Shown one piece after another: positions 1-61,225 of a DNA stretch of 61,225 nt. Source of the DNA: an uncultured Eubacteriales bacterium (GTDB lineage Bacteria > Bacillota > Clostridia > Oscillospirales > Acutalibacteraceae); NCBI GenBank assembly GCA_900316455.1, contig ONCX01000003.1:1-61225 (forward strand). The letters run 5' to 3'. The notes beneath the pieces were generated by a model. It was given only the letters and a program-made list of their open reading frames with translations, ran no database searches and had not been told where the DNA came from. Each line of letters opens with the position of its first letter. The stretch's first letter is position 1. Both the position numbers and the translations under genes were made by a program.

Positions 1-113
1 CTGGCAATGAGGCTCTTTCCATTTTGGAGAATGTCAGTCTGATGGGCATAAAATATCCTGCGCTCATTGATAAAGTCATTCGGCAATTGCTCGGAAAAGA
101 TAAGCAGGAGTGA
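1..113 (+). CDS. Phage holin, C-terminal fragment (5' end outside window)
   Basis: The reading frame enters at base 3 and ends at the TGA at 111-113, giving 36 residues. The text reads NEALSILENVSLMGI followed by a basic, charged tail. This matches the conserved C-terminus of the toxin-secretion/phage-lysis holin family (Holin_4 type), in which a 'sILENl..MGi' segment precedes a lysine-rich cytoplasmic end. Holins are small inner-membrane proteins that permit endolysin release. A holin beside a tRNA-derived attachment site fits the lysis end of a prophage lying to the left. Only the C-terminus is visible, so the family call is moderately sure and intactness cannot be judged. Confidence 0.6.
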   Translation, partial: GNEALSILENVSLMGIKYPALIDKVIRQLLGKDKQE

Positions 114-160
114 AAAAAGATTCCAAAAATTTCAAAAAACCTCTTGACAAATGCCAAATC

Positions 161-207
161 TCCCCCTGCCGGTTCATTCACACCGTGAGCTGACAGGGGG
201 ATTTTTT
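161..207 (+). terminator. Intrinsic terminator after the holin gene
   Basis: A perfect 8-bp stem (TCCCCCTG at 161-168 with CAGGGGGA at 194-201) is followed by a T-run at 202-207. It would end the prophage lysis transcript coming from the left. Confidence 0.8.
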
Positions 208-219
208 GGTTATTATGTC

Positions 220-238
220 CGTAGTCATTACGTAGTCA
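220..238 (+). repeat. Two direct copies of CGTAGTCA near the attachment site
   Basis: CGTAGTCA occurs at 220-227 and 231-238. The inverse, TGACTACG, occurs at 289-296 across the tRNA anticodon stem-loop. Repeats of the core sequence beside an att site may be recombinase or excisionase binding sites; that role is inference. Confidence 0.45.
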
Positions 239-286
239 ACATTTTAAATTTTATGCCTTATACTGGGATTTATAAGTGTTTTTAGC

Positions 287-336
287 TTTGACTACGAATC
301 AAAAGGTCGGGGGTTCGAGCCCCTCCAAGCGCGCCA
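287..336 (+). other. 3' half of tRNA-Arg(ACG): attachment site of an integrated element
   Basis: Bases 287-336 fold as the 3' part of a tRNA: anticodon stem TTTGA/TCAAA around the loop CTACGAA (anticodon ACG, arginine), variable region, T-arm GGGGG/CCCTC with the loop TTCGAGC, 3' acceptor strand CAAGCGC, discriminator G and encoded CCA at 334-336. Nothing upstream can form the D-arm or the matching 5' acceptor GCGCTTG, so this is not a working tRNA gene. A tRNA 3' half beside phage genes is the classical product of integration into a tRNA. The intact gene should lie at the other end of the element, to the left of the window. Confidence 0.85.
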
Positions 337-378
337 AAGCAAAATCCTGTCGTCGCAAGACGATGGGATTTTTGCTTT
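337..378 (+). terminator. Terminator of the tRNA-Arg transcription unit
   Basis: A long stem (AAATCCTGTCGTC with GACGATGGGATTT, GCAA loop) is followed by TTTGCTTTG. It directly follows the CCA end, so it is probably the original tRNA terminator retained at the junction. Confidence 0.75.
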
Positions 379-500
379 GTATTATTCATTTTTAGTTATA
401 ATGAATAATAATATGATAAGCCGTACTCCAATGGAACAGATAGTATTTGACGGAGAATGAAGCGCGTTTCTCATTGCGCTCTGTTTTCCGGCAACTGCAA

Positions 501-539
501 AACAGCCGCAAGGTCACGTGAAAGTGCTTTGCGGCTGTT
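501..539 (-). terminator. Terminator of the glnA-purC transcript
   Basis: An inverted repeat AACAGCCGCAA / TTGCGGCTGTT lies 45 bases beyond the purC stop. Read on the minus strand, the second arm runs into TTTTGCAG. The T-tract is short, so efficiency is uncertain. Between 380 and 500 I see no gene. Confidence 0.6.
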
Positions 540-583
540 CTTATTTACATTAAGCTCTGTTTTATTTGAAATAATAAAAATGA

Positions 584-1291
584 TTACTGAATGTTCAGTC
601 TTTTGAATACCTCGGCATAGGCTTCCTCAACGCCGCCCATGTCGCGTCTGAATCTGTCCTTGTCGAGCTTCTGATGTGTCTCAACGTCCCAGAGACGGCA
701 TGTATCGGGAGAAATCTCGTCCGCGAGGATTATGTCGCCGTGGAACCTGCCGAATTCGATCTTGAAGTCGATAAGCTCAATGCCGATGGTCTTGAAGAAC
801 TCTAAGAGGACATCGTTTACCTTGTACGCCATTGAAGCGATTTTGTCAAGCTCCTCCTGAGTGGCGGCGCCGATAGCGAGAATCTGGGTATCGTTTATCA
901 TAGGATCGCCGAGAGCGTCGTCCTTCAGGCAGTATTCAAGAGTGGGATTGTTGAGCTTTGTACCCTCAGCCACTCCGAAACGCTTGGAGAAGCTGCCTGC
1001 CGCGGTATTTCTTATAATGACCTCAAGAGGAACTATCTGCACCTTTTTAACCAGAGTTTCCCTGTCGTTAAGCTCCTCAACATAATGGTTCGGAACGCCC
1101 TTCTGCTCCAGCAGCTTGCAAAGCATATTGGACATTCTGTTGTTCACAACGCCCTTGCCCGCAATGGTTCCTTTCTTTTCACCGTTGAAAGCCGTAGCAT
1201 CGTCCTTATAGGATACAATGCAGTAATCGGGATCGTCTGTAGCAAAAACCTTCTTTGCCTTGCCTTCGTAAAGCTGTTCTTTCTTTTCCAT
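584..1291 (-). CDS. purC: Phosphoribosylaminoimidazole-succinocarboxamide synthase (SAICAR synthetase)
   Basis: This cytoplasmic enzyme of de novo purine synthesis joins CAIR and aspartate using ATP. The 235-residue protein begins [16 protein letters not shown], the family's ATP-site start, and carries the [15 protein letters not shown] and SPDTCRLWD signatures. Length is normal for the family (about 235-240). The frame is open to a GTG at 1303, but that codon overlaps the ribosome site AAGGAG; the ATG at 1291 has the right spacing and is used here. It starts 30 bases after the glnA stop with no terminator between, so glnA and purC are probably cotranscribed, tying a glutamine-using pathway to glutamine supply. 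The call is firm. Confidence 0.97.
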
Positions 1292-1321
1292 GATTTTTAG
1301 CACTCCTTATATTTATATATA

Positions 1322-2662
1322 TTAATAAATTGAAAGATATCTGTCTATTTCCCATTCGGTAACGGCTGTACGGAAACTGTTCCACTCGGCTTTCTTGCCT
1401 GCCACATAGCTCTTGTAAACATGGTCGCCAAGAACGCCGACGATGTATTTGTCCGCCTCGAGAGCGTCGAGAGCCTCCTTGAGATTGCCTGGGAGACTGT
1501 CAATGCCGACAGCCCTTCTGTCCTGCTTCGTCATAGCATAGATATCGTCGCTTATCTGATCGACGGGAACCATATTGTTCTTTATGCCGTCAAGACCCGC
1601 GGCAATGCAGACCGCAAGCTCAAGATACGGATTGCACGCCGGATCGGGATTGCGAAGCTCCACACGGGTTCCCGCACCTCTGGAAGCCGGAATCCTGATA
1701 AGCGCGGAGCGGTTGCTCGCAGACCACGCAATATAACAGGGGGCTTCAAATCCTGGCACAAGACGCTTATATGAATTCACGAGGGGATTTGTAATGGCAG
1801 CCATGCCCTTGACATGCTTCATAAGACCGGCAATGAAATTATAAGCAACCTCGGAAAGTCCAAGACCCTTTGGATCGTCAGGATCGCAGAACGCGTTCTT
1901 GCCGTCAAGCGTGCAGAGGGAAATATTTGTGTGCATACCGGAACCGCAAACGCCGTAACGGGGCTTAGGCATGAATGTGGCATAAAGTCCGTGACGGTAT
2001 GCGACAGCCTTCACAGTCAGCTTGAATGTCATGATATTGTCGGCAGTCGTCAGAGCGTCGTCATACTTGAAGTCAACCTCGTGCTGAGCCTCCGCGACCT
2101 CGTGATGAGAGGCTTCTATCTCAAAGCCCATCTGACCGAGAGTAGTGCAAATATCGCGGCGGCAGTCCTCGCCCATATCGGTAGGAGCAAGGTCGAAGTA
2201 GCTCGCCTCGTCATAGCTGTTTGTAGTCGCGTGACCGTGCTCGTCGGTATCAAAGAGGAAGAATTCGGCTTCAGGACCTATGTTTACAGTGTAGCCCATT
2301 TCCTCGGCTTCCTTGAGGACACGCTTGAGCACATATCTCGGATCGCCCTCAAAAGGTGTTCCGTCCGGCTTGTAAACGTCGCAGATAAATCTGGCGACCT
2401 TGCCGTTCTGGGGTCTCCACGGGAATATCACGAAAGAATCAATATCAGGTCTGAGATACATGTCGGATTCCTCGATACGCACAAAGCCCTCGATGGAAGA
2501 GCCGTCGAACATACACTGATTGTCAAGGCACTTTTCGAGCTGGCTGACAGTGATTGCCACGTTCTTCATGTGACCGAAGGTATCTGTGAACTGAAGGCGT
2601 ATGAATTTTACGTCCTCTTCCTTGACTATCCTTACGATGTCCTCTCTGGTATACTTTGCCAT
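1322..2662 (-). CDS. glnA: Glutamine synthetase, type I
   Basis: It converts glutamate, ammonia and ATP to glutamine, the main entry of ammonium. The 446-residue product starts [13 protein letters not shown] and has the beta-Grasp N-terminal domain (about 1-105) and the catalytic barrel. Metal- and ATP-site motifs include [18 protein letters not shown], the ammonium-site loop around [10 protein letters not shown] and the arginine loop near [12 protein letters not shown]. The size and absence of an adenylylation-type extension fit the Firmicutes GSI-alpha form. The ATG at 2662 has GGAGG ten bases upstream; the frame is open to 2722, but that would read back through a terminator hairpin. A consensus promoter at 2760-2788 and the hairpin at 2701-2736 suggest control by attenuation. 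Confidence 0.97.
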
Positions 2663-2669
2663 AAACAAA

Positions 2670-2738
2670 TCAACCTCCAAAATAATAGCTTGAAAATGAG
2701 AAAAAGGCGTCCGGAAAAACAACTTTCCCGAACGCCAT
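2670..2738 (-). CDS. Possible 22-codon leader peptide upstream of glnA
   Basis: An ATG at 2738 preceded by GGAG with 4-base spacing opens a 22-residue frame ([13 protein letters not shown], then Ser/Tyr/Gly-rich). It reads through the terminator hairpin and ends with TGA at 2672-2670, inside or just after the glnA ribosome site. A translating ribosome would melt the hairpin, so translation could govern readthrough. No glutamine codon run is visible and the frame is short, so it may be chance. Confidence 0.3.
2701..2736 (-). terminator. Leader terminator (candidate attenuator) between the glnA promoter and glnA
   Basis: On the minus strand GGCGTTCGGGAAA pairs with TTTTTCCGGACGCC and is followed by TTTTT. 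It lies downstream of the glnA promoter (2760-2788) and 23 bases before the GGAGG of glnA. It could end purA transcripts, but transcripts from the glnA promoter must also pass it, which is the arrangement of an attenuator. Confidence 0.75.
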
Positions 2739-2759
2739 TGTTCTCCAAAGCATGCACTA

Positions 2760-2788
2760 ATTCTATCACAGCCGAACGGTCATGTCAA
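2760..2788 (-). promoter_or_regulatory. Vegetative promoter of glnA-purC
   Basis: Minus strand: TTGACA (2788-2783), 17-base spacer, TAGAAT (2765-2760). Predicted start near 2753, giving a leader of about 90 bases that contains the terminator hairpin. Confidence 0.8.
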
Positions 2789-2889
2789 TGAGTTCATCAC
2801 AAATTCCGCAAATTCTGCCGATTGAACCAAAAGCCGCCGTGCGTTCTTGAATTTTTAGGCAAATAACATATCACGACCGATTCAGGGAA

Positions 2890-4167
2890 TTATCTGTAGA
2901 TAACCTCGTCTCTGCCAGGACCGTTCGATACAATGTCTATCGGGAAACCGATCTGACCTTCTATGAATTCTATGTATCCACGGCAGTTTTCCGGCAGCTC
3001 GTCATATGATCTTATGCCGCGCACATCGCACTTCCAGCCCGGAAGAGTCTGCAATACGGGCTTTGCCTTTGCCAGAAGGTGAGTGACGGGGAATTCATGC
3101 GTTATCTTGCCGTCGATTTCATATCCGACACAGACGGGGATTTCGTCAAGATATCCCATAACGTCAAGGCAGGTCATAGCGACCTTGGTCGTACCCTGAG
3201 CCATGCAGCCGTACCGCGTGGCAACGCAGTCGAACCAGCCGACGCGGCGGGGTCTGCCTGTAGTCGCGCCGTACTCTCCCCTGTCGCCTCCGCGTCTGCG
3301 AAGATCCTCAGCCTCGTCTCCGAATATCTCGCTGACAAACTCGCCCGCGCCGACAGCGCTTGAATACGCCTTTGTCACAGTAATTACCTCGCTGATAGCC
3401 CTCGCGGGAATACCCGCGCCAACAGCGCCGTAGCCCGCAAGCGTCGAGGACGAAGTGACCATGGGATAAATGCCGAAATCGGTGTCTTTAAGGGAGCCGA
3501 GCTGTCCCTCAAGCAGAATATTCTTATCCTCGCGGACTGCCTTCTGCAAAAACTCAAACGTATTTGCCACATAGGGCGCGACGATTTCTTTGCAGCGCAT
3601 GAGGTAGTCGAATATCTCCTGCTCAGAAATTTCCGGCTTTCCGTATAAATGCCTTATAAGCGTATTTTTAATATCCAGTACCTTCCTGACCTTTGCTCTC
3701 AGATATTCCTCGTCGGCAAAAAGCTCGTTGACCTGGAATCCGATCTTTGAATATTTATCTGAATAAAACGGTGCGATTCCGGATTTTGTGGAACCGAAAG
3801 CCTCGCCGCCAAGACGTTCCTCTTCATATACGTCAAAAAGGATATGATACGGCATAATAAGCTGTGCGCGCTCCGAAATCAGGATTTTTGGGGTAGGCAC
3901 TCCCTGTTCGGTGACAGCCGCAAGCTCCTTTTCAAATTTCAAAAGATCGAGTGCGACGCCGTTGCCTATAATATTTACAGTATGCTGATGGCAAACGCCC
4001 GACGGCAGCAAATGAAGTGCAAATCTGCCGAAATCATTTATAATGGTATGTCCTGCGTTGGCTCCGCCCTGAAAGCGAATAACAATATCCGACTCAGCGG
4101 CAAGCATATCAGTAATCTTCCCCTTGCCCTCGTCGCCCCAGTTAGCTCCGACTATAGCCTTAACCAA
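2890..4167 (-). CDS. purA: Adenylosuccinate synthetase
   Basis: It makes adenylosuccinate from IMP, aspartate and GTP, the first committed step to AMP. Seen: the P-loop GANWGDEGKGK at the very start, the GGANAGHT loop, the SSSTLAGYGAVGAG region and TTGRPRRVGWFD. With a TTG start at 4167 the protein is 425 residues, normal for the family and beginning exactly where PurA proteins do (VKAIVGANWG). A GGAG lies 11 bases upstream. A longer frame to a TTG at 4209 has no ribosome site. It has its own perfect promoter at 4251-4279. Downstream is glnA-purC, so three nitrogen/purine genes lie in one direction. Confidence 0.96.
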   Translation of the reverse strand: MVKAIVGANWGDEGKGKITDMLAAESDIVIRFQGGANAGHTIINDFGRFALHLLPSGVCHQHTVNIIGNGVALDLLKFEKELAAVTEQGVPTPKILISERAQLIMPYHILFDVYEEERLGGEAFGSTKSGIAPFYSDKYSKIGFQVNELFADEEYLRAKVRKVLDIKNTLIRHLYGKPEISEQEIFDYLMRCKEIVAPYVANTFEFLQKAVREDKNILLEGQLGSLKDTDFGIYPMVTSSSTLAGYGAVGAGIPARAISEVITVTKAYSSAVGAGEFVSEIFGDEAEDLRRRGGDRGEYGATTGRPRRVGWFDCVATRYGCMAQGTTKVAMTCLDVMGYLDEIPVCVGYEIDGKITHEFPVTHLLAKAKPVLQTLPGWKCDVRGIRSYDELPENCRGYIEFIEGQIGFPIDIVSNGPGRDEVIYR

Positions 4168-4250
4168 TTCACGCTCATCTCCGTTTTTCCTATTTAACAA
4201 TTTAATCAACTAACGGGCAGAATAAACAATGCTTTTTCTGCAACTCAAAT

Positions 4251-4279
4251 ATTATAGTACATTTTCCGTTTCATGTCAA
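4251..4279 (-). promoter_or_regulatory. Vegetative promoter of purA
   Basis: Minus strand: TTGACA (4279-4274), 17-base spacer, TATAAT (4256-4251). Predicted start near 4244, about 75 bases before the TTG start at 4167. Confidence 0.85.
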
Positions 4280-4404
4280 CGGAGAATTATACATTTTTAC
4301 GACATTTCTCATATTTCTCACCTGAATTCTTGTTATTATAATAATATTCAGTAGCAGCATTCATATCATTGCGAAAAATATAACAAAATTCAGGCAGGAA
4401 TTAG

Positions 4405-4433
4405 TTTACATTTACCGACAACTGTGATAAAAT
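4405..4433 (+). promoter_or_regulatory. Promoter of the orphan gene at 4465
   Basis: TTTACA (4405-4410), 17 bases, TAAAAT (4428-4433). The ATG at 4432 lies inside the -10 box, which argues that translation starts further down, at the TTG at 4465. Confidence 0.65.
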
Positions 4434-4464
4434 GGTTATATATAAAAAGCTGGAGTGGTTTGAA

Positions 4465-4911
4465 TTGACTGCATATGAACAAATGGCAAAATTTGAAATC
4501 GGTCTTGACATGGGACTTCTTACATTGGACGAGCTGAGGGAATTTATCAACGGCGCGTTAAAGCAAAAGGAAGTGCCTTATATCTACACCGACGTGTTCC
4601 TCTCGCTTGACAAGGGGCAGGAGGAAGTCATAAACGTGATATTCTACAATCTACAGGGCAATTATACCGCCGACAGGAACGCGGGCAACACTGTACAGCG
4701 TTCACTCATCGGAATAATTCGCGACAAATATCGCGCCGGCACGATTGACAAGGAACGGTGCGTCGAATTGCTCCACCGCCTGACCGACTATTCCGACGGC
4801 GATTGGAACCTTCTCTCAATCGACGAGTATTACAAGCTGAACAAAACCGGCTACTGCTCCGACGCGGATTTTGAGGAAAGTCTCAAGGGCATTTTCGACA
4901 TGGGAATATAA
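4465..4911 (+). CDS. Hypothetical acidic cytoplasmic protein, 148 residues
   Basis: I do not recognise this gene. The TTG at 4465 is preceded by GGAG at 9-base spacing and by a good promoter; the longer ATG at 4432 overlaps the -10 box. The protein is soluble, with no signal peptide or membrane segment, and rich in Asp/Glu/Leu/Tyr. It looks mostly helical, with an N-terminal segment FEIGLDMGLLTLDELREF and a C-terminal 'YYKLNKTGYCSDADFEESLKGIF' character. A faint resemblance to DUF2247-like small proteins was considered, not established. It is monocistronic, between its own promoter and a strong terminator, and divergent from purA. Confidence 0.75.
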   Translation: MTAYEQMAKFEIGLDMGLLTLDELREFINGALKQKEVPYIYTDVFLSLDKGQEEVINVIFYNLQGNYTADRNAGNTVQRSLIGIIRDKYRAGTIDKERCVELLHRLTDYSDGDWNLLSIDEYYKLNKTGYCSDADFEESLKGIFDMGI

Positions 4912-4938
4912 CCGCATAGCTATCATCATTTACAACAT

Positions 4939-4992
4939 AAAAAAGCAAAGCGCATTCATTCACCTAAGTGGATCATGTTTGCTTTGCTTTTT
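4939..4992. terminator. Bidirectional terminator between the 4465 gene and argJ
   Basis: AAAAAAGCAAAGC pairs with GCTTTGCTTTTT around a roughly 29-base loop. T-runs exist in both directions, so it can serve the plus-strand gene and argJ. Confidence 0.75.
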
Positions 4993-5020
4993 ATTTGCGC
5001 TGATTATTTGAGAGAAATAA

Positions 5021-6268
5021 TTATGTTCTGTAATCGCCGTTTATCTTAACGTAATCATATGTCAGATCACAGCCCCACGCCTTTGCGGAGCATTCGCCCT
5101 GATGCAGGTCTATCATAATAAAAATCTCGTCGGCGGAAAGAACCTTGGCGGCTTCCTCCTCGGAAAATTCAATTCCGGCGCCTTGGCGGCATACCGAAAC
5201 GGTTCCTTTTTCTGAGGAAATATCGACGTCAACCCTGTCTATGTCAAAATCAGCCTCCGCATAGCCTACAGCGCAGAGTATTCTGCCCCAGTTTGCGTCC
5301 TCGCCGAAGAACGCGCACTTTACAAGCGGAGAACGTATCACGCTCTTGGCAACAGTGATAGCGCAGTCAAGAGAAGGGGCTCCGGAGCATTTGCATTCAA
5401 TAAGCTTGCTTGCGCCCTCGCCGTCCTTTGCGAGCATGCGCGTCAAATTCATCATTACAAAGTACAAAGCAGATCTGAATTCGGAATAATCGGCGCATTC
5501 AGCGGTAATTTCGTCATTTCCCGCAAGACCGCTCGCCATCAGAAGCACGCAGTCGTTGGTTGAGGTATCCCCGTCAACGCTGAGACAGTTGTACGTCACC
5601 TTAACCACGTCCGAAAGAGCCCTTTGCAGCATTTCGGGACTCACGGCGGCGTCAGTAGTAATAAAATTCAATGTGGTAGCCATATTGGGGTGAATCATTC
5701 CGCTGCCCTTAGCCATGCCGCCCATTCTGCACGCTCTGCCGCCAAGCTCGAATTCCACGGCGATTTCCTTCATCACCGTATCGGTCGTCATGATCGCGTT
5801 GGCAGCCCTGCCGTGATTTTCGGGCGAAAGACCTGCCGCAAGCTCTTCTATATGTCGGGCGACAGGCTCTATCGGGAGTATCTGACCTATTACGCCTGTA
5901 GACGCGACAACAATTTCTTTCGGATCCACACCAAGCGCCTTTGCGGCGAGCGAGCACATCATTTCCGCCTTTTCAACGCCGTCGGCATTGCAGGTATTGG
6001 CGTTCTTGCTGTTGGCAATGAATCCCCGCGTCCTGCCTCCGCAGGCGGCAAGGTGTTCCTTTGTCACCAGAAGCGGTGCGCCTTTGACCTTGTTAGTTGT
6101 ATATACCGCGGCGGCATTGCACATAACGTCGCATACCACAAGCCCAAGGTCATTCTTGTTTTTATCACTGTTGAGACCGCAGTTAACGCCGTTTGCCCTG
6201 AAGCCCTCAGCGGCGCACACGCCGCCGTCAATGGTGGGGAACTGCTTTTCTTCTATTGCGTTTATCAT
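5021..6268 (-). CDS. argJ: Bifunctional glutamate N-acetyltransferase / ornithine acetyltransferase
   Basis: ArgJ recycles the acetyl group from N-acetylornithine to glutamate in arginine synthesis. The 415-residue precursor cleaves itself into two chains before a threonine in the conserved 'KGSGMIxPNMAT' block. Here it reads KGSGMIHPNMATTL, so the nucleophilic threonine is present, although the next residue is Thr rather than the usual Met. The N-terminal CNAAAVYTTNKVKGAP and later NTNDC-type 'GDTSTND' motifs fit. The ATG at 6268 is chosen; a TTG at 6280 sits too close to the GAGGA site. It starts 8 bases after the rnhB stop, so it is the last gene of the lepB-rbgA-rnhB-argJ run. No other arg genes are nearby. 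Confidence 0.95.
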   Translation of the reverse strand: MINAIEEKQFPTIDGGVCAAEGFRANGVNCGLNSDKNKNDLGLVVCDVMCNAAAVYTTNKVKGAPLLVTKEHLAACGGRTRGFIANSKNANTCNADGVEKAEMMCSLAAKALGVDPKEIVVASTGVIGQILPIEPVARHIEELAAGLSPENHGRAANAIMTTDTVMKEIAVEFELGGRACRMGGMAKGSGMIHPNMATTLNFITTDAAVSPEMLQRALSDVVKVTYNCLSVDGDTSTNDCVLLMASGLAGNDEITAECADYSEFRSALYFVMMNLTRMLAKDGEGASKLIECKCSGAPSLDCAITVAKSVIRSPLVKCAFFGEDANWGRILCAVGYAEADFDIDRVDVDISSEKGTVSVCRQGAGIEFSEEEAAKVLSADEIFIMIDLHQGECSAKAWGCDLTYDYVKINGDYRT

Positions 6269-6276
6269 TATTAAAA

Positions 6277-6927
6277 TCAATCCTCAAAAATAATATTATC
6301 CGGTATTCCTCCGATTTTTTTCAGGAAGCTCCTCCTGTGAACCGGAGACGCGCCATATTTCCTGAGCAATTCAATGTGAAGCTTTGTTCCGTACCCCTTG
6401 TGCCTTGCAAAATTATACTCAGGGTACTGCCTGTCAAGCTCAAGCATGAATCTGTCCCTGCTGACCTTTGCGAGTATCGACGCGCAAGCGATGCTCATGG
6501 AAAGCGAATCGCCCTTGACAATAGTGCGGCAGGGAATTTCTATCTGAGGGGGCTTGCGGTTACCGTCGATAAGGCAGATATCCGGCTTGACTTCAAGACC
6601 GGATACAGCCTTGAACATGGCAAGATACGTCGCCTGAAGAATATTTATAGTGTCTATTGTTTTTTCGTCAACACAGGCTATGCTGTAATCAGCTGCCTGA
6701 GAAATAATAATATCGAAAAGCGCCTCGCGTTTTTTTTCGCTGAGTTTTTTTGAATCGTTTGCGCCGTCTATGATCTGTCCCCTGTGAAGGACAACCGCTG
6801 CGGCAAATACAGGTCCGGCGAGAGGACCCCTGCCCGCTTCGTCAACGCCGCAGACAATATCAAAGCCCTCATCAGCGGCTTGACCTTCATATCTGAGCCA
6901 ATCAATATCTTCCGGAGCTTTTTGCAT
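6277..6927 (-). CDS. rnhB: Ribonuclease HII
   Basis: RNase HII nicks RNA-DNA hybrids and removes misincorporated ribonucleotides. The 216-residue protein shows the DEAGRGPLAGPV active-site block (about residues 29-40), NDSKKLSEKKRE, and the downstream 'SIACASILAKVSRDR' and GYGTKLH motifs that complete the acidic metal site. Length is typical. The ATG at 6927 is preceded by a GGAAGGTGGGG purine tract. It follows rbgA by 33 bases, a pairing widely conserved in Firmicutes, and its 3' end carries the argJ ribosome site. Confidence 0.97.
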   Translation of the reverse strand: MQKAPEDIDWLRYEGQAADEGFDIVCGVDEAGRGPLAGPVFAAAVVLHRGQIIDGANDSKKLSEKKREALFDIIISQAADYSIACVDEKTIDTINILQATYLAMFKAVSGLEVKPDICLIDGNRKPPQIEIPCRTIVKGDSLSMSIACASILAKVSRDRFMLELDRQYPEYNFARHKGYGTKLHIELLRKYGASPVHRRSFLKKIGGIPDNIIFED

Positions 6928-6960
6928 ACCTTACCCCACCTTCCAAATGAACGCGGACTG

Positions 6961-7842
6961 TCAATCCGGCATTTCAAGCGTTATCCTGCCGAGTCTGCCA
7001 GCCCTGTACTCGTCCATAATCATCACCGAGACGCGTTCGTAATCCGTCTCGCCGCCGCGCATGATCATTCCGCGCTTTTTGGCGATCGATTCCATTATTT
7101 CAACAGGCGTAAGCCCCTCCACGCTGTCCAGTTTGTATCTCTCGCAAATTCTTTGGGGATAATTTGCGCTCATATATCCAAGCAGATCAAGACACAGCGT
7201 TTCCACGTCAATTACAGCGTCCTTGACAGCGCCGGTAAACGCGAGCTTGCGTCCCACGTCGGGGTCGTCGAATTTAGGCCACAGCACGCCCGGCGTGTCC
7301 AGAAGCTCTATTCCGCCCCCGATTGTGAACCACTGGTTCCCACGAGTGACTCCTGGACGATCGGCAACCCTTGCCTTTCCGCCCTTTGCCATTCGGTTTA
7401 TGAATGAGGACTTGCCGACGTTAGGGATTCCGACGACCATCAGCCTGACGCTTCTGCCGCCCATTCCCTTTGACTCCCACACGGCAATCTTTTCGGCAAG
7501 CAGTTTTCTCACCTCGTCAGAAAAGCGGTTAAGCCCTTTTCCCGTTTTGCAATCACAGGCAATTGCCCTTGCGCCGCTTCCGGAAAAAAAATCTATCCAG
7601 CGTGAAGTAGCCGCTCCGTCGGCAATATCGGCTTTATTGAGCAGAACAATCCTCGGGCGGCGGGAGGTTATCGCGTCTATATCCGGATTCCGGCTGCTCA
7701 ACGGTATACGTGCGTCGATTATTTCAACCACGCCGTCAACCAGCTTAATGCATTCCTCAATGCGTCGGCGGGTCTTTGTCATGTGTCCTGGATACCACTG
7801 GATATTCTGCGAATTGTCGCCCAGTGAACTGAATCCGCCCAT
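6961..7842 (-). CDS. rbgA: Ribosome biogenesis GTPase RbgA (YlqF)
   Basis: RbgA is a circularly permuted GTPase needed for late 50S assembly. In the 293-residue protein the G motifs appear in permuted order: NKAD (G4) comes before GIPNVGKSSF (G1) and DTPG (G3). The N-terminus has the family's IQWYPGHM signature and a C-terminal ANTAR-like helical region follows. Its ATG shares one base with the lepB stop (TGATG), so the two genes are likely translationally coupled. rbgA next to rplS, lepB and rnhB is a classic Firmicutes arrangement. Confidence 0.97.
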   Translation of the reverse strand: MGGFSSLGDNSQNIQWYPGHMTKTRRRIEECIKLVDGVVEIIDARIPLSSRNPDIDAITSRRPRIVLLNKADIADGAATSRWIDFFSGSGARAIACDCKTGKGLNRFSDEVRKLLAEKIAVWESKGMGGRSVRLMVVGIPNVGKSSFINRMAKGGKARVADRPGVTRGNQWFTIGGGIELLDTPGVLWPKFDDPDVGRKLAFTGAVKDAVIDVETLCLDLLGYMSANYPQRICERYKLDSVEGLTPVEIMESIAKKRGMIMRGGETDYERVSVMIMDEYRAGRLGRITLEMPD

Positions 7843-8411
7843 CAGTCCAGACCTCCGACTCTTTCAAACGGATAAATCCTGAAAATAGCCTTGCCCATAA
7901 TATATTTTTCTTCCACCATACCAAGACCAGGGTCGCGGCTGTCAAATGAATCGTTGCGGTTGTCACCCATAACGAACACCTTGCCCTTAGGTATAGTCAG
8001 CGGATATTGATAAGATTCGCCCGAACGCTTGATATCCTGATCGAGAATATACGGTTCATTGATTTTAACGCCGTCCACAGTAACCGAGTCGGTTTCTGCG
8101 TCCACCGAGATAGTCTGTCCCTCAACGGCAATAACGCGCTTGATAAGCGGCTCGTTGTCGTGTGAATTAGGCTGGGTAATAACAACTATATCTCCGTTCT
8201 GAGGAATATATAAAAGGCTGTTAAGCACTATTCTGTCGCCGGAATAAAGAGTCGGATTCATGGACGGACCGGAAACGCTCACAACGCGGAAAAGGAATGT
8301 GAAAAGCAGTACCACTATGGCGAGCGCGAAGGCTACTGCCTCTAACCATTCATATACCTCTACAACAAATCCGCCCGTCTGATTTTCCTGATTGTTGTTC
8401 TTCTCACTCAT
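7842..8411 (-). CDS. lepB: Signal peptidase I
   Basis: This membrane-bound serine protease removes Sec signal peptides at the outer face of the membrane. The 189-residue protein has a short cytoplasmic N-terminus, one membrane segment (about 25-45), then SGPSMNPTL with the catalytic serine, the 'PLIKRVIAVEGQ' block with the general-base lysine, and GDNRNDSFDSRD. This is the one-span Firmicutes SipS type. The ATG at 8411 has GGAGG at good spacing. It heads the rbgA-rnhB-argJ series. Confidence 0.96.
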   Translation of the reverse strand: MSEKNNNQENQTGGFVVEVYEWLEAVAFALAIVVLLFTFLFRVVSVSGPSMNPTLYSGDRIVLNSLLYIPQNGDIVVITQPNSHDNEPLIKRVIAVEGQTISVDAETDSVTVDGVKINEPYILDQDIKRSGESYQYPLTIPKGKVFVMGDNRNDSFDSRDPGLGMVEEKYIMGKAIFRIYPFERVGGLD

Positions 8412-8446
8412 ATTGATCCTCCGTTAAAAAAATATTCACATCCAAT

Positions 8447-8475
8447 ATTATAATACTATTTCATCTTCATTGGAA
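8447..8475 (-). promoter_or_regulatory. Likely promoter of the lepB operon
   Basis: Minus strand: perfect TATAAT (8452-8447) with a weak TTCCAA at 17-base spacing (8475-8470). Start near 8440, about 30 bases before the lepB ATG. Confidence 0.5.
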
Positions 8476-8553
8476 GATAATTTAAAAAAAAAAATAAAAT
8501 TTTTAAGCGGCAGCGGTAAGCCGCATGTGGAGAGATAACGTCGGCAGGTTCAA

Positions 8554-8595
8554 AGGAAAAGGGATACCGTCCACATAAAAACAGTATCCCTTTCC
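8554..8595 (-). terminator. Terminator of rplS
   Basis: Minus strand GGAAAGGGATAC pairs with GTATCCCTTTTCC, then TTTG. It lies about 50 bases past the rplS stop and separates rplS from the lepB operon. Confidence 0.75.
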
Positions 8596-8644
8596 ATTGA
8601 AGCCTTTATGATGTACAGGCGAAGTAAATATATCCTGAGCGGAA

Positions 8645-9001
8645 TTACTTCTTGATAAGCTCCTTGACCTTGGCAGCCTTGCCAACGCGATCGCGCAGAT
8701 AATAGAGCTTGCTTCTTCTGATCTTACCGTGACGAACTACCTCGATATGATCCACAGCGGGAGCGTTCACGGGGAATACTCTCTCCACACCCACGCCATA
8801 GGATACGCGGCGGACGGTGAATGTCTCGGAAACGCCGCTGCCTCTGCGTGCAATAACCGTACCCTCGAACATCTGGATTCTTTCCTTTTCGCCCTCTCGG
8901 ATTCTGACGAACACCTTAATGGTATCGCCGATCTCAAATTTGATAGGCTCTGCTCTCATGCTGTCTGCTGCGATGGACTTCAATGCTTCTGCTGCATTCA
9001 T
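8645..9001 (-). CDS. rplS: 50S ribosomal protein L19
   Basis: L19 sits at the 30S-50S interface. The 118-residue protein carries [19 protein letters not shown], the '[16 protein letters not shown]' block, [16 protein letters not shown] and a basic end, all standard for L19. The ATG at 9001 has AGGAGG upstream. The frame is open to 9118, but that stretch is the 5' leader and is rejected as coding. It is preceded by an unusually long leader and its own promoter, consistent with autogenous control. Confidence 0.97.
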
Positions 9002-9203
9002 AAAAAAACCTCCTGAAAAATTCAGATATTCATACGACGCACAAATGCGGCGTCCAGAGGAATACCCGCTTTGATAAATGCGCGTTGCGGCAAGAAAAAC
9101 CGCCCTGCGCTCTGACAAATCCCCTGACTCGCACCGAAGAAGAACGCTGTGAGTCGGAAAAACCGATCATTTTCCACTGATTGAATGAATTGCGACCGAT
9201 AAC
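9002..9203 (-). promoter_or_regulatory. Long 5' leader of rplS, candidate ribosomal-protein leader RNA
   Basis: About 200 bases separate the predicted start from the rplS ATG. On the minus strand several stems can form: GACTC...GAGTC, a GCGC-rich hairpin with a GGCGGTTTTTCTTGCCGC core, and GGACGC...GCGTCG. Firmicutes rplS genes often carry an L19-binding leader; I cannot confirm that this one matches that consensus. Confidence 0.45.
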
Positions 9204-9209
9204 TCAATT

Positions 9210-9238
9210 ATTTTAACACACATAAAAAAAAAATGCAA
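9210..9238 (-). promoter_or_regulatory. Promoter of rplS
   Basis: Minus strand: TTGCAT (9238-9233), 17 bases rich in T, TAAAAT (9215-9210). Confidence 0.65.
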
Positions 9239-9308
9239 CACTTTTTTTAATTTTTTTATCATGCCGGTTAATCTGATAAAAGAATAAATGTAAAATTTCT
9301 TTGGAATG

Positions 9309-9337
9309 TTTACAAGGGGAAAAAAATATGATATCAT
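9309..9337 (+). promoter_or_regulatory. Promoter of the peptidoglycan-binding protein gene
   Basis: TTTACA (9309-9314), 17 bases, TATCAT (9332-9337), about 30 bases before the ATG at 9369. Confidence 0.55.
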
Positions 9338-9368
9338 TAATACATAATTCATAATGCGAGGTTTAAAA

Positions 9369-10280
9369 ATGTCAAACATAACTGATAATTCAAGCCAAAA
9401 TAATTCCTCAGGAGCCAAGTCATTCAGCCGTAATATTGACGCGACAAATCTGCACGCGGATCAATTCATGTCCGATGATCTCAATTTAGGCGGCGGCACG
9501 GACAGCAATTGGGACGAAATGCTGAATGAATTCAACCGTATTGAAAGCGAAGCTCAATTTTTTTCTGACAATACAGGCAGCAGAGACAACAATTCAGTTA
9601 ACGCATATTATAATGAAAGCGAAGCCAGCGGTTTTGTACCGGCAACAACTGAATACAACGACAGCTTTGACGACGGCTTCAACGACAGCTTCAACGACGG
9701 CTTTGACGATGATCTGGAAGAGAATATTTATCCCACGGAAAATCGCAATAATGAGGAGAATGCAAAAAGAGCGGCGCAGCAGGAAAAGCGACCCGTAAAA
9801 GCTTCAAATGAAAAAAACATATCCGGAAGACTGCTCGCATTGCTTGCGGCTGTTATTTTCGGGTTCGGGGTGTTTTTAATCATAAGGTTAGGCGATTACG
9901 CCACGGAAATTCAGCCTGTTTCCGAATCCGAAATACAAAACAAGGTTTCGGATTCCGACAAAGCGGAGAGCAGCAGTTCCGAGCCGGATATTGTTTCTTC
10001 CGCTGAAACTGTCTCCGAAGAAGAAACGGTGGAGTCGGTAACGGAAAGCAATTACAAACAGCTGAATTACGGCGAGAGAAGTGACGAAGTACTTAAAATG
10101 CAAAAAAGGCTGTGCGAGCTTGGATACATCACAGAGGCAAGCTGCACAGGATATTACGGAAAATTCACCCGCACCAAAATAAGAGAATTCCAGCAAGCCG
10201 CGGGACTCAACGTCACTGGAACAGCCGATCCGGCGACGCTCGCAAAGCTTTATTCAAACGACGCGCCAAAAGCCAACTGA
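9369..10280 (+). CDS. Membrane-anchored protein with C-terminal peptidoglycan-binding domain
   Basis: The 303-residue protein has no N-terminal signal. A long acidic, Asn/Ser-rich cytoplasmic region (about 1-150) contains a tandem FxDGFND/FNDSF repeat (about 98-113). A single membrane segment (about 160-180, LLALLAAVIFGFGVFLI) follows, then a Ser/Glu-rich linker outside the cell. A PG_binding_1 domain (about 230-300) ends the protein, with GERSDEVLKMQKRL and the 'FQQAAGLNVTGTAD' signature. The domain should tether the protein to cortex or cell-wall peptidoglycan. The ATG at 9369 has GAGG at 7 bases; the upstream ATG at 9354 has none. It is monocistronic. Role unknown; a link between envelope and cytoplasm is inference. 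Confidence 0.85.
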   Translation: MSNITDNSSQNNSSGAKSFSRNIDATNLHADQFMSDDLNLGGGTDSNWDEMLNEFNRIESEAQFFSDNTGSRDNNSVNAYYNESEASGFVPATTEYNDSFDDGFNDSFNDGFDDDLEENIYPTENRNNEENAKRAAQQEKRPVKASNEKNISGRLLALLAAVIFGFGVFLIIRLGDYATEIQPVSESEIQNKVSDSDKAESSSSEPDIVSSAETVSEEETVESVTESNYKQLNYGERSDEVLKMQKRLCELGYITEASCTGYYGKFTRTKIREFQQAAGLNVTGTADPATLAKLYSNDAPKAN

Positions 10281-10301
10281 TATTATATATGATTTATTTG
10301 C

Positions 10302-10347
10302 AACACTGTGTATGAAATCGACACATTCATACACGGTGTTTTTTTGC
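10302..10347 (+). terminator. Terminator of the peptidoglycan-binding protein gene
   Basis: AACACTGTGTATGAA pairs with TTCATACACGGTGTT and is followed by seven T residues. Confidence 0.85.
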
Positions 10348-10425
10348 ACATTTTTCATGAACCCGCGTATTATAAAATTGAAAATAAGTATTTTCAAAAT
10401 TCTGTTATCACGGAGCTGATGCATA

Positions 10426-12255
10426 ATGTGCGCAATAGCGGGAGAGATAAGACCAAACGGAGGAATAACCGGCGACAGAGCCCATGAAGTTCAGGCGGTG
10501 TTAAAAAGACGTGGTCCCGACCAGAACGGCATATATCTGAGCGACAGAGCGGTACTGATACATACGCGGCTGTGCGTAGTTGACATTGAAAACGGCAGAC
10601 AGCCAATGAGCTGTATGTATGACGGGAAAAGATATGTCATCGTTTACAACGGCGAGCTTTACAACACCACTGAAATCCGCAGCGAGCTTATAGAAAGGGG
10701 CTGTGAATTCAGGGGACATTCCGACACAGAGGTGGTTCTGAACGCGTTTGCGGTATACGGCTCGGAATGCGTGTGCAGATTCAACGGGATATTCGCGTTT
10801 GCCATATGGGACGAAAAGGCAGGCAGGCTTTTCATTGCACGCGACAGGATAGGGGTAAAGCCGTTTTTCTACACAGTTTCGGACGGAAGCTTTATTTTCG
10901 CCTCCGAAATTAAGGGAATACTCGCCGCGACAGGTAAACAGCCGGAAATAGACGCTCAGGGCGTTATGGAAATAATGCTGACCGGACCCGGCAGAACCCC
11001 CGGATACGGCGTATTCAGAGGAATAGACGAATTAAAGCCAGCACATTGCGGATTCTATGACGAAAGCGGACTCCGCCTGCATGAATACTGGAAGCTTGAG
11101 GACAGAGAGCATACCGAAAACTTCGGGCAGACAGTCGAGCACGTGAGATTCCTTGTAACGGACGCAATCAGAAGGCAGCTCATATCCGATGTACCTATAG
11201 GAACATTTCTTTCGGGGGGGCTTGATTCAAGTATAATATCGTCGGTTGCCTCGCGTGAAATGGAGGAAAGAGGCGAAAAGCTGAAGACATTCACCGTAAG
11301 CTATAAAAACAACGACAGATACTTTAAGACGTCAAAATTCCAGCCGAACAGCGACAGCGACTTTATAGGGCAGATGGTGGAATATTTAGGCTGTGAAAGC
11401 CACATTGTAGAGATCGACACGCCAGAGCTTGTCAGCGCGCTTTTCAACGCGGTAGAAGCGCGAGATCTTCCTGGCATGGCGGACGTTGACTCCTCTCTGC
11501 TGCTTTTCTGTCGGGAAATCAAGAAGCAAGTCACCGTCGCGCTTTCAGGCGAATGTGCCGATGAGATATTCGGGGGCTATCCATGGTACCGCGACCCGAC
11601 AGTACGCGGTGTAAAAGGCTTTCCATGGGCACAGTCAACCGCGTATCGAGCGGAATTCATTCGACGTGAATTCACCACCGAAATCGACCCGAATGAATAC
11701 ATTCAGGAAAAATATAAAGAAACGGTGCGTCAGACGTCAAAATTAAACAACCTCTCCCCTCTCGAATCCCGCATGAAAGAAATGGTAAATCTCAATCATC
11801 ACTGGTTCATGCAGACCCTGCTCGACCGCAAGGATCGCATGAGTATGTACAACGGACTTGAGGTGCGCGTGCCTTTCTGCGACTGGCGCATAGCGGAATA
11901 TCTTTACTCGGTTCCGTGGGAATTCAAGGATTACCGTTCCTATGAAAAGGGATTGCTGCGTGAGGCTATGAAGGATTATCTACCTGACAAAATACTCTGG
12001 CGCAAGAAAAGTCCGTATCCTAAAACCCACAACCCTTCTTATCTCGCCGCCGTCACCAGACTGCTCGATGAGATGATCTGGGATTCTTCCGCCCCGATTT
12101 GGCAGATTGTCCGACGCGACAAGGCTGCCGGACTTATCAATGCTCCGAATATCTCCCAGCCGTGGTACGGTCAGCTCATGACTACTCCACAGACAATAGC
12201 CTACCTTTTACAGGTCAACTATTGGCTGAAAAAATACAGAATCAGAATCGTGTGA
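10426..12255 (+). CDS. asnB: Asparagine synthase (glutamine-hydrolysing)
   Basis: AsnB transfers ammonia from glutamine to an aspartyl-adenylate. The 609-residue protein begins MCAIAG, with Cys2 exposed as the N-terminal glutaminase nucleophile after Met removal. The class-II amidotransferase domain (about 1-200: RGPDQNG, YNGELYN) is followed by the ATP-pyrophosphatase synthetase domain with SGGLDSS (about 265-271) and LSGECADEIFGGYPWY. The acceptor-binding region RVPFCDW is present. It is monocistronic, with GGAG ten bases upstream and a strong terminator behind. The family also includes enzymes that amidate cell-wall or secondary products, but this domain order suits asparagine synthesis. 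Confidence 0.93.
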   Translation: MCAIAGEIRPNGGITGDRAHEVQAVLKRRGPDQNGIYLSDRAVLIHTRLCVVDIENGRQPMSCMYDGKRYVIVYNGELYNTTEIRSELIERGCEFRGHSDTEVVLNAFAVYGSECVCRFNGIFAFAIWDEKAGRLFIARDRIGVKPFFYTVSDGSFIFASEIKGILAATGKQPEIDAQGVMEIMLTGPGRTPGYGVFRGIDELKPAHCGFYDESGLRLHEYWKLEDREHTENFGQTVEHVRFLVTDAIRRQLISDVPIGTFLSGGLDSSIISSVASREMEERGEKLKTFTVSYKNNDRYFKTSKFQPNSDSDFIGQMVEYLGCESHIVEIDTPELVSALFNAVEARDLPGMADVDSSLLLFCREIKKQVTVALSGECADEIFGGYPWYRDPTVRGVKGFPWAQSTAYRAEFIRREFTTEIDPNEYIQEKYKETVRQTSKLNNLSPLESRMKEMVNLNHHWFMQTLLDRKDRMSMYNGLEVRVPFCDWRIAEYLYSVPWEFKDYRSYEKGLLREAMKDYLPDKILWRKKSPYPKTHNPSYLAAVTRLLDEMIWDSSAPIWQIVRRDKAAGLINAPNISQPWYGQLMTTPQTIAYLLQVNYWLKKYRIRIV

Positions 12256-12263
12256 TCATTCAA

Positions 12264-12309
12264 AAACGCCCGCCGACTTCAATTGTGAAGCCGATGGGCG
12301 TTTCTTTAT
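12264..12309. terminator. Terminator between asnB and the hydrogenase operon
   Basis: AAACGCCC...CG..TTC pairs with GAA..CG...GGGCGTTT and is followed by CTTTATTT. The A-run on the other side means it may also terminate hydA transcripts from the minus strand. Confidence 0.8.
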
Positions 12310-12358
12310 TTAATTATTCAACCTCTTACAACAAGCTGAAAGCCTGTCGTAATATAGA

Positions 12359-14056
12359 TTAATACTTCTCGCGCTTTACATAAGAGGTGTGCAGACATTC
12401 ATGAGCCTTGTGTGAACCCGGCTTGCCGTAGAATTCATCGTATACCTTCTGGATAGAGGGATTCTGATGTGACTTTCTGATCGGCATTGCCTTGTCAGCC
12501 TCATAGATGGCCTTGCTGCGCAGTCCCTTGACGTCCACGAAATTACGGACGGAAGCAGGCTGAATGGGCTGTCCGCCGCCGTTGATGCAGCCGCCCGGAC
12601 AGCACATCACTTCGATGAAGTGATAGTTCTTCTCGCCGGCTCTTACAGCGTCAAGCAGCTTGGCAACATTGGAAAGACCGGAGGTGACGGCAACGTTAAC
12701 GTCCATGCCGCCTACATGGTAGGTGGCTTCCTTTACGTCAGCCATGCCTCTGACCTCGTGATAATCCACGCTCGGCAGATCCTTGCCTTCCAGCCAGTCG
12801 GCAGCGGTTCTGAGAGCCGCTTCCATAACGCCGCCGGACGAACCGAATATTACAGCCGCGCCGGTGGAATCGCCCAGAATGGAGTCAAACGGCTCGTCAG
12901 GCAGGAGATTGAAGTTTATGCCTGCGCGCTCGATCATTCTGGCAAGCTCGCGTGTGGTAAGCGCGATATCCACATCCGGAACGCCCGCTGCGCTCTGATT
13001 GTCTCTGCCTACCTCGAATTTCTTCGCGGTGCAGGGCATGACGGAAACGCATACGATGTCCTTGGGATCTATGCCGTTCTTCTGGGCGTAATAGGTCTTG
13101 ATGGTAGCGCCTTCCATCTGCTGCGGGCTCTTGCAGGTGGAGAGGTTGGGAATGAAGTCGGGATAATATGTCTCGCAGAACTTGACCCCGTTCTTTACGC
13201 GCTCAACAAATTCGTTGGCTTCCTCCATGATGGTGAGGTCGGCGCCGAAGTCGGTGTCGAATACCTTATCGAAGCCCAGTCTGCGGAGCGCCGCAGCCAT
13301 CTTGCCCTCAACGTTGGAGCCTATCGGCATGCCGAAGCACTCGCCGAGGGTAACTCTGACGGAAGGAGCGGTGTGAACAACAACGTGCTTCTTGGGATCC
13401 GCAATAGCCGCGAATACATCGTCGATCTGATCCTTCTCGGTGAGAGCGCCGGTCGGACATGCGACGATACACTGTCCGCAGGAAATGCAGGGAACGTCGG
13501 CGAGCTTCTTCTCGAACGCGCAGCCGATGTTGGTGTCGAAGCCTCTGGCGTTAGCTCCGATGACATTGACAAACTGCTCGCGGCAGGCTGCCACGCAGCG
13601 ACGGCAGAGTATGCACTTCTTGTTGTTTCTCACAAGATGCGCGGCGGAATCGTCGATCTCGGAAGGAGTCATAGCTCCGTCATACTTGTTCTCGTCCACG
13701 CCGTACTCATTGCAGAGCTTCTGAAGCTCGCAGTTGCCGCTTCTGACGCAGGAGAGACACTTCTTGTCGTGATTGGAGAGAATGAGTTCCAGCGTTGTCT
13801 TTCTGCTGTTGCGGACAGCGGGAGTATTGGTAAATACCTCCATGCCCTCGTTTACGGGATAAACGCATGCCGCGACAAGCGAACGCGCACCCTTGACTTC
13901 TACAACGCAGATACGGCAGGCGCCGATCTCATTGATTTTTCTGAGATAGCAAAGTGTGGGAATTTCAATTCCGGCGTAGCGTGCTGCATCGAGAATTGTT
14001 GAACCCTGCGGGACGGAAACCGCCACGCCGTTAATTTTAATATTGACCATATCCAT
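12359..14056 (-). CDS. hydA: [FeFe]-hydrogenase catalytic subunit, L1 H-cluster motif missing
   Basis: The 565-residue protein has the domain order of NAD-linked electron-bifurcating [FeFe]-hydrogenases. It carries an N-terminal [2Fe-2S] domain (GACRICVVEV), the His/Cys [4Fe-4S] site (HDKKCLSCVRSGNC), two [4Fe-4S] ferredoxin motifs (CILCRRCVAAC, CISCGQCIVACP) and the H domain. L2 (MPCTAKKFE) and L3 (MCCPGGCINGGGQP) are intact. The L1 motif, normally TSCxPxW between 'ERVKNG' and 'VKFCE', is absent: NG is joined directly to VKFCE near residue 289, an in-frame loss of about 13 residues. L1 supplies one cysteine to the H-cluster cubane and the proton-relay cysteine, so a normal H-cluster is not expected. 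A second change, QQMEG for QQMFG, follows. The hydCB partners are intact. Confidence 0.93.
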   Translation of the reverse strand: MDMVNIKINGVAVSVPQGSTILDAARYAGIEIPTLCYLRKINEIGACRICVVEVKGARSLVAACVYPVNEGMEVFTNTPAVRNSRKTTLELILSNHDKKCLSCVRSGNCELQKLCNEYGVDENKYDGAMTPSEIDDSAAHLVRNNKKCILCRRCVAACREQFVNVIGANARGFDTNIGCAFEKKLADVPCISCGQCIVACPTGALTEKDQIDDVFAAIADPKKHVVVHTAPSVRVTLGECFGMPIGSNVEGKMAAALRRLGFDKVFDTDFGADLTIMEEANEFVERVKNGVKFCETYYPDFIPNLSTCKSPQQMEGATIKTYYAQKNGIDPKDIVCVSVMPCTAKKFEVGRDNQSAAGVPDVDIALTTRELARMIERAGINFNLLPDEPFDSILGDSTGAAVIFGSSGGVMEAALRTAADWLEGKDLPSVDYHEVRGMADVKEATYHVGGMDVNVAVTSGLSNVAKLLDAVRAGEKNYHFIEVMCCPGGCINGGGQPIQPASVRNFVDVKGLRSKAIYEADKAMPIRKSHQNPSIQKVYDEFYGKPGSHKAHECLHTSYVKREKY

Positions 14057-14074
14057 TTCAGCAACACTCCTTTC

Positions 14075-15976
14075 TTACTGCTTTGAAATTGCGCCGAATT
14101 TACAGGTTGCCATGCATGCGCCGCACTTGATGCACTTGGTCTGATCTATTACGTGCGGCTGCTTGACAGCACCGGAAATGGCTCCGACAGGACACTTTCT
14201 GGCGCAGGCTGTGCAGCCCTTGCACTTGTCCGCGTCGATGGTGTACTGGAGCAGGTTCTTGCACACGCCTGCGGGACACTTCTTATCGACGACGTGAGCG
14301 ATATATTCATCGCGGAAATAGCGGAGTGTGGAGAGTATCGGGTTGGGAGCCGTCTGACCCAGACCGCAGAGGGAATTCGCCTTGATATAGTAACAGAGGG
14401 ATTCGAGCTTGTCGAGATCCTCCATTGTTCCGTTGCCGGAGGTGATCTTCTCGAGTATTTCAAGAAGTCTGCGCGTGCCTATACGGCAGGGAGTACACTT
14501 GCCGCAGGACTCGTCAACCGTGAATTCGAGGAAGAACTTGGCGATATCAACCATACAGCTGTCCTCGTCCATGACGATAAGACCGCCGGAACCGACCATT
14601 GCGCCGATTGCAAGCAGGTTGTCATAATCCAGCGGTACGTCAAAATGCTCCGCCGGAACGCAGCCGCCGGAAGGACCGCCCATCTGCGCTGCCTTGAACT
14701 TCTTGCCGTTCGGAATGCCGCCGCCGATTTCCTCGACGACTTCGCGGAGAGTTGTGCCCATCGGGATTTCAAGCAGACCTGTGTGCTTGATCTTGCCGCC
14801 GAGAGCAAAGACCTTGGTTCCCTTTGCCTTCTCGGTTCCCATGGAAGCGAACCACTCTGCGCCGTTGAGTATGATGCGCGGAATGTTGGCGTATGATTCA
14901 ACGTTGTTAAGGATAGTGGGCTTGCCGAACAGTCCCTTGACTGCCGGGAACGGAGGACGCGGACGCGGCTCGCCGCGGTTGCCTTCGATAGACGTCATAA
15001 GAGCTGTCTCTTCGCCGCATACGAACGCGCCGGCGCCGAGTCTGATGTCGAGATCAAACTTGAAGCCTGTGCCGAAGATATTGTCGCCGAGCAGACCGGC
15101 TTCACGAGCTTGTTTGATTGCGATGGAAAGACGCTTTACCGCAATCGGATACTCAGCGCGGACGTAAACGTAGCCCTGGGTCGCGCCGATCGCGTAACCG
15201 GCAATAGCCATTGCCTCGATTACAACATGCGGGTCACCCTCGAGAACGGAACGATCCATGAACGCGCCCGGGTCGCCTTCGTCGGCGTTGCAGCAGACGT
15301 ACTTCTGGTCAGCCTGATTCGCCGCCGCGAACTTCCATTTGAGACCGGTGGGGAATCCGCCGCCGCCTCTGCCGCGCAGTCCGGAATCGGTGACGCACTT
15401 GATAACGTCGTCGCGGGACATCTCGGTAAGCACCTTGTTGAGAGCCTTGTAGCCGTCAACCGCTATGTATTCCCTTATCTCCTCCGGATTGATAACGCCG
15501 CAGTTACGCAGCGCAACGCGCTTCTGCTTTGCGTAGAATGTCGTTTCGCTGAGGCTCTTGATTCTGTCGCCTTCTACTGTCTCATCATAGAGCAGCTCCT
15601 TGACGACCTTGCCGCCCTTGAGGTGTTCCTCAACTATGCGGGGAATATCCTCAACCTTAACGCGGGAATAGAATGAACCTTCCGGATATACGATCATGAT
15701 CGGACCCAGCGCGCAGAGACCAAAGCAGCCTGTGCGTACTACGTTGATTTCCTTATCAAGACCTGCCTTGGCAAGCTCTTCCCTCATCTTGGCGATGAGC
15801 TTTTCACTGTCGGAAGAGGTACAGCCTGTACCGCCGCAGATAAGGACGTTCTTGCGGAAGGTCTGACCCTCGTATTTCTTAGCCTCTTCTGCCGATTCAC
15901 GCATAGCCACATGAACGTATTCACGGGCTTTGACTGCCTGCAGATCGGCGAAAGACTTAATTTGCAAAGTTTCCAT
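14075..15976 (-). CDS. hydB: Hydrogenase NADH-binding subunit, NuoF-like
   Basis: The 633-residue protein is the FMN/NAD(H)-binding diaphorase subunit of the HydABC/Hnd complex. In order: an N-terminal thioredoxin-like [2Fe-2S] domain (CGGTGCTSS about 48, TGCFGLCALGP about 85), the NuoF core with the FMN/NAD motif GRGGGGFPTGLKW, the 'CNADEGDPGAFMDRS' block, the SLBB region, the [4Fe-4S] motif SCGKCTPCR, and a C-terminal two-cluster ferredoxin (CKGCTACARKCP, CIKCGACMATC). All ligands look present. It lies between hydC and hydA with short gaps (56 and 18 bases). Partnership with hydA implies NADH/ferredoxin-linked H2 metabolism, though hydA is damaged here. The subunit could still serve another partner. 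Confidence 0.95.
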   Translation of the reverse strand: METLQIKSFADLQAVKAREYVHVAMRESAEEAKKYEGQTFRKNVLICGGTGCTSSDSEKLIAKMREELAKAGLDKEINVVRTGCFGLCALGPIMIVYPEGSFYSRVKVEDIPRIVEEHLKGGKVVKELLYDETVEGDRIKSLSETTFYAKQKRVALRNCGVINPEEIREYIAVDGYKALNKVLTEMSRDDVIKCVTDSGLRGRGGGGFPTGLKWKFAAANQADQKYVCCNADEGDPGAFMDRSVLEGDPHVVIEAMAIAGYAIGATQGYVYVRAEYPIAVKRLSIAIKQAREAGLLGDNIFGTGFKFDLDIRLGAGAFVCGEETALMTSIEGNRGEPRPRPPFPAVKGLFGKPTILNNVESYANIPRIILNGAEWFASMGTEKAKGTKVFALGGKIKHTGLLEIPMGTTLREVVEEIGGGIPNGKKFKAAQMGGPSGGCVPAEHFDVPLDYDNLLAIGAMVGSGGLIVMDEDSCMVDIAKFFLEFTVDESCGKCTPCRIGTRRLLEILEKITSGNGTMEDLDKLESLCYYIKANSLCGLGQTAPNPILSTLRYFRDEYIAHVVDKKCPAGVCKNLLQYTIDADKCKGCTACARKCPVGAISGAVKQPHVIDQTKCIKCGACMATCKFGAISKQ

Positions 15977-16032
15977 TTTTTACTATGGCACCTCCATATT
16001 GATTTCGCCCTGTGGGGCTTGATTTTTGTGGA

Positions 16033-16530
16033 TTACTGTCTGTACTTGGCTATGATATCGGGGATATCCTTGGGCAGCAGACGTCCGTATACATCGTCGT
16101 TGACGGTGAGAACCGGAGCCAGACCGCAGGCGCCTATGCAGCGGCAAGCCGTAAGTGAAAACTGTCCGTCCTGAGTGCATTCCTCTGGCTGGATTTTAAG
16201 CTCCTCGACCAGCTTGTCGAGCAGAGCGCCGGAACCCTTGACATAGCAAGCGGTGCCGAGACATACCGAAATGTTGTACTTGCCCTTGGGCGACAGCGCG
16301 AACTGAGAGTAGAAGGTGGACACACCGTAGACCTTTTCGAGAGAAACTCCGAGACCGTCCGCGATCATTACCTGAACCTCGATGGGCAGGTAACCGTAAA
16401 TGTCCTGAGCCTTCTGAAGCACGGGCATGACAGCGCCGGGCTGAGACTTGTGCTCGGCGATTACCGCGTCGAGCTTGCTCTTTTGTTCTGCAGTGCCCTT
16501 GAAAGGCAGCGTACTGATTCGCTTCTGCAT
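16033..16530 (-). CDS. hydC: Hydrogenase [2Fe-2S] subunit, NuoE-like
   Basis: The 165-residue protein belongs to the 24-kDa thioredoxin-like ferredoxin family. The four ligands are seen as SVCLGTACYVKG (C-x4-C) and CRCIGACGLAP. The upstream helical region includes QDIYGYLPIEVQ and VSTFYSQF, typical of the family. The start at 16530 has GGGAGG at good spacing; the frame is open to 16620 but without a ribosome site. It is the first gene of hydC-hydB-hydA, the standard order of electron-bifurcating hydrogenases. Confidence 0.95.
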   Translation of the reverse strand: MQKRISTLPFKGTAEQKSKLDAVIAEHKSQPGAVMPVLQKAQDIYGYLPIEVQVMIADGLGVSLEKVYGVSTFYSQFALSPKGKYNISVCLGTACYVKGSGALLDKLVEELKIQPEECTQDGQFSLTACRCIGACGLAPVLTVNDDVYGRLLPKDIPDIIAKYRQ

Positions 16531-16707
16531 GAAAATTTGCCTCCCTGCAACTAAATTATTTGCCATGACGCGGCGGGAAACCGCGGCGCGGCATTGTTTA
16601 AAAAATAACATTTTTTGCAAGAGCAGAGTCCCGCAGATGTATAATTGATATATCGCTGCTGCAATATATTGTTATACTCCCGTGGAATCGCACTCTTTAA
16701 CGTATAA

Positions 16708-16736
16708 ATTATAACATCTCAAACATGTTTTGTCTA
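16708..16736 (-). promoter_or_regulatory. Promoter of hydCBA
   Basis: Minus strand: TAGACA (16736-16731), 17 bases, TATAAT (16713-16708). The predicted leader of about 170 bases contains a GC-rich palindromic stretch (16566-16595). No clear Rex operator was seen. Confidence 0.75.
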
Positions 16737-17100
16737 CAGTTATTTTTTTCTTTTGGCATTATTTGCTAAAATTTACATATTAGTCAAATTCGCCACATAT
16801 TTCTTTGTATATTCAACAATTCTTAGATATTATACATAATCCTCTCACACTTGCGCTTCATTAAAAATGTGTCAAATTATACACTTATTTTTCTTTGGTG
16901 AATTTAACCAAAAAATGTCGAAAAGATTTTTTGAGAAAATTTGTCGGTTTAAAGCGATAGAGTTATATTGACCTCCGCAGTCGATAGCCCCCGCGTCGAT
17001 TTGAATTTTACAATCATCAAATTTACCCGCACCGCATATATTCTTTATCAAAAGCGGTCATCGGACTTTGAACGCCGCAATGTATACGGGGGAAACGTAA
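16737..17100. other. AT-rich divergent intergenic region
   Basis: It separates hydCBA from the SpoIVFA-like gene. It holds a perfect 0A box TGTCGAA (16916-16922) and a promoter at 16941-16969. No convincing coding frame was seen. Confidence 0.6.
16941..16969 (+). promoter_or_regulatory. Promoter of the SpoIVFA/B-like pair, with an upstream 0A box
   Basis: TTGTCG (16941-16946), 17 bases, TATATT (16964-16969). A TGTCGAA heptamer ends 18 bases before the -35 box, a plausible Spo0A-binding position. Whether the promoter uses SigA or a sporulation sigma factor is unclear. Confidence 0.45.
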
Positions 17101-17910
17101 ATGAAAATTATCGTGAAAAAAGTCAATCAGGAGAAAGCCGGATCCGGACGGCTCAAATTCCGGAACGCCGCCGCGGTAATCGGTGCGGCGGCGCTCGCTC
17201 TGTTCGCAATCCGCGGGGCGGCTGTCTCAACGCCTGTGTCCGTGAATGTGTCGGGCGTAAAATTTTTCGTCAGCGAGAGCGACAAGCTTCCGTTGGAACA
17301 GGCAATGACATTCGTCGCGCCTCTCCCGCAGACAGGTCCTAACAGCGGCGGCAACGGATTTTTACTCAACGCCCGCGACAGCGTAACAGTTGACGATGAG
17401 CTTGACGACCTTCTTCTCGACGCCGAGGAAATCGACTCCGGCATATCGTCGAGCTATAACGGCAAGCTGGACGTTCCCTCAAACGTGCGTCTCGACAGAC
17501 TCGACTTCGGCAGCGATTTTGTTATGCCCCTCAAAAAAGCCCGCATAACCTCCCGCTTCGATTACCGCGTTAATCCCGTCACGGGGCGTTACGTCTTTCA
17601 CACCGGCATGGACTTGGGCGCGGCAAGCGGTTCGGACATTATGGCGATGAAGTCGGGTAAGGTCGTAAGCGCGAAATACAACGGCGGCTACGGCAAGGTT
17701 GTCATAATAGAACACAAGGACGGCATACGCACCCTCTACGCCCATTGCTCAAAGCTTCTCGTAAAAGCCGGCGACAAGGTTGACAAGGGCGAGGTGATTG
17801 CTCTCGTCGGTTCAACCGGAAATTCGACCGGTCCCCACCTGCACATCGAATTCCGCAAGGGCGGTAAGCGTTACGACCCTGAATGGGTGATTGGCGGTAT
17901 ATACAATTGA
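17101..17910 (+). CDS. M23 (LytM-type) membrane protein, SpoIVFA-like
   Basis: The 269-residue protein has a basic N-terminus, one membrane segment (about 22-42), an acidic linker and a C-terminal LytM domain (about 140-265). The zinc and catalytic residues of an active M23 peptidase are visible: HTGMD (H-x3-D), LYAH and HLHIEF (H-x-H). In Bacillus, SpoIVFA has a degenerate LytM domain, anchors SpoIVFB in the outer forespore membrane and inhibits it. Here the next gene, overlapping this stop, is an M50 protease of SpoIVFB type, so the pair most likely controls late mother-cell sigma processing. The intact site suggests it may also cut peptidoglycan. SpoIIQ-like function is an alternative. GGGGG precedes the ATG. 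Confidence 0.85.
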   Translation: MKIIVKKVNQEKAGSGRLKFRNAAAVIGAAALALFAIRGAAVSTPVSVNVSGVKFFVSESDKLPLEQAMTFVAPLPQTGPNSGGNGFLLNARDSVTVDDELDDLLLDAEEIDSGISSSYNGKLDVPSNVRLDRLDFGSDFVMPLKKARITSRFDYRVNPVTGRYVFHTGMDLGAASGSDIMAMKSGKVVSAKYNGGYGKVVIIEHKDGIRTLYAHCSKLLVKAGDKVDKGEVIALVGSTGNSTGPHLHIEFRKGGKRYDPEWVIGGIYN

Positions 17911-18509
17911 TTTTTTATTTTAAAGACTGCCGTATAAAAATCAGCTTTTATTTTTTCGCTCTGCTGTCTGTCGCGGCGCTATCTGACCGCTCCGGAATCA
18001 CGCTTTGCGGACTAATCGCCGCGCTCCTTCATGAATCCGGACATATCGCCGCCATGCTCGCTCTGCCGGATCAGGCTCCCGCGGAAATAACTCTTTCGCC
18101 CTTTGGCGTCAGAATCGAAAAAAGACCCCTCTCGGAATTCGGGAGGGGAAATGTTTTAATTCTCGCCGCCGGAAGCGGGGTGAATTTTTTATGCGCCGCG
18201 GTCACGTTCGGATTTTTTCCTCGCTTCGCCGCGGTAAGCCTTATTCTCGGAATTCTCAATATTCTGCCGGTTGAAGGCATGGACGGCGGCGGAATCCTGA
18301 TTATCCTCCTGAGTAGACATTCGCACGCAGGCTTCTCCGGATATGCCGCAAAGGTTATTTCATGGACGACGCTTTGCGCTATGTCTTTAATCGGGACATA
18401 TGTTCTTATTGTTACGAAATATAATTTTACGTTGCTCGGAATGACTGCTGCCTTGGCCTTAAAAAGCAGAAAACCGACTGCTGACAGACAATTCAACGGT
18501 CGGTTTTAG
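17907..18509 (+). CDS. Intramembrane M50 metalloprotease, SpoIVFB-like
   Basis: SpoIVFB-type site-2 proteases release SigK from its pro-sequence in the mother cell. This hydrophobic protein has the zinc motif HESGH (about residues 42-46 from the TTG start), the second metal motif NILPVEGMDGG with the Asp ligand, and about five membrane segments. It has no PDZ or CBS domain, so it is the minimal spore type. The TTG at 17907 overlaps the upstream stop (TTGA) and puts HExxH at the same distance from the N-terminus as in Bacillus SpoIVFB; an ATG at 17883 is possible. It ends tail-to-tail with the PP2C gene, overlapping by 17 bases, with no terminator between. Confidence 0.85.
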   Translation: MIFYFKDCRIKISFYFFALLSVAALSDRSGITLCGLIAALLHESGHIAAMLALPDQAPAEITLSPFGVRIEKRPLSEFGRGNVLILAAGSGVNFLCAAVTFGFFPRFAAVSLILGILNILPVEGMDGGGILIILLSRHSHAGFSGYAAKVISWTTLCAMSLIGTYVLIVTKYNFTLLGMTAALALKSRKPTADRQFNGRF

Positions 18510-19887
18510 TGAGCTTTTCAAGCTGACGCGTCAGCTTTTCCTTCTCCTCTATAAGCTTATCATACGCCTCGCGGCGCGGAAGAAATTCCTTCTCCGCCGC
18601 CTTTTTCGGCGTTTCAGCCTCAGCAAGCGTCTGCGCCGCGCTATCTCTTTCCGCTTCCAATTTTTTCAGCTCTCTCCGCAGCGGCGCAAGATGCGCTTCG
18701 TCAAGCCGCATATCGTTTATGATATTCTTCAGCCTTACCGTTTCGTCGTCGTCATGAGCTTCAGGCTTCATCTCTTCCGATTCGTGAGCGGCAATTTGCC
18801 TCGCTGCCGCCTTATATTTCACGTCGGCAGCGTCGAATTTCTCCTTGGCGTCTGAATAAACGCTCATTGCGTCACTGTATTTCTGTGACAGGAACGCGTA
18901 CAGACCGCCGTTTTCCACGGACTGAATGCGGTCGTTCACAACCGACAATTCATCCTGCGCGTCAATTATGCGATTCAGCTTGTCGAAATCGTGAATGAAT
19001 TTCCTTGTACGCTTTACGTCGATAAATCCCGCGACTGTGATATCGTCCGCGCTTCCCGCCTTGCTCAGAGCTGAAAGGTCTTCAGTCAGCGCGGATTCCA
19101 TGGCTTCCACGCCGTTCCCGCATGCCTCGGTCAGCATACGCCGGTAGTACGAAACGGTTTTGTCCATTGAATTCGGAAAGCTGTCCTCAACCCCGTCGGT
19201 TCCCGCAACACACGCGATAACAGGATTTTCCGCAAGGTTGATCACAACGCTCCGTATACTTTGCGCCGCGTCCACATCGCACATCGACGTGGTGGCGGTT
19301 CCCAAGCAGCGGTCGTCCCACGGAATCGGCTGCGAAGCCTCGCCGTTTTCCGAAAACAGTACGCATCTGCCGTCGCCCTGCTGCAAAAGCAGCAGATAGC
19401 TGTCGGTAAGCAGTCCCGCTATCAGAGTCGTTCCGTACATACGCTCAGTGCGGATATTCCTTCTGAATTCATCGGCAAGCTTTGAAGCCGTCCTGATTTC
19501 TTCTGATGTCAGAGGATTTTCCTTATATTCACTGTCAACGGCGGAAAGCCATCTCGACACTATACTGCCCTTGAGCTGACTGAGTATCCTGCCGCTGCCG
19601 GTAGCGTCAAAAATCAGCGCTTCCTTTCCCGACTCCCTGAGCTGCCGCGCAAATTTATCAAGAACTGCCGCGGCAATCTCACAGGCGAACCGCGAGCCAA
19701 CCCCGCTTCTTACACAGTTCGGGTCGCCGTGTCCGTCCGCGACGGCAAATATTTTATATTCCCCGTCCTCTTTCTTTATGCCGTAATCCTCACACGGAAT
19801 GCCCTTGCGTACGTGACCTGAACCGCGAACCGAATTGCAAAACAATTCATACCGTTCCTTTTTCTTCAACAACTCCGCAATATTCAT
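18493..19887 (-). CDS. PP2C-type protein phosphatase with C-terminal coiled coil
   Basis: In the 464-residue protein, residues about 15-290 form a PPM/PP2C domain: the substrate entry GSGHVRKGIPCED, the metal motif VADGHGD, YGTTLIAGLL, GTDGVEDSF and the terminal DDITV. Residues about 320-464 are highly charged and heptad-like, predicted coiled coil, with no membrane segment. The likely role is Ser/Thr dephosphorylation scaffolded by self-association. No kinase or FHA partner lies beside it, so the substrate is unknown. It starts 11 bases after rfbA and is presumably cotranscribed with it; the ribosome site is weak. The 3' end overlaps the SpoIVFB-like gene by 17 bases in opposite orientation. 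Confidence 0.87.
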   Translation of the reverse strand: MNIAELLKKKERYELFCNSVRGSGHVRKGIPCEDYGIKKEDGEYKIFAVADGHGDPNCVRSGVGSRFACEIAAAVLDKFARQLRESGKEALIFDATGSGRILSQLKGSIVSRWLSAVDSEYKENPLTSEEIRTASKLADEFRRNIRTERMYGTTLIAGLLTDSYLLLLQQGDGRCVLFSENGEASQPIPWDDRCLGTATTSMCDVDAAQSIRSVVINLAENPVIACVAGTDGVEDSFPNSMDKTVSYYRRMLTEACGNGVEAMESALTEDLSALSKAGSADDITVAGFIDVKRTRKFIHDFDKLNRIIDAQDELSVVNDRIQSVENGGLYAFLSQKYSDAMSVYSDAKEKFDAADVKYKAAARQIAAHESEEMKPEAHDDDETVRLKNIINDMRLDEAHLAPLRRELKKLEAERDSAAQTLAEAETPKKAAEKEFLPRREAYDKLIEEKEKLTRQLEKLTKTDR

Positions 19888-19898
19888 CTTACGTCACG

Positions 19899-20780
19899 TT
19901 ATTCTTCGTCAACAACGCGATTCGCCATGGACAGAATATACTGTCCATAATCCGATTTTTTAAGCTGTTCGCCGAGACTTCTGAACTGCTCGGTATCTAT
20001 ATATCCCTTGCGCCACGCGATTTCTTCCAGACAGGCTATGTAATATCCCTGCCGCTCCTGAACCATTCCGACATATTCCGACGCCTTGAGCATTCCCTCC
20101 GGAGTGCCGGTGTCAAGCCACGCGGTTCCTCTGCCGAGTATGACGACATTAAGCTCGCCCATGCGGAGATATTCGTTGTTTACCGAGGTTATCTCATATT
20201 CCCCGCGTGCGGAAGGCTCGATGCTCTTTGCAATTTCCACAACTCTGTTGTCATAGAAATACAGTCCCGGTACGGCGTAATTGGATTTAGGATTCTGCGG
20301 CTTCTCAACAATTTCGAGCGCCTTTCCGTTTTTATCAAACGACACCACGCCGAAATCCTTCGGATTCTTTACAGCATAGCCGAATACAGTAGCGCCGGTT
20401 TTTCTCTCCGCGGCTTTATTGAGTCTGCTCACAAGCGACGTTCCGTGGAATATATTGTCCCCAAGCACAAGGCAAACATTGTCGCTGCCTATGAAGCTCT
20501 CGCCAACGACAAACGCCTGCGCTATCCCCTTAGGCTTTTCCTGCACAAGATAGCTGAATTTTACGCCAAGCTGACTTCCGTCGCCAAGAAGCTTCTTATA
20601 GAGGTGAATATCGTCAGGAGTCGTTATTATCAGAATATCCTTAATCCCCGAAAGCATCAGAACCGACAGAGGATAATATATCATTGGCTTATCGTATATG
20701 GGAAGAAGCTGCTTCGTAAAGCTCTTTGTGATCGGATAAAGCCTTGTTCCGCTTCCTCCGGACAGAACGATTCCTTTCAT
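19899..20780 (-). CDS. rfbA: Glucose-1-phosphate thymidylyltransferase
   Basis: RfbA makes dTDP-glucose, the precursor of dTDP-rhamnose and other deoxysugars for surface polysaccharides. The 293-residue protein starts [18 protein letters not shown] with the nucleotide-binding GGxGTRLxP loop, followed by [23 protein letters not shown] and the '[20 protein letters not shown]' block. Length is typical. No rfbBCD genes are adjacent, so the rest of the pathway must lie elsewhere. It precedes the PP2C gene and has its own promoter. Confidence 0.96.
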
Positions 20781-20820
20781 TTTAAATACATCCTTTTCTT
20801 TGATTATATTTTTTATTGTA

Positions 20821-20849
20821 ATTTTAACATCTTAACACAAAAAAATCAA
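20821..20849 (-). promoter_or_regulatory. Promoter of rfbA and the PP2C gene
   Basis: Minus strand: TTGATT (20849-20844), 17 bases, TAAAAT (20826-20821). Confidence 0.65.
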
Positions 20850-20926
20850 CAGAAAATTTTCAAAATTGAAAGAAAAAATATCAAAAACAAGAATCAATCG
20901 TTCTAAGACGAATCAAATCAAATCAA

Positions 20927-22378
20927 TCAGCCCGCAAGATGCAATATGTCGATAAGCAGTATCTTGCTGATTCCGTAATAGGTAACGACGGCTACAAGGT
21001 CGTTTATCGTCGTGATAAGCGGTCCCGACGCAACGGCGGGATCCACCTTTATTTTTTTGAAGAAAAGCGGAATGAGCGTGCCGACCGCGCTGGATATCAG
21101 CATCGCAAGTATCAGCGACACTCCGATACACGACGATACAGCAAATGAGAATACGGCGGCTCTGCCCTTGAATAGCATTATATATAGCCCTATGAAAAGC
21201 ACCGAAACCGCGCTCAACAGAATGCCGTTGAAAAGTCCCACGCGCATTTCCTTCAGCACAAGATGGAGCTTCTGGCTGAACGTAAGATTTTCGTCGGTAA
21301 GAACGCGTATCGTCACGGCGAGCGACTGAGTGCCGACGTTGCCCGCCATGTCAAGTATCAGCGACTGGAACGCCATTATCAGCGTGAGCTGTGCCACTAC
21401 TGACTCAAATATTCCCACAACGCCCGAAACTGCTATGCCAAGTCCCAGCAGAATTATCAGCCACGGCAGTCGCTTCCTCATGCTGTCCATAAGCGGCTCG
21501 TTGAGATCCTCCTCCGCGATGAGACCTGCCAGACGAGCATAGTCCTCACCCATCTCGTCGTCAACCACTTCTATCACGCTCTGCGACGTGATGACGCCAA
21601 GCAGACGGTTGCCGTTGTCCAGCACCGGAACAAAGTCCTCTCCGTAATCCTTGAGCTTTTCTATGCAGTCGTCGATGGATTCATTTGCGTAAACATACGG
21701 GAATGACGTTGTTGTAAGAGATTCAAGGTTGTCGGAACTGTCAGCCGTTATGAGATCCTTCAGGTCTATCGCGCCATAGAATTCGCCTGTTTCGTCCACC
21801 GTGAAAAGCGTGGAAATATTGTCGTTCTGCTTTGCCTGACGTATCAGCTCCTTCATGGCGTCCTTTACGCTGAGATTCTCACGTATGCTTATGAAATTCG
21901 TCGTCATGCGGCTGCCTATCTCGTCGTCGTCAAACGACGCTATCAGCCTTATGTCGTCCCTTATCTCCGGCTTCAGGAAGTCTATTATGAGTCCTCGTTT
22001 TTCCTTGTTTATCTCATGAAGCACCGCCGCGGCTGTGTCTGTCTCCATTTCGGATATCACTCCCGCCGCCTTGTGTATGTCCATCTCGCTGAGATATGTC
22101 CCCGCCGTATCCTCCTCGATATACTCAAATACGTCCGCAAGCATATCCGCCGTACATACGCGGTACAGCTTCTTGCGCTCCGCCGGAATCAGGCTCTCCA
22201 TAGCCTGAGCTATGTCGTTCCCGTGGTAATCCTCCAGCCGGCTCTGCATGGCTCTCGGCGAAAGATTGCCCTTTACAACGGAAATGATCTCTCCCTCATA
22301 ATCCGGCTTCACCTTTCCCTCGGCTGACGGGGCTTCAGCTGCTATTAATTCGTTTTTTTCATTGATTTCTTTAGTCAC
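20927..22378 (-). CDS. mgtE: Magnesium transporter MgtE
   Basis: MgtE is a Mg2+-gated channel for magnesium uptake. The 483-residue protein has the cytosolic N domain (about 30-160), two CBS domains (about 160-290) and five membrane helices from about 315. Pore motifs are visible: DMAGNVGTQSLAVTIR and DPAVASGPLITTINDL, with the conserved Asp at the Mg2+ site. The start is GTG at 22378, with GGAG ten bases upstream. It is read from a consensus promoter 317 bases upstream through a leader with a small frame and a terminator-like hairpin, which suggests cation-responsive control. rfbA follows but has its own promoter. Confidence 0.96.
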   Translation of the reverse strand: MTKEINEKNELIAAEAPSAEGKVKPDYEGEIISVVKGNLSPRAMQSRLEDYHGNDIAQAMESLIPAERKKLYRVCTADMLADVFEYIEEDTAGTYLSEMDIHKAAGVISEMETDTAAAVLHEINKEKRGLIIDFLKPEIRDDIRLIASFDDDEIGSRMTTNFISIRENLSVKDAMKELIRQAKQNDNISTLFTVDETGEFYGAIDLKDLITADSSDNLESLTTTSFPYVYANESIDDCIEKLKDYGEDFVPVLDNGNRLLGVITSQSVIEVVDDEMGEDYARLAGLIAEEDLNEPLMDSMRKRLPWLIILLGLGIAVSGVVGIFESVVAQLTLIMAFQSLILDMAGNVGTQSLAVTIRVLTDENLTFSQKLHLVLKEMRVGLFNGILLSAVSVLFIGLYIMLFKGRAAVFSFAVSSCIGVSLILAMLISSAVGTLIPLFFKKIKVDPAVASGPLITTINDLVAVVTYYGISKILLIDILHLAG

Positions 22379-22473
22379 TTGCCATCACTCCGTTCTGCTT
22401 TATAAGTAATTTACAGGCAGCAACGGTCAAATGCCGCGATACACGCAAAACAGGTTATTTCACGCGCACCGTC

Positions 22474-22507
22474 AAAAAATCCCCCGCTGACGGACAGTCG
22501 CAAGGGA
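22474..22507 (-). terminator. Terminator-like hairpin in the mgtE leader
   Basis: On the minus strand TCCCTTGC pairs with GCGGGGGA (8 bp, two G-U pairs), followed by TTTTTT at 22479-22474. It lies between the promoter at 22695-22723 and mgtE, the position of an expression platform. An alternative pairing CCGTCA/TGACGG overlaps it and could act as the competing structure. Confidence 0.6.
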
Positions 22508-22535
22508 AAACAAAATCATTCGCTCACATAATATT

Positions 22536-22655
22536 TCACGCGCCCGAAAAAGGCGGGTAAAGCGACGCTTTATCCTTTGAAATTCCGTGTGGAGGCTTTG
22601 ATTTTGTCTTGCTCTCGCATTTGCCGCCGCAACTGTCTCCGGCTGTATTCGTCAC
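22536..22655 (-). CDS. 39-codon small frame in the mgtE leader
   Basis: A GTG at 22655 with GAGAGG eight bases upstream opens a 39-residue frame with SCGGKCESKTKSK near the start and two Pro-Pro steps (KPPHG, YPPFSG). It ends about 30 bases before the terminator hairpin. It could be a regulatory leader peptide, since Pro-rich leaders sense low Mg2+ in other bacteria. It could also be a remnant of an Mrp/NBP35-type N-terminus (Cys-rich followed by KPPHxISK), or a chance frame inside a structured RNA. I cannot decide between these. Confidence 0.4.
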   Translation of the reverse strand: MTNTAGDSCGGKCESKTKSKPPHGISKDKASLYPPFSGA

Positions 22656-22694
22656 CTTACTCACCTCTCTTTTCACTGTGTTTATTCATTGAAA

Positions 22695-22723
22695 ATTATA
22701 TCACAGGCAATTGTATATGTCAA
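22695..22723 (-). promoter_or_regulatory. Consensus promoter of mgtE
   Basis: Minus strand: TTGACA (22723-22718), exactly 17 bases, TATAAT (22700-22695). The leader to the mgtE GTG is about 310 bases. It contains AGGTGAG, a TGC-GAGA-GCA tetraloop hairpin and an AAAGCCTCC segment that loosely recall an M-box Mg2+ riboswitch; the match is not close enough to assert. Confidence 0.85.
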
Positions 22724-22781
22724 TTTATCGGACGCACATTGCAAATTTTTTTTATTTTTTTCAAGAAACGCATGTCACTTG

Positions 22782-22809
22782 TTGACTTTATTTGTATGTG
22801 TGGTATAAT
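22782..22809 (+). promoter_or_regulatory. Promoter of the glycosyltransferase / VYGPP lipoprotein locus
   Basis: TTGACT (22782-22787), 16 bases, TATAAT (22804-22809), about 75 bases before the ATG at 22889. It diverges from the mgtE promoter. No other promoter was seen up to the flippase gene, so it may drive the whole locus. Confidence 0.75.
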
Positions 22810-22888
22810 TATATTGACAGGTTATTGCTCTTTATATGCATTTAGGCAAATAAACAGTAAACGCATCGAACGGAGGATCATTCAAGTT

Positions 22889-23836
22889 ATGAATATTCAT
22901 GTAATCGGCACGGTAAACGGCGAGGTCAATGAGGGCATGAGAAACATCGCCACACACATTTCCCGCGCATTCGAGAAGGAACACACCGTTATTTATTCCG
23001 GACTCAGACAGCTTCCTAAAATTGTTTTCGACTCCAAAAAGGCTGACGTAACAATTATTTTCGCTTGGGCTGACAAGCGTATATACGAGCTTGTCAGGGC
23101 TGTCTCCGCTATCTGTACTAACGTCTGGGTGGTGCTGGTTCAGAAGCCCGCCGAAGAATTCTTTGAGCTTACACGCGATAATCCTCTCGGGTGCAGCTAT
23201 CTCTACATATTCGATGACGATGTTAAAGGGCTTAATGTGGCTGAGGGCAAAACCATCAGACGCTTCTCCGTCGGAATTAATACTGAAAAATTTGTCCCTC
23301 CCGCGGGTATTGACGTCGGGGAACTCAAGAAAAAATACGGCTTCGACCCTGAACTTCCCCTCCTGCTGCACGTCGGTCATTGCTCCGGCGGCAGGGGTCT
23401 CGAAGACTTTTTGCAGATAAAAAATGCTCAACGCCTCATTATAGCAAGCGGCATGTTCGAGGACGAAGCCCTCGTAAAGGCTCTTGAGGACGACGGCGTT
23501 ACAATCATGTCGGGATATCTCGAAAACGTCGAGGAAATATTCCAGATGTCCGACGCTTACCTCTTCCCCACCCGCAGCTCAGACAACGTGATCAGCATTC
23601 CGCTTTCCGTCATGGAGGCGCTCGCCTGCGGCGTTCCGGTTATCGGCTACCGTTCGTTTGTCAATTTCAGCGGTATAGGCTGCGCGGACGGCGCGGTATC
23701 ATTCATAGATTCGCCTGAGGAAATCGACGCAATACTTCCGGACGTGATCGCAAAAAAATCATGCGAATCAATGCTGAAAAACACAGGCACATGGGACGAC
23801 GCCGCAAATGAAATTCTTGGCGTAATCTCACAGTAA
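22889..23836 (+). CDS. Glycosyltransferase family 4-like
   Basis: The 315-residue protein is shorter than typical GT-B enzymes (about 370-400) but shows their C-terminal half clearly: LLLHVGHCSGGRGLEDF, a middle segment on degree of exposure, and MEALACGVPVIGYRS with the donor-site E-x7-E type environment. The N-terminal half has a Rossmann-like start (MNIHVIGTVNGEVNEGM). No signal or membrane segment is visible. The ATG at 22889 has GGAGG; the frame extends to 22577, but the promoter lies within that stretch, so the longer start is rejected. It leads the run of lipoproteins, radical SAM enzyme and flippase, hinting at glycan or lipid-linked sugar chemistry. Donor and acceptor are unknown. 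Confidence 0.82.
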   Translation: MNIHVIGTVNGEVNEGMRNIATHISRAFEKEHTVIYSGLRQLPKIVFDSKKADVTIIFAWADKRIYELVRAVSAICTNVWVVLVQKPAEEFFELTRDNPLGCSYLYIFDDDVKGLNVAEGKTIRRFSVGINTEKFVPPAGIDVGELKKKYGFDPELPLLLHVGHCSGGRGLEDFLQIKNAQRLIIASGMFEDEALVKALEDDGVTIMSGYLENVEEIFQMSDAYLFPTRSSDNVISIPLSVMEALACGVPVIGYRSFVNFSGIGCADGAVSFIDSPEEIDAILPDVIAKKSCESMLKNTGTWDDAANEILGVISQ

Positions 23837-23865
23837 TCCTGACAGATTCAGGAGGTGGAATTATT

Positions 23866-24105
23866 ATGAAAAAAAACAGGGCGCTTGCCGCGGCAATGGC
23901 TTCAATTGCGCTTACCGGCGCACTTGGCTCCTGCTCGTTCGCTCCTGACGAAAACGTGGAGGAGGACGTATACGGTCCGCCGCAGCCGTATGAGGATCCC
24001 ATTGACGAGCCGGAATCCGTTGGAGAGCCTGAGTCGGCGGGGGAATACGATCCTGAAGAAAACATGGAGCCGGAAGTATACGGTCCGCCCGAAGCTTTCG
24101 GATAA
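23866..24105 (+). CDS. Small VYGPP-motif lipoprotein A1 (candidate radical SAM substrate)
   Basis: The 79-residue protein has a lipoprotein signal with lipobox LGSC (Cys23). The mature 57-residue part is very acidic and proline-rich, with two copies of a VYGPP motif (residues 35-39 and 71-75), each followed by a small or aromatic residue. Its first 23 residues are nearly identical to those of the next gene, showing recent duplication. AGGAGGTGG precedes the ATG. Small lipoproteins with a (V/M)YG-P motif paired with a radical SAM/SPASM enzyme are known as rSAM/lipoprotein systems; the chemistry installed is, as far as I know, undescribed. Membership is inferred from motif and context. Confidence 0.82.
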   Translation: MKKNRALAAAMASIALTGALGSCSFAPDENVEEDVYGPPQPYEDPIDEPESVGEPESAGEYDPEENMEPEVYGPPEAFG

Positions 24106-24153
24106 ACCGTAATCCGATCTTAATTATTATTCGTTATCAGGAGGTAATTTGTT

Positions 24154-24387
24154 ATGAAGAAAAGCAGAATTTTAGCAGCGGCTATGGCTTCAATCGCGCT
24201 TACCGGCGCGCTTGCTTCTTGTGGCAAGGACGAGGAATTCAATTCGGAAGATAACGCAAACGTCTGCGTTTACGGTCCGCCTCCCGCATACAGCGACGAA
24301 ACGGGCGACAACAGCGCGGACGGTCAGGAGTATTTTGATACAAGCTCCGCCGATGAAGAACCGGCAGCGGATTCTCAGGGTGAATAA
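24154..24387 (+). CDS. Small VYGPP-motif lipoprotein A2 (candidate radical SAM substrate)
   Basis: The 77-residue paralogue of the preceding gene has lipobox LASC (Cys23) and one motif, CVYGPPPAY (residues 38-46), with an extra cysteine directly before it. The rest is Asp/Glu/Ser-rich and disordered-looking. AGGAGG precedes the ATG. Its stop is one base from the radical SAM start, so the two genes are translationally coupled, as expected of a precursor and its maturase. Only the signal peptide and the VYGPP region are shared with A1, which picks out the motif as the likely recognition or modification site. Confidence 0.82.
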   Translation: MKKSRILAAAMASIALTGALASCGKDEEFNSEDNANVCVYGPPPAYSDETGDNSADGQEYFDTSSADEEPAADSQGE

Positions 24388-24388
24388 A

Positions 24389-25465
24389 ATGAATCCTGCC
24401 CAAGTTAAAATTATACACATGCGCCAGCTCGCCGAATACCGCAGAAGCATTATCGGCGCGCCGCCGCTGAAGAATCTCTTCCTTGAACTCACTCTCCGCT
24501 GCAACGAACGCTGCATTCACTGCGGCAGCAGGTGCGGCGAGCATGACAGGGTTAATGAGCTTTCCAAGGAACAATACAGGAAAATACTTGACGATGTTAA
24601 ACGCGACTTCGGTGTGAAACAGGTGGAGCTTGATATTACCGGAGGCGAACCGCTTCTTCGCAGGGATTTTTTTGATATAATGAGCTACGCCAATTCGCTC
24701 GGCTTCCGCTGGGGTATGACAAGCAACGCTACCCTTATAAACGACGATATCGCTCACAGGCTGCACGAATGCGGCATGAAAACCATCTCTGTAAGCATCG
24801 ACGGGCTTGAATCCACTCACGACTCACTGCGCGGAATGAACGGCGCTTTTTCCGGCGCTATGAGGGGAATTGACGCTTTGATTCGCCACGGTGGATTCCA
24901 GTCAATTCAGGTGACAACCGTTGTGAATCACCGGAATTTCAGCGAGCTTGATGAGCTGTTTGACATACTGTGCAAAATCGACATCGACTCATGGCGCGTA
25001 ATCAACATTGAGCCTATAGGCAGAGCGCTCGACTCTCCTGACCTTATGCTGACAAAGGACGAATACCGGCAAATGTTCGACTTCATCAGAGAAAAGCGAT
25101 TGCAGGGCTACCCTCTCACCTACGGCTGCAGCCATTATCTCGGTACAGAATACGAACGTCAGGTGAGACAATGGTACTTTTTGTGCAACGCCGGTATCTA
25201 CACCGCGAGCATCGCTTCAAACGGGGATATCCTTGCTTGTCTCGATATCGAACGCCGTCCGGAGCTTGTTCAGGGAAATATTCTCCGCGACAGCTTAAAG
25301 GAGATCTGGCAGAATAAATTTAAAATATTCCGCGGCGACCTCAGCGACCTGAACGAAAAGTGCCGCGCCTGCGACAGCTGCGAATTCTGTCACGGCGGAG
25401 CCCATCACAGCTGGGATTATGACCTCAACGAGCAGCGCGTCTGCTTCAAAGACATACTATTCTGA
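24389..25465 (+). CDS. Radical SAM/SPASM protein, rSAM/lipoprotein-system type
   Basis: The 358-residue protein has the radical SAM motif CNERCIHC (Cys38, Cys42, Cys45), the SAM-binding 'ITGGEPLLR' and 'SIDG' segments, and a C-terminal SPASM/twitch region (about 270-355). That region is Cys-rich: FLCNAG, LACLDIE, then KCRACDSCEFCHGG and a final Cys, enough for one or two auxiliary [4Fe-4S] clusters. Such enzymes modify ribosomally made peptides. The next cysteine, Cys49, adds to the N-terminal set. Tight coupling to lipoprotein A2 suggests the two lipoproteins are its substrates. The frame extends upstream to 24212, across A2, and that is rejected. No RRE domain or protease gene is seen. Confidence 0.9.
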   Translation: MNPAQVKIIHMRQLAEYRRSIIGAPPLKNLFLELTLRCNERCIHCGSRCGEHDRVNELSKEQYRKILDDVKRDFGVKQVELDITGGEPLLRRDFFDIMSYANSLGFRWGMTSNATLINDDIAHRLHECGMKTISVSIDGLESTHDSLRGMNGAFSGAMRGIDALIRHGGFQSIQVTTVVNHRNFSELDELFDILCKIDIDSWRVINIEPIGRALDSPDLMLTKDEYRQMFDFIREKRLQGYPLTYGCSHYLGTEYERQVRQWYFLCNAGIYTASIASNGDILACLDIERRPELVQGNILRDSLKEIWQNKFKIFRGDLSDLNEKCRACDSCEFCHGGAHHSWDYDLNEQRVCFKDILF

Positions 25466-25490
25466 CACTAAGTAAAAGGAGTCTGTTATT

Positions 25491-27077
25491 TTGAGAGGCG
25501 AAAAACTCTTTAAAAATACCGTTGTCGGCGTATTGTCTCAGGCAATCTCCGCTTTGACCGCGGCTATAGTTCAGCTTGTGTTCATCAGGTTCATGATAAA
25601 GGAATATTTAGGGGCAAAGAGTCTTTTCTCAAATATTCTCGATTTCCTGTCTCTCGCCGAGCTTGGCATAGGACTTGTGCTGGTCTACAGCATGTATCAG
25701 CCCCTCGCCGAAAAAAACGAACGCAAGCTCATTGCCCTGACTCAGTTCTATCGCAAGGCGTATCATCTGATAGCTGCGATGGTCTTCGGTTCAGGACTTT
25801 GCCTTATGCCGTTTTTATCGTTCTTCATAGAAAATATGGAATCGGTTCCTCATGCCCGCCTTATTTTCTTCATGTATCTTGTAAGCTCCGCATCATCATA
25901 TCTCTTTGTTTACAAGCAATCAATTCTCAACGCCGATCAGAGAATATATATAACCCATCTTTTCAGCATGGCGTTTTCCATAATACAATGCGTGTTGCAG
26001 ATAATCGTTCTGGTAAGCGGAAGCAAATATAAATTTTTCTACTACCTCATAGTGCAGACCGTAATGGTCGTATTCAAAAACTTCCTGCTCACGCGCAAGG
26101 CTGAAAGGCTTTATCCGTTCCTCAACAGCAGGGAAAAAATCCTGCTCACTAAGGACGAAAAAAAAGCGATCTACAAAAATGTGTTCGCTATGTTTAACCA
26201 CCGTGTCGGCGCGGTTGTACTCGGCTCAACAGATAATCTGCTTATTTCAAAATTCATTGGCATTATTTACTGCGGCTTCTACGGAAACTTCAAGATGATT
26301 GTCAACCTGCTCAACGCGTTCATCAGCCAGTTCTTCAACGCTATGCTTTCCAGCGTGGGAAATATGTCCGCGCTCGAATCAAAGGATACCGTCTACAAGA
26401 CATTCAAGTACCTGCATTTCCTGAGCTTCTGGATGCACACATTCTGCACTGTCGCTTTTATCGAGCTTGCCAATCCCGTCCTCATGCGCGTTCTCACTCT
26501 TATGGGTGTTGAGGACGTGCAGTCATACGGATTCACATTCCCCACAATACTTATGATAGGTCTGAATTTCTACATGATAGGTATACGCAAGGTTCCTCTC
26601 ACATTCAAGGAGGCTATGGGACTTCTGTGGTATGACCGCTACAAGCCGATTATAGAGGCGGTATTAAACGTTGTCGTTTCAATCGCCGCCATTCAGAAAA
26701 TGGGTATCGCCGGAATATTCTTCGGAACGATTTTCAGTATGGCAGCCACGTCTCTATGGGTGGAGCCGCTCGTGCTGTTCCGTCACGGACTCAAACGCTC
26801 TATGGGCGAATTCTGGGGAAAGGAATTTGTGTATCTGGCTTTTTCCGGCGGTATGATCGCGCTTACCCATTACGCGGACATACGGCTCGTTGACAACGCT
26901 CTGCGCCTGACCGGCTGGCCGGAGATATTCGCCAAGCTCGGAATATGCATTATCCTGCCAAACGCGCTGATCGCGCTCTGCTTCTGCCGTATGAAGGAAT
27001 TCGGCGAGCTTTTTACGGCTATAGGGCATATTGTCTTTAAGAAAAACAAGCCTCAAGCCATAGAAAGCGCGGGTTAA
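25491..27077 (+). CDS. Polysaccharide/oligosaccharide flippase-like membrane protein (MOP superfamily)
   Basis: The 528-residue protein has about 12-14 membrane segments. Its N-terminal RGEKLFKNTVVGVLSQ and 'QLVFIRFMIKEYLGAKSLF' resemble Wzx-type exporters that flip lipid-linked oligosaccharides. A gene for a sugar polymerase or other wzx/wzy partners is not adjacent. The TTG start at 25491 has AAAGGAG at 9-base spacing. It follows the radical SAM gene by 25 bases and may belong to the same operon as the glycosyltransferase. Transport of a glycan made by that enzyme, or of another lipid-linked product, is inference. Confidence 0.8.
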   Translation: MRGEKLFKNTVVGVLSQAISALTAAIVQLVFIRFMIKEYLGAKSLFSNILDFLSLAELGIGLVLVYSMYQPLAEKNERKLIALTQFYRKAYHLIAAMVFGSGLCLMPFLSFFIENMESVPHARLIFFMYLVSSASSYLFVYKQSILNADQRIYITHLFSMAFSIIQCVLQIIVLVSGSKYKFFYYLIVQTVMVVFKNFLLTRKAERLYPFLNSREKILLTKDEKKAIYKNVFAMFNHRVGAVVLGSTDNLLISKFIGIIYCGFYGNFKMIVNLLNAFISQFFNAMLSSVGNMSALESKDTVYKTFKYLHFLSFWMHTFCTVAFIELANPVLMRVLTLMGVEDVQSYGFTFPTILMIGLNFYMIGIRKVPLTFKEAMGLLWYDRYKPIIEAVLNVVVSIAAIQKMGIAGIFFGTIFSMAATSLWVEPLVLFRHGLKRSMGEFWGKEFVYLAFSGGMIALTHYADIRLVDNALRLTGWPEIFAKLGICIILPNALIALCFCRMKEFGELFTAIGHIVFKKNKPQAIESAG

Positions 27078-27132
27078 ATACACGATATTATTTTTTTCAT
27101 TAATATAATAATTTCAAGGGAGTAATAATAAA

Positions 27133-27726
27133 ATGGCAAACGAATCAAGAGCCTTCAGAATGCCTCAGAACATGTCTCTCGAGGACATCGTAAAATCTGT
27201 AGAATCATTCCTGAATATTGAAAAATCAATGGAAACACAATCGTCGCCAACTACCGACGGATTTGTGCTTCAGGCAAGCCAGCCCAAGGACGCGTGGAAA
27301 ACCATCTCAGGCACTCGTCTTGCGATTACGGTTCATTTCATGCTGACAAGCGACGTGCTTAACGTAACCGTCGGCGAGGGACAATGGTCGGATAAAATCG
27401 GCGCGGGAGCTATAGGCTGGTTTGTCGCGTGGCCGCTTGCGGTTACCGCGCTGTTCGGCGCTTACCGTCAGAAAAGTCTGCCTGCGGAAATATTTGGCGC
27501 TATAGAACGCTCGATAATGCTCGGCGGTCAGCAGATCGTTATTAACGGCTCCGGCAGCAGAATCGCAGCGGGAATGGTTTTATGTCCAAGCTGCAAAACC
27601 CAGAACACGGCAGGCTCCAAATTCTGCATCAATTGCGGCACTCCGCTTGTCAACAAGTGTCCCGGCTGCGGTAATGACATTGCTCCGGGTACAAAATTCT
27701 GCCCCGAATGCGGTCACAAGCTCTAA
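27133..27726 (+). CDS. Double zinc-ribbon protein with hydrophobic centre
   Basis: The 197-residue protein has an N-terminal alpha/beta region (about 1-90), a glycine-rich hydrophobic stretch (about 92-110, AGAIGWFVAWPLAVTALFGA) that may be membrane-embedded or a buried hairpin, and two C-terminal zinc ribbons: CPSCK...CINCG and CPGCG...CPECG. The ribbons are of the 'double zinc ribbon' type that mediates protein or nucleic-acid contacts. Function unknown. GGGAG precedes the ATG. It follows the flippase by 55 bases and ends the plus-strand group. Confidence 0.75.
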   Translation: MANESRAFRMPQNMSLEDIVKSVESFLNIEKSMETQSSPTTDGFVLQASQPKDAWKTISGTRLAITVHFMLTSDVLNVTVGEGQWSDKIGAGAIGWFVAWPLAVTALFGAYRQKSLPAEIFGAIERSIMLGGQQIVINGSGSRIAAGMVLCPSCKTQNTAGSKFCINCGTPLVNKCPGCGNDIAPGTKFCPECGHKL

Positions 27727-27737
27727 TTCGCTCTGAA

Positions 27738-27782
27738 TCAAAAAAACACGGGACGTCTTTTAAAGTCGTCCCGTGTTTTTTT
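27738..27782. terminator. Bidirectional terminator between the zinc-ribbon gene and the deacetylase genes
   Basis: AAAAAACACGGGACGACTTT-type stem: AAAACACGGGACG pairs with CGTCCCGTGTTTT (with a short inner extension), flanked by A- and T-runs, so it can act in both directions. Confidence 0.88.
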
Positions 27783-27800
27783 GTATTGTAGATAATCCTT

Positions 27801-28928
27801 TTACCAGTTGTGGTGAACCGCATAGCTGTCCAACTGAAGTCCTTCTAAACTGTAGCCCTGGGAATAAATATATTCTATTATCATAGGAAGCGCCTCAACA
27901 GTCGTCCTTTTGGATTCTCCGGCGTCGTGCATAAGAATATCCGGCTTGCGGTATTTTGTCAGCGATTTTTTTACATTTTCAAGCAGCTTGTCGGGCGCAA
28001 GATTGTAATACTCCGCGTCGCAGCTGTCCACGTTCCAGTCGTGATATACATATCCTCTCGCCGGAACGCTCTTTTTCAGCGTGTCCATTATACCCTGACA
28101 GTAGTGTCTGCTGACGGTATTGCTCGAGCCGCCAGGGAACCGGATTATTTTAGTCCGCTTGCCTGTCAGCCGGTAAACATAATTTCCTATGCGGTCTATT
28201 TCTTTAAAAAACGCGTTTTCGCTCCGGTAAACCTTATCGTATTTATGAGTAAATGTGTGAAGACCTATCGTATGTCCACGGTCAACTATCGCCTTATACT
28301 TATCCTCCATATCCTTGTGATATATCACAAAGAACGTCGCCTTCGCGTCGTAATAATCGAGTACGTCAAGAATCGCGTCGGTATATTCAGACGGACCGTC
28401 GTCAAATGTCAGATAAGCTACATATCCCTCTTTATGCGGAATGAAGTTGATATATTTGTCATTCGGAAGTATGAGATGCTTTTTCTCCGGCTCCTCAGAA
28501 ACAACAGCCTCCGATGAAGACGCTTCGGATTCAGTCGAAATTTCCGGCACGGACGATACGGCTTCTGCTTCCGAAGATACTTCATTCTCAGAAGAAACCG
28601 CGGGTTCGGCGGACGATACTTCCTCGATTTGTGAGGAGACAGGCTCCGACGTCTTTTTTATCTCAGGCGATTCTTTTTTGATGTCGAGATCAGACGCGCT
28701 CACCATGCGATACTTCAGACCGTTCTCCTCCATTACATTCGATTTTCTCACCTTAGGTCCGGTTGCGACGGAGCCTTCGTCCGACAAACCTTCTGAATTA
28801 ATGATCCCACCGACATTCTCCCGCACGTTTATAAGCGACACAGAAAAACACCCTATCATAAACGCCGCTATAAGCACGAGCGGTATATAAAACGAAATTG
28901 TCGAGCCTTGTTCTTTTTTTCCTTTCAC
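27801..28928 (-). CDS. Polysaccharide deacetylase, NodB-type, membrane-anchored
   Basis: The 375-residue protein has a short cytoplasmic N-terminus, one membrane segment (about 12-32), a Ser/Glu-rich linker (about 95-165), then a NodB homology domain. Metal and catalytic motifs are TFDDGPS, the H-x3-H metal pair HTFTH, and RFPGGSSN. The C-terminal LMHD motif is also present. It should deacetylate a cell-wall amino sugar or exopolysaccharide outside the membrane. A GTG at 28928 has GGAGG at 7 bases; an ATG at 28934 overlaps the site. It is a tandem paralogue of the next gene and both end in an H-N-W tripeptide. Confidence 0.9.
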   Translation of the reverse strand: MKGKKEQGSTISFYIPLVLIAAFMIGCFSVSLINVRENVGGIINSEGLSDEGSVATGPKVRKSNVMEENGLKYRMVSASDLDIKKESPEIKKTSEPVSSQIEEVSSAEPAVSSENEVSSEAEAVSSVPEISTESEASSSEAVVSEEPEKKHLILPNDKYINFIPHKEGYVAYLTFDDGPSEYTDAILDVLDYYDAKATFFVIYHKDMEDKYKAIVDRGHTIGLHTFTHKYDKVYRSENAFFKEIDRIGNYVYRLTGKRTKIIRFPGGSSNTVSRHYCQGIMDTLKKSVPARGYVYHDWNVDSCDAEYYNLAPDKLLENVKKSLTKYRKPDILMHDAGESKRTTVEALPMIIEYIYSQGYSLEGLQLDSYAVHHNW

Positions 28929-28962
28929 ACACATTCCTCCTTTGAGCCATTCTGGACATGAA

Positions 28963-29976
28963 TTACCAGTTATGCTGAATTGCCTCGGATTCAATCGTAA
29001 GCGGTTCTATTTTGTAGCCCTCCGCCTGAACAGCCTCGATTATTCTCGGCAGCGCTTCAACTGTGGTCGTCTTGGATTTGCCGGTGTCGTGCATCAATAT
29101 GTCAACCACCGGCTTTTTCTTTTGCAGACCCGCCTTTACCTTTTCCACCAGCAGATCCGGATCACGGTTGATTCCGCTCGCGTCGGTACTGTCTACATTC
29201 CAGTCGTGAAAAACATAGCCGTTTTCTGTAACGGATTTTTTAAGCGTCTTCATTATGCTTTTATTGTACTTCCTGCTGACGGTGTTGCTCGAACCTCCGG
29301 GGAATCGGATTATCTTTGAGTCTACGCCAGTTACCTCCTCCACGTAATCGTGAATTTTATTCAGATCGTTATAATATCCCTTCTCCGTGCGGTAAATCTT
29401 GCTGTAGCTGTGAGAATAGCTGTGCAGCGCGATGGTATTGCCCCTGTCCACTATCGCCTTGTATTTGCTCTCCATATTCTTATGATATATCACAAAAAAT
29501 GTCGCCTTGACGTCGTACTGATCCAGAATGTCAAGCAGCTTCTCGGTATTGATCGACGGACCGTCGTCAAACGTGAGATAAGCTATCTTTTCATCGCTGC
29601 TTCTGATGGTCTTTGTGGTTGAAGTGGTTTTGCTCTCTGTCGTGGACGTGCTTGCTGTAGTCGAATCGCCTTTTGTTGAATTCGCGGTAGTACCTGTAAC
29701 AGCTTGACTGGTCTTACTCTCAGCGGCGGTGGCACTGCTTGTGGAATCCGCGGTGTTTTTTGTAATCACATAATATTTAACGCCGTTTTTTCCCTCGGTC
29801 TCCACAAATTCATACCCGTTTCCCGAACCTCCCTCGTAAGCCGTTTCGTCTTCAACGGCATAGGAATTGACCGGTTTGTTCGTAATTGTTGCCAATGTAA
29901 TTGCAAACGCCACAAGCAAAATTCCAAACGTTGCTAAAATAGGAACATATATGTACTTTCCGCCCTGTCTTCTCAT
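28963..29976 (-). CDS. Polysaccharide deacetylase, NodB-type, membrane-anchored (paralogue)
   Basis: This 337-residue paralogue has the same plan: membrane segment about 10-33, a Ser/Thr/Lys-rich linker (about 80-125, low complexity) and a NodB domain with TFDDGPS, HSYSH and RFPGGSSN, plus LMHD near the end. The deacetylase domains are about half identical by eye, while the linkers differ in composition (Thr-rich here, Ser/Glu-rich in the other). An ATG at 29976 follows AGGTGG; a longer frame to 30003 lacks one. The pair is 34 bases apart and probably cotranscribed, this one first. A role in peptidoglycan or spore cortex modification is inference. Confidence 0.9.
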   Translation of the reverse strand: MRRQGGKYIYVPILATFGILLVAFAITLATITNKPVNSYAVEDETAYEGGSGNGYEFVETEGKNGVKYYVITKNTADSTSSATAAESKTSQAVTGTTANSTKGDSTTASTSTTESKTTSTTKTIRSSDEKIAYLTFDDGPSINTEKLLDILDQYDVKATFFVIYHKNMESKYKAIVDRGNTIALHSYSHSYSKIYRTEKGYYNDLNKIHDYVEEVTGVDSKIIRFPGGSSNTVSRKYNKSIMKTLKKSVTENGYVFHDWNVDSTDASGINRDPDLLVEKVKAGLQKKKPVVDILMHDTGKSKTTTVEALPRIIEAVQAEGYKIEPLTIESEAIQHNW

Positions 29977-30110
29977 AATTATCGTTCCACCTTTTTGCAT
30001 CAATAAGCTTAAAATTATTTTATCTCCAAAACATCAGCATATTCCAAATAAAGTATATTCACCATCGACACAATAATTCCGCATAGCTCAATAATCTTCT
30101 CCGCGCTTAA

Positions 30111-30185
30111 TTAGTTGTATTTTACGGTGAATCCGCTCACATCGCGCCATTCCTTGACGATGTTCTGACATTCTGTCACACATTC
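30111..30185 (-). pseudogene. Short protein-like remnant or orphan peptide
   Basis: On the minus strand a stop-closed frame of about 25 codons reads CQNIVKEWRDVSGFTVKYN at its end, with protein-like composition. An in-frame TAG lies just upstream and the only start (GTG) has no ribosome site. It may be the C-terminus of a lost gene. The rest of 29977-30275 shows no other coding frame. Confidence 0.25.
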
Positions 30186-30222
30186 ATTCTACCACTCAAA
30201 ACCGATAAAGTCAATATAAAAT

Positions 30223-30250
30223 AAAAAAGCCCGCCGCGTTTTTTGGGTAA
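30223..30250 (-). terminator. Possible weak terminator after hisF
   Basis: Minus strand: ACCC loops over a GC-rich stretch to GGGC and runs into TTTTTT. The stem is short; the T-run is good. Confidence 0.35.
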
Positions 30251-30275
30251 AAAATTGCAGCCGACTTTTACTGAA

Positions 30276-31037
30276 TCATCTTCTCACCGATATTCCGTTT
30301 TCCGCGAGATAATTTTTGAGGTCGGGGATTTCCAGCTCCTTGAAGTGGAAAAGCGACGCGGCAAGCGCAGCGTCTGCCTTGCCATAGCTGAGCGCGTCAA
30401 GAAAATGCTTCTTCTCCCCCGCCCCGCCGGAAGCTATAACCGGAATGCCTACATTCTCGCTTATTGTGCGGGTCAGCTCCAGATCGTAGCCGGTCTTCTG
30501 TCCGTCGCAGTCCATACTCGTGAGCAATATCTCCCCCGCGCCGCGCTTCTCGGCTTCAATAGCCCATTCCACCGCGTCGATACCCATATCTATCCTGCCG
30601 CCGTTCTTATAAATAGTCCAGCCGCCGCCCTCAGGTCTGCGCTTGGCGTCTATGGCAACCACAACGCACTGGCTTCCGAATTTATACGCCGCCTCCGAAA
30701 TCAGCTCCGGACGCAGAATAGCCGCCGTATTTACCGATACCTTGTCGGCTCCAGCCCTTAGCAGAGCGGTGAAATCATCAACCTTTCTTATCCCTCCGCC
30801 CACTGTGAACGGAATGAATACTGTCTCGGCAACTCTCCGCACCATGTCTATAACAATGCTCCTGTCGTCCGACGATGCGGTTATGTCGAGGAAAACAAGC
30901 TCGTCCGCTCCCTGCCTGTCATATTCGGCGGCACATTCAACCGGATCGCCCGCGTCGCGCAGGTTGACAAAGCTCACTCCCTTGACGACTCTGCCGTCCT
31001 TTATATCAAGACAGGGTATGATTCTCTTTGCAAACAT
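30276..31037 (-). CDS. hisF: Imidazole glycerol phosphate synthase, cyclase subunit
   Basis: HisF uses ammonia from HisH to convert PRFAR to imidazole glycerol phosphate and AICAR. The 253-residue TIM barrel begins [20 protein letters not shown] with the catalytic Asp11 and has the second acid in '[18 protein letters not shown]', plus FTVGGGIRK and the phosphate-binding 'ASGGAG' near the end. The sequence is canonical, so ordinary histidine synthesis is the likeliest role. Yet hisH-hisF stands apart from other his genes, at the end of a wall-polymer operon. HisH/HisF-like pairs are used in some surface-sugar pathways as ammonia donors, which is the alternative. Confidence 0.94.
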
Positions 31038-31053
31038 TCTTCATTCCCCTCCG

Positions 31054-31662
31054 TCAAATCAGCTCCGCGAAATTGCGGAGTATCTGCAAGCCCACTTCGC
31101 CGCTCTTTTCCGGATGGAACTGCGTGGCGAACACATTGCCCCTCGCAACAGCCGCGTGGTATCTCACGCCGTATTCCGCAACCGCGCTGACAACGCTTTC
31201 ATCTGAAGCTTCGAGGTAATAGCTATGTACAAAATATACATACGGATTCTCCGGCAATCCCTTGAATATTGGACAGCCGCGTTCATAATCAATTGAATTC
31301 CAGCCTATCTGCGGAATCTTCAGTCCAATTCCGGCGGGAAAACGCCTGACCTTGCCGGAAAACACCGAAAGCCCCGCCGCGTCCGGCGATTCCTCACTGG
31401 AGTCAAACAGCACCTGCAATCCGAGACAGATTCCGAGAAACGGTCTGCCGCTTGACATGAAGTTTTTTACCGCTTGGGTAAGTCCGTTTTTATGTAAATT
31501 ATCCATCGCGTCGCCGAATGAACCCACTCCGGGCAGCACGGCGCCGTCCGCTGACATAATAACCTCCCTGTCGCTTGTCACGACATTCTCACAGCCGATA
31601 TGGTCGAGCGCTTTCTGAACGCTGAGAATATTGCCCGCTCCGTAATCAATAATCGCTACCAT
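31054..31662 (-). CDS. hisH: Imidazole glycerol phosphate synthase, glutaminase subunit
   Basis: The 202-residue class-I glutamine amidotransferase begins [11 protein letters not shown]. The catalytic triad is visible as GICLGLQ (Cys nucleophile) and FHPEKSG (His and Glu), with [10 protein letters not shown] forming the oxyanion region. It supplies ammonia to HisF, the next gene, 16 bases downstream. The ATG at 31662 is chosen to match the family; a TTG at 31680 is possible. It follows the glycerophosphotransferase gene by 31 bases with no terminator. Confidence 0.94.
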
Positions 31663-31693
31663 TTCATCATCGCCTTGCAAAATAAATCTGGAA

Positions 31694-33316
31694 TCATTTG
31701 TCTTTAAGAATGATATTGTCTATCACCTTGTCACTCGCCATTCCATCCGTGTTGTCAAAATTTTCCTTCACAAAACGGTAAAGGCGTTCCATCTCGAAAT
31801 CGCCCGTGCGTATTGCCTCCAGAAGCTCCTCCGTCGTGCGGCATACCTTGCCCGGCGCGTGACGGTCGAGCGTGCGGTGAAGTCCCCGCATAAGCTCGTA
31901 CTCCTCCTTGTCAAATGCAAAAAACAGCATCGGCTTGCGGTGAAGCGAAAATTCATAGATATTTGACGAGTAGTCAGTGATAAGTATATCTGTTACGTAA
32001 AACAATTCGTTAATGTCGGGATAACCCGAAAAGTCAATTATCCGTCCGGCATATTTGCTCTCGATTTCCACTGGCTTCATAATGAACGGGTGCTGTTTTA
32101 TCACAAAGAGATATTCGTCCCCGCAGAAATCGTATATTTTGTCCCAGTCAAGCATTTCATACGGATAATACGCCGTCCTTTGACTTGGTCCCCTGAAGGT
32201 CGGAGCAAACAGGATTATCTTCCTGCCCTGCCAGTCGGGATTTTTGTCGTAAAAGTCGCGCCGGAATACCGCAACCTTCTTCGCGTCAAGATAATTGTCC
32301 AGACGCATTAGTCCGTAAGGCAGACAACGCTCGCGGTCTATTCCGAATACCTCCGCGTAAACCTCCCGCAGGAATTCGCCGCCCACAATAGCGTAATCAA
32401 GCTGTCTGTAGCAGCAGCGCCACGGGTTCGGCGTGCCTTTTTTGCCGAATCTCGCGTATCCGACCGCCTTGAAGCCCACTCCGGCATGCCAGACCTGCAC
32501 AAGCGTCGTCTTTGGATTCAGCTTTACGTTATTGAAAAAAGTCGAATAATCGTCAACGAAAATATAATCCTGCCTTGCGGTTATAAATGCAAGCCTCAGC
32601 CATACCCAGAGTATCTTGAAGCCGCTGTCGTCCTCAAGCGTCTTAACAAACCAATATGACATTTTAAGCCTGCTTTTGTCAAGTCCGCGCTCCCTTATAC
32701 GGTCGTCAAGCGCTTTAAGATTGCCGTTTATCGGACATCTCGACTCGGACATGAGCAGAACGCGAGTGCCGTTCTTAGGAGTTATATGTGAAGCTATCTG
32801 ATAAACAAGGTTTATTGAATTTTCAAGGAACAAAATGAGCTTCTTGATAATTCTCTTGCGGAGCTTTGGAGCTTCCACCCTGAAATTGCGCTTTCTGATA
32901 TTGTCGTTGCGCGTCATATAGGTGAATGTCATCTCAAAAATCAGCTCTTCCTGCTCCTTTACCGGAACAAATGTGAATACGCACGCATAACACGTTCCGG
33001 CGTAACGGTACACCTTATCCATGTCTTTTAAACAATAGCCGACGTCCATACTTATAGGAACAGGACGCCAGTCGTCTCCTGCCACACGGTATTTCAGATA
33101 CCATACGCCGTTTGTAAGCATCCTCGCCCCGCCGACATTGGTGACATTCACCGTCAGCTCGCCCGTTTCCGGATCAAAATAATCCATCGGGAACAGGCTC
33201 CTTCCGCCTTTGTCGGCAATGGCAAATTCGGCGTTTTCATATTCACCGTCAAGCCTTGCCTTGATATAGATATTGTCCCAGCGGAGAGATGTAATTTTTA
33301 TTGCGGAATTAATCAT
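31694..33316 (-). CDS. CDP-glycerol glycerophosphotransferase family protein (TagF/TagB-like), larger
   Basis: The 540-residue protein has an extra N-terminal beta-rich domain (about 1-165) and a C-terminal CDP-glycerol glycerophosphotransferase domain (about 190-535). Typical blocks are QVWHAGVGFKAVGYARFG, a GxxRxD-like 'GLMRLDNYL', LFAPTFRG, 'VIKQHPF' and DILITDYSSNIYEFSL, which form the nucleotide-polyol site. These enzymes polymerise glycerol- or ribitol-phosphate in teichoic acids at the cytoplasmic face. The ATG at 33316 follows GAGG. It overlaps the operon of a cytidylyltransferase and a second family member, so a teichoic or similar phosphopolyol polymer is likely. Confidence 0.9.
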   Translation of the reverse strand: MINSAIKITSLRWDNIYIKARLDGEYENAEFAIADKGGRSLFPMDYFDPETGELTVNVTNVGGARMLTNGVWYLKYRVAGDDWRPVPISMDVGYCLKDMDKVYRYAGTCYACVFTFVPVKEQEELIFEMTFTYMTRNDNIRKRNFRVEAPKLRKRIIKKLILFLENSINLVYQIASHITPKNGTRVLLMSESRCPINGNLKALDDRIRERGLDKSRLKMSYWFVKTLEDDSGFKILWVWLRLAFITARQDYIFVDDYSTFFNNVKLNPKTTLVQVWHAGVGFKAVGYARFGKKGTPNPWRCCYRQLDYAIVGGEFLREVYAEVFGIDRERCLPYGLMRLDNYLDAKKVAVFRRDFYDKNPDWQGRKIILFAPTFRGPSQRTAYYPYEMLDWDKIYDFCGDEYLFVIKQHPFIMKPVEIESKYAGRIIDFSGYPDINELFYVTDILITDYSSNIYEFSLHRKPMLFFAFDKEEYELMRGLHRTLDRHAPGKVCRTTEELLEAIRTGDFEMERLYRFVKENFDNTDGMASDKVIDNIILKDK

Positions 33317-33326
33317 TTGCAACGCC

Positions 33327-34679
33327 TCATACGGCAGTCTGACCGCCGCTCAACTCACATATGAAATCCACTATGCGCTCCGCGGCGTGACCGTCCTCAT
33401 AGCATTCCTTTTCGCTGAGGAATTTGCTCACAGCCTCAGCATATGCCGTTTTGTCAAAATTCATGATATTCTCTGAAAGAGCGTCGTCATTCTCGGCAAT
33501 CGAAAACGGCGTATCGCTCAACGGATAGAAAAATCCGCGTGAATTTATATATTTTCCGATGTCGCGGGCATAGATGAAGCCCGGCGCTCCCTTGAGCATA
33601 AAATCAAATATCCAGCTTGAATAATCGGTTATTCCCACGTCCGCCGCCGCGATAAGCTCCTGCATGTCAATATAGTCGCTCGCGTCGATTATGGAATCGC
33701 GGTTGGCGAACATATGACGCAGCGCGGAATTGTGGCGGTTATGCATATGCGCCTTTACAATGACCTTCCACTCGCCGCCGAATTTCTTTTCAAGAGTGTG
33801 CTTTAACTGCATGCAATCAATCTTTATCGCGCTCACGTCCGATTTATTGTCTCGGAATGTCGGCGCATACAGTACTGTTTTCACTTCAGGATCTATCTTG
33901 TAAAATTTATAAACCTTTTTCCGCAGCTCTTTCATCTTTTGCGTGTCGAAGAGAATATCGTTTCTCGGATGACCGAATTTCAGTTGCGGAACATTCGGCC
34001 AGAATGATGTGTGAAATACCTCTTCCTCAAAAACGCTGTCGGTAACAAAATAATCTATGAATTCAGCCGAACGCTTCGCAAGCCTTATCCAGCGTTCCTC
34101 GCCGCCGAGACGCTTGATTCCCAGCGACCCGTGCCACAAATCTATGTAAACCTGCTCCGGCTTTTTGGGTATTTCCTTCCATATGCAGTTGAGAGCGTTG
34201 TCAATCCAGTATTTTGCCGTGCCAAGCGCAAAATAGCTCGCCAGAGAACCTCTCAGAACCAGCCGGACGCCATCGGGAATATTATATTTTTCTTTGTTAT
34301 AGAATACGTCCGCGTTTACAAGGAAAATAAGCTCATAGTCAAGCCCTCGCCGCAGTATCTCGTCGGCTACATACTTGCAATTGCAGGTGTAGCAGTTCTG
34401 AAATGTCCCAAACACTATGCGGTTGGGAACAATTTCCATATCCTTGAGCAGCTTGCGGCGCTTGCGCGCTCCTATGGCTTCATCGCGGTCAATGAAAAAC
34501 TGAATGACAGGATCGAAAAATTTTACTATTTTTTCATGGACGGTCCATTTTATCTTTCGCATAAAATTGCCTTCCGCCATCGCTGTCGTCCATATGGCTT
34601 TTCTGCCGTTCTTGATCAAGGTCATTTGCTGGGTTTCTTCATCGTATGTTCCAGTGAACAACTTGTTCTTATCAAGCAT
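33327..34679 (-). CDS. CDP-glycerol glycerophosphotransferase family protein (TagF/TagB-like), smaller
   Basis: The 450-residue enzyme has an N-terminal basic membrane-associating region and the same catalytic domain: DLWHGSLGIKRLG, FGHPRNDIL, VLYAPTFRD, VKAHMH and VGITDYSSWIFDFML. Two family members in a row usually split priming and polymerising. Which does which cannot be told from the sequence. The ATG at 34679 follows a weak purine tract. It begins 77 bases after the cytidylyltransferase stop and ends 10 bases before the next start. Confidence 0.9.
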   Translation of the reverse strand: MLDKNKLFTGTYDEETQQMTLIKNGRKAIWTTAMAEGNFMRKIKWTVHEKIVKFFDPVIQFFIDRDEAIGARKRRKLLKDMEIVPNRIVFGTFQNCYTCNCKYVADEILRRGLDYELIFLVNADVFYNKEKYNIPDGVRLVLRGSLASYFALGTAKYWIDNALNCIWKEIPKKPEQVYIDLWHGSLGIKRLGGEERWIRLAKRSAEFIDYFVTDSVFEEEVFHTSFWPNVPQLKFGHPRNDILFDTQKMKELRKKVYKFYKIDPEVKTVLYAPTFRDNKSDVSAIKIDCMQLKHTLEKKFGGEWKVIVKAHMHNRHNSALRHMFANRDSIIDASDYIDMQELIAAADVGITDYSSWIFDFMLKGAPGFIYARDIGKYINSRGFFYPLSDTPFSIAENDDALSENIMNFDKTAYAEAVSKFLSEKECYEDGHAAERIVDFICELSGGQTAV

Positions 34680-34756
34680 ATTAAAACCTCATGTCTTAAC
34701 ATTAATCACACAAAAAATCACATAAATCACATAAATCACAATACAGAAAAAAACGC

Positions 34757-35518
34757 TTATTTTTTGAGTCCGCTGACTACTTCCTTCTCTCCGAAGCCGA
34801 ATATCTGTTCCACCTCGTGATACTGCACAAGTCCGTGGAAAATATAAAGATCCTCCGGAGTGGTTACCTTCACATTGCCTCTGTTGCCCTGAACCATAAC
34901 AACATCGTGTCCGAGCTTCTTCATAAGAGTACAGGTGTCGATTATGCCTTTGTAATCAGGATTTACCTTACGCATCTGCTCGTGTGCCTCGATTACGTCT
35001 TTCAGATAGAAGCACTGCGGCGCCTGCGCTGTAAAGAATTTATCTCTGGACGGCACTTCCTCTATGGTCCTGCCGTCAGAGCTTATTACGGGCGTTTCAA
35101 ACAGAGGCGTGCAGGTTACTGCCGAACCATGCTGTCTTACGCATTCTATGTCCTCACTGATAACAGCCGAAGTGATATGGGGGCGCACTCCGTCGTGTAT
35201 CAGCACGATATCGTCTCCGTCATTCTCGTCATAAGCGAGCTTTAGCGCCTTATAGATCGAATCCTGACCGGTCGTGCCTCCCGGAACTATTCCGGCAACC
35301 TTTCTGATGAGATTCTTCTCTATAAGCCTTTTGAGATATCTGATATACTCTTCCTTGCAGGCAATGTAAATCTTGTCGATCATGTCGTGCTCCTCAAATA
35401 TATCGAGGGTATGAATGATGATAGGCTTTCCCGCAACCTCAAGGAATTGTTTAGGCATGCCCGAACCCATACGCGCACCGCTGCCACCGGCAAAAATGAT
35501 AGCTATGTTCTTGCTCAT
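34757..35518 (-). CDS. Cytidylyltransferase, IspD/TarI family
   Basis: The 253-residue protein begins MSKNIAIIFAGGSGARMG with the CTP-binding loop GGxGxRMG, then GMPKQFLEVAGKPII, 'VLIHDGVRPHI' and 'RDKFFTAQAPQCF', all family marks. The family includes IspD (MEP pathway) and TarI (ribitol-5-phosphate cytidylyltransferase). Because it heads an operon with two glycerophosphotransferase-type genes, TarI function, giving CDP-ribitol, is more likely. No TarJ reductase is seen. The ATG at 35518 follows GAAGGG; a longer frame to 35545 is less likely. Confidence 0.88.
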   Translation of the reverse strand: MSKNIAIIFAGGSGARMGSGMPKQFLEVAGKPIIIHTLDIFEEHDMIDKIYIACKEEYIRYLKRLIEKNLIRKVAGIVPGGTTGQDSIYKALKLAYDENDGDDIVLIHDGVRPHITSAVISEDIECVRQHGSAVTCTPLFETPVISSDGRTIEEVPSRDKFFTAQAPQCFYLKDVIEAHEQMRKVNPDYKGIIDTCTLMKKLGHDVVMVQGNRGNVKVTTPEDLYIFHGLVQYHEVEQIFGFGEKEVVSGLKK

Positions 35519-35629
35519 TTTTTCATTTCCCTTCTCACATTTCAATGTGTTGGCTTACAGCAAATATAATTCTTATTATCACAATCAAATAAACCCATTA
35601 AACAGAGATTTCAACTCTATATCTTTTAT

Positions 35630-35658
35630 ATTAAAGCATACAAGCGCCGGTTTGTCAA
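35630..35658 (-). promoter_or_regulatory. Promoter of the teichoic-type operon
   Basis: Minus strand: TTGACA (35658-35653), 17 bases, TTTAAT (35635-35630). It lies about 110 bases before the cytidylyltransferase start and may drive the operon through hisF. Confidence 0.75.
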
Positions 35659-35721
35659 ATAAAAGTTTTACAGGGTCAGTCGGAAAGAATAATTTGATAT
35701 ATTTTTTTTTTAAATAAACCA

Positions 35722-35761
35722 AAACAGAGTGCGCAGTGTGAAAACGCCGCGCACTCTGTTT
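35722..35761 (-). terminator. Terminator of adhE-kinase
   Basis: Minus strand AACAGAGTGCGC pairs with GCGCACTCTGTT, followed by TTGGTTT. It lies 18 bases past the kinase stop. Confidence 0.8.
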
Positions 35762-35778
35762 GCACGAATTATTAACTA

Positions 35779-36540
35779 TTACTGATATTCAACAACGTTG
35801 ACCCATTTGAGCAGGAATTCCCTTTCCTCTGGCTTGCCCTTTACAGACTGCGAAGCAGCTACTATCGGAAGCCACTGCTGCACATACTGCATTGCTGTGT
35901 CGCTCTTTTTGCAGTAGAGCTTCATGTATTTGTCGGCAAGCTCGGTCTTACCCTCCAGCGAGAAGAGCAGGAATGTCCTCGCGGCGTCGGCAGCGCCGTT
36001 GCCCTGCGTTACGTGCGACCAGTCGAGTACATACGCCTTGCCTTCGGGAGTTATTATGATGTTGCTTGGGTTGAAGTCGCCGTGGCAGATCTTGACGTGC
36101 TTCTTCATTCCCGCAAGTCTCGCGTCAAGCTCGTAACGGGTTGTTGCGTCGAGTCCTGTCTCGGATATTTTTCTCTCCATCTTATCCTTCAGCTTATTGA
36201 GCAGTCGCGCTCTCTTGCTCTGTATCTCAAGCTGGAGATCAACAAACAGATCGAGATATTCGTCCAGCTTGTCAGGATTCTTCTCCATAAGCTCGGCAAG
36301 TGTGGTTCCCTCGATGTAATCGTAGACTATCGCCCACTTGCCGTCAATCATCGTTACCTGCTGAACCTTTGCTATAGGCAGTCCTGTCTCCTCAACTCTC
36401 GCGGTATTGAGCGCTTCATTGAGAATATCCGCCTTTGAAAAATCCTTGTCAAAAACCTTTACGGTGTAGTCGCCGCATCTGTAAATGACCTTGTTGGAAC
36501 GTTTGGCGATGACTTCCATCTTGCTTGTATCAAATTCCAT
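35779..36540 (-). CDS. Aminoglycoside phosphotransferase (APH)-fold kinase
   Basis: The 253-residue protein has a short beta-rich N-lobe and the APH-type catalytic sequence CHGDFNPSNII (Brenner motif, about residues 152-162), with LDWSH as the metal-binding segment. The family spans choline kinase, aminoglycoside kinases and many small-molecule kinases of unknown substrate. A glycine-rich loop is not obvious, as is usual in the group. It starts 25 bases after adhE with GGAGG, so it is probably cotranscribed with it. A fermentation-linked substrate or a cellular choline/ethanolamine role are both possible. Confidence 0.82.
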   Translation of the reverse strand: MEFDTSKMEVIAKRSNKVIYRCGDYTVKVFDKDFSKADILNEALNTARVEETGLPIAKVQQVTMIDGKWAIVYDYIEGTTLAELMEKNPDKLDEYLDLFVDLQLEIQSKRARLLNKLKDKMERKISETGLDATTRYELDARLAGMKKHVKICHGDFNPSNIIITPEGKAYVLDWSHVTQGNGAADAARTFLLFSLEGKTELADKYMKLYCKKSDTAMQYVQQWLPIVAASQSVKGKPEEREFLLKWVNVVEYQ

Positions 36541-36565
36541 ATAGAATAGTCCTCCTTGTTCTGAT

Positions 36566-39163
36566 TTACTCTCCGTAGTATGCCTTCCTGTATATTTCCT
36601 TCAGCTCGCTTATAAGCGGATATCTCGGATTCGCGCCGGTGCATTGATCGTCAAAAGCGTTCTCGCTCATTTCGTCAAGCGTCGCAAGGAAGTCCTCTTC
36701 GGAAACGCCGTAGTCGGCTATGGTCTTCTTAATGCCTATCTTTTCTTTAAGCTCCTCAAGCTTCGCGATAAGTCCCTCAAGCTTCTCATTGTCGTCCGCT
36801 CCGCCTATGCCGAGATATTCGGCGATTTCAGCGTATCTCCTGAGCGTCTTGGGATGATCATACTGCGAGAATGTACCCATCTTCGTGGGAACCTCAGCGG
36901 CATTGAAGCGCATTACGTGCGTCAGCACAAGCGCGTTGGCTATTCCGTGGGCAATATGGTGGTATGCCCCCAGCTTGTGAGCCAGAGAATGATTGATTCC
37001 GAGGAACGCGTTCGCAAACGCCATGCCCGCAAGGGTGGCGGCATTTGCCATCTTCTCTCTCGCAAAGGGCTGGTTGTTGCCGTCGTCATAGCATGTCGGC
37101 AGATAGTCGAATATTGTCTTTATCGCCTGAAGCGCCAGACCGTCGGTATAATCGGTAGCCATGACCGATACATACGCCTCGAGCGCGTGGCTCATGGCGT
37201 CTATGCCGGAGGCGGAGGTAAGTCCCCTCGGAGCGGTCATCTGCATATCCGCATCGACTATAGCCATGTTCGGCATGAGCTGGTAGTCGGCAAGCGGGTA
37301 CTTGATTCCCTCGTCGTCAGTGATTACGGCGAACGGGGTAACCTCGGAGCCTGTGCCCGCGGAGGTCGGAACCGCTATGAAGTACGCCTTCTCACCCATC
37401 TTCGGGAATGTGTAGACCCTCTTGCGGATATCCATAAAGCGCATTGCCATATCCTTGAAGTCCGCGTCGGGATGCTCATAAAGCACCCACATGATCTTGC
37501 CGGCGTCCATCGCGGAGCCGCCGCCTACTGCTATAATGCAGTCCGGCTCAAAGGCACGCATCTGCTTCACGCCTTCAAGCGCACAGGCAAGCGTCGGGTC
37601 GGGAGCAACGTCGAAGAATGTGGCGTGTACTATTCCCATCTCGTCAAGCTTGTCGGTAATGCCCTTGGTATATCCGTTCTTATAAAGGAACTGGTCGGTG
37701 ACAATAAATACCTTCTTTTTGCCCATGACGTTCTTGAGTTCGTCAAGAGCGACAGGCAGACAGCCTTTCTTGATATAGACCTTTTCAGGCGCTCTGAACC
37801 ACAGCATATTCTCTCTCCTCTCGGCTACCGTCTTGATGTTTAACAGGTGCTTCACGCCAACGTTTTCGGAAACGGAGTTGCCGCCCCACGAGCCGCAGCC
37901 CAGTGTGAGCGAGGGAGCGAGCTTGAAGTTGTATATGTCGCCGATGCCTCCGTGTGACGACGGAGTATTGACAAGTATGCGGCAAGTCTTCATTCTCGCG
38001 CTGAATTCGGATATCTTGTCTGTCTCCGTCAGAGCGTTGCAGTAGAGAGAGGACGTATGTCCGTAGCCGCCGTCGGCAATGAGCTGCTCCGCCTTTGCCA
38101 AGGCGTCCTCAAAGTCCTCTGATCTATACATAGCAAGCACAGGCGAAAGCTTTTCGTGGGCAAATTCCTCCGAAATGTCCACGCTCTCCACTTCGCCGAT
38201 AAGAACCTTTGTCTCCTCCGGAACCTCAACGCCCGCGAGAGCCGCGATTGTTACCGGCTTCTGACCGACTATCTTCGCGTTCAACGAGCCGTTGATGATC
38301 ATGGTCTTGCGTACCTTGTCCTTTTCGTCGTCCTTGAGGAAATAGCAGCCTCTCGCCGCAAATTCGGCGCGGACCGCGTCATATATTTCCTTATCCACTA
38401 TGACAGACTGCTCCGAAGCGCAGATCATGCCGTTGTCAAATGTCTTGGAATGTATTATCGAATTGACGGCAAGCAGAATGTCTGCCGATTTGTCAATAAT
38501 TGCGGGGGTATTGCCCGCGCCAACGCCGAGAGCCGGCTTTCCGGAGCTGTACGCCGCCTTTACCATGCCCGGACCGCCGGTGGCAAGGATTATGTCGGCT
38601 TCCTTCATGACGAGATTTGTCATTTCAAGCGAAGGAACGTCTATCCAGCCGATGATCCCCTCCGGCGCGCCTGCCTTGACCGCGGCTTCAAGCACAAGCT
38701 TCGCCGCGGCTATTGTACTCTTCTTTGCCCTTGGGTGGGGGCTGATGATTATTCCGTTGCGCGTTTTCAGACAGATCAGCGTCTTGAAAATCGCCGTAGA
38801 CGTCGGATTTGTTGTGGGAATGACAGCCGCAACCACTCCGATAGGCTCGGCTATTCTTTTTGTCCCGAACGCCTTGTCCTCTTCTATAACGCCGCAGGTT
38901 TTTGTGTCCTTATAGGCATTATAGATGTACTCTGCCGCGTAATTGTTCTTTATGACCTTATCCTCAACAACTCCCATGCCTGTTTCCTCAACAGCCATTT
39001 TAGCAAGCGGAAGTCTTGCCATATTCGCGGCTGTCGCGGCGGCAAGGAAAATTTTATCCACCTGCTCCTGAGTGAAGGTCGCAAAAATCCTTTGCGCGGC
39101 TTTGACCTCTGCGAGCTTTTCTTCCAGCGCTTCCACGCTGTCTACTATACGGTAGTCTGCCAT
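36566..39163 (-). CDS. adhE: Bifunctional acetaldehyde-CoA/alcohol dehydrogenase
   Basis: AdhE reduces acetyl-CoA to acetaldehyde and ethanol with NADH and is the main ethanol enzyme of fermenting clostridia. The 865-residue protein has an N-terminal CoA-acylating aldehyde dehydrogenase (about 1-430; catalytic Cys in NGMICASEQS; GVVAAVIPTTNPTS) and a C-terminal iron alcohol dehydrogenase (GGGSAMDAGK, HALEAYVS, HSLAHKLGAYHHIAHG). Both halves look intact. The ATG at 39163 follows GGAG. A TTGAAA-17-TATAAT promoter precedes it, with two 22-bp repeats upstream that may bind a redox regulator. Confidence 0.97.
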   Translation of the reverse strand: MADYRIVDSVEALEEKLAEVKAAQRIFATFTQEQVDKIFLAAATAANMARLPLAKMAVEETGMGVVEDKVIKNNYAAEYIYNAYKDTKTCGVIEEDKAFGTKRIAEPIGVVAAVIPTTNPTSTAIFKTLICLKTRNGIIISPHPRAKKSTIAAAKLVLEAAVKAGAPEGIIGWIDVPSLEMTNLVMKEADIILATGGPGMVKAAYSSGKPALGVGAGNTPAIIDKSADILLAVNSIIHSKTFDNGMICASEQSVIVDKEIYDAVRAEFAARGCYFLKDDEKDKVRKTMIINGSLNAKIVGQKPVTIAALAGVEVPEETKVLIGEVESVDISEEFAHEKLSPVLAMYRSEDFEDALAKAEQLIADGGYGHTSSLYCNALTETDKISEFSARMKTCRILVNTPSSHGGIGDIYNFKLAPSLTLGCGSWGGNSVSENVGVKHLLNIKTVAERRENMLWFRAPEKVYIKKGCLPVALDELKNVMGKKKVFIVTDQFLYKNGYTKGITDKLDEMGIVHATFFDVAPDPTLACALEGVKQMRAFEPDCIIAVGGGSAMDAGKIMWVLYEHPDADFKDMAMRFMDIRKRVYTFPKMGEKAYFIAVPTSAGTGSEVTPFAVITDDEGIKYPLADYQLMPNMAIVDADMQMTAPRGLTSASGIDAMSHALEAYVSVMATDYTDGLALQAIKTIFDYLPTCYDDGNNQPFAREKMANAATLAGMAFANAFLGINHSLAHKLGAYHHIAHGIANALVLTHVMRFNAAEVPTKMGTFSQYDHPKTLRRYAEIAEYLGIGGADDNEKLEGLIAKLEELKEKIGIKKTIADYGVSEEDFLATLDEMSENAFDDQCTGANPRYPLISELKEIYRKAYYGE

Positions 39164-39200
39164 AGTTGTAATTCTCCAATCTTTGGTAATATGCAATTAT

Positions 39201-39229
39201 ATTATAACCAATATTCCCGCAAATTTCAA
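39201..39229 (-). promoter_or_regulatory. Promoter of adhE
   Basis: Minus strand: TTGAAA (39229-39224), 17 bases, TATAAT (39206-39201), about 30 bases before the ATG. Confidence 0.8.
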
Positions 39230-39243
39230 TAATTATTTTAAAA

Positions 39244-39287
39244 ACAATATTGAATTTTGTATTGAACAATATTGAATTTTGTATTGA
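39244..39287. repeat. Two tandem 22-bp repeats upstream of adhE
   Basis: ACAATATTGAATTTTGTATTGA occurs twice in tandem (39244-39265 and 39266-39287), and a partial third copy follows. Each contains the palindrome CAATATTG. They begin 15 bases upstream of the adhE -35 box and about 30 bases from the divergent promoter of the small peptide, so a regulator binding here could act on both. Confidence 0.75.
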
Positions 39288-39319
39288 ATTTTATTAAAAT
39301 ATTTAATATAGACACAATT

Positions 39320-39347
39320 TAGACAAATTTATGAGTTACAATATAAT
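39320..39347 (+). promoter_or_regulatory. Promoter of the 41-residue peptide gene
   Basis: TAGACA (39320-39325), 16 bases, TATAAT (39342-39347), about 25 bases before the ATG. Confidence 0.7.
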
Positions 39348-39371
39348 TGGAATGAAAGGTGGTGTTGTTTA

Positions 39372-39497
39372 ATGAGAAGAAATATATTGGCAGCTTTCGG
39401 ACTGTCGCTCGGCATTGTGGGCACGGTTATTTCCATCACGGCAATAGTACTTGCCGGTTGCGGGCTTGGCGGCAGCAAGCGTATGTACAGACATTAG
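39372..39497 (+). CDS. 41-residue predicted small membrane protein
   Basis: The ATG at 39372 follows AGGTGG at good spacing and a promoter at 39320-39347; the frame ends at 39495-39497 and a strong terminator follows. The peptide has a basic start (MRRN), one hydrophobic helix (about residues 5-28, AFGLSLGIVGTVISITAIVLA) and a basic tail (SKRMYRH). A Cys at residue 30 lies just after the helix in AGCG, which resembles a lipobox but at the wrong distance. It has its own promoter, ribosome site and terminator, so it is probably expressed. Function unknown. Confidence 0.6.
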   Translation: MRRNILAAFGLSLGIVGTVISITAIVLAGCGLGGSKRMYRH

Positions 39498-39511
39498 TTT
39501 TTTCCTCCAAT

Positions 39512-39570
39512 AAAAGCCGGATATCGGTATTCTGCATTCACAGAACGCTGGTATCCGGCTGATTTTTTTT
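39512..39570. terminator. Bidirectional terminator between the peptide gene and spo0A-like gene
   Basis: AAAAGCCGGATA pairs with TATCCGGCTGA-type arm around a long loop and ends in eight T residues. It can serve the plus-strand peptide and the minus-strand regulator. Confidence 0.78.
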
Positions 39571-40370
39571 CAGGAAGCCACGCGTATAGTCATACGCAGC
39601 TTATCCGAGATCATGGCTATGAATTCGCTGTTTGTCGGCTTGCCGCGGGAATTATGGATAGTACAGCCGAAATATGAACAGAGAAAGTCGATATCGCCCC
39701 TGTCCCATGCCACTTCTATAGCGTGCCGTATGGCGCGTTCCACTCTCGAAGGCGTTGTGCAGAAGCACTGAGCAACGTCCGGATAAAGCTCCTTTGTAAC
39801 CGCGTTGATAATGTCCGGTCTCAGCACGGCTTTTACTATAGCACATCGAAGATACTGATATCCCTTGATATGAGCCGGTACGCCTATCCTGTGAATTATA
39901 TCCGTAACCATAACCTCCAGCTCCCACTGGTTCACAGTATTGTCATTGCAATGTGCCTGATTTCTTACGCTTTCCGTCCTGGCTGAAAGCATAATCCATA
40001 TGTTTTTGGGAGGCGTATCATGATATACAATTGCTATCGCGCCTGCATTGTAAAGCTCTCTTTCTATTCTGAATGAAGCAAAATCGCAGATCACAACAAA
40101 TTCAGGGCAGCGTTTTCCAAGCTTCAGCTTTGCTTCCCTCATAAATGACACGGCGTCAGAGTCCTCCATGAACATATCAAGCAGTACGCATGAATCCGGA
40201 CGTCTGATAATCTCGTCCATAATGGAAGCCCTGTCGTTGGAAACTGAAATTATTTTGTTTGCCGCTTCGTTTGAAACAGTCTCCTTTGACGGAATGTCGC
40301 TTTCAATTATACCTCTGACAATCATTCCTTTGTTGTTATGGGACATAATAACGCATGCACCGTTATACAT
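39570..40370 (-). CDS. spo0A: Spo0A-type sporulation response regulator with degenerate receiver
   Basis: The C-terminal DNA-binding domain (about residues 150-266) is canonical: GVPAHIKGYQYLR, TKELYPDVA, TPSRVERAIRHAIEVAWDRG and KPTNSEFIAM. The N-terminal receiver (about 1-125) is not. The acidic pair after strand 1 is Ser-His (CVIMSHN), the phospho-acceptor position still reads LLDMFM (Asp65), and the conserved Thr/Ser and Lys switch residues appear changed. Thus phosphorelay control may be altered or lost. The start at 40370 has GGAG at 9 bases; a longer frame to 40394 does not. This may be the sole Spo0A or a paralogue; the window cannot tell. The long AT-rich upstream region has a TGTCGAA box. 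Confidence 0.9.
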   Translation of the reverse strand: MYNGACVIMSHNNKGMIVRGIIESDIPSKETVSNEAANKIISVSNDRASIMDEIIRRPDSCVLLDMFMEDSDAVSFMREAKLKLGKRCPEFVVICDFASFRIERELYNAGAIAIVYHDTPPKNIWIMLSARTESVRNQAHCNDNTVNQWELEVMVTDIIHRIGVPAHIKGYQYLRCAIVKAVLRPDIINAVTKELYPDVAQCFCTTPSRVERAIRHAIEVAWDRGDIDFLCSYFGCTIHNSRGKPTNSEFIAMISDKLRMTIRVAS

Positions 40371-40895
40371 AAATACATCTCCGAATCTATTCATAATAAT
40401 TTTTTCCGGACGCTGTCGGAAAAATCGTTCGACCCGACAGCAGGGTATTGCTTCATCGACGAATTCTACCGTGAATTATGCTAATACAAATATCCGCTTT
40501 TTTCAATCATTTTCGCGAAAAAATCTCCGGTATTTATAAAAATTGTGTTAACGTACAATTACCATTTTTTTACCAATAAATGACCTGCCCGTTTTTTACA
40601 AATGATTAAAACATTCGTTTTTTGTGATTAATCCAGTTCATTTTAAAGACATCTGCATAAAATATTCAAAATTGATTTCTATTTTTTATTTGTTTGCTAT
40701 CATATGAATTTTTTGTCGAATTTGTTTTATATTTATTTTTTATATTTTAAATTAAGTTAATATAACATATCAACCATTGAAATATTTTATTATGTAAATT
40801 TTGTTATTTAATAAAATTATATTTATTTTTTTTCATGTAGGAACAGTTATCGCTTTCTTTGTGCAGCTCAACAAATCCCCGTGTTTTCATTCGAC
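40371..40895. promoter_or_regulatory. AT-rich regulatory region upstream of the spo0A-like gene
   Basis: About 525 bases without a gene. Next to the start codon an 8-bp inverted repeat (GCTGTCGG, 40412-40419 and 40434-40441) could form a hairpin in the leader; its loop holds GGTCGAA, one base from an 0A box. A candidate promoter TTGAAT-18-TAAAAT lies at 40669-40640 (minus). A perfect 0A box TGTCGAA lies at 40714-40720. No coding frame or sigma-H site was convincing. Confidence 0.5.
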
Positions 40896-40942
40896 AAAAA
40901 TAACGCGGCAGCCACGAATAATTAAATCCGACGCTGCCGCGT
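40896..40942 (-). terminator. Terminator of spoIVA
   Basis: Minus strand: ACGCGGCAGC pairs with GCTGCCGCGT, followed by TATTTTTG. Confidence 0.82.
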
Positions 40943-40968
40943 AATCACGTATTTTTATATATATTTTT

Positions 40969-42447
40969 TTACAGGATAATGCAAATCAGTCCGCTGCAGC
41001 CTTCGTTGATTATGCGCTCTATGGTTTCGCGCATCTTGTCGCGTGCGTCTATAGGCATTTTACTCAGCTTGTTGTGAAGTCCCTCGTTTACCAGCTCGTG
41101 CAGCGACTTGCCGAATATATTCGACTGCCATATCGACGACGGCTCCTCTTCAAATCCCCGAAGCAGATATTTGACAAGATCCTCCGATTGCTTCTCGGAT
41201 CCGACTATCGGCGCAACCTCTGTGGTAATGTTGGTCTTTACAATGTGCAGCGACGGCGCGGAGGCTGTAAGTCGCACGCCGTACCTGCCGCCCTGCCGCA
41301 TAAGCTCCGGTTCCTCGAGCGTCAGTTCGTCCATGGACGGCATTACGATTCCGTACCCTGTGCGCTCCACTTCGTCGAGCGCGTCGCTCAGTCTGTCGTA
41401 TTTGCTCTTGACGACGGCAAGCTCTGCGATGGAATTCATCAGATCCGCCTCATTCTTAATCTTCAGCCCCGTCTTTTCGCCTATAACCTTATAGAAAAGC
41501 TCCGGCTGCAAATCCACCTTTACCCGCGTTTTGCCCGTACCAAGATCTATGCTGCGTGTGGCGGCGCCCGTCACATACTGATTCTCCGAGAGTGCCGACA
41601 CAAGACTGCCTATTTCCCTTATCCTGCGGATATTCTTGGCGGCGGAGCGTATTGTACCCATAATGTCAGCCCTGAGCCAGTGATCGCGGTCGAGAGAATT
41701 GATCCAGCCCGGCATGTCGATAGCCACGGAACGCACGGGGAATTCATAAAGTACCTCCGACAGCACGCTCTGTATCTCGCTCTCGCTTATCTCCTGACAG
41801 TTAACAGCCATTACCGGCACTCCGTATTTTCCCGTGAGTCTTTCGGCAAGCGCCCTGCTCTCCTCCTTTGACGGATCAGCGCAGTTGAGCAGCACGGCAA
41901 ACGGCTTCTTGATCTCTTTAAGCTCATTTATGACCCTTTCCTCGGCTTCCTCGTACTCTTCACGCGGAATGTCGCTTATGCTGCCGTCAGTCGTAACTAC
42001 AAGACCTATGGTGGAATGCTCGGTTATCACCTTGCGCGTGCCTATCTCGGCGGCAAGATTGAACGGGATTTCTTCATCGTACCACGGCGTCTTGACCATG
42101 CGCGGCGCGTTGTTTTCTATATAACCCAGCGACGACGGCACAATGTAGCCTACGCAGTCTATCATTCTGACTCTGAACGACGCCGCGTCGTCAAGGTCTA
42201 TCTCTATCGCCTCTTCGGGAATGAATTTCGGCTCCGTTGTCATAATTGTACGGCCGGCAGCCGACTGCGGCATTTCGTCCGTGGCGCGTTCCACCTTGTA
42301 CTTGCTGCTCATATTCGGTATTACAAGCGTTTCCATGAACTGCTTGATGAATGTCGATTTACCCGTTCTGACGGGACCGATCACCCCGATATATATATCC
42401 CCGCCGGTGCGTTCGGCGATGTCTCTGTAAATTTTGGTATCTCCCAT
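40969..42447 (-). CDS. spoIVA: Stage IV sporulation protein A (coat morphogenetic ATPase)
   Basis: SpoIVA polymerises on the outer forespore membrane using ATP and is the base of the spore coat. The 492-residue length equals that of Bacillus SpoIVA. The P-loop IGVIGPVRTGKSTFIKQFM is present (about 25-43), followed by 'DCVGY', 'TDGSISDIPREEYEEAEER' and 'NCADP'. The C-terminal 'GLICIIL' anchor end is also seen. The ATG at 42447 is used. It is followed downstream by the Spo0A-like gene and preceded by a SPOCS/LysM gene, the usual clostridial neighbourhood of coat morphogenesis. Confidence 0.97.
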   Translation of the reverse strand: MGDTKIYRDIAERTGGDIYIGVIGPVRTGKSTFIKQFMETLVIPNMSSKYKVERATDEMPQSAAGRTIMTTEPKFIPEEAIEIDLDDAASFRVRMIDCVGYIVPSSLGYIENNAPRMVKTPWYDEEIPFNLAAEIGTRKVITEHSTIGLVVTTDGSISDIPREEYEEAEERVINELKEIKKPFAVLLNCADPSKEESRALAERLTGKYGVPVMAVNCQEISESEIQSVLSEVLYEFPVRSVAIDMPGWINSLDRDHWLRADIMGTIRSAAKNIRRIREIGSLVSALSENQYVTGAATRSIDLGTGKTRVKVDLQPELFYKVIGEKTGLKIKNEADLMNSIAELAVVKSKYDRLSDALDEVERTGYGIVMPSMDELTLEEPELMRQGGRYGVRLTASAPSLHIVKTNITTEVAPIVGSEKQSEDLVKYLLRGFEEEPSSIWQSNIFGKSLHELVNEGLHNKLSKMPIDARDKMRETIERIINEGCSGLICIIL

Positions 42448-42481
42448 ATTTTTAATCCGCTCTCCTTCCGGCATTTATTAT

Positions 42482-44017
42482 TTACGCTGTCACGATCAGC
42501 AGTCGGCTTTCCTCTACCGCGTCGCCATCTATGCCGTTATCAATCCTGATGGATTCCACGGAGGAATTGTATTCGCGGGCAATGTCCCACAGCTCCTCGC
42601 CTGGTTCGGCAAAATACAGCACCGCCGCCGGACGGTTCTCTGGGGACTTGGGACGGTTCTCGTCCAGCTCGACAGAGCATATCTGCCTTGCCTGAATATC
42701 CTCATAGAACGAGCCGCGCAGACAAAGCTCCGCCTGTACCTCAAGCTTGCTGTCGCCCGTTACCGTATAACCGCAGTTCTTTACGCTCACTCCACACTCC
42801 GGACGTACATTCTTACCGCTGACTGTATGCGACAGCTCACATTCAAACCTGACATTCTTTTCAATATATGAATACCCCTTTGACGGATCCCGCAATATCA
42901 TGCAGACAGCCATGTTTCCCACAACCGTCGTCCTGCCGTCGCGGTAAATTCCGCGGCTGTCAAGAATGTCAGCCCATATGTCGCTTACGCTCTCTATCCT
43001 GCTGTCGCCGGTATCAACAGACTGTCTGCAAACCGACGTTTCATAGAACGTATCCAGAAGCCTTTCCAGCCTGATCTGCTTTCTGACGCAATTGCCCTCG
43101 AAGTCCACTGAATAAGCGTCGCTTACCCACGAAACTTCCCTGCCGCGGTATACCTTTATATCCGCCGACACACGTATATCCACGTCGATTCTGCGGTACT
43201 CACCGTCCGAATCGGTTCGCGGCGAAACCTCCAGCATATCGCAGCTCAGTGAAACGTCTGTCTTGCATTCCTCGTCGATTCCGGATATATCAAAAAACTG
43301 GCTGAACGGAATGGCATATTCCATCTTCTCCGGATCATCGCCCTGCTCGGCGCAGTATATCATTGTGAATATCGCGTTTCCTCTGACTGTGAGCTTTCCT
43401 GCTATTGTCTGAATTTCCTCAACGCACAGCGCCGTCTGACTGCGTATAATTGATGAAATCGGCGGCTTGCCTTCGCTCAGTTCTATCGCCTCGCTGAGAT
43501 CGAAGCCGGTCTGCACGCAGCTCACAAGATCGGTTATCTCAGCCGACTCCATACGCAGCCGCAGTCCGCTGCCGTCCACGTCTGTAATAAGCTCGTTTTC
43601 CTTACGGCATACAGCGGTCATGTGTACCGTGAATGCCCCGTGTATGTCCAGCTTGCGCTGGCTGACGGCGCGGCAGTTGACATAATCAACTCTTGCTCCG
43701 GCAAGAAGCCTGACGTTATCCGTGGCTCCGTCATACGCAACGCTCGCCTTGAAGGGATAATCCCTGTCACAGCAGCGTACCTTTTTGTCACGGTCATCGA
43801 CATATATCACCGATATCCTCGCGCTGCCCTCAACAACAAGCGAATCGAAATTTACCTGACGCGATGTAATCATAGGAACAAGGCGGCATTTAAGCAGTCT
43901 GCCTATGTCGGGACAGTAATCCGGCAGGGTCAGTTCGGTATCCACCGCCTGCTCGCAGTTTCCCTCGAATAAAACTTCCTTGGCGAATACAGATTCGCCC
44001 GCAGCTTTACATTCCAT
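42482..44017 (-). CDS. SPOCS (DUF3794)/LysM spore morphogenetic protein
   Basis: The 511-residue protein has an N-terminal SPOCS block with PDYCPDIGRLLKC (about 30-42), at least two more beta-rich SPOCS repeats, and a C-terminal LysM domain (about 465-510, with GEELWDIAREYNSSVESIRIDNGI). The combination is characteristic of clostridial SafA/SpoVID-like or SipL-type proteins that bind SpoIVA and spore peptidoglycan. In Clostridioides, SipL recruits SpoIVA through its LysM domain. The gene sits directly upstream of spoIVA (34 bases), supporting this. AAGGAG precedes the ATG at 44017. The interaction is inference. Confidence 0.88.
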   Translation of the reverse strand: MECKAAGESVFAKEVLFEGNCEQAVDTELTLPDYCPDIGRLLKCRLVPMITSRQVNFDSLVVEGSARISVIYVDDRDKKVRCCDRDYPFKASVAYDGATDNVRLLAGARVDYVNCRAVSQRKLDIHGAFTVHMTAVCRKENELITDVDGSGLRLRMESAEITDLVSCVQTGFDLSEAIELSEGKPPISSIIRSQTALCVEEIQTIAGKLTVRGNAIFTMIYCAEQGDDPEKMEYAIPFSQFFDISGIDEECKTDVSLSCDMLEVSPRTDSDGEYRRIDVDIRVSADIKVYRGREVSWVSDAYSVDFEGNCVRKQIRLERLLDTFYETSVCRQSVDTGDSRIESVSDIWADILDSRGIYRDGRTTVVGNMAVCMILRDPSKGYSYIEKNVRFECELSHTVSGKNVRPECGVSVKNCGYTVTGDSKLEVQAELCLRGSFYEDIQARQICSVELDENRPKSPENRPAAVLYFAEPGEELWDIAREYNSSVESIRIDNGIDGDAVEESRLLIVTA

Positions 44018-44151
44018 GAGCTTCTCTCCTTTTTGGGAAGTACCTTTTCTTTTTTCTGATTTACGATTTGGCACTTCTTTTGATTTCTGTCAAATTCTTA
44101 TTCATGCCATGTCCCGAATATGCGTGAATACATGAAATTTTTGTTAAAAGA

Positions 44152-44180
44152 TTGACAAATCCGCCCAAATGATAGATAAT
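44152..44180 (+). promoter_or_regulatory. Promoter of the aconitase gene
   Basis: TTGACA (44152-44157), 17 bases, GATAAT (44175-44180), about 35 bases before the ATG at 44219. Confidence 0.78.
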
Positions 44181-44218
44181 AGCATATGTAATTAATCATG
44201 CGAAGGAGTTTTTTTCAA

Positions 44219-46150
44219 ATGGGTTATACTATAGCTGAAAAAATCATAAAGTCCCATCTCGTCGAGGGCGAAATGATTCAGGGTACGGATATCGGACTCA
44301 GAATCGATCAGACCCTCACACAGGACGCTACAGGCACTATGGCTTATCTCGAATTCGAGGCAATGGGCGTGCCGAGAGTCAGAACCGAACGCTCTGTGGC
44401 TTATATTGACCACAATACCCTCCAGACCGGCTTTGAAAACGCCGACGACCACCGCTTCATTCAGAGCGTCGCAAAAAAGCACGGCATTTATTTCTCCCGC
44501 CCGGGCAACGGTATATGTCATCAGGTTCACCTTGAACGCTTCGGCATTCCAGGCAAGACGCTTATCGGCTCCGACAGCCATACCCCGACCGGCGGCGGTA
44601 TCGGTATGCTCGCTATGGGCGCAGGCGGTCTGGACGTTGCTGTTGCAATGGGCGGCGGCACTTATTACATTACAATGCCTAAAATGGTTCGCATTAATCT
44701 CACCGGCAGACTCTCCCCGTGGGTATCGGCAAAGGATATTATCCTTGAGGTGCTTCGCAGAATGTCCGTCAAGGGCGGCGTAGGCAAAATAATCGAGTAC
44801 GGCGGCGAAGGCGTAAAGACCCTCTCTGTGCCGGAAAGAGCCACAATAACCAACATGGGCGCGGAGCTTGGCGCTACGACCTCCGTATTTCCCTCCGACG
44901 AGATAACAATGGCGTTTCTTAAAGCGCAGGACAGAGAAGCCGACTGGATAGAGCTGAAAGCCGACGACGACGCTCATTATGATGAGATTCTCGAAATCAA
45001 TCTCAGCGAGCTTGGTCCGATGGCTGCCGCTCCTCACATGCCCGACAATGTAAAGACAATCGATGAGCTTAAAGGGCAGAAGATAGATCAGGTATTGATC
45101 GGCTCCTGCACTAATTCCAGCTATCTTGACCTCATGCGCGTCGCTCACATTCTCAAGGGCAAAACGGTTCATCCTGACGTAAGTCTCGGAATTGCCCCCG
45201 GCTCGAAGCAGGTCTACAATATGCTTGCCGCCAACGGCGCTCTCGCGGACATAATCGCCGCCGGCGCGAGAATTCTCGAATGCGCGTGCGGTCCCTGCAT
45301 TGGCATGGGACAGTCGCCTAATTCAAAGGGAATATCGCTCCGCACCTTCAACCGCAACTTCGAGGGGCGCTCCGGCACAAAGGACGGTCAGATCTACCTT
45401 GTTTCTCCCGAAACCGCGGCTGTTTCGGCAATCGCGGGCGTATTCGCGGACGCCCGTGAGCTTGGCGAGGCTGTGGAAATCCCCATGCCCGAACACTTCC
45501 TCATCAACGACAATATGATACTTCCCCCCGCGCCAGTGGAAGAAATGGACAGCGTTGAAATCCTGCGCGGTCCGAACATCAAGCCTTTCCCCACAAGTCA
45601 GCCGCTTCCTGAGGTCATTGCCGCCAAGGCTCTCCTTAAAGTAGGCGACAACATCACCACCGACCACATTATGCCCGCCGGCGCGAAAATTCTTCCCTAC
45701 CGTTCAAACATTCCTTTCCTGTCAAACTTCTGCTTCGCCGTCTGCGACGAACAGTTCCCCGAACGCTGCCGCGCAGAGGGAAAGGGCATTATAATCGGCG
45801 GAAGCAATTACGGTCAGGGCTCGTCAAGGGAACACGCCGCGCTGGTTCCGCTCTATCTCGGCATTAAGGCTGTAATCGTGAAGTCCTTCGCCCGTATCCA
45901 CCTGGCTAACCTTGTAAACGCGGGCATCGTTCCGCTTACGTTCGTAAATGAAGCCGATTACGACACAGTAGATCAGATGGACGAGCTTGAGATCCCCGAT
46001 ATCCGCGAGCTTCTCGGCAAGACAGAGATTACGGTGTTCAACCGTACCAAAGGAAGCTCCTTCAGAGTAAGCTGCCAGATTTCCGAACGTCAGCGCGATA
46101 TAATTCTCGCCGGAGGTCTTCTGGACTACACAAGAGAAAGCGTAAAATAA
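44219..46150 (+). CDS. acn: Aconitate hydratase, 643 residues
   Basis: Aconitase interconverts citrate and isocitrate through cis-aconitate with a labile [4Fe-4S] cluster. Cluster ligands are visible as SCTNSSYLDL and CGPCIGMG. The active-site arms include GSDSHTPTGGG and the C-terminal 'GGSNYGQGSSREHAAL' swivel domain. The size, about 640 residues, matches the smaller mitochondrial-like clade rather than the 900-residue AcnA. The start at 44219 has AAGGAG; a longer frame to 44198 would put its own ribosome site inside the coding region. Monocistronic, with a promoter and strong terminator. Citrate to glutamate is the likely use in a fermenter. Confidence 0.95.
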   Translation: MGYTIAEKIIKSHLVEGEMIQGTDIGLRIDQTLTQDATGTMAYLEFEAMGVPRVRTERSVAYIDHNTLQTGFENADDHRFIQSVAKKHGIYFSRPGNGICHQVHLERFGIPGKTLIGSDSHTPTGGGIGMLAMGAGGLDVAVAMGGGTYYITMPKMVRINLTGRLSPWVSAKDIILEVLRRMSVKGGVGKIIEYGGEGVKTLSVPERATITNMGAELGATTSVFPSDEITMAFLKAQDREADWIELKADDDAHYDEILEINLSELGPMAAAPHMPDNVKTIDELKGQKIDQVLIGSCTNSSYLDLMRVAHILKGKTVHPDVSLGIAPGSKQVYNMLAANGALADIIAAGARILECACGPCIGMGQSPNSKGISLRTFNRNFEGRSGTKDGQIYLVSPETAAVSAIAGVFADARELGEAVEIPMPEHFLINDNMILPPAPVEEMDSVEILRGPNIKPFPTSQPLPEVIAAKALLKVGDNITTDHIMPAGAKILPYRSNIPFLSNFCFAVCDEQFPERCRAEGKGIIIGGSNYGQGSSREHAALVPLYLGIKAVIVKSFARIHLANLVNAGIVPLTFVNEADYDTVDQMDELEIPDIRELLGKTEITVFNRTKGSSFRVSCQISERQRDIILAGGLLDYTRESVK

Positions 46151-46177
46151 GTATCTGATCCGGTATTGCAGGTCTTT

Positions 46178-46219
46178 AACGCGCTGTCTGCGGCAAAATA
46201 AGCCGAAGGCAGCGCGTTT
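46178..46219 (+). terminator. Terminator of the aconitase gene
   Basis: AACGCGCTG..CT.CGGC pairs with GCCG.AG..CAGCGCGTT; the T-run is short (TTTGAC). Confidence 0.65.
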
Positions 46220-46255
46220 GACGTAGATTTTCCAACGCAGAAAATAAAATAATTG

Positions 46256-46284
46256 TTGACAAAGCGTTAATAATATGTTAATAT
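46256..46284 (+). promoter_or_regulatory. Promoter of the 46383 membrane protein gene
   Basis: TTGACA (46256-46261), 17 bases, TAATAT (46279-46284). Confidence 0.78.
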
Positions 46285-46382
46285 AGAAGATGGTATGGGG
46301 CTGTTGCAATGAATTTATTGTTAACAGACTATTAAATTTCTTTGTTGCGATTTACAGGACATATTTGAAAGGATTGGAAAAG

Positions 46383-47186
46383 ATGATCAACAAGCTTTTA
46401 AAAAGCCTGCCGGTCATATGCGGCACAATGGCGTTTTCTGTGCTTATTGGAATAATCTTCTTTGGCAGGAGCTTCGGCTCGATGCTGCCTCAGAGCCTTA
46501 CGGGATTATTTTATCCCGGACTTGTTGTTTCCGTGATCGGACTTGTGTTTTCGCTGGCTTCGGCAATTGTCATTCTGAAGTATTTTATTTTCTTCACCCG
46601 CACGCGTGTTATAGATTCCGACGGCAACACGCTCAGCGACAACAAAACGCTCACTTTCGGCTCGACCAGAATTCATCCCATTTTTATCGCCGCGGGCGGA
46701 ATACTCCTGAGTATGGCGACAATCGGGCTCGGCTTCGCTCTTATGCTCGACAGCGTGACAATGTACGCTGTGCGGCTCTTTACAATAGCCGCCTTACTGC
46801 TGATAATTGCGGGAACGATTTTTCTCTTCTCGGTAATAAAGCACAAGATACGCAGGCGTTTCGCCTGGATTGCCTCCGGCATTCTCGGAGTTATCGCGCT
46901 GGGCGTGATGCTTGCCGCTATACCTGCGTTAAGCGACCTTTCGGTGGAGGACAGCGAGCTTTCCGCAATAACGGCGACAGTCGTGCAGACTTCGTCTTAT
47001 ACGGGATTTCTCACCGGTCCAGGCAAGTCAGTTATAAGAATAAAGGGAACCAGCGGGGAAATAATATCGCTCCGATACAGCGGAAGCCGTGGCAAATTCC
47101 GCGTCGGCAGCAAATACACATTCTATTACCTGCCAAACACGCGACTTATCAAAAAGGTGAATCCCGCAGGCGACATTGAATATTAA
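46383..47186 (+). CDS. Membrane protein of unknown function with C-terminal beta domain
   Basis: I do not recognise the family. The 267-residue protein has about five membrane segments: near 10-30, 40-65, 95-120, 125-145 and 155-180. They are followed by an extracytoplasmic domain (about 190-267) that reads as beta strands, including 'GKSVIRIKGTSGEIISLRYSG' and 'VGSKYTFYYLPNTRLIKKV'. The short domain resembles the DUF3592-like membrane-protein endings, but this is only a resemblance. The ATG at 46383 has a purine-rich AAAGGATTGG site; the frame extends to 46290 without one. Monocistronic with its own promoter and terminator. Confidence 0.75.
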   Translation: MINKLLKSLPVICGTMAFSVLIGIIFFGRSFGSMLPQSLTGLFYPGLVVSVIGLVFSLASAIVILKYFIFFTRTRVIDSDGNTLSDNKTLTFGSTRIHPIFIAAGGILLSMATIGLGFALMLDSVTMYAVRLFTIAALLLIIAGTIFLFSVIKHKIRRRFAWIASGILGVIALGVMLAAIPALSDLSVEDSELSAITATVVQTSSYTGFLTGPGKSVIRIKGTSGEIISLRYSGSRGKFRVGSKYTFYYLPNTRLIKKVNPAGDIEY

Positions 47187-47198
47187 GATTTTATAATT

Positions 47199-47230
47199 CC
47201 GGAACGCTCCGACGCGCTCCGGTTTTTTTT
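47199..47230 (+). terminator. Terminator of the 46383 gene
   Basis: CCGGA..CG pairs with CG..TCCGG and is followed by eight T residues. Confidence 0.8.
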
Positions 47231-47303
47231 ATTTGTTCAGGATATTTTATGAAAATGAGGAAACAATAGAATTACAGAGTTTCAATGAACCGGAGGTACT
47301 GTC

Positions 47304-48893
47304 TTGGCAGGAAATATGATTTTTGACCTTATTGGCTTTTCTCAGCCCAAAGAATGCTCTCAGAATTCCGACTGCGTTAATAATGATGATAATTCCGTAA
47401 ATCAGGCTGTTTTTGATATAAGTCCGGAATACGACGTTCCCGTTTCTCCGGACTATCAAAGCAATCTCAATTTCTGCCGCGGACTCAAGGGGAAAAACGC
47501 CGATCTTCTCATACGTGAATTTACCCTCGCCGACGGACGGCGCAGCTTTCTGCTGCTGGTGGACGGAATGTGCTCCAAACAGAGCGCCGAACAGAACCTC
47601 ATTCTCCCTGCCATGCAGCTCAGACTCAGCGCAAGTCCCGACAGCATTCCTCCCATGCAGCAGCTTTCGTCAATAATACTCAATACCGAAATAAGCGAGC
47701 AGCCGAGCTTGTCAAAGGGCTTCATTTCGGCTCTGACCGGCGATCTTTTCATGTGTATCGAGGGAATTAACTCCGGATTTGTTATAGGCGCAAGAAGCAT
47801 CGAATCCCGCTCGGTCTCCCCCAGTGAAACGGCAGGCTCGGTTGCCGGTCCCCATGAGGGATTCACTGAAAACCTCCGCACAAATACCGCGCTCATACGC
47901 CGCAGAATATCCGACCCGAATCTGACAATTGAAATGCTGCAGGTCGGTCTGCGTTCCCACACCGCCGTCGCTCTCTGCTATATAAACGGAGTGACGAATC
48001 CGACGCTTGTTGACACACTCAGAAGCGATATTCAGTCGGTCACAGTTGATATTCTGAACGACTCCGGAGAATTGAGCCAGCTCATCGAGCAATATCCGCT
48101 GAGTCCCATGCCGCAGATAGACGGAACCGAAAAGCCGGACGCGGCGGCTGCCGAAATATGTCAGGGACGCGCCGCGATTATCGTAAACGGCAGCCCTTAC
48201 GTGCTTCTCGCACCGGCTACCCTTTCCTCCATGATGCAGGTGACCGAGGACAGGTATCAGCGCTGGACTTATTCATCATTCCTCAAAATACTGCGTTGGG
48301 CGGCGTTCTTCATATCAATAACGGCTCCGTCACTGTATGTCGCGGTAGTCGCCTACAATCCGGGACTTCTCCCCGTAGATCTGCTGCTGCTCTCCGCGGC
48401 AAACCGCATAAACGTCCCTTTCAGCGCCGTAACAGAGGTAATTATAATGGAATTCTTCATCGAAATGCTGAGAGAAGCAAGCATTCGCCTGCCCGGAAGC
48501 ATAAGCTCCGCAATGTCGATAGTCGGCGGTCTGATAGTAGGCGACGCGGCTATACGCGCAGGTCTTGTGAGCCCGCTGCTGATAATAATAATCGGTCTGA
48601 CCTCTCTTACCTCCTTTGTACTTCCGTCATACGAGCTTGCTTCATCGCTCAGGCTCGTGAAATATTTTCTTCTGGCGCTCTCGGCGGTATTCGGAATATT
48701 CGGGCTGACTGTAGGTCTTGTGCTTTTTGTTTCACAGCTCTGCGCCTTGTATTCCTATGGAACCGAATTCACAGCTCCGTTCTCCCCCGCCTACAGCAAA
48801 GGATTTATCGAAAGTCTCATCGAGCTTCCTATTTTCCGCCGCGACACACGTCCCGAATACTACGAGCCTGTAGATCTTATACGAATGAAGTGA
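47304..48893 (+). CDS. Spore germinant receptor subunit A (GerA family)
   Basis: GerA-family A subunits lie in the spore inner membrane and form the germinant-gated channel with B and C subunits. The 529-residue protein has the large N-terminal hydrophilic domain (about 1-290, including LIREFTLADGRRSFLLLVDGM) and about five C-terminal membrane segments with the family's signature LLPVDLLLLSAANRINVPFSAVTEVIIMEFFIEMLREASIRLP. The TTG at 47304 is preceded by GGAGG. It is the first of four overlapping ger genes. The ligand is unknown, so no specific symbol is given. Confidence 0.94.
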   Translation: MAGNMIFDLIGFSQPKECSQNSDCVNNDDNSVNQAVFDISPEYDVPVSPDYQSNLNFCRGLKGKNADLLIREFTLADGRRSFLLLVDGMCSKQSAEQNLILPAMQLRLSASPDSIPPMQQLSSIILNTEISEQPSLSKGFISALTGDLFMCIEGINSGFVIGARSIESRSVSPSETAGSVAGPHEGFTENLRTNTALIRRRISDPNLTIEMLQVGLRSHTAVALCYINGVTNPTLVDTLRSDIQSVTVDILNDSGELSQLIEQYPLSPMPQIDGTEKPDAAAAEICQGRAAIIVNGSPYVLLAPATLSSMMQVTEDRYQRWTYSSFLKILRWAAFFISITAPSLYVAVVAYNPGLLPVDLLLLSAANRINVPFSAVTEVIIMEFFIEMLREASIRLPGSISSAMSIVGGLIVGDAAIRAGLVSPLLIIIIGLTSLTSFVLPSYELASSLRLVKYFLLALSAVFGIFGLTVGLVLFVSQLCALYSYGTEFTAPFSPAYSKGFIESLIELPIFRRDTRPEYYEPVDLIRMK

Positions 48894-49979
48894 TTGTTTG
48901 TGAATCAAATGCAAAAGAAATCTGTTTTTTCTGAATGGCAGCTTACAGTGCTGGTTATTATCGCCGGAATGGGCGGTATGTACTTCTATCCGGAAAGCTT
49001 CGGAAGATGGTCGGGGCTTTCTCTCTCCGTCGCAATAGCAGGCTCCCTGCTGGTTATGGCTATGCTTGCCAGATGCTTCATGCACAGCTCCAGCAAATCA
49101 TTCCCAGGAATGCTGCGTGAATCTCTGGGATATATTCCGGCAAAATTAATTCTTGCGGCTGCGGCAATATACTTCGCCGCGGAAATATGCCGTATAACAG
49201 TCAAGCAGACGCAGATGACGGGACTATTTCTTCTTGAAAAAACGCCTCCTCAGGTGATTCCGGCAGTAACGCTGCTGACGGTGTGCTTCATCATTACCTC
49301 CGGAATAAGGCAGGTTGCCCGCACGGCGGAGCTTCTCTTCCCCCTTATCGCGATTCCTCTTGTTTTTATCCTTGCGATGGGGATATTCACCCTCGATTAC
49401 GGCGAGCTGCTGCCGCTTCTCACTCCGGACGATCTGCCTGTAGGCTCGCTTCACGAATGCCTTTCACCTCTCGGCGGTATAACGGCAGTCGCGTTCTTTG
49501 CGGGCTATTATGAGAAAAAAAGGCTGCGGCGCTGTCTGCTGTCGGGAATGACCTTACTCGCGGCGCTTTGCACGGGCGTGCTTATATGCTGCGCCGGTGT
49601 TTTTTCCGTAAAGGGTACGGAGCATCTTTCCTTTCCGCTCACGGAGCTTTCCCGCGTGGTTAGCATAGGCAATATCCCGCTCAATCACCGATTCGACATT
49701 CTCTATATAATGATATACAATTCAGTTACCCTGCTCTCAGCGGGAATTCTGCTGTACTGCTGCTGCATTTCACTGTGCGGTGTGTTCAATGTGAAGAGTC
49801 ACAGCGTTTTCAATTTTCTTCTGCTTCCCGTAATTTACGCCGTGACGTATCTCAGCCTGTCTGACGACTTTATTGTTCAGTTCATCGCTGACTGGGGCAA
49901 GCTGATTTTCCTCTTCGGGCTGATTCCCGTTATTTATATCAGGACATTATTCAGAAAGCGAAGGGAGGCGGCGGCATGA
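48894..49979 (+). CDS. Spore germinant receptor subunit B (GerAB/amino-acid permease-like)
   Basis: The 361-residue membrane protein has about ten hydrophobic segments and belongs to the GerAB group of the APC-type transporter fold, which binds the amino-acid germinant. Typical features are FSEWQLTVLVIIAGMGGMYFYPE at the start, a central ITSGIRQVARTAELLFPL, and Gly/Pro-rich breaks. The start codon is uncertain: a TTG at 48894, a GTG at 48900 and an ATG at 48909 are all in frame and none has a strong ribosome site. It lies directly after the A-subunit stop. Confidence 0.9.
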   Translation: MFVNQMQKKSVFSEWQLTVLVIIAGMGGMYFYPESFGRWSGLSLSVAIAGSLLVMAMLARCFMHSSSKSFPGMLRESLGYIPAKLILAAAAIYFAAEICRITVKQTQMTGLFLLEKTPPQVIPAVTLLTVCFIITSGIRQVARTAELLFPLIAIPLVFILAMGIFTLDYGELLPLLTPDDLPVGSLHECLSPLGGITAVAFFAGYYEKKRLRRCLLSGMTLLAALCTGVLICCAGVFSVKGTEHLSFPLTELSRVVSIGNIPLNHRFDILYIMIYNSVTLLSAGILLYCCCISLCGVFNVKSHSVFNFLLLPVIYAVTYLSLSDDFIVQFIADWGKLIFLFGLIPVIYIRTLFRKRREAAA

Positions 49980-51112
49980 GCAAAAAAATTCCTGCCAGCA
50001 GATTTATCCTCGCCGCTGTCGCGGCTGTCTCAGTAATCATGCTCACAGGCTGCTGGGACGACGCGGAAATAAACGGCAGGGCATTCGTACTCGGATTCGG
50101 TGCGGACAGCGCGGGAAGTGAATACGATTTCACATTTCAGCTCGCAATTCCCATAAGCGGCGAAAGTGACTCCTCCGGTTCAATTGAATATACAGCCCGC
50201 ACAATAAGGGAACAGACTCCTGCGGCAGCTGTCAGAAGTCTGGAAAAGGACCTCGGCAGACAGATTAATTTTGAGCAGCTTAGTCTTATAGTGATAGGTG
50301 AAGAGCTTTCAAAACGGAATTTTTTAGAGCTGACCGATTACTTCTTCCGACGCGCTTCTGTCCGCAGACAAAGCTGCGTCGCTGTCTGCGGCGGAAACGC
50401 TGAGGATTTCTTTGCCTCTCAGGGAACTGACAAGGCAATATCCAACGAGGCGGCAAGCGCGTTGCAGAGTTATTCGTCCGGAGGAAGTATTTCGATGGAT
50501 CTTTTTTCGCTATACAAGATCCTGATTAACCGCGACGAATTCTATCTGCCGAAAATTTCACTCTCCGAAAACGGAAAAAACAAGGTGAATCTGACTATCT
50601 CCGGCGCTTCCGCATACGGACGGGACGGCGGTTACCGCGGCGGGATAAGCGGAGACGAGTTGGAGCTTCTCCGCCTGACCTGCGGCTCCGGAACGGACGG
50701 CGCGCTTGCCGTATACGACAGTCAGGGCAAAAGATACTGCTGTCAGGTAAGGCAGTCCGACTGTTCGGTGAAGTGCGAAATATCCGGCGGCATTCCGGTC
50801 TTCCGTCTTAATCTCGACCTTGTTCTGGTTCCGCTCGACGCGGGCGGATTCGACAGATGGGGCTATTCCGACGAGGAAACGCGGCATGTGTCCGAAAGCG
50901 CCGAGTCAACCGTGAAGGAACGCCTTCAAGCGCTGGCTGACAAAAGCCGGATAAGCTCCGGCTCCTCCGTATTGGGATTCCAGGACGTCATTCGCCAGCG
51001 GAAGCCCGATTGGTACGCGCTTCACGAAAACGAATGGGAAAGCATTTATCCCAGATCAATAATAATCATCACTGTCAATTGCACGGCTGCGGGAGGCGGT
51101 ATTACAAAATGA
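49976..51112 (+). CDS. Spore germinant receptor subunit C (GerC lipoprotein)
   Basis: The 378-residue lipoprotein has lipobox LTGC (Cys26) right after a signal helix, followed by WDDAEINGRAFVLGFGAD, the hallmark of Ger(x)C. The mature part is the three-domain, beta-rich GerAC fold. GGGAGG lies upstream and the ATG overlaps the B-subunit stop (ATGA), so translation is coupled. It holds the receptor at the outer face of the inner spore membrane. Confidence 0.94.
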   Translation: MSKKIPASRFILAAVAAVSVIMLTGCWDDAEINGRAFVLGFGADSAGSEYDFTFQLAIPISGESDSSGSIEYTARTIREQTPAAAVRSLEKDLGRQINFEQLSLIVIGEELSKRNFLELTDYFFRRASVRRQSCVAVCGGNAEDFFASQGTDKAISNEAASALQSYSSGGSISMDLFSLYKILINRDEFYLPKISLSENGKNKVNLTISGASAYGRDGGYRGGISGDELELLRLTCGSGTDGALAVYDSQGKRYCCQVRQSDCSVKCEISGGIPVFRLNLDLVLVPLDAGGFDRWGYSDEETRHVSESAESTVKERLQALADKSRISSGSSVLGFQDVIRQRKPDWYALHENEWESIYPRSIIIITVNCTAAGGGITK

Positions 51113-51291
51113 AGCTTGAATTGCCCACAGCGATAATCGTACTGCTTATCGCCGCATGGCTCGGTCAGGTGCGTCTATACAGGGGAATGCGGGGGGAACA
51201 GTTTTCCGTCGAACGTTCAATAGTCAAATACGGCGGCGCCGCATGTCTTTTTACCGCAATAGCTCTTTTCTTTATTCAATTTGTTTGCTGA
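51109..51291 (+). CDS. 60-residue two-span membrane protein, candidate germinant receptor D subunit
   Basis: The ATG at 51109 overlaps the GerC stop (ATGA) and has GGAGG upstream, so it is translationally coupled to the ger operon. The peptide has two hydrophobic helices (about 6-22, AIIVLLIAAWLGQV, and 43-60, LFTAIALFFIQFV), joined by a basic loop with GEQFSVERSIVKYGG. Small two-helix D subunits encoded next to ger operons are known in some Bacillus species, where they tune germination. Similarity cannot be checked here; position and topology support the assignment. Confidence 0.7.
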   Translation: MKLELPTAIIVLLIAAWLGQVRLYRGMRGEQFSVERSIVKYGGAACLFTAIALFFIQFVC

Positions 51292-51318
51292 CTTTTTGAA
51301 ATTCTTTTCATCAGACGC

Positions 51319-51347
51319 TTTACTTTTTCCCCAACGTAATGTATAAT
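51319..51347 (+). promoter_or_regulatory. Promoter of prfB
   Basis: TTTACT (51319-51324), 17 bases, TATAAT (51342-51347). The spacer begins TTTTTCC and, together with AATG before the -10 box, repeats the arrangement of the promoter at 53054. Confidence 0.7.
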
Positions 51348-51388
51348 GTATTTTATATGAATTACGCAAATGAAAGGCTGAATGAAAA

Positions 51389-52513
51389 ATGCTGCAATTT
51401 GAAGAACTGATGCTGACCCTGCGAAATATGAAGCCGGAGATGGACGACCTCAGGGAAGCTCTGGGATATGACAAGCTCGCCGCGGAAGTCGCCGAGTTGG
51501 AGAAAAAAGCCGCCGCGCCTGATTTCTGGGACGATATGGAAAATTCACAGAAGGTGCTCAAGCGCACTTCAACCCTTAAAAATAAAATTGCCTCCTTTGA
51601 CGCAATCGCAAACAAATATGACGATACCATGACGCTTATCGAGCTTGGCAACGAGGAGGAAGAACTGGAGCTTCTCGACGAGGCTCAGTCTGAGGTTGAC
51701 GCTATAAAAAAATCCATCGAGGAGCTTCGCCTTACCACTCTTCTCACCGGCGAATACGACTCCAACAACGCAATTCTCACATTCCACGCCGGCGCGGGCG
51801 GAACGGAAGCGCAGGACTGGGCGGAAATGCTCTTCCGTATGTACAACCGCTGGGGAGAACGCCACGGCTTCAAGGTGAAAACCATAGACTATCTTGACGG
51901 CGACGAGGCGGGACTCAAAAGCGCTTCAATACTCATAGAGGGTACTAACGCTTACGGCTATCTCAAATGCGAGATGGGCGTTCACCGTCTGGTGAGAATA
52001 TCCCCGTTCGACTCTTCGGGACGCAGACACACCTCCTTCGCCTCGCTCGAAGTCATGCCTGAAATCGACGACGATACAGATGTTGAAATCCGTCCGGAGG
52101 ATCTTCACATCGACACATACCGTTCCAGCGGCGCTGGCGGACAGCATATCAACAAAACCGACTCCGCTGTGAGAATCACGCATATTCCGACCGGCATTGT
52201 CTGCGCCTGCCAGAATGAACGCAGTCAGGTTCAGAATAAGGCTATGGCTATGAAAATGCTTAAATCCAAGCTTATGGAAATCAAGGAGCGCGAAAATCTC
52301 GAAAAAATCGAGGATATCAAGGGCATGCAGAAGGAAATCGCGTGGGGCAGCCAGATACGTTCCTATGTTTTCATGCCATACACACTGGCAAAGGATCACC
52401 GCACCGGCTTTGAAATGGGCAATATCAACGCGGTGATGGACGGCGATATCGACGGCTTCATCAACGCTTATCTCAAGGCTCAGAGTCTCAACGCTCTGGG
52501 CAGCTACGAATAA
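51389..52513 (+). CDS. prfB: Peptide chain release factor 2, no programmed frameshift
   Basis: RF2 recognises UGA and UAA stop codons. The 374-residue protein has the GGQ hydrolysis motif (SSGAGGQHINKTD, near 250), the SPF tripeptide that reads the stop (RISPFDSSGRRHTSF) and normal length. In many bacteria prfB carries an in-frame UGA near codon 25 that requires a +1 shift for autoregulation. Here the whole gene is open in one frame, so that control is absent. The ATG at 51389 follows AAAGGCTGAATG, a moderate ribosome site. Confidence 0.97.
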   Translation: MLQFEELMLTLRNMKPEMDDLREALGYDKLAAEVAELEKKAAAPDFWDDMENSQKVLKRTSTLKNKIASFDAIANKYDDTMTLIELGNEEEELELLDEAQSEVDAIKKSIEELRLTTLLTGEYDSNNAILTFHAGAGGTEAQDWAEMLFRMYNRWGERHGFKVKTIDYLDGDEAGLKSASILIEGTNAYGYLKCEMGVHRLVRISPFDSSGRRHTSFASLEVMPEIDDDTDVEIRPEDLHIDTYRSSGAGGQHINKTDSAVRITHIPTGIVCACQNERSQVQNKAMAMKMLKSKLMEIKERENLEKIEDIKGMQKEIAWGSQIRSYVFMPYTLAKDHRTGFEMGNINAVMDGDIDGFINAYLKAQSLNALGSYE

Positions 52514-52535
52514 TTCACCAAAGGAGATGGCGCGA

Positions 52536-53009
52536 ATGTTTTACCTCGGTGAGATCGCCGCTCTGATTATCTGCTGGCTTTTCTACTTTGAGTTTTACTG
52601 GACGATAGAACGCAGAGTGCTGAAAGCATGCAGCAGACAGTATATTGACAAACGGTGCGTTAAGCTTTCCGACCGCCTCTTCTTCACGCCGATCAGCGGA
52701 AAGGCGCGGCTCGGCACTCTTTACTATATCAACAGATTGCTCGTATTTTTTCTTTTAGCTCTGACTCTTGTTCATATTGTTTTCGGCTGGGCTGAACCGC
52801 TTCAGGGCTTCATCAGAATACTTACTACTGTCTCTGTGGTATTTCTCGGAATAATCGCAACCGTCACCTCCCGCGCAAGCTCTGAATACATATGCGCCAA
52901 TATCAACGTCACCTCCAGCAAAAATATCCTGCTGTTCAGGTTAATTTCAGGCTGTTCGGCAGTTGTTCTTGTGCTTGTGTATCTTTATTTTGCGTGGATA
53001 TTTCTCTGA
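52536..53009 (+). CDS. Hypothetical four-span membrane protein
   Basis: The 157-residue protein has four hydrophobic helices (about 3-22, 68-88, 93-112 and 130-155) and short charged loops; the first loop is basic (ERRVLKACSRQYIDKR). No motif suggests an enzyme. The ATG at 52536 has GGAG at nine bases; the in-frame ATG at 52527 sits on the ribosome site and is rejected. It follows prfB by 22 bases and is probably cotranscribed. No function can be proposed. Confidence 0.75.
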   Translation: MFYLGEIAALIICWLFYFEFYWTIERRVLKACSRQYIDKRCVKLSDRLFFTPISGKARLGTLYYINRLLVFFLLALTLVHIVFGWAEPLQGFIRILTTVSVVFLGIIATVTSRASSEYICANINVTSSKNILLFRLISGCSAVVLVLVYLYFAWIFL

Positions 53010-53053
53010 TAACAGTTATTTAACACAATTTTGCATAATTTTTAATAAAACTC

Positions 53054-53082
53054 TTTACTTTTTCCATCGGAATGTGTATAAT
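53054..53082 (+). promoter_or_regulatory. Promoter of the TIR protein gene
   Basis: TTTACT (53054-53059), 17 bases, TATAAT (53077-53082). Confidence 0.7.
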
Positions 53083-53113
53083 ATAATAAAATATTTCTGT
53101 GGAGGTTTTTGAA

Positions 53114-53902
53114 TTGAGTATAGTAAAAAAACCGATTAAGTCCTTTAAGGGCGACGGCAAATTCGTTTATGTCTGTTACTCTCTTGAAGACAGTGAGACA
53201 GTCTTCCCTATCCTGATAGACCTTGAAAAGAAAAGATATCGCGTCAGATATGATGAATGCAATCAGGAAGAAGAAAAAGTTGACGCTCTTCGCAAACACA
53301 ATATCAAAAACTGCGAGGTGTTTTTGGCGTTCCTTTCGCAGAAGGCTCTCCAGTCTCCGTATGTTGTCAATCAGCTGCAAATGGCTCAGTCCTTTGAGGA
53401 CAATATTTTCCTTGTGTATCTTGACGGTCAGGAAACATCAAATCAGGCAGCCAATATATTCGGCTCCGACGTCAAGGGAATCCGTTTCGACATCACTGAC
53501 AGCGATTCAATGTCTGATGTGCTTAACCAACTCCTGAAGGACTGCCAGGAACCTGAAAAAATCGAAGAGCGCGTATTTACATACGAAGAACTGCTCGACG
53601 AGGTTTACCCCGATCAGGAAAACGCTAACAAGGAAGCATTCATCAACAATACCGAGCAGGACAATGAAAAAATCAAGAAGTCCGCGGCTACAGCAACAAA
53701 GGCTTCCGCCATCGCAAAGAAGCAGAAGCGTCAGAAGAACGGCAGATCCTTCATCAACGCTGTGCTTGTTGTCGGCGTAATGGCACTTATCGCGGCGATT
53801 ATCTATTTCTTATTCGGAGATCAGATTGCCGAAATGCTCAGTGAAGATAACAAGGTTGTCAATTTCGTTCCGTTTTTCCGCGATTTTTCGGGATTATTCT
53901 AA
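53114..53902 (+). CDS. Membrane-anchored TIR-domain protein
   Basis: The 262-residue protein starts with a TIR fold (about 15-140): strand 1 KFVYVCYSLED, a loop equivalent to the BB loop (RYRVRYDE), NCEVFLAFLSQKALQSPYVVNQL and NIFLVYLDG. A charged, Lys/Ala-rich linker with coiled-coil character follows (about 150-210), and one membrane segment (about 213-234) near the C-terminus. In NADase TIR domains a Glu sits in the position where this protein reads Gln ('SPYVVNQLQMA'), so catalysis is doubtful and scaffolding is likelier. The TTG at 53114 follows GGAGG. No defence genes are adjacent. Own promoter and terminator. Function unknown. Confidence 0.75.
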   Translation: MSIVKKPIKSFKGDGKFVYVCYSLEDSETVFPILIDLEKKRYRVRYDECNQEEEKVDALRKHNIKNCEVFLAFLSQKALQSPYVVNQLQMAQSFEDNIFLVYLDGQETSNQAANIFGSDVKGIRFDITDSDSMSDVLNQLLKDCQEPEKIEERVFTYEELLDEVYPDQENANKEAFINNTEQDNEKIKKSAATATKASAIAKKQKRQKNGRSFINAVLVVGVMALIAAIIYFLFGDQIAEMLSEDNKVVNFVPFFRDFSGLF

Positions 53903-53911
53903 AATAGTCAT

Positions 53912-53954
53912 AACCATGTGCTGCGTTCCGCGCCGCACATGGTTTTATTTTTTT
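53912..53954 (+). terminator. Terminator of the TIR gene
   Basis: AACCATGTGC.GCG pairs with GCG..GCACATGGTT, followed by TTATTTTTTT. Confidence 0.85.
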
Positions 53955-53959
53955 CGCCC

Positions 53960-54002
53960 AAAAAACCTCAATGCGGCAAACAACGCGGCATTGAGGTTTT
54001 TT
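53960..54002 (-). terminator. Terminator of the 54020 lipoprotein gene
   Basis: AAAAAACCTCAATGC pairs with GCATTGAGGTTTTTT. It is bidirectional in form, 18 bases past the minus-strand stop, and separate from the TIR terminator. Confidence 0.82.
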
Positions 54003-54019
54003 ATTTTATATATCTGATT

Positions 54020-56332
54020 TTATTCGTCGTCTTCCACTTCGACCGTTACCCTGCGGACCTTTACCTTGACCTTCTGCACACGGCGGGTGTATTCGCCAAG
54101 CTTTCCGAGAGCGTCCAGATCGCTTATCATATCGTCGTCAGTGTATTCCGTCGGAACATTCCGCTCCACAGGCTCCACAACCGGCAGCTTTTCAATTACA
54201 GGCACAGGCTCCGGTTCAGGCTCTGATTCGATGAATTCATCGGTTGGCTGGTACTTCTCAGGATAACTGATAACAGGAGCCATGTCAGGAACCTCCGGCA
54301 TTGGCATGGGCATTGGTATCGGCTCCGGTTCTGGTTCAGGCTCCGGTTCTGGTTCGGGTTCCGGCTCCGGCTCGGACAGGAGACTGAAATCAAACGGTAC
54401 AAATTCCTCTTCCGGCTCAAATTCCGCGGTGAGATCACGCGGTTCGGGTTCCTCATAATACGGTTCGGGTTCGGGCTCCGGTTCGGGCAGCGGCATGGGC
54501 TGCGCCGGTACGGGAATCGGAATATAAACCGGCTGCTGGGGAACAGGCTCCGGCTGTTTTTTCTTGAATCTGTCGGGAATGTCTATCCTGCCGGTCTTAT
54601 AGAGATACAGCATTACCGCCATGGCAATAAAAAGTATAAGAAGCAGCACAAACAGCACTATAAAGAACACTGCCCAGCCGTTGAAGTAATTTCCGTCGAT
54701 GGTGATGGTCTGTATACCGTTGCTAAGACCGAATCCGACAGCTTCCTCCTGATTGTCCATTGTTTTGGACGTCTGCTCGCCCTCGACAGTGCAGGTAACG
54801 CGGGTTATATTATTGCCCTCACAGCTGTAGGTGTAGATGTAGCCCTTTACATTCATCAGGGTAATAAGCGACGTTATGTCATAGCTGTCGATAAGCTTGG
54901 TCGTCGGACGGAGCTTGAATATGCCCCAATTGCTGTCGTAGCCCAACGCACGCGCTCCGACTCCGCCGAAAAGCGCTGTCTCAGCCGCAACTACCTTCCT
55001 CGCGCTGCCGCTTACGTATATCTTGACAGTCGGAACAGTTTCATTTTCAACCTTTATCTCGGTGTTTGAGGCTCCCTTGCTATTGTAATACTCCGAAATG
55101 CTGTCGAGTATTACAGGATCGGTGTTCTTGTCAAGATATATGACAATCTCTCGAATGAAGCTGTTTCCTCCGGTTTGTATGAGATTATAGTCTATCTCGT
55201 CAACCCGCGCCATTTTACGGAGAATAGTCTTGACACGTACGCTTGAAAAGCTTCCGCTCACCGTGAGTCTGCCGTTATCCGCAACCGTATCGGCTGCCCG
55301 CTCATTTTCGCCGTCGTCAAGGTATATCTGGTAGGGCGATCCTATTTCGGAGCTTAACGCATAGCTGACATTAACGTTGCTTTCTCCGCCGAAATAAGAG
55401 AAATCGAAATCCTCAGTGAATTCCGTGCTTTGCGCCAATGGCTGCGAAACGTCGCTTGCATTGCCAAGCCCCGCGGCTGCCGTCCTGTTTGTAAGGTCGG
55501 ACATATAGCTCTGCATCTGCGACACGTTTCCCGCGGTGAATTCCACGGTGTAGGTCAGCACTCCGCCGCGCTTTCTCTTCGACCATCTCCCGCTGTCCGG
55601 CACATTGTCATTGAAAAAGCTGTCAATAAGACTAACCTGCTTCTCTTCGACGGACGAGGGCATGGCTACCTGCATCACACGCTCAATCTCGCCGTTGCTT
55701 CTGAGAGCAGTGGTGATATTGATTCCCGTCACCACCGACTGACCGCCAGATTCTATATTGACCTGACCGCCGTCGGACTTGAATTCCTCGCCGTCAAGAA
55801 TTACCTTGACTCCCGTCTGCTTCCAGAACTTCTGGGAGGTGTAGGTCTGCGAGGCGTTGGTAAGACCGTTTTCCGTAATTATCCTGTCCATCCACGCGAA
55901 AAGCTCGCGGCTCTCGAAATTCTCCTTATAAAGCACTCCGCGTGTAAAAACGCCGGTGGAATACGAGAACGTCACCTCCGGAGCTTTATTCAGAAGATTC
56001 TTCAGCTTGTCAATATAGTCCTGCTTGGACTCAAACGAAAGCGTGAAGTCATATGCCGCCTCATTATCCCTGACCTCATATTTATAGCTGAGTTCCTTTG
56101 GGATAGCGTCGTTAATCAGCCCGTTCAGATCCTCCACGCCGCCCGGCAGCTTTGTGTTGAGTTCGTCAACATCGAATGTGATCGACATCACACGGCTGCC
56201 GCTGAAGCTGCTGCCGTCCAGCTCTATCTCTGTACCCATATTGGCGCAGCCGCTCAGAAGCAGCATCATCAGAATACCCGAAAAGAGAACAAACAGTTTT
56301 ACCTTGCAGGTTCCATGCGTTTTATTATTCAT
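54020..56332 (-). CDS. Large lipoprotein with a transmembrane helix and Pro/Glu-rich cytoplasmic tail
   Basis: I do not recognise the family. The 770-residue protein starts with a lipoprotein signal (lipobox LLSGC, Cys29), followed by an extracytoplasmic region of about 520 residues rich in beta strands, with repeated modules. A strong membrane helix (about 560-585, WAVFFIVLFVLLLILFIAM) then leads to a cytoplasmic tail. The tail holds QPxP repeats, long EPEPEP runs, a PMPMPMP stretch and a basic end (VQKVKVKVRRVTVEVE). Anchoring at both a lipidated N-terminus and an internal helix is unusual. GGGGAG precedes the ATG. A role in envelope tethering is only a guess. Confidence 0.82.
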   Translation of the reverse strand: MNNKTHGTCKVKLFVLFSGILMMLLLSGCANMGTEIELDGSSFSGSRVMSITFDVDELNTKLPGGVEDLNGLINDAIPKELSYKYEVRDNEAAYDFTLSFESKQDYIDKLKNLLNKAPEVTFSYSTGVFTRGVLYKENFESRELFAWMDRIITENGLTNASQTYTSQKFWKQTGVKVILDGEEFKSDGGQVNIESGGQSVVTGINITTALRSNGEIERVMQVAMPSSVEEKQVSLIDSFFNDNVPDSGRWSKRKRGGVLTYTVEFTAGNVSQMQSYMSDLTNRTAAAGLGNASDVSQPLAQSTEFTEDFDFSYFGGESNVNVSYALSSEIGSPYQIYLDDGENERAADTVADNGRLTVSGSFSSVRVKTILRKMARVDEIDYNLIQTGGNSFIREIVIYLDKNTDPVILDSISEYYNSKGASNTEIKVENETVPTVKIYVSGSARKVVAAETALFGGVGARALGYDSNWGIFKLRPTTKLIDSYDITSLITLMNVKGYIYTYSCEGNNITRVTCTVEGEQTSKTMDNQEEAVGFGLSNGIQTITIDGNYFNGWAVFFIVLFVLLLILFIAMAVMLYLYKTGRIDIPDRFKKKQPEPVPQQPVYIPIPVPAQPMPLPEPEPEPEPYYEEPEPRDLTAEFEPEEEFVPFDFSLLSEPEPEPEPEPEPEPEPEPIPMPMPMPEVPDMAPVISYPEKYQPTDEFIESEPEPEPVPVIEKLPVVEPVERNVPTEYTDDDMISDLDALGKLGEYTRRVQKVKVKVRRVTVEVEDDE

Positions 56333-56547
56333 AAAACAATGAACTCCCCTCTTAAATGGTTATTTCCGTTGCACGGTATATTGTAAGCATCTGTGTCAGA
56401 AGCCATGTAAACATATAAAACGGCTCTCATCACAGATTTATACAATTACAACTTAAATTATAATCCAATTTCTCAAAAAAATCAATAATTTTTAAATATT
56501 TCCGTAACATTTAATAGTATTTTTTTCGGGAAGCTCTTATAATAAGG
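56333..56547. other. Intergenic region without recognised features
   Basis: AT-rich stretch between the lipoprotein start and the FMN-binding-like gene. I see no clear promoter, terminator or gene here. Confidence 0.5.
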
Positions 56548-56982
56548 TTATCCAACGCTGTAATTGTATCTGATGGCATAGTATATAGCCTTCTGCACCA
56601 TTATGTCGGTAAACTGCTGTCCTATATCTTCCTCATCCGGCGTTATAGTCTGATTGCGTATGATTGATTCTATCACCTTATTTGCGCGGGTGGGATTTAT
56701 TCCCGAATATCCTGTGAGAATTATCTCCGTGTACTGTCCGTTTACAATCGTGACCTCCACGTTGGCGTACATATGTCCTGATGCATATGAACCCGTGAAT
56801 GTCTTTTCGGCAAAGCCGCTCACGTCGATATCCTCCACCGCTGCCTCGCTCTCGACAAGTCCCTCATTTATGCGGTAAATCATCTTTGGAATAATCAGCG
56901 CCGCAGCCAACGCCGAAATAATGAAAATTACCGCTATTTTGCGGATTTTTCTTTTGTCGGTTTTTTTATCATTTTTTTTCAA
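56548..56982 (-). CDS. Membrane-anchored FMN-binding-domain-like protein
   Basis: The 144-residue protein has a basic N-terminus, one membrane helix (about 15-33) and an extracytoplasmic domain (about 55-144) with an FMN_bind-like pattern: GSYASGHMYANVEVTIVNGQYTEIILTGY and a helix 'ANKVIESIIRNQTI'. The usual SGAT(S/T) flavinylation site is not visible, so covalent FMN is unlikely and the domain may be non-catalytic. The TTG start has GAGAGG upstream. It is a stand-alone gene. The family call is from pattern only. Confidence 0.62.
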   Translation of the reverse strand: MKKNDKKTDKRKIRKIAVIFIISALAAALIIPKMIYRINEGLVESEAAVEDIDVSGFAEKTFTGSYASGHMYANVEVTIVNGQYTEIILTGYSGINPTRANKVIESIIRNQTITPDEEDIGQQFTDIMVQKAIYYAIRYNYSVG

Positions 56983-57104
56983 GTCAATGTCCTCTCCCGC
57001 ATTTTAAGTATAATAATTCCATAAACCCAGATTAATTTATAGAACAAAATCATAACGACAGTTTTGAAGAATTGTAAAATATAAGATAATTTTTTTCGCG
57101 TGTT

Positions 57105-57141
57105 AAAAAAACCGCGCAGTCCTGAAGCTGCACGGCTTTTT
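57105..57141 (-). terminator. Terminator of the zinc/cadmium ATPase operon
   Basis: Minus strand CCGTGCAG pairs with CTGCGCGG, followed by seven T residues. It lies about 100 bases beyond the ATPase stop. The region between holds no gene. Confidence 0.78.
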
Positions 57142-57234
57142 ATAATTTCATATGAATCTGTCATTTTCAAGGGTGGTAATCAAGCGATTCGATATAAGAG
57201 CCTGTTTAGAACCTGCTCTTAAAATTAACATTCC

Positions 57235-59421
57235 TCACTTTTTCGGCTCGATGAGTCTCGACGCATTCGCGACGCATATCAGACACACGCCCACGTCGGC
57301 AAATACCGCAGCCCACATCGGCGCGTATCCGAACGCAGCCGCAATCAGAACCGCCGCCTTTACCGCAAGCGCAAACGCTATGTTGAACCGGATAATTCCC
57401 ATTGTCTGACGGAAATGCTTTATCGCCCTCGGCAGCGTGGAAAGATTGTTTGAGGAAAGCACCATGTCCGCCGCCTCTATCGCCGCGCCGGAGCCGAGTC
57501 CCATGGCAATTCCCACATCTGCTGAGGCAAGCACAGGCGCGTCGTTTATTCCGTCGCCGACAAACGCCGTAGCCATACCGCGTGACTTCATTTCCTCGAT
57601 TGCCTCGACCTTATTCTCCGGAAGCATCTCGGCGCGGAATTTTTCTATTCCAACGCTTTGCGCCACCTGCTCCGCATTCTCGTAACCGTCGCCTGTCAGC
57701 ATCGTTATCTCGTCCACTCCAAGCTTTTTCATATCCGCTATAGTGGATTGAACGCCTGCCTTCGGGCTGTCGCTTATGAAAATGCTTCCCGCAAGCTTTC
57801 CGTCGCACGCGACATATGCCTGCGCCTTTTTGCCGTTTGGAATTTCCACGCCGTACTTCTTCATCAGCTTGCCGCCGCCGCAGAGAATCACGCTTCCGTC
57901 GGATTTCTCACACATTACTCCGTGTCCCGCAAGCTCGCTGTAATTCCTGTAGCCGGTAATATCGCTTACCGCTCCCGCATATTCCTTTATCGCCTGCGCG
58001 TAGGGGTGAATTGAATTAATCTCAGCCGCCGCTGCCATCTGAGCCGCTTCTTCGCTTGTGAAGCCTTCGCCGGCAGCTATATCGTTTACCTCAGGCTTGC
58101 CCTCGGTAACAGTACCGGTCTTGTCAAACGCGATTGCGCGTGCCTTCGCAAGCTGCTCCGCGAAGTTCCCGCCCTTGACAAGCACGCCGAATTTTGACGC
58201 GCCGCCTATCGAAGAGAAAAACGCAAGCGGTACGGAAATGACAATGGCACACGGACATGACGCAACAAGGAACGTAAGGGAGCGAAGTATGAACTCCCTG
58301 AAACCGCCCATTCCAAGCAGCGGAGGTACAACCGCTATAAGCAGGGCAAGTCCTACTACTATAGGCGTATAGACCACTGCGAAGCGCGTGACGAATTTTT
58401 CGGCATTGCCCTTGTTCTCCGCCGATTCGGTGACAAGGCTGATTATCCTCGCCGCCGCTGAATTTTCGTAATTATTGGTGACTCTGGCGGTAAGCGAGCC
58501 GTCGCCGTTCATCATGCCGCTGAGAAGCTCGCTGCCCGGCTCCGCGGTTATCGGAAGCGATTCGCCCGTCAGCGCGGAGCTGTCGATATCCGACGCGCCC
58601 TCGGTCACAATGCAGTCGAGAGGGATTCTCTCATGAGGACGAATCAGAATAGTTTCTCCCGGCTCGACCTCCTCGGCACGTACAACAGCCATGCCCGTGC
58701 TTCTCTTTACATTCGCCGTGTCAGGACGAATCTCGGCAAGCGCTTCGATACTCCTGCGGGAATTGTCCACCGCCTTGTCCTCTAACCATTCGCCTATCCT
58801 GTAGAGAACAGCGACCATCGCGCCCTCAAAGAATTCTCCGAGAATCGCCGCAGCTACCATTGCAATCGCCATGAGCGCGCTTTCATCTAATCTGAACTTT
58901 AATATGGATTTAATTCCCTTTAACGCAACGTCATAACCCGCAAACACAATCGCACAGATATATCCGGCAGCCGAAACAATTTCGTGCGCGGGGAAATCAA
59001 TGAATTGCGCCGCTATTCCGACGGCTCCGGCTGCAAGAGCAATTATCGTCGTTACAAGCATAAGGGTTGAATTTTCCGTCTCTCCGTGTTCGTGAGAATG
59101 ACCGTGTTCCTCTTCGCATTCACCGTCGCAGCAGTGGCAGGAGCCGTCGTGTTCGTGTTCTTTATGACCGCCTGATTTTCGTTCCGCCGTATCGTCGCCC
59201 TCGTATTGAACAACCTTCACGCCTACAAGCACGCTGTCGATTATCTTCTGAATGTCCTCGTCGGCATTGGGATTAATGTCGCTGAGATGAACCGTCAGGC
59301 GCTTATTCATGAAATCCACGGTCGCTTTCTCTATCCATGTAGCGTTATTTACCGCCGCTTCCGCTTTGGCTGCACAACCGGCACAGTCGAGATTTTCAAG
59401 TGTGTATTTTATCTTTTCCAT
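57235..59421 (-). CDS. Heavy-metal P1B-type ATPase (Zn/Cd/Pb efflux)
   Basis: The 728-residue membrane pump has an N-terminal HMA domain with the metal-binding LDCAGCAA (about 10-17), a His/Cys/Asp/Glu-rich spacer (about 85-115) and eight membrane helices. It carries the CPC motif (SCPCAIVISVP), the phosphorylation loop DKTGTVTEG, TGDG and GDGINDAP. CPC with the His-rich spacer suits the Zn/Cd/Pb group, and the ArsR gene upstream with CVC is of the CadC/SmtB kind. It exports the metals at the expense of ATP. Fourteen bases separate it from the regulator stop. Confidence 0.95.
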   Translation of the reverse strand: MEKIKYTLENLDCAGCAAKAEAAVNNATWIEKATVDFMNKRLTVHLSDINPNADEDIQKIIDSVLVGVKVVQYEGDDTAERKSGGHKEHEHDGSCHCCDGECEEEHGHSHEHGETENSTLMLVTTIIALAAGAVGIAAQFIDFPAHEIVSAAGYICAIVFAGYDVALKGIKSILKFRLDESALMAIAMVAAAILGEFFEGAMVAVLYRIGEWLEDKAVDNSRRSIEALAEIRPDTANVKRSTGMAVVRAEEVEPGETILIRPHERIPLDCIVTEGASDIDSSALTGESLPITAEPGSELLSGMMNGDGSLTARVTNNYENSAAARIISLVTESAENKGNAEKFVTRFAVVYTPIVVGLALLIAVVPPLLGMGGFREFILRSLTFLVASCPCAIVISVPLAFFSSIGGASKFGVLVKGGNFAEQLAKARAIAFDKTGTVTEGKPEVNDIAAGEGFTSEEAAQMAAAAEINSIHPYAQAIKEYAGAVSDITGYRNYSELAGHGVMCEKSDGSVILCGGGKLMKKYGVEIPNGKKAQAYVACDGKLAGSIFISDSPKAGVQSTIADMKKLGVDEITMLTGDGYENAEQVAQSVGIEKFRAEMLPENKVEAIEEMKSRGMATAFVGDGINDAPVLASADVGIAMGLGSGAAIEAADMVLSSNNLSTLPRAIKHFRQTMGIIRFNIAFALAVKAAVLIAAAFGYAPMWAAVFADVGVCLICVANASRLIEPKK

Positions 59422-59435
59422 ATATAACGCCTCCG

Positions 59436-59834
59436 TCAGTGCTTCTCGTCGATATGCTCAAAGCCCATCTCAATTATCTTTTTCACGTGGTCGTCGTCAA
59501 GCGAATAAAACGCGGATTTGCCGCAGCGCCGCGCCTTGATTAATCCCGCCGTTCTCAGCACCCTCAGTTGGTGTGATATCGCCGACTGGTTCATCTCCAG
59601 CACCTCAGAAATATCGCACACGCAAAGCTCATGATTGAGCAGCGCCGACATTATCCTCAGCCGCGTGGAATCGCCGAATATTTTAAAAAGCTCCGCCAGA
59701 TCATAAACCCTGTCGATATCATTCATATCGCTCCGCACAAGCTCAACATAATCCCCGTGCGACTCGCCCGATTCCCCTGCTTCGTCCTCAAATTCGGACT
59801 CGGTTGCTTTCATATCCTTTTCATTTATATCCAT
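59436..59834 (-). CDS. ArsR/SmtB-family metal-sensing repressor
   Basis: The 132-residue winged-helix protein has an acidic N-terminus, then DLAELFKIFGDSTRLRIMSALL, a Cys-x-Cys motif (ELCVCDISEVL, metal site on the DNA-recognition helix) and the recognition helix NQSAISHQLRVLRTAGLIK. It should repress the operon until Zn, Cd or Pb binds. The ATG at 59834 has GGAG at eight bases; the frame to 59852 is less likely. A perfect promoter and operator-like inverted repeat lie just upstream. Confidence 0.95.
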   Translation of the reverse strand: MDINEKDMKATESEFEDEAGESGESHGDYVELVRSDMNDIDRVYDLAELFKIFGDSTRLRIMSALLNHELCVCDISEVLEMNQSAISHQLRVLRTAGLIKARRCGKSAFYSLDDDHVKKIIEMGFEHIDEKH

Positions 59835-59855
59835 TTCAATCGCTCCATTCAATGT

Positions 59856-59906
59856 ATGAACATCTATTCATGTGTTTATTATAACATGTGTTCACTCAAT
59901 TGTCAA
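59856..59906 (-). promoter_or_regulatory. Promoter and operator of the metal efflux operon
   Basis: Minus strand promoter: TTGACA (59906-59901), 17 bases, TATAAT (59883-59878). Around the start site lies the inverted repeat ATGAACATCTATTCAT (59856-59871), matching the ArsR/SmtB operator pattern. Its position allows repression by blocking polymerase. Confidence 0.85.
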
Positions 59907-59969
59907 TAGGCAATTGTAAAAAAGAGCTGTGAATTGAAAAATTATGAAAATTTTCTTTTTGAAAAGAGG

Positions 59970-60016
59970 CATCGCCTGACACGGATTCCTCTGAACCTGT
60001 GTCAGGCGATGTTTTA
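59970..60016. terminator. Terminator of the LRR/Ig surface protein gene
   Basis: CATCGCCTGACAC pairs with GTGTCAGGCGATG, 13 bp, around a 16-base loop. On the plus strand TTTTATT follows. On the minus strand, where the surface protein gene reads, the tract is CCTCTTTTC. Strong stem; effective at least in one direction. Confidence 0.78.
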
Positions 60017-60049
60017 TTATTCATTTATGTTCGCGCACAAGACCGCGCA

Positions 60050-61225
60050 TTACTTTATCGTGATCTTCGCCGTGCCCGATTTGAGGGATTTGCCCGCGCT
60101 GTCGGTGACAACGCAGTAAAGCTGAATGCCGTTCCATGTGGCGTTGGGCGTGACGGTTTCACTGGCGTGCGTGCGTCCGTTCCACTTGCTGAAGGAAGTC
60201 TGTCCGGCTTTCTTGAAATACCACTGATAGCTGAGTCCGCTGCCCTGCGCTTTGAGCGAAAGTGTGACGGAATCGCCAAGATTGATGGTCTTGTTTGTGG
60301 GCTGTGTGGTGATTTTCAGATCCTGCGTAACGGTGATTTTTACCGTGTTGGACTGAACCGACTTGCCCGAAGAATCCTTTACAACGCAGTAAAGCTGAAT
60401 GCCGTCCCATGTGGCGTTGGGCGTGACGGTTTCACTGGCGTGGGTGCGTCCGTTCCACTTGCTGAACGAAGTCTGTCCGGCTTTCTTGAAGTACCACTGG
60501 TAAGTCAGACCGTTGCCCTCGGCTTTGAGCGAAAGCGTGACGGAATCGCCGAGCTTGACTGTTTTGTTTGTGGGCTGGGTGGTTATTTTCAATTCCCGCT
60601 GAATTGTGATGGTGGCGGGGTTGGAATCTGATGTCTTTCCGTCCTTGTCCGTCACCTTGCAATAGACCTGCATACCGTTCCATGTGTCGTTGGCTGTTGC
60701 GGTGGTTGTAGCTGTGGTTCTCGTGCCCCACTTATTCCACGCGGTCTGTCCGGCTTTCTTGTAGTACCACTGGTAGGTCAGACCTTCGCCCTCCGCCTTG
60801 ACGGAGAACGACACGCTGTCGCCCGCTTTTGCAGTGACGTCGGCGGGGTGGGAGGTTATCGACAGCGGTGTGGAGCCGTAGTTGTAGTGGATTGTGACGC
60901 TGTCGTTGAGTCCAAAATCAATTTTAGTACCATATTCATCAAAAAGCAATTGATCCCACTGCTGCTGCGTGCCGGTGTAGTAAACGTCTTTGAGGTTATT
61001 GCAACCACGGAAAACAATCTGCGATATGAACGTGACGGAATCCGGAATCGTTATGCTCGTCAGACTGCCACAGCCAGAGAAAGCCGCATACCCAATGCTC
61101 GTGACAGAATCGGGGATAGTCACACTCGCAAGACTGCTGCAACCAGAGAAAACATGCGCCTCAATGCTCGTGACGGAATTGGGTATCGTCACACTCGTCA
61201 AACTGCTGCAACCGTAGAAAGCATA
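60050..61225 (-). CDS. BspA-type leucine-rich repeat surface protein with Ig-like domains (5' end outside window)
   Basis: The open frame continues to the window edge, so at least 391 residues are visible and the start and signal peptide lie beyond it. The first part has LRR_5 (BspA) repeats of about 23 residues, with 'SVTIPDSVTSIGYAAFSGC' as the unit. Three Ig-like domains of about 90 residues follow (I-T-x-QP and QWYFKKAG motifs). Domains 2 and 3 are nearly identical at DNA level, showing recent duplication. Extracellular adhesion or ligand binding is likely. There is no LPXTG or other anchor at the C-terminus. Confidence 0.9.
   Translation of the reverse strand, partial: YAFYGCSSLTSVTIPNSVTSIEAHVFSGCSSLASVTIPDSVTSIGYAAFSGCGSLTSITIPDSVTFISQIVFRGCNNLKDVYYTGTQQQWDQLLFDEYGTKIDFGLNDSVTIHYNYGSTPLSITSHPADVTAKAGDSVSFSVKAEGEGLTYQWYYKKAGQTAWNKWGTRTTATTTATANDTWNGMQVYCKVTDKDGKTSDSNPATITIQRELKITTQPTNKTVKLGDSVTLSLKAEGNGLTYQWYFKKAGQTSFSKWNGRTHASETVTPNATWDGIQLYCVVKDSSGKSVQSNTVKITVTQDLKITTQPTNKTINLGDSVTLSLKAQGSGLSYQWYFKKAGQTSFSKWNGRTHASETVTPNATWNGIQLYCVVTDSAGKSLKSGTAKITIK
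60100..60646 (-). repeat. Tandem Ig-domain DNA repeat, about 273-bp period
   Basis: Two almost identical copies of a roughly 273-bp (91-codon) unit. The same GCGTTGGGCGTGACGGTTTC occurs at 60141 and 60414. A third, more diverged copy encodes the first Ig domain. Such tracts vary in copy number by recombination and can be collapsed in assemblies. Confidence 0.75.

What the first reader, a model, noticed from the sequence alone, without database searches (positions are those of the whole stretch)
23866..25465. Two VYGPP lipoproteins translationally linked to a radical SAM/SPASM enzyme: candidate peptide-modification system
Seen: two adjacent small lipoprotein genes share almost identical signal peptides and a VYGPP motif (two copies in the first, one with a preceding Cys in the second). 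The second stops one base before a radical SAM enzyme with CNERCIHC and a Cys-rich SPASM region. Known: radical SAM/SPASM enzymes often modify ribosomal peptides, and rSAM/lipoprotein systems are recognised as families without, to my knowledge, a defined product. Inferred: the VYGPP Tyr/Pro (and Cys38 in A2) are the modification sites and the product is surface-displayed. A glycosyltransferase upstream and a flippase downstream, possibly one operon, are unusual partners.
Basis: partly seen in the sequence, partly recalled or inferred. Interest (0 to 1): 0.85.

Follow-up and report, generated by a model that had tools for sequence, protein, structure and literature searches.

The report
Splicease-like enzyme and VYGPP surface proteins
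A rumen-type bacterium makes small surface proteins carrying a Val-Tyr-Gly-Pro-Pro tag beside a radical enzyme that probably cuts most of the tyrosine out of the backbone, leaving a reactive ketone that may block proteases.

Summary
Two small lipoproteins with three VYGPP copies sit directly upstream of a radical SAM/SPASM enzyme. The pairing is far wider than the window: 72 of 80 related enzyme loci have a YGPP frame within 1.5 kb (247 copies), while the 11 other permutations of YGPP and 4 substituted forms reach 0-2 of 80 loci each. Within these proteins no [VL]xGPP or [VL]YxPP variant occurs, against 2 and 11 changes at single prolines, so Tyr-Gly looks like the reaction centre. The preceding Cys is not conserved; the glycosyltransferase and flippase accompany the enzyme only in its five closest relatives. 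In a tree these enzymes group (98/96) with nif11_3-type and GDL enzymes and share a CxxxCxxC-GS signature. PlpX-type 'spliceases' excise tyramine from Xaa-Tyr-Gly, leaving an alpha-keto-beta-amino residue. My best reading is that this enzyme splices VYGPP in exported proteins. Relatives place the motif on lipoproteins, DUF805 membrane proteins, zinc ribbons and dockerin proteins, including those of Ruminococcus flavefaciens. A protease-inhibitor role is inferred. The chemistry is unshown, and a 2022 splicease survey that may cover this group was not readable here.

The parts
23866..24105 (+). VYGPP lipoprotein A1 (79 aa): signal peptide with lipobox-like LGSC, motif copies FAPDENVEEDVYGPPQPY and YDPEENMEPEVYGPPEAF
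   Evidence: no convincing Pfam or NCBIfam match
23971..23981 (+). YGPP codons, copy 1 (predicted splice site V-Y-G)
24079..24089 (+). YGPP codons, copy 2
24154..24387 (+). VYGPP lipoprotein A2 (77 aa): signal peptide nearly identical to A1, one motif copy FNSEDNANVCVYGPPPAY
24271..24281 (+). YGPP codons, copy 3
24389..25465 (+). radical SAM/SPASM enzyme (358 aa), candidate splicease; CNERCIHCGS signature, no PqqD/RRE match reported in the protein
22889..23836 (+). glycosyltransferase (group 1) upstream, possibly co-transcribed; kept only in the five closest relatives
25491..27077 (+). flippase-like membrane protein (TTG start) downstream, possibly co-transcribed; kept only in the five closest relatives; family assignment weak (WZX_like E 0.15)
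22782..22809 (+). sigma-70-like promoter (TTGACT-16-TATAAT, TG before -10) about 80 bases before the glycosyltransferase, candidate operon promoter
   Evidence: consensus match only

Best explanation
The enzyme at 24389-25465 is a splicease-type radical SAM/SPASM protein that acts in the cytoplasm on the VYGPP motifs of A1 and A2, encoded immediately before it. By analogy with PlpX it would remove the tyramine part of Tyr (C8H9NO, -135.08 Da) and rejoin Val to the Tyr carbonyl, leaving Val-alpha-ketoamide-Gly-Pro-Pro: an alpha-keto-beta-amino residue. The proteins are then exported, A1/A2 are lipid-anchored, and the electrophilic ketoamides (P1 Val or Leu) are shown on the surface, where they most plausibly trap Ser/Cys proteases. 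Shown here: the enzyme-motif pairing, invariance of Tyr-Gly among [VL]-type motif copies, a shared clade with nif11_3-type enzymes, a shared XYG motif, signal peptides. Inferred: the reaction, its order relative to export, and the anti-protease role. My probabilities: YGPP proteins are the substrates 0.93; tyramine excision 0.72; protease trapping 0.4.
For: (1) YGPP lies in a same-strand frame within 1.5 kb in 72 of 80 named relatives' loci, 247 copies; the 11 other permutations and FGPP, WGPP, YAPP, YSPP score 0-2 of 80; loose YG.P 73 against reversed P.GY 6. 12 of 12 heme-pathway-type radical SAM control loci have no YG.P frame in their 1.5 kb flanks. In 69 of the 72 the nearest YGPP frame is upstream, in 56 of those 69 within 60 nt of the enzyme match. 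(2) 19 of 19 enzyme matches in 15 of 300 family genomes have an adjacent motif: 15 with YG.P, 4 zinc ribbons with YGP[MR]P. (3) Of five full-context loci without an adjacent motif, three have a likely substrate elsewhere in the same genome: L098 a 5-copy lipoprotein, L077 a 3-copy DUF805-like protein, L086 a zinc ribbon with CVYGPP. (4) Among 99 YGPP frames, [VL]xGPP 0 and [VL]YxPP 0, against 2 and 11 for single changes at the two Pro positions and 14 with both Pro changed. (5) Tree: 33 rows (window type, Bacteroidota/Treponema TIGR04133, nif11_3-like, GDL) on one side of a branch, 98/96, against 12 others. (6) The annotated nif11_3 maturase of Nostoc C057 has a precursor ending ALYGLPPELF; PlpXY excises tyramine at XYG, naturally at MYG and LYG, does not need the leader, and was used with tags of the form PIRP[LG]YGLPI (passages of PMC10533398; passage of PMC11002830).
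Against: No mass spectrum or assay exists. By NCBIfam score the window enzyme is nearest TIGR04133 (279 bits, below the 425 cut-off), and heme b synthase (164), mycofactocin maturase (138), NirJ2 (136) and TIGR04053 (134) outscore nif11_3 (132). PlpX works with an RRE protein, PlpY; no PqqD match was found in this genome (88.6% complete), so recognition must differ. PlpXY is choosy about context: in the FtsZ table of PMC10533398 only 2 of 16 inserted tags were accepted, and the LYG ones were not. GDL-type neighbours in the same clade have YG in only 3 of 6 candidate precursors, so the clade is not strictly XYG. X is Glu or Cys in the three TIGR04133 lipoproteins. Two of 80 loci (L070, L108) have no substrate found; for L070's genome only 5 of 25 codon matches were looked at. 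One of the 72 (L093) rests on a small frame 1.3 kb away. Invariance was measured on proteins chosen for holding a YGPP, though 74 of 99 hold two or more copies. Nothing here shows protease binding, and no neighbour beyond the YGPP gene is conserved.
Confidence: 0.72

Rival explanations
1. The enzyme uses the YGPP tyrosine for another radical reaction, for example a Tyr-Val or Tyr-Cys crosslink or an oxidative decarboxylation-like step as in mycofactocin, without removing tyramine.
For: Mycofactocin maturase, which acts on a Val-Tyr pair, is the third-best family hit (138 bits) and, with PqqE, is sister to the clade in the tree, though on long branches. V or L precedes Tyr in 89% of windows.
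Against: MftC acts on a C-terminal Tyr (mftA ends GVY), whereas here Tyr is internal and followed by an unvaried Gly, as in XYG splicing. MftC lacks the CGS signature and falls outside the clade. Cys stands at -2 in only 14% of windows, so a Cys crosslink cannot be general.
Confidence: 0.15
2. YGPP is only a docking or recognition tag; the reaction happens elsewhere in the protein or on another molecule.
For: The flanking sequences vary widely, being mostly acidic or Thr-rich (by reading), and PlpXY itself depends on context.
Against: Copy number runs from 1 to 7 per frame, and the carriers share little else (lipoprotein, dockerin, DUF805, zinc ribbon). A tag would be expected to tolerate F for Y or A for G at times; no such case among [VL]-type copies.
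Confidence: 0.08
3. The pair is a pseudo-association: a Pro-rich surface protein that happens to share an operon with the enzyme.
For: The two genes are adjacent, which alone proves nothing.
Against: 72 of 80 loci against 0-2 of 80 for control motifs; variant motifs follow enzyme subclades (ribbon 100/98, YGCP 100/97); likely substrates found elsewhere in genomes whose enzyme has none beside it.
Confidence: 0.02
4. Same splicing chemistry, but the product serves for covalent attachment, metal binding or signalling rather than protease inhibition.
For: A ketoamide has general reactivity (PMC10533398 uses it for labelling); many substrates are lipid-anchored, and some relatives carry the motif on zinc ribbons without signal peptide, where trapping external proteases makes no sense.
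Against: Spliceotide products are described as protease inhibitors (PMC11117315 passage citing Scott 2022), and cellulosomes are known to carry serpins, proposed to protect them (PMC5301203 passages).
Confidence: 0.35

Closest known systems
Spliceotides / PlpXY splicease (nif11-class radical SAM maturase 3; that PlpX belongs to TIGR04103 is recalled, the review gives IPR026482)
   Same: Radical SAM/SPASM enzyme, Xaa-Tyr-Gly site, often followed by x-Pro, leader not required; nif11_3-type enzymes share the clade and the CGS signature here.
   Different: Substrates are mostly exported lipoproteins, dockerin or membrane proteins rather than nif11/NHLP-leader peptides; no RRE partner found; sequence score to TIGR04103 only 132 against a cut-off of 725.
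TIGR04133 / TIGR04134 (radical SAM protein with associated lipoprotein, Bacteroidota and Treponema)
   Same: Best family hit; lipoprotein gene beside the enzyme; the three lipoproteins examined carry YGSP, YGTP or YGMP. That TIGR04134 is the lipoprotein model is recalled.
   Different: Window enzyme is below the family cut-off (279 of 425) and branches apart from the three; those lipoproteins carry one YGxP soon after the signal peptide followed by a longer region, not repeated VYGPP.
GDL-motif (DUF1843) peptide maturases, TIGR03913
   Same: Same clade and CGS signature; some candidate precursors have Tyr-Gly.
   Different: Short peptides; 3 of 6 precursors lack Tyr-Gly.
Mycofactocin maturase MftC
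   Same: Radical SAM/SPASM acting on a Val-Tyr pair (PMC8326336 passage).
   Different: Tyr is C-terminal; MftB encoded beside it; no CGS; outside the clade.

Membership tests
Splicease / spliceotide system | Tyramine excision leaving an alpha-keto-beta-amino residue | not testable with these tools
   needs mass spectrometry
Splicease / spliceotide system | Xaa-Tyr-Gly motif in the substrate beside the enzyme | tested here: met
   72 of 80 loci YGPP; Tyr and Gly unvaried in [VL]-type copies
Splicease / spliceotide system | Enzyme groups with PlpX-type (nif11_3) enzymes | tested here: met
   33 rows as one side of a branch, 98/96; within it the window type and TIGR04133 form a 27-row branch (99/97) apart from nif11_3/GDL; PlpX itself not included
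Splicease / spliceotide system | RRE partner (PlpY) | tested here: not met
   no PqqD-family match in the genome, 88.6% complete; a divergent RRE cannot be excluded
Splicease / spliceotide system | nif11 or nitrile-hydratase-like leader | tested here: not met
   A1, A2 have lipoprotein-type signal peptides and no such family match
TIGR04133 (rSAM_w_lipo) | score above curated cut-off 425 | tested here: not met
   279 bits, best family hit
TIGR04133 (rSAM_w_lipo) | adjacent lipoprotein gene | tested here: met
   A1 and A2 upstream
TIGR04133 (rSAM_w_lipo) | lipoprotein of the associated NCBIfam family | tested here: not met
   A1 and A2 have no such match up to E 1
Sactipeptide / ranthipeptide | Cys-rich precursor with thioether donors | tested here: not met
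   A1 has no Cys besides the lipobox; Cys at -2 in 14% of windows
Mycofactocin | C-terminal Val-Tyr and MftB chaperone | tested here: not met
   internal Tyr; no PqqD-type gene found

The most novel reading that the evidence does not exclude
Gut and rumen Clostridia splice tyrosine out of whole exported proteins at repeated VYGPP sites and mount the resulting ketoamide warheads on the membrane by lipid anchors and on the cellulosome by dockerins, as a fixed multivalent shield against proteases that parallels the serpins of other cellulosomes. If so, part of the unexplained 'unknown-dockerin' proteins of Ruminococcus flavefaciens are backbone-spliced inhibitors, and the radical SAM/lipoprotein systems of type TIGR04133 are spliceases.
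Probability: 0.33. Interest if true: 0.85.

Novelty: new variant of a known kind. Interest (0 to 1): 0.62.

Why it matters
It turns an unassigned enzyme-lipoprotein pairing into a one-experiment prediction (-135.08 Da per VYGPP). If true, a backbone-splicing reaction described mainly for leader-borne peptides is applied to exported, anchored and dockerin-bearing proteins in gut Clostridia, without the usual recognition protein. It also offers a short VYGPP tag with its own enzyme for protein labelling, and a role for some unexplained dockerin proteins of fibre-degrading rumen bacteria.

Tried and rejected
Rejected: Cys-Tyr crosslink as the general reaction (Cys at -2 in 14% of 268 windows). 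Rejected: glycosyltransferase and flippase as part of the system (window and L030-L034, 6 of 81 loci each; the clustering recognised the enzyme in 70 of 81 loci). Rejected: chance association (controls). Looked for and not found: relatives in viral contigs (none); a PqqD gene or a dockerin in the window's own genome, so the dockerin link holds for relatives, not for this organism; Rfam families in the window (none). A close pair of codon matches in the genome of L086 was not a YGPP protein in the stretch read; a different single match there was a zinc ribbon. Of 4 matches in the genome of L108 none looks like a substrate, and of 25 in that of L070 the 5 held as loci do not either. Solved structures: nearest by sequence is SkfB (97 bits), which did not help to decide the reaction. 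Rows dropped: TIGR04053 failed to enter the first tree and was added; two distant own-genome SPASM rows were left out.

Literature (open-licence PubMed Central only): TIGR04133, TIGR04134, rSAM_w_lipo, the product name and IPR026404 occur in 0 papers; three of ketoamide, tyramine, lipoprotein, radical SAM: 0 papers; two of YGPP, radical SAM, SPASM: 60 papers, none of the 15 listed holds YGPP; YGPP with Ruminococcus: 24 papers, 10 listed, titles and abstract starts seen only, none of those on this topic; three of PlpX and related terms: 52 papers, 10 listed. Morinaka 2018 and Scott 2022, the main splicease papers, were not held and are known to me by recall and through citing papers, so prior description of this group cannot be ruled out. 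Of the papers cited I saw listings and passages found by term search, none in full.

Full report
What is there. The described genes are at the stated places. Two small signal-peptide proteins, A1 and A2, are followed after a single base by a 358-residue radical SAM/SPASM enzyme. Neither lipoprotein has a convincing Pfam or NCBIfam match. The three YGPP sites are more than chance for the window: 3 codon matches against a mean of 0.35 in shuffles, none of 100 reaching 3. Reading the three copies side by side gives a longer shared pattern: aromatic at -11, P or S at -9, N at -6, V at -1, then Y-G-P-P and an aromatic at +6. In 266 windows from relatives an aromatic stands at -11 in 129, N at -6 in 102, and both in 82 against 49.5 expected if independent; an aromatic stands at +6 in 129 (copies within a protein are related, so this is a description, not a test).

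The pairing is general. In 300 genomes of the window's family, 15 have an enzyme match at E 1e-40 or better, 19 places in all. All 19 have an adjacent open frame with the motif: 15 with YG.P, and 4 zinc-ribbon proteins with YGPMP or YGPRP. Outside the family the enzyme is rare: TIGR04133 at E 1e-60 rings in 2 of 398 genomes sampled across the phylum, the window's own and one other; that other has a lipoprotein with VYGPP twice beside the enzyme. A scan of named genomes gave the 80 best loci (576 confirmed relatives, so this is a top slice; titles name mainly Ruminococcus, Oscillospiraceae and Lachnospiraceae from herbivore guts). In 72 of the 80 a same-strand YGPP frame lies within 1.5 kb, with 247 copies. 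The other 11 permutations of YGPP and FGPP, WGPP, YAPP and YSPP reach 0-2 of 80; the looser YG.P reaches 73 and its reverse P.GY 6. The nearest YGPP frame is upstream in 69, downstream in 3 and absent in 8; 56 of the 69 end within 60 nt of the enzyme match, and one of the downstream three (L093) is a small frame 1.3 kb away that may be chance. Of the 8 without, two are cut by the contig end (L075, L096), one has the zinc-ribbon YGPMP form (L107) and five have full context. Three of those five have a likely substrate elsewhere in the genome: L098 a lipoprotein with 5 copies, L077 a DUF805-like protein with 3, L086 a 99-residue zinc ribbon with FDPFDNGITCVYGPP. L070 and L108 remain without one. 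The Val-Tyr-Gly-Pro-Pro codon pattern in 300 family genomes forms close clusters in only 5 genomes, all with the enzyme (read by eye); two more enzyme-bearing genomes with YGPP lipoproteins give one match (G280) and none (G091, Leu form). Twelve control loci of heme-pathway-type radical SAM enzymes (one of them above the AhbD cut-off) have no YG.P frame in their flanks.

Which residues matter. In 99 YGPP frames there are 274 YGPP copies. Windows with V or L followed by a changed Tyr or a changed Gly before PP: none. Changed first Pro only: 2. Changed second Pro only: 11. Both Pro changed: 14. X is V in 69% and L in 20% of 268 distinct windows; Cys at -2 is 14%. The frames were selected for holding YGPP, but 74 of 99 have two or more copies that were free to vary. 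So Tyr-Gly is the constrained core, as in XYG splicing.

Kinship of the enzyme. NCBIfam ranks TIGR04133 first (279 bits, cut-off 425), then heme b synthase 164, mycofactocin maturase 138, NirJ2 136, TIGR04053 134 and, sixth, nif11_3 132. A tree with 45 rows puts the window type, the Bacteroidota/Treponema TIGR04133 proteins, nif11_3-like, GDL and one Agathobacter protein (33 rows) on one side of a branch with 98/96 support. NirJ, PqqE, MftC, TIGR04053, seven AhbD-like and one Paenibacillus protein (12 rows) lie on the other; PqqE and MftC are long branches. An earlier 39-row tree with fewer outgroups gave the same 33-row side, also 98/96. All 33 have CxxxCxxC followed by GS, none of the 12 does. 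Nine of the 33 rows came from a scan one of whose two search patterns included CGS, so the signature is independent for the other 24. Substrate forms follow enzyme subclades: zinc ribbon 100/98, YGCP peptides 100/97.

Link to splicing. PlpX with its RRE partner PlpY excises tyramine from Xaa-Tyr-Gly and reconnects the chain (PMC11002830, passage). The mass loss is 135.08 Da, natural sites are MYG and LYG, a ten-residue tag can suffice, no leader is needed, and 27 other characterised and 939 predicted systems are reported (PMC10533398, passages). Tags there have the form PIRP[LG]YGLPI, but in FtsZ only 2 of 16 tag placements were accepted, both GYG, so context matters. The Nostoc nif11_3 enzyme here has a precursor ending ALYGLPPELF, and the three TIGR04133 lipoproteins examined have YGSP, YGTP or YGMP, with Glu, Glu and Cys before the Tyr. 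A distant nif11_3-like enzyme in the window's family has an NHLP-leader protein with EYGAPSY beside it. Against this, three of six GDL-type precursors lack Tyr-Gly, no PqqD match was found in the window's genome, and the enzyme is far below the nif11_3 cut-off.

Where the motif is carried. By a simple signal-peptide heuristic on 99 frames, 46 look like lipoproteins, 12 have another early Cys, 25 a plain export signal and 16 none (start sites are uncertain). Of 10 proteins chosen for Pfam, 9 hold YGPP and one (L069:2346-3179) holds LYGAP. Type I dockerin is found in 6 of the 9 and in the LYGAP one, DUF805 in 2 and Big_2 in 1; one dockerin hit is exactly at the cut-off. A regex, which misses two of these, finds dockerin-like repeats in 18 of 99 frames in 9 of 81 loci. 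The dockerin cases include Ruminococcus flavefaciens strains XPD3002 (L064) and YL228 (L069). In strain FD-1, 118 dockerin proteins have regions of unknown function (PMC2930009, passages), and a cellulosomal serpin is proposed to protect the complex from proteolysis (PMC5301203, passages). Spliceotide products are described as protease inhibitors (PMC11117315, passage). This is the basis for the proposed role, which remains inference. The window's own genome has no dockerin match.

Surroundings. A near-consensus promoter precedes the glycosyltransferase, and spacing from 22889 to 27077 fits one operon, untested. The glycosyltransferase and flippase recur only in L030-L034, whose enzymes are 82-87% identical to the window's. 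Apart from the enzyme and the YGPP protein, same-strand neighbour clusters span at most 7 loci of 81 (clusters were not annotated, and the enzyme was recognised in 70 of 81). They are best seen as local passengers.

Verdict. The most likely reaction is tyramine excision as in spliceotides, at 0.72; the anti-protease role is about 0.4. It is a new variant of a known kind, with the caveat that the 2022 survey of spliceases could not be read.

Noticed in passing
G000:C28 / L002:1474-2577 and 2574-2978: Second enzyme copy (47% identical) in the window's genome, overlapping a zinc-ribbon gene with CIYGPMP between Cys pairs; the same kind of zinc-ribbon frame beside the enzyme in three same-genus genomes (L024-L026), suggesting a zinc-binding substrate without signal peptide.
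   Followed up: partly
L134:1351-1650 (genome of L086, Butyrivibrio sp. INlla16): Zinc ribbon with FDPFDNGITCVYGPP not beside the enzyme gene; it combines the zinc-ribbon carrier with the lipoprotein-type motif.
   Followed up: partly
L017, L020, L021 (rSAM genes and flanks): Enzymes with a C-terminal extension of roughly 190 residues; in L017 and L020 it ends in YYGxxxxQAKLI.PEV, echoing the YYGCPNSKKAxKL end of their adjacent peptides, as if the enzyme carried a mimic of its substrate.
   Followed up: no
L040:3615-4001, L048:3534-4001: YGPP proteins whose signal peptide has a twin-arginine-like TRR[EQ]FTAAG motif, so export by Tat is possible.
   Followed up: no
L168 (Tropicibacter oceani plasmid) 2174-5865: A GDL/nif11_3-type radical SAM gene followed by a trypsin-like peptidase and an M23 peptidase, with no Tyr-Gly precursor seen.
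   Followed up: no
L113:2722-2935 (Agathobacter rectalis plasmid): Short frame ending LFGPVMYGTGVRM upstream of an enzyme of the same clade, a possible MYG splice site.
   Followed up: no
L164:945-1583, L094:3240-3941, L102:3302-3952: Membrane proteins of DUF805 type (Pfam for L094 and L102, by likeness for L164) with YGPP copies in the part after the membrane domain, an unexpected carrier.
   Followed up: partly
window 27801-30003, minus strand: Two adjacent polysaccharide deacetylase-like genes downstream.
   Followed up: no
window 22723-22695, minus strand: Perfect consensus promoter (TTGACA-17-TATAAT with TG) more than 300 bases before the magnesium transporter mgtE gene; no Rfam family matched at gathering score.
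   Followed up: partly
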